The position numbers and the translations under genes are program-made. This document shows positions 1 through 23,053 of a DNA stretch of 23,053 nucleotides, piece by piece (the first letter of the stretch is position 1; each line of letters begins with the position of its first letter). The notes beneath the pieces were generated by a model, which was given only the letters and a program-made list of their open reading frames with translations, was not told the DNA's origin and searched no databases. Location of the stretch: positions 1 through 23,053 of the IMG/VR virus record IMGVR_UViG_3300025652_000583, one strand, 5' to 3'. The DNA comes from a virus.

Positions 1-618
1 ATCAGCCATAACCGCATCCATAAATGAATCAGGGATGTTCACAGCGTTGTGTATATTGAACGCTTTGCGATTAGGGTCACCACCTGTAGGTACACGGATG
101 TTAATGAACTCGACAATGTCAGGGTGACTAATGTCCATATAGGCTGCATAAGAACCCTTACGAGTCTTACCCTGCCTGTACGCAGTCATGTCACTGTCTA
201 CTGTTTTAAGGAAAGGAATTGGGCTAGGAGCCACGTCACTAACACTGCGAATGTCAGACCAATGACCACCAACTCCACCACCTTTAACGGATAACCATCG
301 TAGTTCTGTCGTGTGTCCGATAAGACCATGCAGGCTATCAGGCACGTAACTAAGAAAACATGAAATAGGTAATCCACGTACCTTCTCTCCTTGCGCTGGG
401 GCATTTGATAATAGTGGGGATGAGAACATGAACCAGCCTTTAGAGGCGTAGTCATATATTCTCTGGGCTAGGTCAAAGTCATTGCGGCAATAAGCCATAG
501 CTGCACGGGCATATGCATCTTGAGGGTCTTCCCCTTCACGACAGTAGTAGTCACTCAGGAGTGTTGCGGCTTGGTCAGACAGTAATTTGTTACGGCTATA
601 ATCAACTACAATGCTCAT
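1..618 (-). CDS. Ribonucleotide reductase large (alpha) subunit, N-terminal part, cut by window edge
   Basis: This gene reduces ribonucleotides to deoxyribonucleotides for phage DNA synthesis. I translated 206 codons from ATG at 618 to the window edge. A GGAG ribosome site lies 8 bases upstream. Visible family features are SSPLLSNA (66-73), the active-site cysteine C87 in PISCF, the glycine-rich GGGVGGHWSDIR (113-124), and RKGSYAAYMDISHPDIVEF (153-171). The catalytic cysteine comes about 130 residues earlier than in E. coli NrdA, so the N-terminal ATP-cone that senses dATP appears absent, as in many phage enzymes. The pattern looks more like class I than class II, but the deciding C-terminal half and any NrdB gene lie outside the window. 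Its start overlaps the stop of the thioredoxin-like gene by 17 bases, which suggests coupled translation of an enzyme and its likely reductant. Confidence 0.88.
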   Translation of the reverse strand, partial: MSIVVDYSRNKLLSDQAATLLSDYYCREGEDPQDAYARAAMAYCRNDFDLAQRIYDYASKGWFMFSSPLLSNAPAQGEKVRGLPISCFLSYVPDSLHGLIGHTTELRWLSVKGGGVGGHWSDIRSVSDVAPSPIPFLKTVDSDMTAYRQGKTRKGSYAAYMDISHPDIVEFINIRVPTGGDPNRKAFNIHNAVNIPDSFMDAVMAD

Positions 619-835
619 GTATCCACTCCGTTGTTTCGCGTATGCCTTTGAACCCAATAAGAGTAGCTCCAGTTTCCGTGTTGATTACTGTTGGTACACT
701 ACGAACTTTGTAATGTATGGCTGCGTCAATATCTTTTCCTATGTCGATTTCATCATAGTCAACCTCTTCATGGTTAAGGACAGTGCTGACTGCTTTACAA
801 GGCTGACACCCTTCGGTATAAAATTTTATAATCAT
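602..835 (-). CDS. Thioredoxin/glutaredoxin-like protein
   Basis: A 77-residue thioredoxin-fold protein. The redox motif C10-Q-P-C13 follows the first beta strand (MIIKFYTEGC). RSVPTV near residues 45-50 carries the cis-proline typical of the fold, and the length fits glutaredoxin or NrdH rather than full thioredoxin (about 105 residues). Its neighbour and partner is almost certainly the ribonucleotide reductase directly downstream, which overlaps it by 17 bases, so it probably re-reduces that enzyme in the cytoplasm. In T7 host thioredoxin is the polymerase processivity factor. I see no evidence that this protein has that role, but the shortened polymerase loop upstream makes the question worth asking. 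The ribosome site is weak (GAGAAA). Confidence 0.85.
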   Translation of the reverse strand: MIIKFYTEGCQPCKAVSTVLNHEEVDYDEIDIGKDIDAAIHYKVRSVPTVINTETGATLIGFKGIRETTEWIHEHCS

Positions 836-843
836 ATTATTTC

Positions 844-1068
844 TCAGTCATACTTCAGGTGCTGGAGTTCTAGCCAGAGTTCTGCGTAGTGGATTATCTT
901 TTTAATGTCAGATTCAAACTGACCCTTATGTGGTGCGCGAGTTGCGTACTTCACTATGTTGCCAGCGCAGAAATCCAATTCATTTTTCATTATGTATTCG
1001 ATAGGCTGGATGGGGTGAACGTAATGGTCACCACCTTGTTGACGTGCTAGGGAACTGGGGGTGTCCAT
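844..1068 (-). CDS. DUF3310 protein (T7 gp1.7-like nucleotide kinase family)
   Basis: A 74-residue protein with the DUF3310 pattern: GGDHY (12-16), IQPIEYI (19-25), FCAGNIVKYATR (33-44) and a C-terminal HYAELWLELQ helix (60-69). T7 gp1.7, which phosphorylates dGMP and dTMP, carries a related domain, so a role in the deoxynucleotide supply is likely. Many phage members have only this short core, and its activity alone is not established. The gene start overlaps the exonuclease stop by 22 bases and is followed 8 bases later by the thioredoxin-like gene, so it belongs to the nucleotide-metabolism end of the middle operon. Confidence 0.8.
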   Translation of the reverse strand: MDTPSSLARQQGGDHYVHPIQPIEYIMKNELDFCAGNIVKYATRAPHKGQFESDIKKIIHYAELWLELQHLKYD

Positions 1069-1814
1069 AGAATTATTTCTCCTTCATTGTCAATGTCTTC
1101 ATACCGTAAGATACGAGCGCATCGTGCTTGAATTATTGCATCATCCTCAGTCAGCCCTGCTTTCTCATAGGTAGTTACAATGGCTTGCCACATGGCAATG
1201 ACACGTTGGTAACTGTCACTGATATTAAGAGTTGCTTTGGTTAGTATTTGTTGTGCTTTAACGGGGCCAATCTTGGGACAACCTTTATAGTTATCTACAA
1301 CATCACCAGTTAATACCTGTGTTAAGAACATTAAGTCAGCAGCAGATTCACTGATAGTAATGATTCCATCTTCTGGATGTGCAGGGTTGAAGTACCTACA
1401 GGGAATGGTCTTGAGGTCTTTGTCCTCAGACACAATGATAGTGTCATTACCATCACTACCTCTGATACCCATTAGGTCATCAGCCTCAAAGGGTTCACGT
1501 AATACAGCTTTGTATTCCTCAATCATCCAATCCTTTAAAGGTTTTAGAATGAGAGGTTTACGTGTGTCTTTACGGTTACCTTTATAACTAGGTAGTACAT
1601 CCTTCCTGTAGTTCTCAGAGCCAGTGAGGTAGAACTTAAAGTCTTCAGCACCTGTGTCTTTAAGAATCTTATTAAGCTTCATACGAACAAGGTCTTGCCC
1701 TACAGATTCATAAGCGTGTAGTGTCCACAAATCATCATCCCATTTGACAGGTGTCTCAGCCGCAGCCGCAGCTTGAAAAGCGACAATGTCACCATCAATC
1801 AATAGAGTCGTCAT
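1047..1814 (-). CDS. 5'-3' exonuclease (T7 gp6-like)
   Basis: A 255-residue FEN/5' nuclease family protein, expected to remove RNA primers and degrade host DNA for nucleotide reuse. Metal-binding acidic residues are visible: D7 and D9 (LLIDGDIVAF), E110, D112 and D113 (PFEADD), D131 and D133 (SEDKD), D171 and D174 (GDVVDNY). The helix-3-turn-helix CPKIGPVKAQQIL (179-191) binds DNA. Length is close to T7 gp6 (about 300) but somewhat shorter. The gene order polymerase, small genes, exonuclease matches T7 genes 5 to 6. It overlaps the membrane-protein gene upstream by 20 bases. Confidence 0.9.
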   Translation of the reverse strand: MTTLLIDGDIVAFQAAAAAETPVKWDDDLWTLHAYESVGQDLVRMKLNKILKDTGAEDFKFYLTGSENYRKDVLPSYKGNRKDTRKPLILKPLKDWMIEEYKAVLREPFEADDLMGIRGSDGNDTIIVSEDKDLKTIPCRYFNPAHPEDGIITISESAADLMFLTQVLTGDVVDNYKGCPKIGPVKAQQILTKATLNISDSYQRVIAMWQAIVTTYEKAGLTEDDAIIQARCARILRYEDIDNEGEIILWTPPVP

Positions 1815-1986
1815 GTTCTTCCATCCCTTTAGAGTTCCGGTCAGTTATGACCCGTATACCGTGCTGTATTGCAACGTCTTGTTCTTGCCAATCTAGGTAG
1901 GCATTCATAGCAAAGTTAAATGCAAGTGCTATAGACACAACAGAAAAGGATAGGCATACAAGTACCAGCATTATTGTTTCAATCAT
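1795..1986 (-). CDS. Small single-TM membrane protein
   Basis: A 63-residue protein of unknown function. Residues 3-27 (ETIMLVLVCL then SFSVVSIALAFNFAM) form one strongly hydrophobic helix. The rest is soluble, charged and acidic at the end (GMEEHDDSID). The start ATG overlaps the thyX stop as ATGA, a usual sign of translational coupling, and its 3' end overlaps the exonuclease by 20 bases. The tight packing supports a real gene. I cannot assign a role. Confidence 0.7.
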   Translation of the reverse strand: MIETIMLVLVCLSFSVVSIALAFNFAMNAYLDWQEQDVAIQHGIRVITDRNSKGMEEHDDSID

Positions 1987-2699
1987 TGGGTCAAAGCCCT
2001 CCAGCTTTCAGGATAAAGTTCGTTTAATATTTTTGAGACTGAACCTGCCAACACTTGTATTTCTTTTTGTGCATGGGAATCCATTCTCTGCTTGCAAAAC
2101 CTGGCATAGGCAGATAGCGAACCTGTCCAGTACCATGAAACTTCCATACCTTGAGGTAACAACAGACGCGCTTGTTCAGGACACATACCTCCATCAATAG
2201 CCATTTGATAGGAGTCCAAGCACATTGTATTAACAGTCTGAAAATGTCTGCGCCAATACTTGTCACCAGTGGGATGCATATCCTCACCTGAACCTTGCTT
2301 GATAGAACCTTCAGGATTCTTACGGAACTGTCTTGGTATAAAGAACTTAGGTGTTGAGCTAATGTAACGCCTACTCTCTTCGTTCTCAGTGAAGCCTACT
2401 TTGTGTTTAAAACATTGGGTGCGAATAGGAACTGGAGCAGTCATGCGAAGGGTTACAGATGTGTGTGAGAATGGAGTCCAGTGGTTGTGCTTGGCTAGAT
2501 ACTTAATCAATCCTGAATCTCTGCCACCATCAAACTCAAGACCATCAGCAGCAAAGGACACACGGGCTGCTCTAACTACACTGGCATCATTACCCATGTG
2601 GTCAATGTACTGAACCTTTCCCTCACGACAGTCCCACCAACTTACATCTGCACTGGGCGACATGCCTAACTTGACTCTGTCTTTAAATATTTCTGTCAT
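1983..2699 (-). CDS. thyX: Flavin-dependent thymidylate synthase ThyX
   Basis: Makes dTMP from dUMP using FAD and methylenetetrahydrofolate. The 238-residue protein shows HNHWTPFSHTSVTLRM and a ThyX signature region FKHKVGFTENEESRRY (97-112), followed by ISSTPKFF, and later PEQARLLLP, whose QAR lies at 176-178. The classic signature is RHRxxSxNxxSxR. Here both arginines are lysine (KHK), the first serine is replaced, and one residue seems inserted before N. I chose ATG at 2699 because GAGG lies 9 bases before it; a GTG two codons upstream lacks such a site. It lies between small genes in the nucleotide-supply cluster, and phage ThyX is common in marine phages. Confidence 0.93.
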   Translation of the reverse strand: MTEIFKDRVKLGMSPSADVSWWDCREGKVQYIDHMGNDASVVRAARVSFAADGLEFDGGRDSGLIKYLAKHNHWTPFSHTSVTLRMTAPVPIRTQCFKHKVGFTENEESRRYISSTPKFFIPRQFRKNPEGSIKQGSGEDMHPTGDKYWRRHFQTVNTMCLDSYQMAIDGGMCPEQARLLLPQGMEVSWYWTGSLSAYARFCKQRMDSHAQKEIQVLAGSVSKILNELYPESWRALTQ

Positions 2700-2847
2700 G
2701 TCCACATTCCTCTTCGTACATTTCTAAGGCTTCTTCCATACCATCCCAAGCTTCTACGCCTACAGCATCTAAGCATTCAAGAAAGTGTGCATCCTTCTCT
2801 AACCTTTCTAGGTATTCACGGTTAACAATTACCATTACTTCAGCCAT
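2683..2847 (-). CDS. Small acidic hypothetical protein
   Basis: A 54-residue protein starting MAEVMVIVNREYLERLEK. I prefer ATG at 2847, with AAGGAG 9 bases upstream, over the two in-frame starts before it (2853 and GTG 2865). The composition is acidic: MEEALEMYEEECG near the end. A helical, partly coiled segment is likely around YLERLEKDAHFLECLDAV. It overlaps upstream and downstream genes by 8 and 17 bases. No family recognised. Confidence 0.6.
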   Translation of the reverse strand: MAEVMVIVNREYLERLEKDAHFLECLDAVGVEAWDGMEEALEMYEEECGHDRNI

Positions 2848-3082
2848 CTTCATTCTCTCCTTCACGCAAGCGCATGAGTCCCATGACAGTGATGTGCCAC
2901 TGTCTACCGAACTCTTCCGTGCCTACTGTACATGTTGATATAAGTCCCAGACACGCGCACACAGCAACCCACTCAGCGTTAGTCCGAGCAAAGTCACTAC
3001 GTGTCGTAAAGGGTTTTAGATAGGCACGGTTAAGTACCTCAGTGAGTTTCAGCCCATGAGTTTCCAATATTAAATTCTCCAT
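2840..3082 (-). CDS. Hypothetical protein after DNA polymerase
   Basis: An 80-residue protein of unknown function (LTEVLNRAYLKPFTTRSDFAR then EWVAVCACLGLISTCTVG). Its start is uncertain. ATG at 3082 has no good ribosome site, while TTG at 3067 has GGAG 9 bases upstream and would give 75 residues. Either way the start sits inside the last codons of the polymerase gene, in another frame. The content looks like a small winged-helix or similar fold (alternating helices, then GRQWHITVMGLMRL), but this is a guess. Confidence 0.6.
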   Translation of the reverse strand: MENLILETHGLKLTEVLNRAYLKPFTTRSDFARTNAEWVAVCACLGLISTCTVGTEEFGRQWHITVMGLMRLREGENEDG

Positions 3083-4832
3083 CAAGGGGACACTTGAGGT
3101 TGAACACCTCAGTTACTTTCTGAATTGTTTGAACAGCAATGTTCCCTACTTTTTCAGCAATGTCCTCACGTACAGCGACTTGGATTTCATCATGCACCCA
3201 CGCACAGAGGCAGTAGTCGCCTTTCCATCCGTGTGTGTATCCCTGCATCCACATTGCAGTTTCAAATTCCACTAGCCACTGCTTACAAATTAACGCCCCT
3301 GCACTTTGTAAAAGTGAATTGAGCGCAGCGTGTGGTGACCGTATAGCAATACGCCTACCATCTAAGGCTACGATGTAACCAGCAGAAGCAGCAGTCACTA
3401 CAGCTTCACGTAAAGACTTTAAAGCAGGGGTCTTGTCTAAGAATTCCTTCTTAATTTTTTTACCTTCTGTCGCTCCACCTCCTACAATCTCACCAACAAG
3501 TTGGTCACCTCCACCATATAAATAGGAGTAGATGAATCGTTTGGAATCTGCACGGCTAGGTAGTCCAGCAGCAATCTGGTTAACAGTATGAATGTCTCCA
3601 TTCAACACCACGTCAACGTATTCACCATCGTCATACCTGTGCATGTAGTGGGCCAAGCACCTCAATTCTAGCCCAGAAGCGTCAGCACCCATGAGCTTCC
3701 ATCCTTTAGGGACAGTAAATAAATCACGGCACTCTTTACCATACTCAGAACTTAACGAGGGCACTTGCCCCAGATTAGGATTTTGATGGGTTGCTCGTCC
3801 TGTGACAGCACCATTGGGATTGACACGACCATGAAGCTTGCCGTTCTTAACAAGCTTGAGCCAACCATTGTTACCTTCAGACAGTTGACCTATCCTCTTC
3901 TGCAACATGAAGTACCTAGCTATGCGCTGGGCTTCTGGGTACTGAAGCTTTGACAGGACAGTCTCGTCAATCTTAGCCTTTTTGTTTTCTGTGAATACAG
4001 TAGGCTTCCAATCGTATTTAACCATTAGTCTATTGGCAATGTGGTCGCGTGATGCTGGATTAAATTCCACTATCTTAATGACAGTGAACTCTGCCCCTGC
4101 ATGTCTGTCAGCTTTGTGTGGGTCACGATACTTAACAGTGCGTTTAGGTGTCTGTACTCCAGCCTTGACAATCCAAGGTGGGAATATAGTGTGTAGGTCT
4201 TGGTAGATTTCAGCGCGCTGTGCGGCTAGGTCAACGTACAAACTGGCAGCTTTCTTTTCATCAAAGATAAAACCATTTTGTTCCATCTTCCACATTAACT
4301 CAGCAACAGTATGCTCAAGTCTCAGAGCCTTTGGACTGTAACGTGCAGATGCTATCTTATTAAATAAGAGGTTAGTTACTTTCACATCCTGTTCACAGTA
4401 GACCATCATTTCTTCGGTATACACATCCCATGCTGACTCTTGTTTACCGTAGTCACCTTTGTATTCCCCAAGGCGGTAGCCCCACGCTTCTAAAGAATGG
4501 GAACCGTAACGCTTGGTAGGTAGGTTAATAGGTTCAGCAGCCCAATCTATACGCACCAAGTCAGACCATAAAAGACGAGAACAAACTAGGGTGTCTGTTA
4601 CTTTGGGACACTTAAAGTCTGGGTATAGTTTCTGAATAGCAGGGACATCAAAAGTAATTCCGTTATGAGCAATTAACTCACTGGCTTGCTCTAAGAAAGT
4701 CACGCCTCTATCAATCTCAGTAGGGCCAAACCTAAAGGTTTTCTTAGCGTGAATATCATAGGCCACAATACAATGGATGGTGTCTAGCACATCCAGAAAG
4801 CCATTGGTTTCAATGTCTACTATTAACCGCAT
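3039..4832 (-). CDS. T7-like family A DNA polymerase (gp5)
   Basis: The phage replicative polymerase with 3'-5' proofreading, 597 residues. The exonuclease site begins at D6 and E8 (VDIETNG) and continues with D149 in YCEQDVKVT. Polymerase motif A is MGADASGLELRCLAH (D384), motif B is KRFIYSYLYG (K431, Y435) and motif C is WVHDE (H547, D548, E549). The tyrosine in motif B matches T7 and permits dideoxynucleotide use in that enzyme. NPNGAVTGRATHQNPNLGQVP (338-358) is the T7-like primer-template segment. T7 gp5 has 704 residues. Much of the difference lies around 215-264, where the T7 thioredoxin-binding loop would be. It follows the primase-helicase gene by 10 bases. Confidence 0.96.
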   Translation of the reverse strand: MRLIVDIETNGFLDVLDTIHCIVAYDIHAKKTFRFGPTEIDRGVTFLEQASELIAHNGITFDVPAIQKLYPDFKCPKVTDTLVCSRLLWSDLVRIDWAAEPINLPTKRYGSHSLEAWGYRLGEYKGDYGKQESAWDVYTEEMMVYCEQDVKVTNLLFNKIASARYSPKALRLEHTVAELMWKMEQNGFIFDEKKAASLYVDLAAQRAEIYQDLHTIFPPWIVKAGVQTPKRTVKYRDPHKADRHAGAEFTVIKIVEFNPASRDHIANRLMVKYDWKPTVFTENKKAKIDETVLSKLQYPEAQRIARYFMLQKRIGQLSEGNNGWLKLVKNGKLHGRVNPNGAVTGRATHQNPNLGQVPSLSSEYGKECRDLFTVPKGWKLMGADASGLELRCLAHYMHRYDDGEYVDVVLNGDIHTVNQIAAGLPSRADSKRFIYSYLYGGGDQLVGEIVGGGATEGKKIKKEFLDKTPALKSLREAVVTAASAGYIVALDGRRIAIRSPHAALNSLLQSAGALICKQWLVEFETAMWMQGYTHGWKGDYCLCAWVHDEIQVAVREDIAEKVGNIAVQTIQKVTEVFNLKCPLDGEFNIGNSWAETH

Positions 4833-4842
4833 GTTGTTTCTC

Positions 4843-6480
4843 CTAGAAAGGTGTGTCGTAACCTCCTACCAATGCAGGGGCAACATCAAAAGGGTTGGCT
4901 TGGAATAGCTTCCCAGTTTCGTGGTTGTAATTAAGAGGAATAGTCACGCCTGTTGACTGACCCGTGTACCTGTCTTTTAAGATACGGAATGTAGTGGTCT
5001 GTCTTTCATTAAGGTCTTCAGCTTGCTGATTACGCTCAAGTCCAAACATAAAGTGACACCAGAAACCAATGGCACGGGAGCCTTTGAAGTGGCGTATCGT
5101 TACTCGACCACCCTCTTCGTGAGGCTTACCCTCTGGGGTAGCAAGGTGACTGACCATTGTGATAATTACGTTCAGACGTTTAGCTAACATAGCAATAGCA
5201 GCAGTGATGCGTTCAAGCTCGACTCGCTCGTCAGTACCCTGACCAGTAGCCAGTGCAGTGAGGTGGTCTATGTAGAATATTTCTATTCCATCTGCGTGAT
5301 GCATGTACTCAATGTTGGCCTTAACAGTGTCCCACTCGCAGACCCCGAAGCTATCGTATAAACGAATGCGGTCATGGGCTGTGATTTCATCAAGAGCAAT
5401 CTTACGTTCTTCAGCAGTCCAAGCACCATCAGGTACATGAAACATCTTGCCAGCGCGTTTACCAGCTAGTAGTACAGCAGTCTCTTTAGGCTTCTGCTCA
5501 AGAAAGAACACGCCTACAGTCTGCTCAAGTTCATACATGTCATGCACGATTTGCTGAGTAAGAAAGTCTGTCTTACCTACACCAGTACCAGCACCGACTG
5601 CATATAACTCACCCTTCCTGCGTCCATAGGTAGCCTTGTTAAGTTTCTCAAGATACCAAGGTAAGCCCCACTCAACTGGTGCGTCTAGTTCCTCACGTAT
5701 GTCAGACAAAGATACTATGCCATCAGGACGATAGACCTTTGCATTCCACACAGCTTCTAATAACTGACGTGCGCCACCATTAAGCAATGCTTCATTTGCA
5801 TCTTTGAACCCAACGATGTGACCAATAGAACACTTACCAGCTTGGAACAATGGAGCGCACTCAGACGCAGCTTTTTCACCAGCAGAGTCTGCGTCAAACA
5901 TCAGTATAATTTCTTGGAATTTATTCAGGTAAGGTAGGTTAGCAGCTATACATTTAGCCGCCCCACCAGCCCCGTTGGGCAAAGAAATTACAGGGTATTT
6001 GTTGTCTTGTACTTGGCTTAATGCCATAGCATCGAGCGCGCCTTCTGTGATTACTAACTTCTTACCTTGGTTCCAAATCTTACTGCCGAACATAGGCATC
6101 TTGCTGAAGTCGCCCAGGATTGGGAACTCTTTATCCTGAGTCCGTAGCTGTTGAGCTACTAACTTACCGTCCAAGTCATGCAGTGGGCAGATGTGAACAG
6201 GTTGTCCACGGTAGCTACCGACTTTGTAGCCGAAGTGTTTAGCAGTAGCCTCCGTGATGCCACGGTTTCTTAATGCTCTTACTTCACCATCAATCATATC
6301 AATAGCCATGCGTGGTTTCCTTGTTGGTGCTGGAACATCAGAGTCAGGCCATTCCATATGGTCACAGGCTGCTCCGAAACAGTAAGCCCTGCCCGAAGCG
6401 TATCGGGCTAGGTTGTTAGACGAGCCACACGCAGGGCATGGTTCGCGCCCTGTCATTGGGCTATCGTCTATTTCACGCAT
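4843..6480 (-). CDS. Primase-helicase (T7 gp4-like)
   Basis: Makes RNA primers and unwinds DNA at the fork, 545 residues. An N-terminal zinc ribbon has C15, C18, C34 and C39 (spacing CX2C, CX4C). The TOPRIM primase site shows E146 in ITEGALDAMA and D196-A-D198 in LMFDADSAG. The RecA-like helicase has Walker A GAGTGVGKT (296-304), Walker B acidic D405 in FYIDHLTAL, and a candidate arginine finger R483. The protein ends in phenylalanine, as T7 gp4 does, though the last residues are less acidic. GGAG lies 8 bases before the ATG. It sits directly after the small HTH gene and before the polymerase, as in T7. Confidence 0.96.
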   Translation of the reverse strand: MREIDDSPMTGREPCPACGSSNNLARYASGRAYCFGAACDHMEWPDSDVPAPTRKPRMAIDMIDGEVRALRNRGITEATAKHFGYKVGSYRGQPVHICPLHDLDGKLVAQQLRTQDKEFPILGDFSKMPMFGSKIWNQGKKLVITEGALDAMALSQVQDNKYPVISLPNGAGGAAKCIAANLPYLNKFQEIILMFDADSAGEKAASECAPLFQAGKCSIGHIVGFKDANEALLNGGARQLLEAVWNAKVYRPDGIVSLSDIREELDAPVEWGLPWYLEKLNKATYGRRKGELYAVGAGTGVGKTDFLTQQIVHDMYELEQTVGVFFLEQKPKETAVLLAGKRAGKMFHVPDGAWTAEERKIALDEITAHDRIRLYDSFGVCEWDTVKANIEYMHHADGIEIFYIDHLTALATGQGTDERVELERITAAIAMLAKRLNVIITMVSHLATPEGKPHEEGGRVTIRHFKGSRAIGFWCHFMFGLERNQQAEDLNERQTTTFRILKDRYTGQSTGVTIPLNYNHETGKLFQANPFDVAPALVGGYDTPF

Positions 6481-6482
6481 GG

Positions 6483-6677
6483 TTATTTCTCCAAGCTGTA
6501 CTCTGCATAAGGGGCTTTAACACCAGTCTTCATGGTGGTCGTGATTGATATGCCTCGCTTGTTGAGTGTGTAAACAACAGCAGCTAGACGGGTGATGCCA
6601 TACAAACCTATCGCTTCAATAGAAGTAATCTTACGGTTGTTGGTCAGGTGGGTTAACACAGTTTGAATTTGTGTCAT
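6483..6677 (-). CDS. Small helix-turn-helix protein (HTH_39-like)
   Basis: A 64-residue protein with one winged-helix-like unit: VLTHLTNNRKITSIEAI, GLYGITRLAAVVYTLNKRG, then a short wing ISITTTMKTGV. This matches small phage HTH proteins (Pfam HTH_39 as I remember it), which are common just before replication genes. Function unknown; DNA binding is likely. It is the first gene after the 6751-6769 phage promoter and its hairpin leader, has a good GAGAGG ribosome site, and ends 2 bases before the primase gene. Confidence 0.78.
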   Translation of the reverse strand: MTQIQTVLTHLTNNRKITSIEAIGLYGITRLAAVVYTLNKRGISITTTMKTGVKAPYAEYSLEK

Positions 6678-6708
6678 AGTAAATCCTCTCAGTTATTGAG
6701 TTCATAAG

Positions 6709-6742
6709 AATGAAAAAGACCACGGGGATGTGGCCTTTTGGT
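6709..6742 (-). terminator. Promoter-proximal terminator-like hairpin, copy 1
   Basis: On the minus strand the RNA would form a 10-bp stem AAAAGGCCAC / GTGGTCTTTT around loop ATCCCC, with one G-U pair, ending in a U run (6713-6717). It starts 13 bases after the expected +1 of the phage promoter at 6751. It has the shape of an intrinsic terminator but lies in the 5' leader of the HTH/primase transcript. It is a near copy of the hairpin at 8374-8400. Confidence 0.75.
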
Positions 6743-6750
6743 TGGTCGTG

Positions 6751-6769
6751 CCATAGTGCTACACTTGCT
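6751..6769 (-). promoter_or_regulatory. Phage RNA polymerase promoter 1
   Basis: Minus-strand AGCAAGTGTAGCACTATGG, differing from the other copies only at the expected -1 position (G for A). The CACTAT core matches T7-type promoters. It overlaps the stop codon of the amidase gene and would drive the HTH protein, primase-helicase, polymerase and nucleotide genes. Confidence 0.85.
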
Positions 6770-7190
6770 CAGATAGCCACTGACGCACATCAAACGATGG
6801 GCATTCTTTAGTGACACCTTTCAGGTCGCAATGACCTAGCACTTCTGCTTCAGGAAATTTATGTTGTAGTCCTTTTACTAACTGGTTCAACGACACAAAC
6901 TGTTCAGGTGTGAAATTATTTTCAGCGACCTTTACATCATCCTCAGTCACTCCACCAACGAGTGAAATTGAAATGCTGTTGTGGTTGAAACCTCTAGCGT
7001 GTGCGCCAGCAACTTCTTCAGGTCTGCCAGTTTCCAGTACACCATCCCTGCGGATAATGTAGTGGTAACCCACCTCAAAAAATCCTCTATGCCTATGCCA
7101 TGCGTCAATTTCGTCACGGCCTATGTCCATTGAGGGTTTGGTTGCGGAGCAGTGGACTACTATTAGCTCTGTTGAGCTTCGATTAGCCAT
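6759..7190 (-). CDS. N-acetylmuramoyl-L-alanine amidase (T7 lysozyme, gp3.5-like)
   Basis: A zinc amidase that cuts peptidoglycan. In T7 the same protein also binds and inhibits phage RNA polymerase, which is known for T7 and only inferred here. Zinc ligands H13 (VVHCSAT), H120 (LGHCDLKG) and C130 are present, as are catalytic Y42 and K128, so the enzyme should be active. Length 143 is close to T7 (151). There is no signal peptide, so it needs the holin to reach the cell wall. It overlaps the endonuclease stop by 28 bases; GGAG lies about 14 bases before the ATG, so translation may depend on coupling. Confidence 0.94.
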   Translation of the reverse strand: MANRSSTELIVVHCSATKPSMDIGRDEIDAWHRHRGFFEVGYHYIIRRDGVLETGRPEEVAGAHARGFNHNSISISLVGGVTEDDVKVAENNFTPEQFVSLNQLVKGLQHKFPEAEVLGHCDLKGVTKECPSFDVRQWLSEQV

Positions 7191-7570
7191 GCTTTTGGTA
7201 TAGTCTCCTTTGAATACAGAAAGTCATGCTTCTCACACCACATTGCGTAAGTCGTGTTAGAATTTTTGGAGATTTTCTGTTTGGGATTTGAGAACACAAA
7301 CCTAATATCTAAATCAGGATGTTGCTCTTTAATTAAAATATGCTTTTGCCTGTCAGCCACCATGAACCTACCCTTACCTTCAATGAAGATATTTCCTATT
7401 CGGAAATCGGGTGTATAGGTGGAGACACGGCTGGGCTTGGTGTACTTAATCTTGTCCTCTTCATAGGTGTACGCAATGCCGTGCGCTTTTAGCTCCTTGG
7501 CAATCCTTACCTCTAGTCCTGAACGAAAACCATACTTCAAACCAACGTCCTGTTTAGAACGGAATGTCAT
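7163..7570 (-). CDS. Endonuclease I, Holliday-junction resolvase (T7 gp3-like)
   Basis: Cuts branched DNA and helps degrade host DNA, 135 residues. It aligns by eye with T7 gp3: FRSGLE (E20), YTPDF (D55), IFIEGKG (E64, K66), then HILIKEQHPDLDIRFVFSNP and CEKHDF. All four active-site positions known from T7 (E20, D55, E65, K67) have a counterpart. I set the start at ATG 7570, with AGGAG 9 bases before it, instead of the TTG two codons earlier. The start lies inside the ssDNA-binding protein gene (17-base overlap). Confidence 0.94.
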   Translation of the reverse strand: MTFRSKQDVGLKYGFRSGLEVRIAKELKAHGIAYTYEEDKIKYTKPSRVSTYTPDFRIGNIFIEGKGRFMVADRQKHILIKEQHPDLDIRFVFSNPKQKISKNSNTTYAMWCEKHDFLYSKETIPKAWLIEAQQS

Positions 7571-8186
7571 CGGCAAATTCTCCTACTTCCTCTGACTCGT
7601 CTTGCATGTTTGCAACCGCAGCATCAGGGTCAAATGAATAACCTTCCTCTTCAGAGAAAATAGTAGTCGCCTCGTTAGCACCTTCGATTGCTTCAAGAAT
7701 CTGAACGGACTTCATGCGTAGAGAAAGTCCAGCACCAGCGAGTGAGGTGTAGTAAGGAATGACTTGGTAACCTACTCGTACCAATGAGCCGTTCCACAAA
7801 GGAATCTCTTTAGTGATAGGCTGTCGTTTAGCGTCCACCACAATTGGCTTCTGACTAAACACGTCACCACTCTTGGTGGTAACTTTCGCTTTCAACTTAA
7901 ACTTTAGAGACACGTCACCTGTTTCTTGGTTGACTTCGTAAGGGTCAGTCGTGCGAATCTTGTCCCGTGATTTGCCTGTCTCTTCAACCGCAGCATCAAT
8001 TGCTTTTTCAAACAACACGTCTAACTCTTTCATCAAGTCAGTAGCGTCATTGTTATCAATGATTAACTTGCCACCGAAAACCCCATCAATATCAAATTTT
8101 GTGTCAGCTTTAAAACATTTAAGCCATTCAGTTCGGCCTTTGGGTGATAAGAATACGGGTGGTTGCTTGTTAGTTTTTTGGGTCAT
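7554..8186 (-). CDS. ssDNA-binding protein (T7 gp2.5-like)
   Basis: Coats single-stranded DNA and coordinates replication. The 210-residue protein resembles T7 gp2.5 (232 residues) in position and in its acidic tail, DESEEVGEFADDIPF, which ends in phenylalanine as in T7, where the tail contacts polymerase and helicase. The body contains VFLSPKGRTEWLKCF near the N-terminus and a conserved PLWNGSLVRVGYQVIPYY segment (about 129-147) likely in the OB fold. The ribosome site AGGAAA is adequate. It is followed by endonuclease I in the T7 order 2.5-3-3.5-4-5. Confidence 0.9.
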   Translation of the reverse strand: MTQKTNKQPPVFLSPKGRTEWLKCFKADTKFDIDGVFGGKLIIDNNDATDLMKELDVLFEKAIDAAVEETGKSRDKIRTTDPYEVNQETGDVSLKFKLKAKVTTKSGDVFSQKPIVVDAKRQPITKEIPLWNGSLVRVGYQVIPYYTSLAGAGLSLRMKSVQILEAIEGANEATTIFSEEEGYSFDPDAAVANMQDESEEVGEFADDIPF

Positions 8187-8224
8187 ATTATTTCCTATAT
8201 GTCAGGTCGCGCATCTGCGCTTGG

Positions 8225-8356
8225 TTAAGTGTGGAGAGCGATAAAATCATTTAGAATTACGCCTTGGTTCACAAGCTTTACTATCAAATCCAAAGGCAAA
8301 GGTTCGCCATTGGCTATAAGAGCCGCAGCAAATGCTTGCTCAATCGTCATGTCCAT
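8225..8356 (-). CDS. Small uncalled protein (43 aa) before ssDNA-binding protein
   Basis: A 43-residue reading frame, MDMTIEQAFAAALIANGEPL followed by a helical segment DLIVKLVNQGVILNDF, with GGAG 9 bases before its ATG. It is the first gene after the phage promoter at 8413 and its leader hairpin, which supports translation. The frame ends 38 bases before the ssDNA-binding protein start. No family recognised; T7 has several small genes at the equivalent place. Confidence 0.65.
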   Translation of the reverse strand: MDMTIEQAFAAALIANGEPLPLDLIVKLVNQGVILNDFIALHT

Positions 8357-8373
8357 ATAAAGTCTCCAGATAT

Positions 8374-8400
8374 AAGAAAACCCACGGGATGTGGGCTTTC
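8374..8400 (-). terminator. Promoter-proximal terminator-like hairpin, copy 2
   Basis: Minus-strand RNA forms a 10-bp stem GAAAGCCCAC / GTGGGTTTTC around ATCCC, with one G-U pair, then TT. It starts at about +14 from the promoter at 8413. It shares stem architecture, loop sequence and distance with the copy at 6709-6742. It also lies 3' of the RNA polymerase gene, so it could end that transcript. Confidence 0.75.
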
Positions 8401-8412
8401 GGTTTCATCGTG

Positions 8413-8431
8413 CTATAGTGCTACACTTGCT
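8413..8431 (-). promoter_or_regulatory. Phage RNA polymerase promoter 2
   Basis: Minus-strand AGCAAGTGTAGCACTATAG, identical to promoters 3 and 4 over 19 bases. It lies between the RNA polymerase gene and the 43-aa gene/ssDNA-binding protein operon, where T7 has middle (class II) promoters. Confidence 0.88.
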
Positions 8432-8447
8432 CTGATACACCTAAGAC

Positions 8448-8465
8448 AGTCTTAAATTCAAGACC
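8448..8465. repeat. 18-bp repeat with near-palindrome, copy A
   Basis: AGTCTTAAATTCAAGACC, identical to 11277-11294. GTCTT and AAGAC are inverted arms around an AT-rich centre. It lies directly 3' of the RNA polymerase stop codon. Possible operator or recombination-derived repeat. Confidence 0.7.
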
Positions 8466-8466
8466 A

Positions 8467-11064
8467 TTAGGAGAAAGAATAAATGCTTAGTAGTGTGTCA
8501 AGATAATCCAACTCACCCTTTGCTGGTGGTAGGTCAAGAGACTCCCTATCTTCCTGCTTTAGCTGCGCCTGGAATTGTAGATACAATGTGTGAATGATGT
8601 CACTGCTATCATACATTTCAACCATGCTGTGCTTAATCACATTACTAAATTCTTGTAGGTCAGCAGCGTGGCAGCCAAAAGAATCATGTATAAGAGAAAA
8701 GCTAGTTTCATCACCAGTTTTTTCAGCCATTCTAGCCACCGATAGCTGAAGGTGGGCTGCATCCAGTGAGTGAACAAAATTGGGTGAGCAACCTTGCGCT
8801 GATTTGCGGCTACAGATTTGGTCAGTCTCTTCGGTCAGAGTAAGATAGATTAATGCCCCTCCCATGTGGCTCCTTACGCGGTGCTTAGTGACGTTGTAAT
8901 ATGACTGTAACACTGGGAACCCTAGAGGCGTAGTCCACCGTACAGGCAGGGTCTGGAGCGTACCATCAGGCATCGTGTACTTAGTCTTAGCAACCAGTTT
9001 AGCACTCGCAGTTAGCCAATCCATAAGACGTGCTGGACGTTTGACCGAGTCAACTACTGCGTCCCAAAGAATGCGCGAGATATAAGAACTAGCGCGGAAC
9101 CCATCATCATAGGAGAAAGGAAAGTCCATGCCTGTCTTCTGACATGACCGCTTCAATGGACGCATCACATCTTCAATGATTTGTTCACGGAACCCGTATT
9201 GTTTTGACCCATAGCTATACGTCATTACGCTTCTCTTCGCCTCCTTCCTACCAAAGCCAAACTTGAGCCATTCCAAAGCTAACTCTGTATAATTTGGCAC
9301 TCGTTTGCCCATGTTATTTAAGACAGGCTCCCCCCAATGCTCATGGGGTTGCTGTGAGTCTGCCACTAGAGCCTTAACTACTTTGTCTGCTACGATTTGA
9401 TACACGTCTTGAGGCGTATCACTAGGTAGTATGTTGACGTTGGCAGCAGTGCTAGAACAGCGCATAGCCATGCTTAGATGTTGCAAACCTGAACAACTTC
9501 CATCAAGTGAGGTGACTATTTTTGATACGTGGTCAACCCCATTATCTAGGTAACCCACATAGTCCATGCAACATGCTACAAACTGCAAAGGTTTGTCTGC
9601 TTCGCACCATCCACGGTTTTCCCACGGGTTAGCTGCAACATCACGTATGAATGCTTCGTTGTCAGCACACCATTGGACACGTTCATCCATTGTTTTCTTA
9701 CTGACCTTATCAAAGTCACCAAGGTTAGCTAAGTGAATTGCCAGAAAACGTGCGCCTGACTCACCTAGTCTCTTGCCCTTGCTAAACTGCATTACAGATT
9801 TGACTTCGTCTGGACCCATTCCATTGAGTACACCAGACACTGAATATATACGACCCCTAAAGTCAAGGTTGTATCCTAGATACCAAGCATCAAAGTCTTT
9901 GTACTCGTCAGCCAAGTCCAGCAAGGACGTGAACGCTATGCGCTTTGCTTTTTGCTCACGGTTAGACACACGGACTCTGTTACAGTCTGAAATATAAGCA
10001 GCCTTTTCCTCTATCGTAGCCACGTCATAGTCAATCATCGGTGGTGGGTTTTCATTGTACTTATTAGGTATAGATGGACACCACTCTGCACCTGACTCCC
10101 ATAACTGTGTAACCATATCAAGCATGGGCTGGTTGATAGACCATGCAGTCTTCTGCATAGAGTTAACAGCATGTAAGACAACATCAATGTCCGTGTTGCG
10201 TAGTTCCTCAAAGTAGTTTCGATTACTTGTCTTAACAAACTTTACAGGTCTGCAAGAGTAAGTGTAATAGACACCATTTTCTAGGTTGCTATAGTCCCAA
10301 TCTCTAGGTGGCACAACTAGGGGTTTATACTGAGGTGTGGTTAGACCTAATTTATCTATCCTTTTATCTACCCATTCCAGTGTGTCTTGGGTTGCTATCA
10401 ATCTTTTGATTGTGTTGTTCTTACCTCTGGACTCAGTAACAATTTGGACTAAACCAACAGTTTCCATAAGTATTGAGATTAATTTTTCTCCTACTTTTAA
10501 TGTCTTCTTTTTAGGCCAAGCTTCCCAAGATTCTATAGTACCTTTGGCTGCTTCATCAGTCATAGCTTTAGTGATTGTTTTCATTCTGTGATAACCAGTA
10601 CGCTTATTCGCAGAGTCAATCAGTCTCTTCGTTAGTGCTTTGTTTTGCAGACGCAGACCTTCAAGCATGAATTCATCTTGCACGGTCATAGCAGCAGTCA
10701 TTGCTGAGTTGGTCAAAGTCATAGACTTATTACTTATGCTATTGATTATGCTTTTCATAAACAGGTAAGAGATTACCTCTGGGTCACCACCTTTTAAAAG
10801 TTTACGTGTCCCTGCTGCGTGACCTCCTTTAACATCATCTTCTTTTAGATAATCACGGATGCCGTTTGCGAATCTAGCTAGTCCATGAACCATCAACGTG
10901 TGTCCATAGTCACTACTACTTTCATTACCCTGCTCTTTCTGTTTAGCATGGTTTTCCAAAGCTTTCTTAATACCACTTTGGCGTGAACTTAGTTCTAACT
11001 TTTCCTGTACTGGGAACATCTTTTCTAATTGGTCATAGGAGTTATATATCATTGAGTAAGTCAT
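8467..11064 (-). CDS. T7-like single-subunit DNA-dependent RNA polymerase
   Basis: Transcribes middle and late genes from the phage promoters. Numbered from my start (865 residues), catalytic aspartate D521 lies in SLDGSCSGLQHLS, K610 and Y618 lie in KRSVMTYSYGSKQYGF, and D794 lies in LIHDSFG. These match T7 D537, K631, Y639 and D812. The C-terminus YSFS replaces the T7 FAFA foot. I place the start at ATG 11064 because GGAGAG lies just before it; the upstream in-frame ATG at 11076 has no ribosome site and itself overlaps that GGAG. T7 RNAP has 883 residues. The gene has its own promoter at 11148, giving positive feedback. Confidence 0.96.
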   Translation of the reverse strand: MTYSMIYNSYDQLEKMFPVQEKLELSSRQSGIKKALENHAKQKEQGNESSSDYGHTLMVHGLARFANGIRDYLKEDDVKGGHAAGTRKLLKGGDPEVISYLFMKSIINSISNKSMTLTNSAMTAAMTVQDEFMLEGLRLQNKALTKRLIDSANKRTGYHRMKTITKAMTDEAAKGTIESWEAWPKKKTLKVGEKLISILMETVGLVQIVTESRGKNNTIKRLIATQDTLEWVDKRIDKLGLTTPQYKPLVVPPRDWDYSNLENGVYYTYSCRPVKFVKTSNRNYFEELRNTDIDVVLHAVNSMQKTAWSINQPMLDMVTQLWESGAEWCPSIPNKYNENPPPMIDYDVATIEEKAAYISDCNRVRVSNREQKAKRIAFTSLLDLADEYKDFDAWYLGYNLDFRGRIYSVSGVLNGMGPDEVKSVMQFSKGKRLGESGARFLAIHLANLGDFDKVSKKTMDERVQWCADNEAFIRDVAANPWENRGWCEADKPLQFVACCMDYVGYLDNGVDHVSKIVTSLDGSCSGLQHLSMAMRCSSTAANVNILPSDTPQDVYQIVADKVVKALVADSQQPHEHWGEPVLNNMGKRVPNYTELALEWLKFGFGRKEAKRSVMTYSYGSKQYGFREQIIEDVMRPLKRSCQKTGMDFPFSYDDGFRASSYISRILWDAVVDSVKRPARLMDWLTASAKLVAKTKYTMPDGTLQTLPVRWTTPLGFPVLQSYYNVTKHRVRSHMGGALIYLTLTEETDQICSRKSAQGCSPNFVHSLDAAHLQLSVARMAEKTGDETSFSLIHDSFGCHAADLQEFSNVIKHSMVEMYDSSDIIHTLYLQFQAQLKQEDRESLDLPPAKGELDYLDTLLSIYSFS

Positions 11065-11089
11065 TTGACTCTCCATTGTATTTCAGTCT

Positions 11090-11105
11090 GTCTCAATTTT
11101 GAGAC
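11090..11105. repeat. Inverted repeat in RNA polymerase leader
   Basis: GTCTCAATTTTGAGAC, with 7-base arms GTCTCAA / TTGAGAC around TT. It lies about 26-41 bases before the RNA polymerase start and downstream of promoter 3. It resembles the 18-bp repeats and could be an operator or an mRNA hairpin. Confidence 0.6.
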
Positions 11106-11147
11106 TCTATAAGCGCAGCTATCCCTTGGAGTTCATATCCCGTTGGG

Positions 11148-11166
11148 CTATAGTGCTACACTTGCT
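11148..11166 (-). promoter_or_regulatory. Phage RNA polymerase promoter 3 (before its own gene)
   Basis: Minus-strand AGCAAGTGTAGCACTATAG, +1 expected at 11148, followed by CCCAAC. It lies 84 bases before the polymerase start and would amplify polymerase expression once some enzyme exists. Confidence 0.87.
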
Positions 11167-11276
11167 CTTTAAGTCGTTACTAATATACTAATAGACACGA
11201 TTAGTCCTCACCTAAAGGGTGTCCGTTTGGTTTCCGTTTGTCCTAATAATTGCAGCCCATGCCTCTCATTTAATTT

Positions 11277-11294
11277 AGTCTTAAATTCAAGACC
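11277..11294. repeat. 18-bp repeat with near-palindrome, copy B
   Basis: Exact copy of 8448-8465. The pair flanks the RNA polymerase gene and its promoter. It lies between the integrase terminator and promoter 3. Confidence 0.7.
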
Positions 11295-11299
11295 TTAGA

Positions 11300-11337
11300 T
11301 TAAAATATAAGCCGCACTCTGTTGATAGCCGTGCGGC
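11300..11337 (-). terminator. Intrinsic terminator after integrase/attP
   Basis: Minus-strand stem GCCGCAC / GTGCGGC (7 bp, arms 11331-11337 and 11311-11317) followed by TTATATTTTA. It lies downstream of the integrase and attP and upstream of promoter 3, so it could separate lysogeny transcription from the RNA polymerase gene. Confidence 0.65.
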
Positions 11338-11344
11338 CTACGTG

Positions 11345-11453
11345 TGAATTACATTAGCATTACCTAAACCAGGGTAGTGATTCCCCTAGAAAATGGCGCG
11401 CCCGAGAGGATTCGAACCGTTATTCGGTCGAGGTCTAAGCGACTTATGCTAAT
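11345..11453. repeat. Inverted repeat flanking attP core
   Basis: ATTAGCAT at 11353-11360 and ATGCTAAT at 11446-11453 are inverted. The similarity extends outward: TGAATTACATTAGCATTA on the left and, inverted, TGAATTCATTAGCATAA on the right, which runs to 11459. They lie 34 and 28 bases outside the tRNA-like core, so they may bind integrase or an accessory factor. Confidence 0.55.
11394..11418 (-). other. attP core: 3' end of a tRNA gene (25 bp)
   Basis: The minus strand carries a tRNA 3' end: GG then loop TTCGAAT, CCTCT for the T-stem, CGGGCGC for the acceptor, discriminator G and CCA. The 5' part of the T-stem does not pair (AACGG against CCTCT at three positions), so only the 3' end is tRNA-like and no full tRNA gene exists here. 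A host tRNA starting GCGCCCG would match, which suits some arginine tRNAs (from memory of E. coli tRNA-Arg). The site lies 40 bases after the integrase stop, as in integrase-bearing marine podoviruses. Confidence 0.8.
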
Positions 11454-11457
11454 GAAT

Positions 11458-12633
11458 TCAGTGTGTTAGGCCGTTTGGCCCACCCGTTTGGGGTTGCGTT
11501 TGACTACTTTTGTCTGCGCTTTTGTACACTGGTACTGCCCTGCTGTGTTCTAGTGCAGCCAACCTCCCAACTTCTAATTCTAGGATAGCGTTGCTCATGG
11601 CTTTGTCCGTGGACTTAGCATAGCGCGCTGTCTGAGTGATGCATGAATGCCCCATCAAACTCTGGACTACCTTTAAATTACCGTGGTACTCACATAGACG
11701 TGTAGCAAAGGTATGTCTGAAACAATACCAGACTTCCTTCTTACCCCACCGCATCACTGGGCGAACAAGATTGTCCCAGAATTCTACGCAATGCCATTTG
11801 TAATCTAACTTCTCAAACACTACCCCACCCGTCCCTAGCCTGAGTGAATGTTTGTCCAAGACCATAGCCAAACGTGGAGTTATAGGTATCTCACGTTCAG
11901 TGTCAGTCTTAGTGACTTCCTGTGGTATCCGAATGACACGTACACCAACTGAGTTAGAGACAATCCACCGAGTATCCAAAGCTTTAGCTTCAGACCAAGG
12001 CCGCATCCCAGTGTCTGCTAAAAGAATAATAAAGTCTTGCAACAACTCATTAATCCATTGAGCGTGGAAGTGCATGTCACCAGCCAAATCCAGGATTTGC
12101 ATCTCTTCTTCAGGTGAGAAGTAGCGAGGTCTGGAGTTGTTCTTAACAGACTCCCAATGCATGACCGGTAAAGCTTTTAACAATTGCCGTTCAGTCATTA
12201 AGGTCAGCATAGAACTCAGACAATTTAACTTGTTGTTCACGGTCTTTGGCTTGTTTCCCTTTGCACGTAGAACCTTGATGTAATCATCAATGGCTTTAGT
12301 GTCAATTGAATCTAGCCTGACCATCTTGCGCTGGTCTATAAAGTATTCACGTATCGAATTCCAATACTGAATGACTTTGGTCTGATAGCCTGAACTTGAG
12401 GTTTGCCAGACCCGTTCCCAAGTTTCATCAAACGCATATTGCAGGGTCAAGGTAGTCCCATGTTTAAGCGCGCCACCTGTTGGTCGCAAACCCCTAGACA
12501 TGTCAGCAAGGGCGGTCAGTTCTATTGACTGCGCCTCACTATAGTTCTCAAGACCCTTCACAAAGTCAGTGAACCTGAACCCGTCCCTCATTATTTTAAT
12601 CGACCAGCCTGTGGCTGTTTTATATATAGCCAT
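11458..12633 (-). CDS. int: Tyrosine recombinase / phage integrase
   Basis: Inserts the phage genome at a host tRNA gene, 391 residues. An N-terminal SAM-like DNA-binding segment (about 62-150, ending VNNKLNCLSSMLTLMTER) precedes the catalytic domain. Catalytic residues: R211 (TGMRPWSEA), K242 (TKTDTE), Y303-C-F-R306 in place of the usual HxxR, H307, H329 (LMGHS) and nucleophile Y338 (TARYAK). The first box II histidine is tyrosine, a known natural variation. AGGAGG lies just before the ATG. The gene follows the wHTH regulator by 12 bases and precedes attP, giving a compact lysogeny module. The last 25 or so residues (SSQTQPQTGGPNG) look disordered. Confidence 0.95.
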   Translation of the reverse strand: MAIYKTATGWSIKIMRDGFRFTDFVKGLENYSEAQSIELTALADMSRGLRPTGGALKHGTTLTLQYAFDETWERVWQTSSSGYQTKVIQYWNSIREYFIDQRKMVRLDSIDTKAIDDYIKVLRAKGNKPKTVNNKLNCLSSMLTLMTERQLLKALPVMHWESVKNNSRPRYFSPEEEMQILDLAGDMHFHAQWINELLQDFIILLADTGMRPWSEAKALDTRWIVSNSVGVRVIRIPQEVTKTDTEREIPITPRLAMVLDKHSLRLGTGGVVFEKLDYKWHCVEFWDNLVRPVMRWGKKEVWYCFRHTFATRLCEYHGNLKVVQSLMGHSCITQTARYAKSTDKAMSNAILELEVGRLAALEHSRAVPVYKSADKSSQTQPQTGGPNGLTH

Positions 12634-12645
12634 AATCCCTCCTGA

Positions 12646-12987
12646 TTAAAAGTTAGACGTGATTGAGTTTGCCAAGTCCTGACCCTTTTTGGTCAACACT
12701 GCATAGCGATACCGCTTATCGTACACGTCAATTTCATAAGTAATCAAAGCCATAGTCTCTGATTTCCTACGCACCATTACATCATCACTAAGAATTGCAA
12801 GCGTCCTGCTGGCATTGGCCTTACTTATGCCTAATTCTTTGATAACATCCTGTCCTGTCACACGACCCCGTCTAGCTACCAGTAAAAAGGTCTTGAGTTG
12901 CTGAAGTGTCAACGTGTCACTCAGTTCCCCAAAGCTATCGAAAGTCAAAGCTAATCCTTTTAATGCCTCACTCTGTGTTAATTTCAT
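12646..12987 (-). CDS. Winged-helix transcriptional regulator (MarR-like), candidate lysogeny repressor
   Basis: A 113-residue protein with a winged-helix DNA-binding domain: LQQLKTFLLVARRG, TGQDVIKELGISKANASRTLAIL as the HTH, then a wing (VRRKSETMALITYEIDVYDKRYR) and a C-terminal helix LTKKGQDLANSI. I chose ATG 12987 because TAGGAT lies 7 bases before it; an upstream in-frame start at 13035 would run through the palindrome at 13011-13024. It is cotranscribed with the integrase. By position it may control lysogeny or integrase expression, but no repressor family is identified. A perfect palindrome 24 bases upstream suggests autoregulation. Confidence 0.78.
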   Translation of the reverse strand: MKLTQSEALKGLALTFDSFGELSDTLTLQQLKTFLLVARRGRVTGQDVIKELGISKANASRTLAILSDDVMVRRKSETMALITYEIDVYDKRYRYAVLTKKGQDLANSITSNF

Positions 12988-13010
12988 TTTACATCCTACG
13001 GCCCTAGTCA

Positions 13011-13024
13011 AAGTCAATTGACTT
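13011..13024. promoter_or_regulatory. Perfect 14-bp palindrome, candidate operator
   Basis: AAGTCAATTGACTT is a perfect palindrome centred 30 bases before the start of the winged-helix regulator. Dimeric MarR-like proteins bind such sites. A weak sigma70-like promoter (TTGAGG, 18-base gap, TATATA on the minus strand) lies about 45 to 80 bases further upstream. Confidence 0.6.
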
Positions 13025-13139
13025 ATGCCCTCCAAGTTTAAAGAAGTAGTCCCACTGGCCTACTTTAATATATAAGTAACTGCTAAGACAAGCCTCAAAT
13101 TCAAACCTGTCACTAATTGTGATACTAAATACTCGCTGC

Positions 13140-13376
13140 TTAAAATTCCGCATTTATTCTTTTCTCTATGTTGTCTATCCCAAAAGTTGGGAAGAAGGAA
13201 CTCATTTTTGTGTTAATAAATTCAAGGCGCGTGTATCCGTAAATAATACAACCTGCCCACTTCGGCATAAGGATTGCACACCTATCAATAAATGTGGTGT
13301 ACCAAGGCCAATCCAGTGATTTCATCCACGCCATCTTGCGACACTGTAATTTTCCTGCATTATCATAAATAGTCAT
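13140..13376 (-). CDS. Hypothetical protein (78 aa)
   Basis: No family recognised. AGGAG lies 8 bases before its ATG, which favours this frame over the opposite-strand frame. The protein is rich in aromatic residues and tryptophan (MAWMKSLDWPWYTTFIDRC, PKWAGCIIYGYTRLEF). It ends 152 bases before the regulator start. A cryptic promoter for the regulator may lie in that gap. It is the last early gene before the lysogeny module. Confidence 0.6.
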   Translation of the reverse strand: MTIYDNAGKLQCRKMAWMKSLDWPWYTTFIDRCAILMPKWAGCIIYGYTRLEFINTKMSSFFPTFGIDNIEKRINAEF

Positions 13377-13479
13377 TTTATTGACTCCTAATTAAAAACT
13401 GATTTAAATTCAGAACTGCATTAGAGCATTATTAATACACGCATGTAAGCCCCCCCCTCTTTGTTATTTAAGGTCAATC

Positions 13480-13510
13480 CAAAAGCACCCCTGTATATGA
13501 GGTGCTTTAA
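13480..13510 (-). terminator. Terminator-like hairpin after the acidic-protein gene
   Basis: Arms AAAGCACC / GGTGCTTT (8 bp) with an 11-base loop, followed by TGG on the minus strand. The two strands can both form it. It lies 9 bases after the acidic protein stop. The U run is short, so strength is uncertain. A C7 run lies just beyond (13451-13457). Confidence 0.55.
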
Positions 13511-13518
13511 GTCTGGCC

Positions 13519-13788
13519 CTAGTCCTTTGTGTTGGATTCCATCCAATCTAATTGGTATTTTCTATATTCATCATCCTCTTCTTCGTCTTCGTCCATTATT
13601 TCCTCACACCCTGCGGCTTCTTGGAGCCACGCCATAGCCGTGCAGACATTTTCCCAGTAATCATCATTAGGCCCGTTACTATCAGGCGGTAATATATCTT
13701 CACGGGCCATGTGCAATGCGTCCCAAATAACCTCCTTTGCTTGGTAAAGGTTCCAATTGGTTAACGGTGGTACAGTTCGATTTGGCAT
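13519..13788 (-). CDS. Highly acidic early protein (89 aa)
   Basis: The protein has about 23 acidic and 6 basic residues, with the run MDEDEEEDDEYRKY near the C-terminus. The N-terminal part (NWNLYQAKEVIWDALHMARED, WENVCTAMAWLQEAA) looks helical. GGAG lies 8 bases before the ATG. No sequence family is recognised. T7 expresses the acidic DNA mimic Ocr (gp0.3) early to block restriction enzymes; position and charge allow the same kind of role here, but that is only inference. Confidence 0.7.
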   Translation of the reverse strand: MPNRTVPPLTNWNLYQAKEVIWDALHMAREDILPPDSNGPNDDYWENVCTAMAWLQEAAGCEEIMDEDEEEDDEYRKYQLDWMESNTKD

Positions 13789-13801
13789 TTTAATTCTCCA
13801 G

Positions 13802-13981
13802 TTATGATTTAATGTAGGTAGATTCTAGGGCTGGTTCCCCTTCCCAGAAATCGTCTTCGGACTGATAAATAGCCACCGCTTCGTCACTGGTGACTAGGAT
13901 ATAATTCCATTCACTAGACTCAATAATGGTGACCATAGAGCCACCTCCAGTATTCACTTCACGCGCTTGTAATAGACTCAT
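13802..13981 (-). CDS. Small hypothetical early protein (59 aa)
   Basis: I use ATG at 13981 with GGGAG 8 bases upstream; a TTG two codons earlier overlaps this spacing. The protein (SLLQAREVNTGGGSMVTIIE, NYILVTSDEAVAIYQSEDDF) is slightly acidic with beta-like segments. No family recognised. It lies 13 bases before the acidic-protein gene, so the two may be expressed together. Confidence 0.62.
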   Translation of the reverse strand: MSLLQAREVNTGGGSMVTIIESSEWNYILVTSDEAVAIYQSEDDFWEGEPALESTYIKS

Positions 13982-14002
13982 TTTCAATACTCCCGTTTTG
14001 GT

Positions 14003-14767
14003 TTATTTACTGTTTGCTACTGCTATCGCTTCGGCAAAGCCGCGTGGCGTTGCACTGCGAATATTTTTAGTCTTCATGCTTTTGCCGCCTAGTTTCCTAT
14101 GCTGCGTACTAGACCCGAAACTATCGCATTCAACTGCGTCAATCTCAGGCATGGTGAAGTCGCCACCCGTCCATAAGCACGTTTGTTTGCTGTATGCGTC
14201 CATAGGTGCAATGTAATCAGGGTACAAAGGGTGAACCGCCTCATTTGCGGCTATATACCCACCGAACTGAAAAGGGTGGAAACGGTGGTCAGGTGCGCGC
14301 CAAAGTGTAGCGAGGCGGCTAACTGGATTTTCTACATAATAGGGCAGTTTCATTTCTGCGAATAACTCACCGCACCACCTCGCATATCTTGCGGCTTTGG
14401 CTTGAAACTCTGGGTCAATCTTTGCTTTGTTTGCAAAGTGGGCAGCACCTGAAACGGCTAGGTCAGTACAAACTGGAAAAGCCATTGCAAACTGAACATT
14501 CTCAAAAGCGAAAGACTCCCCGATAGCGCATATGTAATCGTAATCATGCAAATCCGCTTTTATGTAATGGATTGAACCGCCCGTGTCCTGATAGTAGTCA
14601 ATCCTAGAATTGTCATGTTGCAGGTCAAAACAGTAGACCTGATAGCCACGTTTAGCCCACGGAATAGCCGCGACTCCAGTGTAATCATAGAGCGATATAA
14701 CAGACTTTATTCTTAGGCGATTCGATAGCCTATTGTCTAGGTCATGTTTGAACGTATAAGCATTCAT
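14003..14767 (-). CDS. C5-cytosine DNA methyltransferase-like phage protein
   Basis: A 254-residue protein with the pattern of phage SAM-dependent cytosine methylase-like proteins. The SAM-binding strand is LYDYTGVAAIPWAKRGYQVY then FDLQ (26-50). The loop that usually reads PPC is P98-V-C100 in AFPVCTDLAVSGA. ENP (146-148) replaces the usual ENV, and a TCLWTGG motif lies near 196-202. A cysteine at the catalytic place suggests activity, but the recognition domain is short, so it may act differently or be inactive. I chose ATG 14767 because it overlaps the upstream stop as ATGA. As an early gene it could modify phage DNA against restriction. Confidence 0.68.
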   Translation of the reverse strand: MNAYTFKHDLDNRLSNRLRIKSVISLYDYTGVAAIPWAKRGYQVYCFDLQHDNSRIDYYQDTGGSIHYIKADLHDYDYICAIGESFAFENVQFAMAFPVCTDLAVSGAAHFANKAKIDPEFQAKAARYARWCGELFAEMKLPYYVENPVSRLATLWRAPDHRFHPFQFGGYIAANEAVHPLYPDYIAPMDAYSKQTCLWTGGDFTMPEIDAVECDSFGSSTQHRKLGGKSMKTKNIRSATPRGFAEAIAVANSK

Positions 14768-14973
14768 GCGCCACCGCCTGAACACGCCACGCGTACCCTT
14801 TTAGCGATATCAGCAATTAGTGCACGGTCACCAGTAGAAACGTATCTATACGCACCACGACCGCTTAAACGCATATGGTGTGAGAGCGTTATGCCTTCGG
14901 CTGGTGCAATGGCTTTTAATGCAATAGCTTTGGCTATCGAATCGGATAACGCTTTTAATGCTTTGTAATTCAT
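14764..14973 (-). CDS. Small hypothetical early protein (69 aa)
   Basis: Start at ATG 14973; the TTG two codons earlier is less likely. The first half is an alanine-lysine-rich helix (LKALSDSIAKAIALKAIA). The second half is basic (RLSGRGAYRYVSTGDRALIADIAKRVRVACSGGG). It could bind nucleic acid, but no family is recognised. Its stop overlaps the methyltransferase-like gene start by four bases (ATGA), so the two are probably translated together. Confidence 0.6.
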   Translation of the reverse strand: MNYKALKALSDSIAKAIALKAIAPAEGITLSHHMRLSGRGAYRYVSTGDRALIADIAKRVRVACSGGGA

Positions 14974-15040
14974 AATCAAATACTCTCTTTTGTTGGTTTG
15001 GGTTTAGTGCAAAGACACTGATAAACAATGCCTTTTGCTA

Positions 15041-15074
15041 AACTCAAATTGCAGGACTACTTTAATTTGAGTCT
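15041..15074. repeat. Inverted repeat ACTCAAATT / AATTTGAGT
   Basis: Nine-base arms at 15042-15050 and 15064-15072 around a 13-base loop, covering the stop codon of the 59-aa membrane gene. No U run follows on either strand. It belongs to the AGTCTYAAATT-like element family seen across the early region. Confidence 0.5.
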
Positions 15075-15236
15075 AGTAGCCGCGTAGACTTGCGGCTTAG
15101 GCTTTAATACAGACCATATGGCGCACGTTATGATTGAAGCAATAGAACCACCTACCACCAGAACGAAGACCGCTAATAAAGGCCATGTATGCGGTAGGAA
15201 TACAATTCCATTTATTATAATTTGAGACTCACTCAT
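15057..15236 (-). CDS. Small TM protein (59 aa), uncalled
   Basis: A 59-residue frame beginning MSESQIIINGIVFLPHTWPL, then a clear transmembrane helix LAVFVLVVGGSIASIITCAI and a basic tail (LKPKPQVYAATRLKLK). AAAGGA lies about 9 bases before the ATG. It starts 29 bases after the DUF7227 gene. The N-out/C-in topology follows from the positive tail. T7-like phages carry early small membrane proteins that change the host cell surface or potential, but this one has no recognised relative. Confidence 0.7.
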   Translation of the reverse strand: MSESQIIINGIVFLPHTWPLLAVFVLVVGGSIASIITCAIWSVLKPKPQVYAATRLKLK

Positions 15237-15264
15237 TTTTTATTGTTCCTTTAATTTAAGACTA

Positions 15265-16119
15265 TTAAGCCGATAGAAAAACGGATTGTTTAGCAGGGCG
15301 TACAAAGCCGCTATCATCATTGCGCGCTTTTCCTTTGGCGCGTAGACCTACGATAACGCCTTGCACGTCTTCAGGGCGGTAGTCTGTTATATCACCGTCA
15401 ATAACTGGAACCGTCACCCCGTGAACCGTGTAGACACTTGGCAAAGATTTACCGCGCTTTGTATCAAACACTACCGCCACGTTTTTACCGCGCAATAACT
15501 CGTTAGCCGCCAAAGCGTCATTGTCTTCGCATAGGCTAAAAGTAAGAGTGTAGAATTCAGGTAAAACGCGGTTTGCTATTTTGGTATAGTCGTAAAGCTT
15601 TGCAAAAGGTGATAGCGAATGAATCATATCTGCAACCGTCCAAAATATACCGTTAGCTTTGGTTTTAGACTTTTCCCATTTAATATCCGAAGTAGCATTT
15701 AACCGAAAAGCCACCGCCATATTTTGACGTGCGGAATAAGCGGTAGCGGCTAATACTTCTTTTGCTAGTATCGCCATAAACAATGGGCGGTTTTTAAAAT
15801 ACATAATAGTCTTAGCTTTTCTAGCCGCGAATTTAGCCGCAAAATATGCGGGATTACCTGAAGTATGCAAACAAGCTTTTTTGCAACCGTCGCTGGCACT
15901 AGCGCAAGTATTAAAACCGCTTTGCTTTTCAGGTGATAGGTGCAATCCATAAGTATTGACCCCGTTTTCTTTTGCGTTTTTAGCTATCTTAGGATTGCTT
16001 AAAGGTGCGCTTAATAGTGAACCTTTAACGTCAAATTCTGACCGTGCAATTCTCATAAGCGCGGCTTTGGTCATTAGATTATAAGTATCAAAAGGTGATA
16101 GTTCAGTTTTCATCAACAT
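15265..16119 (-). CDS. DUF7227-type conserved phage protein (Gp88-like)
   Basis: A conserved phage family of unknown function, 284 residues. I recognise its motifs in order: TYGLHLSP, a cysteine cluster C72-x6-C79-x3-C83 (NTCASASDGCKKACL), FRLNATSDIKWE (139-149), YDYTK (176-180), LTFSLCEDN, VAVVF (214-218), VIDGDITDYR and GLRAKGKARNDDSGF. The cysteines could bind a metal or iron-sulfur cluster. The alternative longer start at 16305 would overlap the upstream gene by over 100 bases; ATG 16119 has AAGGAAA 7 to 9 bases before it. A strong stem-loop lies in its leader (16158-16184). The family name is from memory. Confidence 0.8.
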   Translation of the reverse strand: MLMKTELSPFDTYNLMTKAALMRIARSEFDVKGSLLSAPLSNPKIAKNAKENGVNTYGLHLSPEKQSGFNTCASASDGCKKACLHTSGNPAYFAAKFAARKAKTIMYFKNRPLFMAILAKEVLAATAYSARQNMAVAFRLNATSDIKWEKSKTKANGIFWTVADMIHSLSPFAKLYDYTKIANRVLPEFYTLTFSLCEDNDALAANELLRGKNVAVVFDTKRGKSLPSVYTVHGVTVPVIDGDITDYRPEDVQGVIVGLRAKGKARNDDSGFVRPAKQSVFLSA

Positions 16120-16157
16120 AGTGGTATTTCCTTTGGTTTTGGTTAGTTTGTTTGTGT

Positions 16158-16184
16158 TAGTAGCTTTGGGGAATAAAGCCACTA
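16158..16184 (-). other. Strong stem-loop in the DUF7227 leader
   Basis: Minus-strand RNA TAGTGGCTTT / AAAGCTACTA forms a continuous 10-bp stem with one G-U pair around ATTCCCC. It lies between two early genes, with no U run, so it is more likely an RNase III-type processing or stability site than a terminator. T7 early mRNA is cut by RNase III at such intergenic hairpins. Confidence 0.6.
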
Positions 16185-16195
16185 AACCAAAAAAA

Positions 16196-16426
16196 CTAAT
16201 TTGAAGCGCGTTTATAAAAGTCGTTACAAGCGTCATTGTATTCCTTGTAATAGTGACCCCAATGAAATGCGCCTTCACAATACATCCAAGTAACATATTC
16301 ACCACGCCAAAAGCCTAAGATAAAAGAGTCTTTTCCTTTTTGTGCCATGCTAGTCAATTGAACATCAACACCCATAACATCAGCTCGGTCAGTCATGCGG
16401 TCAAATTCTGTTTTTAATGTATTCAT
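16196..16426 (-). CDS. Small hypothetical early protein (76 aa)
   Basis: Begins MNTLKTEFDRMTDRADVMGV and has a tyrosine/tryptophan-rich second half (FWRGEYVTWMYCEGAFHWGHYYKEYND). AAAGG lies about 10 bases before the ATG. A soluble alpha/beta protein is likely. No family recognised; it lies within a run of early genes of similar size. Confidence 0.6.
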   Translation of the reverse strand: MNTLKTEFDRMTDRADVMGVDVQLTSMAQKGKDSFILGFWRGEYVTWMYCEGAFHWGHYYKEYNDACNDFYKRASN

Positions 16427-16460
16427 TTTAAATAACCTTTTAGTATTAGTTTGTGATTGC

Positions 16461-16670
16461 TTAATTAATGCGCGCTATATCAGTCAGGATTATTTCGCGG
16501 ACTTGTTCACGGTCTAAGCTATCACCAGCAAACCACCAGCCTACCTTTTTGATATGCTTTTGAACGGCTACTGTAATCATTGGGCTAGTCAATCCTTTAA
16601 TGGGATAAACACCGTCTTTAGAGTTATAGAAAGTGTTTACATATTCTTCAAAGTCTTTAATTGAATTCAT
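16461..16670 (-). CDS. Small hypothetical early protein (69 aa)
   Basis: The sequence MNSIKDFEEYVNTFYNSKDG suggests a helical start, followed by PMITVAVQKHIKKVGWWFAG. GAGG precedes the ATG and lies inside the end of the upstream gene, whose stop is one base away, so the pair is probably translationally coupled. No family recognised. Confidence 0.62.
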   Translation of the reverse strand: MNSIKDFEEYVNTFYNSKDGVYPIKGLTSPMITVAVQKHIKKVGWWFAGDSLDREQVREIILTDIARIN

Positions 16671-16671
16671 C

Positions 16672-16890
16672 TTAATTCACCTCGTTTTTAGCGGTTTGTA
16701 ATTGCTCGATATTAAGCGCGCTCTCGAAACTACAAGAATTCAAATAATTATTAATAGTCTCGATAGTCATTATTGACGTATAACATTTACCGTGGTCAAA
16801 CCCACCAAACATATTGGGCGCACCTTTATAAAACGTCTTCACTTTAAATTTACCGTCTTTACGCTGTTTACCTATTATTTCAAGTTTCAT
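16672..16890 (-). CDS. Small hypothetical early protein (72 aa)
   Basis: MKLEIIGKQRKDGKFKVKTF at the start, then GFDHGKCYTSIMTIETINNYL. The first half is basic with beta strands and the second half is helical. AAAGGA lies 9 bases before the ATG. No family recognised. Directly followed, one base later, by the 69-residue gene. Confidence 0.62.
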   Translation of the reverse strand: MKLEIIGKQRKDGKFKVKTFYKGAPNMFGGFDHGKCYTSIMTIETINNYLNSCSFESALNIEQLQTAKNEVN

Positions 16891-16907
16891 TTTAATGAGT
16901 CCTTTTA

Positions 16908-17192
16908 TTATGCTGTTGGAAAGTTTAGGAAAAGAGGTGAAATAGCGACCATTACAAGAGTTAACGGTGCAAGGATAATAGCCATAGTCACAATATAGTC
17001 AGGAGTTTCAACCGTTACTGGTGGAGTCCGTAGAATCTTAGTTCTGATTTTCATTTGCCTTTTAGTTCGGCTAACAATGCGCTTTTGTAATTCACCGCGC
17101 TTTTCTATCATGCGGCTATCATATGGAGTCGTTACCGTGCCTGAACTGGTAGGCATTTGTAATGGGTAGGTCTTGTTATATAAGGTATTCAT
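16908..17192 (-). CDS. First early gene: small basic membrane protein (94 aa)
   Basis: The first gene after the noncoding hub. A basic middle region (RMIEKRGELQKRIVSRTKRQ, then MKIRTKIL) is followed by one hydrophobic C-terminal helix IVTMAIILAPLTLVMVAISP. GAGAG lies about 9 bases before the ATG. A candidate sigma70 promoter lies about 30 bases upstream, so it may be made very early after entry. No family recognised; a host-takeover membrane role is possible but unproven. Confidence 0.65.
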   Translation of the reverse strand: MNTLYNKTYPLQMPTSSGTVTTPYDSRMIEKRGELQKRIVSRTKRQMKIRTKILRTPPVTVETPDYIVTMAIILAPLTLVMVAISPLFLNFPTA

Positions 17193-17227
17193 AATATTGT
17201 ACTCTCGTTGGTGTTGGTGTGGAGTCG

Positions 17228-17255
17228 ATTATAATCACTATTTATTATAAGTAAA
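17228..17255 (-). promoter_or_regulatory. Candidate host sigma70 early promoter
   Basis: Minus strand: TTTACT (17250-17255), a 16-base gap, and a perfect TATAAT (17228-17233). A second TATAAT lies within the gap (17244-17249). Transcription would begin near 17221, about 29 bases before the first early gene, so the direction and place fit. AT-richness makes a chance match possible. Confidence 0.5.
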
Positions 17256-17317
17256 GCATTAAATTAGAGACTATCTAAAATACTTTAATAGGTGGTTATT
17301 GCTAGGTGTTGGTTTAT

Positions 17318-17460
17318 GCCTATATATAGGTAAACAAATTGATAGGTGGTGAATGGTATTAGATAGCCTATAGATAGTCTAAAAAGAAAAACGGATAGAC
17401 CTCTCATTTACGCCTTTAATAAATGAGACTATCAAGTGCAATTCATGGCTATCTATAGGC
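17318..17460. repeat. Three copies of GCCTATAKATAG
   Basis: GCCTATATATAG at 17318-17329, GCCTATAGATAG at 17366-17377, and the same word inverted at 17449-17460. The first copy sits in CCTATATATAGG, flanked by GTTTA and TAAAC. The second and third copies can pair as 12-bp arms. They surround the start of early transcription, as operators would. Confidence 0.6.
17402..17428. repeat. 9-bp inverted repeat
   Basis: TCTCATTTA (17402-17410) and TAAATGAGA (17420-17428) around a 9-base loop. It is nested between the paired GCCTATAGATAG arms. It also contains an AGTCTC-AT-rich element on the minus strand. Confidence 0.6.
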
Positions 17461-17537
17461 ATTCAAAAGAGGTGCAATGCCTCTCCACAACCGAGCAATA
17501 ACAATGCCTGAATAGCGGCTAAGACAATGCCTAAGAC

Positions 17538-17602
17538 ACCCCACCCCACCCCCTAGACGTTTTAGGGTGGCTCTGGGCCGCACCCTCCAGGGGGGCCGGG
17601 TC
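17538..17602 (-). other. G-rich strand block
   Basis: The minus strand carries GGGGGTGGGGTGGGG (17538-17552) and nearby CC/GG-rich segments that can fold, for example CCACCCTA with TAGGGGGTGG. Its composition is unlike the AT-rich surroundings. It may be part of the terminal repeat, a packaging signal or a pause site. Confidence 0.5.
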
Positions 17603-17673
17603 CTGAGTCCGTATAGATATAGCCCCTCAGAGTTTTTCTTAAAATTATTCTCTGGGAAATCCAAAGCCCCTAT

Positions 17674-17718
17674 CCAATAGAATGACAATAGAACTCCAAT
17701 AGAACTCCAATAGAATGG
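17674..17718 (+). repeat. Four tandem CCAATAGAA units
   Basis: Units CCAATAGAAT, CAATAGAACT, CCAATAGAACT and CCAATAGAATGG start at 17674, 17686, 17696 and 17707, with a period of 10 to 12 bases. T7 has short direct repeats beside its terminal repeat, so a similar role is possible. Slippage-type duplication is the plainest origin. Confidence 0.75.
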
Positions 17719-17756
17719 TACTGGACTTAATACTACCTCAAGCTGTAGAGGCTAAG

Positions 17757-17814
17757 AAAAAAAAGCATTCCAAGACACTGAGAGAGTTATCTCTTAGACA
17801 TCTATAGAATGCTT
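17757..17814 (-). terminator. Strong intrinsic terminator after the late operon
   Basis: On the minus strand, outer arms AAGCATTC / GAATGCTT (17807-17814 and 17763-17770) enclose a second 8-bp stem (CTAAGAGA / TCTCTCAG) with a 4-base loop, and a run of eight T follows (17757-17764). It lies about 90 bases after promoter 4 and would stop both late transcripts and that promoter's RNA. Confidence 0.8.
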
Positions 17815-17903
17815 ATAGTATTGTTAGGTAGGTTGATAATAGAGGTATATATCACGTACTGATTTTGAGGCGTATCTAAGAGTGGTCTTTATATATATCA
17901 ACC

Positions 17904-17922
17904 CTATAGTGCTACACTTGCT
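17904..17922 (-). promoter_or_regulatory. Phage RNA polymerase promoter 4 (phi-OR-like position)
   Basis: Minus-strand AGCAAGTGTAGCACTATAG directly abuts the terminase stop, and transcription starts GGGTTG, like T7 class III promoters (CACTATAGGG). No gene lies between it and the terminator 90 bases on. T7 has a promoter near its right end (phi-OR) linked to replication and packaging, and this is the natural comparison. Confidence 0.85.
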
Positions 17923-19575
17923 TTAGAACCATTTATCACCGTCTTTTACAGTGCTACCTGTTGCTTGAGATAAGAACTTTTGTATCTCACCATTGAAGTC
18001 ATCCATCTTCTGTTGGGCTGCTAAAGACTCAGCATCAGCATCCATCTGCTCAGTCCAATAGTTAACAGCCATTGCTAAAGCTTCTAGCCTGTCATCATGG
18101 ATGATTGCTCCCCTAGCCCTAGTCAGTCTAGTCATCTGGTAGAACAGACTGTAGGAAGGTTCTGGTGCGCTCTCGTAGTCTTCTTTAATCAGCTTCTCGT
18201 CAATGATAAGACGGTGCTGCATCATCACAGGTTCAAGGGTGTCTATGATACGGACTTCCTTCTGTGTGTTATGTCTGACTTCTTCTATAGATACTGGGTA
18301 AGTCTTGTTGATGAATGGAGCGAGTAGCTTAGAGAACATACCGTCACCAAAGTTACTCTCCACCACAATCATATTGACCTTCTCAAGCTTTGCTATGTTA
18401 GCTATCTTCTGCAATGTAAGGTCTTCATAGCCACCTTTAAATCCTCCACACTGGGAAGCGTACAGGTAACCATTCAGCATCTTAACTACTGCATAGGCTG
18501 TCTCGTCTTTACCACGACCAGATGGGTCAATAGCAAGTACAGCACCTGTAAACTCATACATCTGGTCAGAGAACCACATAGGTCTGTAGAACTTGTCACC
18601 AGTGAAGCCTACAACAGGTACATCCTGAACTATCTGAGCAGGGCCAGAAGCCCACGCTAAGTCAGCCCATCCTTTATTAGGATTCAATGCTGTTATGCAT
18701 AGGTCTGCTAGTTTAAGTGGGTACTTATCAGCATCAGATAGTGTGGTGTCCAGCATGAATTGCAGGGCAAATCCAGCTTTACCATAGGAAGCTTCACGCT
18801 CCATCAGGTCTTCTCTGGTGAATCGGTCTGGCTCTGTAGGAAGAGTCTCCTGAGAGCCTCTATTAAGCTCTATGAAGGGTGCTAAACGACCTTGATACAT
18901 TGACGCTTGCTTGTCTGTTGGATACCTTGCAGGCCATATACGAATCTCGTAGCCACGTTCTGGCAGTAGGTTGTATATAGACATCTCAGTCTGGGGTGTA
19001 CCGAGGTAGATAACACGTCCATTAGGCTTGAGTACAGCATCAAACTCTTTGATTGCCTCTGATAACTTGTCGCGCATTGTCTGAGTAGCAGAGTTGTTAG
19101 TCACCTCTACGTCATCAGCAATTATAGTGTTGGCACGGGAGCCTGTAAGCTGACCTGAGATACCCACGGACTTAACCGAGGGAGAGTGGTCGGGCATGGC
19201 TGGGCCAACATCAAATGCAATGACAGAATCACGTTGCCCATTCTTTGTGCGTAGGTGTTGGAGTAAGTCGATTTCATTTATTAGTCGCTTAGTAAAGGTT
19301 GAGAACGCATCAGCACGTTCTTTAGATGCAGATACCACCAGAATCTTATGTTGAGGGTCACAGTACAGTAGCCAAACTACATAAGCGGAAGTAATCCAGG
19401 ATTTACCTATCCCACGGAAAGCTTCTATTACGCAACGTCTAGGGCCAAGCTGTAGATAGCTTGCCATGTCGTACTGAATAGGTGTGGGGTCAGGTAGTGT
19501 TAAAGTAGTCCAGACAATCCATAGGAATTTACGGAAGTCTTGTTTGATTGGGTCGTTTACTACAGGTGTAGTCAT
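17923..19575 (-). CDS. terL: Terminase large subunit (T7 gp19-like)
   Basis: Packages DNA into proheads with an ATPase and nuclease, 550 residues. Walker A is FRGIGKS (53-59), Walker B is IIADDVE (151-157), and the coupling motif is YLGTPQT (190-196). The nuclease domain has AIDPSGRGKDETAY (D350), VVESNFGDGMF (E406) and IHDDRLEAL (D494, D495). All are at expected spacing, so it should be active. T7 gp19 has 586 residues. The ATG follows the small subunit stop by 7 bases with a weak AGGTAA site. It is the last gene before the genome-end region, as in T7. Confidence 0.96.
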   Translation of the reverse strand: MTTPVVNDPIKQDFRKFLWIVWTTLTLPDPTPIQYDMASYLQLGPRRCVIEAFRGIGKSWITSAYVVWLLYCDPQHKILVVSASKERADAFSTFTKRLINEIDLLQHLRTKNGQRDSVIAFDVGPAMPDHSPSVKSVGISGQLTGSRANTIIADDVEVTNNSATQTMRDKLSEAIKEFDAVLKPNGRVIYLGTPQTEMSIYNLLPERGYEIRIWPARYPTDKQASMYQGRLAPFIELNRGSQETLPTEPDRFTREDLMEREASYGKAGFALQFMLDTTLSDADKYPLKLADLCITALNPNKGWADLAWASGPAQIVQDVPVVGFTGDKFYRPMWFSDQMYEFTGAVLAIDPSGRGKDETAYAVVKMLNGYLYASQCGGFKGGYEDLTLQKIANIAKLEKVNMIVVESNFGDGMFSKLLAPFINKTYPVSIEEVRHNTQKEVRIIDTLEPVMMQHRLIIDEKLIKEDYESAPEPSYSLFYQMTRLTRARGAIIHDDRLEALAMAVNYWTEQMDADAESLAAQQKMDDFNGEIQKFLSQATGSTVKDGDKWF

Positions 19576-19582
19576 GCGTTAC

Positions 19583-19813
19583 CTAGTGATTAAGGGGGAG
19601 TTCATCGTCAGGGAAGTCTGGAAGGGCGTGTATTAGGTTATCTAAAGGATTACCTTGCGTAGCTACGCCATCAATTCCATTGTCTTTAAGCATTTGCCTA
19701 GCCACGTTAAAGATACTAGCTGTGGCTTCGCCTGATTGGACTGCTGTTAGTAGTTGAGTGGCTAACTCTTCGTGAAGTTCAGCCATTATTTTTTCTAGTT
19801 TGCTATTGCTCAT
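19583..19813 (-). CDS. terS: Terminase small subunit (T7 gp18-like)
   Basis: A 76-residue DNA-recognition subunit. The ELHEELATQLLTAVQSGEAT helix pair and FNVARQMLKDNGIDGV followed by an acidic tail (DFPDDELPLNH) match short terminase small subunits of T7-like marine phages. Its gene is followed immediately by the large subunit. The start overlaps the holin stop as ATGA. T7 gp18 is 89 residues, so the length is suitable. Confidence 0.85.
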   Translation of the reverse strand: MSNSKLEKIMAELHEELATQLLTAVQSGEATASIFNVARQMLKDNGIDGVATQGNPLDNLIHALPDFPDDELPLNH

Positions 19814-20202
19814 TTGGTGAGTCCTTTAGCTTTCTCAAAGGAGCGTAAACCGCCTAGACCTAAGAGTGACATTACTAATGTTGTAAGTTCTGCGCTTGCG
19901 ATTGCAGGAAGTTCTGCTGGTAAGTCGATGTATGCGTTAATGAGTCCAGCAAAAGGTAAGATAAGGAACTGGTAACCTAGACCAATTGCACATACCCAAC
20001 CGATAGCTGGACGCCAACCAGCCACCCACACAGAAGCATGTTTGGCAGATTCTATATTCGCCATTGCTTGTAGATTGTGGGGTTTCTGGAGTGCTTCAGT
20101 CAGCTTGAGCCGAGCATTCGCCCGTTCTTCATCTGACGTAAATAAATCATCAAGGCCATCCATCACACTTCCAGCAATCCCTGCGAGAGGATTGATAGAC
20201 AT
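19810..20202 (-). CDS. Holin, three-TM type (GTA_holin_3TM-like)
   Basis: Forms the membrane lesion that lets the amidase reach the cell wall. The 130-residue protein begins MSINPLAGIAG. The soluble DDLFTSDEERANARLKLTEA segment precedes SVWVAGWRPAIGWVCAIGLG, a second hydrophobic stretch YQFLILPFAGLINAYIDL, and a third, LTTLVMSLLGLGGLRSFEK. WRPAIGW is the family hallmark. AAGGA lies before ATG 20202; a longer frame from 20259 would overlap the next gene and has no good start. Confidence 0.88.
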   Translation of the reverse strand: MSINPLAGIAGSVMDGLDDLFTSDEERANARLKLTEALQKPHNLQAMANIESAKHASVWVAGWRPAIGWVCAIGLGYQFLILPFAGLINAYIDLPAELPAIASAELTTLVMSLLGLGGLRSFEKAKGLTK

Positions 20203-20215
20203 AGTGATTCCTTGT

Positions 20216-20443
20216 TTAAGTTCCCATCCATTTGGATAGAACTGAAGTACCAACACCACCTAGACCTATAGACAGAAGCATAGCTCCAGCAAGGAATCCC
20301 TTGCCTTTGACGAGTTGTTTCTCTAGGTCATTTATCCGTTTGGATAGGATGGCGGTTGTATTATTTAGTGACTCGACCTGTGCGCCTAAGTTCTCTACTA
20401 GAGTAACGAAGCGCCCTGCGTCATAGTCCGACATGTTAGACAT
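20216..20443 (-). CDS. Small coiled-coil membrane protein (XhlA-like), lysis group
   Basis: A 75-residue protein. Residues 12-45 form a probable coiled coil (VTLVENLGAQVESLNNTT then ILSKRINDLEKQL), followed by one C-terminal TM helix (FLAGAMLLSIGLGGVGTSV). This plan is like XhlA-type hemolysin/antiholin proteins. AAGGG precedes the ATG. It lies directly before the holin gene, so a lysis-timing or spanin-like role is likely. The class is uncertain. Confidence 0.7.
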   Translation of the reverse strand: MSNMSDYDAGRFVTLVENLGAQVESLNNTTAILSKRINDLEKQLVKGKGFLAGAMLLSIGLGGVGTSVLSKWMGT

Positions 20444-20447
20444 GATG

Positions 20448-20888
20448 TTACCCTTTTATATATACAGCTATTCCGAATAAAAGACCCATAGCTAGAATCA
20501 TGCAGATGCCTACGTTGATTCCTAGCTCTATGTCTTTCTGTAACTTTGCGTTTCTTCTGATACGCTCATTGACTTTTTCTTGCGCTTCTTCTCTCCGTTG
20601 CCTGTGCCACTCAGCCTCAAATTTTACGAAGTCGCTCCACCCATTAAGTCTGGATTTTTTTAGGTGATGCTCTAGCTGTTCACGCTGAATTCGTTGCTGC
20701 TCGGCATATTGGAAGCATTCTAATGCTGTTCCACGGCTGCTGGCATCTCCAGCTTTCTCTTTTACTTTCTGTGTAGCTGATAGGTAGTCATTCAGTTGAG
20801 TACCTAATTGGTATAGCTGCTGTCCATTCTTCAAAGCAGTCGATAGCGTCTTCCAGATAGCATTTGCCGCTGCAATTTCCATTAGCAT
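20448..20888 (-). CDS. Coiled-coil protein with C-terminal TM helix
   Basis: A 146-residue protein. Helical segments (NAIWKTLSTALKNGQQLYQL) are followed by a charged coiled coil (EQQRIQREQLEHHLKK and RRQRREEAQEKVNERIRRNA) and a final TM helix (GICMILAMGLLFGIAVYI). I recognise the layout from marine phage hypothetical proteins near lysis genes. It could be an internal virion or spanin-like protein. ATG 20888 has AGGAGG 8 bases before it, which decides the start over the TTG two codons earlier. Confidence 0.68.
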   Translation of the reverse strand: MLMEIAAANAIWKTLSTALKNGQQLYQLGTQLNDYLSATQKVKEKAGDASSRGTALECFQYAEQQRIQREQLEHHLKKSRLNGWSDFVKFEAEWHRQRREEAQEKVNERIRRNAKLQKDIELGINVGICMILAMGLLFGIAVYIKG

Positions 20889-21061
20889 CGCCAATACCTC
20901 CTGCTATATTCTTGGGTTTCGTAAGGTTTGGTTGAGGGTTGTACTACTAGATATTCGATGGGCTTCTCTGCCACCACAGGTTCGACAATTAAAGCCTTCC
21001 CCTCTGGCAGCAAGGAAGTGCTTTGGTGAACTAGGGGCAGTCCAACAGGACTAGACCACAC
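20882..21061 (-). CDS. Small uncalled protein (59 aa), GTG start
   Basis: This frame begins with GTG at 21061, which overlaps the upstream stop as TAGTG, and its TAA stop lies inside the next gene's start (ATGCTAATG). Both joins are typical of coupled phage genes. It reads VWSSPVGLPLVHQSTSLLPE, then EPVVAEKPIEYLVV and a tail YETQEYSRRYWRC rich in tyrosine and arginine. No ribosome site or family is evident, so it may need coupling. An untranslated spacer is the alternative. Confidence 0.5.
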   Translation of the reverse strand: MWSSPVGLPLVHQSTSLLPEGKALIVEPVVAEKPIEYLVVQPSTKPYETQEYSRRYWRC

Positions 21062-21420
21062 TAGACAATAGATGCCCTAGCTGCCGCCCGTGATGCAGTC
21101 ACAGAGTTTGGTACAGCCACGCCTGTTTCTTGAAACCTGACGATATACCAATCTGTTTCTGCTAGATGTTGCTTTGCATCTACACTAGCTTGGGCTACTG
21201 TATCGACTTCTACACCATCAATAAATGTTTCAATCTCTGCTATTTGAGCATCAGTTAAATCTGTGTCCACATTATTGTACTGGTACTTATTAAGTCCATC
21301 ATTGCTGCTATAGCTCAGTGCGTCATAAGCAAAGCTAAACTCAGGCTTAACGCTTGAAGTTAATTCCTCTGAACCCCTGCGAAGGTGGGACAGATTAAAG
21401 TCATAAACTAGACCTTTCAT
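21061..21420 (-). CDS. XkdW-like tail accessory protein
   Basis: A 119-residue protein with LTDAQIAEIETFIDGV, then DAKQHLAETDWYIVRFQETG and a tail NSVTASRAAARASIV. The DAK..L..TDWYxxR..ETG...P..V...RAxAR pattern is found in small proteins next to tail fibres (XkdW family and tail-fibre assembly proteins). It probably helps fold or attach a fibre or adhesin. It follows the ALPSSG protein by two bases. Confidence 0.7.
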   Translation of the reverse strand: MKGLVYDFNLSHLRRGSEELTSSVKPEFSFAYDALSYSSNDGLNKYQYNNVDTDLTDAQIAEIETFIDGVEVDTVAQASVDAKQHLAETDWYIVRFQETGVAVPNSVTASRAAARASIV

Positions 21421-21422
21421 AT

Positions 21423-21935
21423 TTAAATTCCTACTGTAGTTGTTTGGTTTTGATAAGATGATGTATCAATCCAAGTATTAGTGGTTGTGGTGACATAATT
21501 GTAAACCCCCACATAATAAGACCTAATCCACCTATCATAGTCTGTAGAGTGTTCACCAGCCCTTCTGTACTGAGTATTACCAAGAGTTACAGTCGTTGCG
21601 CTTCCGTAACTTGTACCACCAATTAGCATGGTTCCCCCCGAAAGGTTGCGGCCTGTTGACCAGTATGTTCCCTGATAAGATGGAGCAGATTGGTATTGGT
21701 AAACCCACGCAGATGAACTACTAGATTGGTTGTAACCAGAAGTTACCCAAACAGAAACAGTCACCTGATTACTCTTTCCGTGGAAGTGCGAGAAGTTAAA
21801 CGTACCACTAGATGGAAGTCCTGATACCCCTAGACCAACCAAGGGGTAATACTCAGACATTGAATGTGGAGCAGAGCCACCAAACTCAGTGGCGATTGCA
21901 GAGAAGCTTAAAGCCCCTGAACTAGGTAAAGCCAT
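21423..21935 (-). CDS. ALPSSG-type tail-tip or adhesin-like protein
   Basis: A 170-residue protein starting MALPSSGALSFSAIATEFGG, a hallmark of many marine phage tail or receptor-binding proteins. A second, related unit follows (GLPSSGTFNFSHFHG at about 39-53), so the N-terminal domain may be a duplicated attachment module. The rest is serine-, threonine- and tyrosine-rich (SSSSSAWVYQYQSAPS, YNYVTTTTNTW), suiting a beta-rich surface-exposed structure. It is adjacent to the tail fibre gene, 3 bases downstream. Confidence 0.72.
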   Translation of the reverse strand: MALPSSGALSFSAIATEFGGSAPHSMSEYYPLVGLGVSGLPSSGTFNFSHFHGKSNQVTVSVWVTSGYNQSSSSSAWVYQYQSAPSYQGTYWSTGRNLSGGTMLIGGTSYGSATTVTLGNTQYRRAGEHSTDYDRWIRSYYVGVYNYVTTTTNTWIDTSSYQNQTTTVGI

Positions 21936-21938
21936 ACA

Positions 21939-23053
21939 TTACTCCCCTACCATGTCCATTAGAGTTTCAATCTGAGTCTGTTGCTCTTTGATTGCTTCAA
22001 TAAGAAGTCCAACCACGTTGCCATAAGCTACAGACTTCATGCCATCTTCATTATCAAACACAGCTTCTGGTAGAACTTTCTCTAACTCTTGTGCAATGAC
22101 ACCTGTACCACGCTCTGCATTCATATCAAAGGTGACACCACGGACATTAAGGACTTTACTTAGCGCATCAGGGATTGTTTCAACGCTGCTCTTGAGGCGT
22201 TCATCTGAGTAAGCTGTTACGTTACCAGAGGCAGTCATAGAACCTGTTACAGATACACCTGCTGCTGTGGTTTCTAGCTTTAATGCGTTGTTGTGATACA
22301 ATTTCACTGCCGCACTTTCTGTGGCAATTATCATATTTTCAGTGGCAGCAGCGTTTGCAACTCTAAACTCGTTGCTTGCTACCCATAACGAGCCAGTGCC
22401 AGTATCTTTAATGTAACTGTCACTACCATCATGGTAAATCTCTAAGTCAGCCCCAGTACCATAGGTGTCTTTAACATTGTCACCATGCAAGGTATTACCC
22501 GTCATAGTGCCGCCAGCACTATTTACAGTGCCAGAGACTGCCAAGTTTCCTGTTACATCTACACCTGCGGATGCGGTAGCTAGTTTGGTGGCATTGTCGT
22601 AGAAAAGCGTTACTGCTCCATTTTCGGTAAACGTAGCCATATCTTCATAGGCAGATGATTTTAGTCTTATAACACTTCCTGTAACTATAAGGTCACCAGT
22701 TCCGTAGTCACGAATATAACTGTGAAAACCATCGTGATAAATCCGAAAGTCACCATGAGTACCAAACTTAGCTCCTACGTTATCACCGTACCAAATGTCA
22801 CCCGTCATAGTACCGCCAGCTAATGGCAGCTTAGTACCAAGAGCAGTAGTGACAGTGGCTGAGTAGTTTGCATCATCACCAAGTGCAGCCGCTAGTTCAT
22901 TCAAAGTGTTGAGAGACTCAGGGGCCGCATCAATGACAGTGGCAATAGCAGCAGTTAGGTCAATAGCACCTATAGCAGCCGCAACATCAGCAGCAGTGGA
23001 TAGTGCAGTACCACCTACAGTGGAACCATCGTGGACAACAAGAGTGTCTTTGG
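21939..23053 (-). CDS. Tail fibre with S74 self-cleaving chaperone domain, C-terminal part
   Basis: The frame is open to the window edge, so the N-terminus is missing. The visible part begins KDTLVVHDGSTVGGT; the TTG at 22904 is not a real start. It has TLNELAAALGDD, common in fibres, then two 101-residue repeats beginning GGTMTG (22817 and 22514), each with GDNV, the phrase YHDG and a long beta stretch ending AGV.VTG. The S74 domain starts at YSDERLK (serine codon 22206-22208) with GVIAQELEKVLPEAV. It should fold the trimer and then cut itself near S-D. A final coiled coil is IEAIKEQQTQIETLMDM. Confidence 0.88.
   Translation of the reverse strand, partial: KDTLVVHDGSTVGGTALSTAADVAAAIGAIDLTAAIATVIDAAPESLNTLNELAAALGDDANYSATVTTALGTKLPLAGGTMTGDIWYGDNVGAKFGTHGDFRIYHDGFHSYIRDYGTGDLIVTGSVIRLKSSAYEDMATFTENGAVTLFYDNATKLATASAGVDVTGNLAVSGTVNSAGGTMTGNTLHGDNVKDTYGTGADLEIYHDGSDSYIKDTGTGSLWVASNEFRVANAAATENMIIATESAAVKLYHNNALKLETTAAGVSVTGSMTASGNVTAYSDERLKSSVETIPDALSKVLNVRGVTFDMNAERGTGVIAQELEKVLPEAVFDNEDGMKSVAYGNVVGLLIEAIKEQQTQIETLMDMVGE
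22212..22817 (-). repeat. Two 303-bp tail fibre repeats
   Basis: Direct coding repeats of exactly 101 codons: 22515-22817 and 22212-22514. Both begin GGTMTG. The nucleotide sequence has diverged, so the duplication is not recent. They are followed directly by the S74 domain. Confidence 0.7.

Follow-up and report, generated by a model that had tools for sequence, protein, structure and literature searches.

A phage promoter placed directly before a terminator-like hairpin at two gene-block boundaries of a temperate-type T7-like phage

Why should hairpins that look like intrinsic terminators lie in the 5′ leaders of phage transcripts, directly behind the promoters that start them? This question is raised by a 23,053-nt stretch of DNA (IMG/VR record IMGVR_UViG_3300025652_000583), here called the window, from a T7-like virus of bacteria of the temperate type. 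A first-pass annotation had described two promoter-hairpin modules that share a leader, with a 10-bp stem starting at +13/+14, and had offered three options for the hairpins: a stop to host transcription coming from upstream, attenuation of phage transcription or protection of mRNA 5′ ends. The genes, promoters and hairpins concerned are the following.

17904-17918, minus strand: phage promoter after the terminase gene, without a hairpin
11148-11162, minus strand: phage promoter before the RNA polymerase gene, with no hairpin at +13 and a different one at about +44
8467-11076, minus strand: phage single-subunit RNA polymerase, with site 1 at the end of its gene (phrog_414, E 8.7e-212)
8413-8431, minus strand: site 1 phage promoter, GAGCAAGTGTAGCACTATAG region, predicted +1 at 8413, conserved in relatives
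8376-8400, minus strand: site 1 leader hairpin, +14 to +38, 10 pairs, GAAAGCCCAC-ATCCC-GTGGGTTTTC, internal G-U
8225-8356, minus strand: 43-aa ORF behind site 1, in the position of T7 gene 1.1, with a Shine-Dalgarno sequence GGAGA at 8363-8367
6759-7190, minus strand: amidase of the T7 gp3.5 type, with site 2 at the end of its gene (phrog_822, E 4.8e-61)
6751-6769, minus strand: site 2 phage promoter, GAGCAAGTGTAGCACTATGG region, predicted +1 at 6751, including the amidase stop codon
6714-6739, minus strand: site 2 leader hairpin, +13 to +38, 10 pairs, AAAAGGCCAC-ATCCCC-GTGGTCTTTT, internal G-U
6483-6677, minus strand: small protein of the winged-helix type (HTH_39), translated from the site 2 leader (Pfam PF14090, E 7.7e-17)

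The 21-base promoter form AAGTGTAGCACTAT[A/G]GCACGA occurs on the minus strand without mismatch at 6746-6766 and 8408-8428 and with two mismatches at 11143-11163, compared to 0.01 copies expected by chance from shuffled sequence. Its 15-base core, AGTGTAGCACTAT[A/G]G, has four copies in the window, which lie before the polymerase gene (11148), after it (8413), after the amidase gene (6751) and after the terminase gene (17904). Four conserved copies, together with the gene of a cognate single-subunit polymerase, are what is expected of T7-type phage promoters; the start sites are predicted from the sequence, +1 being taken as the G of TAT[A/G]G. A strong hairpin comes after only two of the copies, at +14 in site 1 and at +13 in site 2, and these two promoters switch on the DNA-replication genes. 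The two hairpins are the strongest terminator-like matches in a scan of 20 kb, and an equally good hairpin appeared in the 60-nt leader in only 5 (site 1) and 3 (site 2) of 4000 dinucleotide shuffles, or about 0.1%. Over the entire minus strand, four places reach that hairpin score, two of them being site 1 and site 2. The two modules are thus confirmed as described, with exact promoter copies, and some of their details have to be corrected. The G-U pair, thought to close the loop, is internal and sits at the junction of the G/C core and the A/U arm, and the U run reported after the stem is present but lies partly within the stem. No covariance model of Rfam matched up to E = 1 over positions 6400-11300.

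The site 1 hairpin begins about 67 nt past the stop codon of the RNA polymerase gene, and the site 2 hairpin only 20 nt past that of the amidase gene, which itself lies within promoter 2. The hairpins had been placed in 5′ leaders rather than at gene ends; they are indeed in leaders, but they are at gene ends as well. The puzzle of terminators outside gene ends therefore dissolves, the promoter being tucked in front of a hairpin that also follows a gene.

A polymerase search retrieved relatives at 64-79% identity, one of them a contig binned in a metagenome-assembled genome called Bermanella, and a primase profile search retrieved about 30 contigs of like kind at 65% identity or above; viral contigs scanned again with a four-sequence polymerase profile yielded no additional relatives. 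In this clade the promoter is followed by a hairpin in every contig where the junction is readable. The first-pass annotation had named a lack of conservation in relatives as refuting its proposal; hairpins with altered stems are in fact kept at both places in about 15 distinct relatives, which fall into three promoter-specificity groups. The groups carry (i) AAGTGTAGCACTATAG, as in the window, (ii) TAATTAARTTGCACTATAG and (iii) AGGTTGCACTATCACGG. In groups i and ii, both sites have a hairpin that begins at about +13 to +18; in group iii it usually begins later, mostly at +31 to +35 at site 1 and at about +17 to +23 at site 2. Group iii leaders have a small extra hairpin near the 5′ end, ahead of the main one, in which a compensated change (ACGGT..ACCGT to ACAGT..ACTGT) is found. 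Two long group iii contigs have four promoters each and the module at the two middle ones only; their promoter before the structural-region ORF has no notable hairpin. Behind site 1, 42-aa ORFs resembling the 43-aa ORF of the window are found in three relatives (G001, G002, and L176). Outside the clade, no such module was found at the polymerase junction of HTVC200P, CRP-361, and HTVC120P, nor did a simple hairpin scan find a comparable one before the primase gene where the primase is more distantly related (at most 36% identity). An exact 14-base promoter scan of viral contigs returned mostly chance matches, which served as an informal control, and the hairpins in these contigs were weaker in nearly all cases.

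The two modules of a genome are more alike than modules of different genomes. Compared over their first 14 transcribed bases, the hairpin promoters of one genome agree at 80% and those of different genomes at 48%, and their agreement with the promoter before the polymerase gene is 39%. None of 5000 permutations, which ignore relatedness, gave a within-genome agreement as high. This indicates that the two modules evolve together, either by copying or under a shared requirement.

What is kept in the stems is pairing rather than sequence. Among 18 distinct stems from both sites, 22 cells show double-sided changes, compared to a mean of 7.0 in shuffles, and none of 500 shuffles reached that number; the covariation score is 0.407 and falls to 0.130 or less once the register is slid. 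Since stem sequences are related, the independent events are fewer, about a dozen by our own count after grouping by site, position and clade. Mismatches in 28 modules comprise 19 G·U and no A·C, in a search that treated both alike. This asymmetry, along with the double-sided changes, implies that a sense-strand structure has been selected, most simply RNA. The loop ATCCC(C), previously taken as a shared motif, is replaced in relatives by CCAGA, ACTCC, AATTCC, AACT, TTCG, and others, and this variation rules out a conserved loop motif.

Termination was assessed with a d'Aubenton-Carafa-type score, which was calibrated on E. coli and may not suit the host of this phage. Site 1 has the make-up of an intrinsic (Rho-independent) terminator, a G/C-rich hairpin followed immediately by a U run, and scores above zero in eight of nine distinct relatives; T7 TE scores 3.2 on the same scale. 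The exception, L005 (-29.2), has a second promoter directly behind the hairpin in place of the U run. The window itself is borderline at both sites (0.4 at site 1 and 2.0 at site 2). At site 2 the window, L137, L005 (+15.9), and L187 have positive scores, and L159 and L232 fall just short of zero. Strongly negative scores are found in L004, L161, L172, and L239, which keep the hairpin without a proper U run, indicating that termination is not the conserved function at this site. Each genome for which both sites are available has at least one positive score, as in L004 (+27.2 at site 1 and -45.1 at site 2) and L172 (+10.1 and -41.0). Judged by these scores, termination can be a shared function at site 1, and the conservation of site 2 must call for a structural role. 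Of the three options first proposed, the stopping of upstream host transcription is thus the best supported one for site 1, and phage LUZ100 has a counterpart with a mapped RNA end at the position of site 2.

The site 2 leader contains two further elements between the hairpin and the gene of the HTH_39 protein.

6701-6714, minus strand: second conserved leader element TTCATTCTTATGAA, a 5-pair inverted repeat within the best conserved leader stretch
6688-6700, minus strand: third leader element CTC-AATAACT-GAG, directly before the Shine-Dalgarno sequence, CGC...GCG in L137

Past the hairpin, TCATTCTTATGAACTCAA hardly varies in any of the groups and is more conserved than the hairpin itself, and TCATT-T-ATGAAC is invariant or nearly so in 16 leaders (alignment A4). 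A scan with the 19-mer TTCATTCTTATGAACTCAA found 16 contigs, and those newly inspected carry it at the matching position. This 19-mer, the most conserved non-coding stretch of the leader, has a 5-base inverted repeat with a 4-base spacer and precedes the HTH_39 gene (6688-6714); it may form a second structured RNA element or serve as an operator for the product of that gene. A leader peptide (ATG AAC TCA ...) was considered for the site 2 leader and rejected. Its frame with respect to the next gene differs between relatives, early stops occur in several of them and no clear Shine-Dalgarno sequence lies ahead of it, and the change of CUC/GAG to CGC/GCG favours pairing instead.

The modules resemble several known arrangements, namely the promoter/RNase III-site pairs of T7, the leader stem-loops of T7 phi3.8 and phi10, and the phi4-T6 pair of LUZ100. 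LUZ100, likewise a temperate-type T7-like phage, has promoter phi4 (8595-8644) and terminator T6 (8624-8723) annotated at the junction between the amidase gene and the next gene, so that a promoter is followed by a hairpin at the amidase gene end, and here the RNA 3′ end has been mapped. In the LUZ100 paper (PMC10134795), terminator regions extend from -60 to +40 relative to the mapped 3′ ends. By our own conversion, which is not given in that paper, the T6 3′ end falls near 8684, just past a hairpin that we read at 8651-8678; the mapped end does not say how it arose, being compatible with either polymerase or with processing. Unlike the window, LUZ100 has another promoter and hairpin sequence, a longer loop and a hairpin nearer to the start site, and its polymerase-gene junction has two promoters (phi2 and phi3) and no annotated terminator. 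The Roseobacter phage CRP-361, which has a similar gene order, shows a strong terminator at the amidase junction (score 38.0) and no obvious promoter copy there. Behind the polymerase genes of Bordetella phage BB8 (L130 8525-8590) and LUZ100 (L132 6723-6782), the phage promoter is enclosed by an inverted repeat, TTCCGGCTGGG...CCCAGCCGGAA in the former and GAGCCAG...CTGGCTC in the latter, so such a stem could be formed by read-through RNA only.

In T7 itself, a promoter followed by a hairpin occupies the same two gene junctions (phi1.1A/phi1.1B and phi3.8), but the phi3.8 hairpin starts at +1 and neither place has a U-run terminator. The stem behind phi1.1A is of the RNase III-site type. Six of the ten RNase III sites of T7 share an intergenic region with a promoter (PMC9135205). 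T7 TE ends early host transcription and, like site 1, consists of a short G/C hairpin and a U run directly before a Shine-Dalgarno sequence, whereas it lies after gene 1.3 rather than gene 1 and has no phage promoter ahead of it. The phi10 leader also has a stem-loop at the start of a phage-polymerase transcript, but its stem begins at the first transcribed base, as opposed to +13/+14 in the window, and phi10 is a late promoter, while the structural-region promoter of the relatives of the window has no hairpin. The arrangement is therefore a variant of known T7-type layouts, and a description of it as such was not found in the open-licence literature.

From the positions, conservation, sense-strand pairing and terminator-like scores we infer that the host enzyme terminates and the phage enzyme reads through, with stabilisation, and the reading we consider probable is that of operon-boundary hairpins, which end upstream transcription, at site 1 mainly that of the early host phase, and also serve as leader to the transcript that follows. 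A phage promoter directly before the hairpin that closes the upstream gene block would make one element both 3′ end signal and 5′ leader. Site 1 would be mainly an early terminator, the counterpart of T7 TE: host RNA polymerase, having copied the phage polymerase gene, would stop at the hairpin and U run and leave a stable 3′ end, and phage polymerase starting at +1 would already be elongating at the hairpin and would mostly read through into the replication genes. After the amidase gene, the site 2 hairpin would be conserved as a 3′-end and leader structure, termination being optional. The conserved order of promoter and hairpin and the relatives that keep the site 2 hairpin without a U run suggest such a leader role. 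Counting against operon-boundary hairpins, a pure terminator would be better placed in front of a promoter than behind it.

That order, present in every close relative, also speaks for a purely stabilising leader, in which the hairpin guards phage transcripts from 5′-end-dependent decay or keeps the ribosome site open and termination is incidental. The hairpins lacking a U run at site 2 (the four far-negative relatives) and at site 1 (L005) fit this proposal, as do the 5′-terminal mini hairpins of group iii with their compensated change and the T7 phi3.8 and phi10 transcripts, which begin GGGAGACCACA[G/A]CGGTTTCCC and so carry a 5′-terminal stem-loop. It leaves unexplained, however, the good U runs at site 1 and the absence of a hairpin at the structural-gene promoters, and we regard it as possible though rather unlikely. 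The same restriction to middle promoters is what points to a timed attenuator marking the middle (class II) promoters, whereby phage polymerase would read through early and amidase binding, as in T7, would raise termination past the hairpin, switching middle transcription off while the hairpin-free late promoters stay on. The T7 amidase moves the polymerase away from class II and towards class III promoters (PMC6068830). We hold this attenuation to be improbable, its support here being the middle-only distribution of hairpins, but the amidase effect makes it worth testing.

Processing by an RNase, in which the hairpin is either cleaved or marks a cleavage site and polycistronic phage RNA is thereby trimmed at the promoter, in the manner of the T7 RNase III sites, agrees with the match of both positions to phi1.1 and phi3.8. 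T7 RNase III sites have long, imperfect stems, whereas no long irregular stem is conserved here, all relatives having only 5-10 pairs of freely varying sequence; 10 pairs with a loop of 4-8 nt are short for RNase III, and there is little likelihood that this is the main function. A role as a DNA-level inverted repeat, acting within a replication origin or as an operator bound by a MarR-type or HTH_39 protein, could be proposed because the inverted repeats lie beside promoters, the phage encodes a MarR-like protein as well as the HTH_39 protein, and the primary origin of T7 is at the position matching site 1. The stems nevertheless vary among relatives and even within one genome, from one site to the other, and G·U without A·C fits a single-stranded sense copy rather than an operator in duplex DNA, making this role very improbable.

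Operon-boundary hairpins would give these poorly studied temperate T7-like phages a compact, conserved regulatory part, a promoter fused to a terminator-like hairpin at two operon boundaries, with a stem sequence free to vary as long as pairing is retained. If the split between termination and read-through is true, this part stops one polymerase and passes another, which would explain how early host transcription is separated from middle phage transcription.

Several smaller observations concern other parts of the window and its relatives. The polymerase-gene leader has its own small hairpin, GTCTCA-AAAT-TGAGAC, at about +38 to +44 (around 11100-11120, minus strand), whose stem is changed and whose loop is GAAT or AAAT in relatives (L004, L161, L194, and L174). 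Loop-loop or trans pairing was considered because this leader has two copies of GGGAU, the complement of the AUCCC loop, and was dropped since the match is lost in L161, L194, and L004. In one relative, the contig binned as Bermanella (L142 2317-5084), the polymerase frame is split into overlapping ORFs of 618 and 345 aa and may be frameshifted or misassembled. The 49.7-kb IMG/VR contig 3300027522_000006 (G005) carries a group ii and a group iii module pair together (L219 and L220), which marks it as either an assembly chimera or two adjacent phages. Behind the terminase gene of the window, a gene-poor stretch at 17200-17900 (minus strand) holds a phage promoter as well as repeats, both of CTATTGGAGTT units and of CTATAGATAG-like words, and is probably the genome-end region. 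A further hairpin of the window at 16155-16195 (minus strand), AGTGGCTTT-ATTCCCC-AAAGCTACT, lies far from the promoter copies and has a loop identical to that of site 2 in L004.
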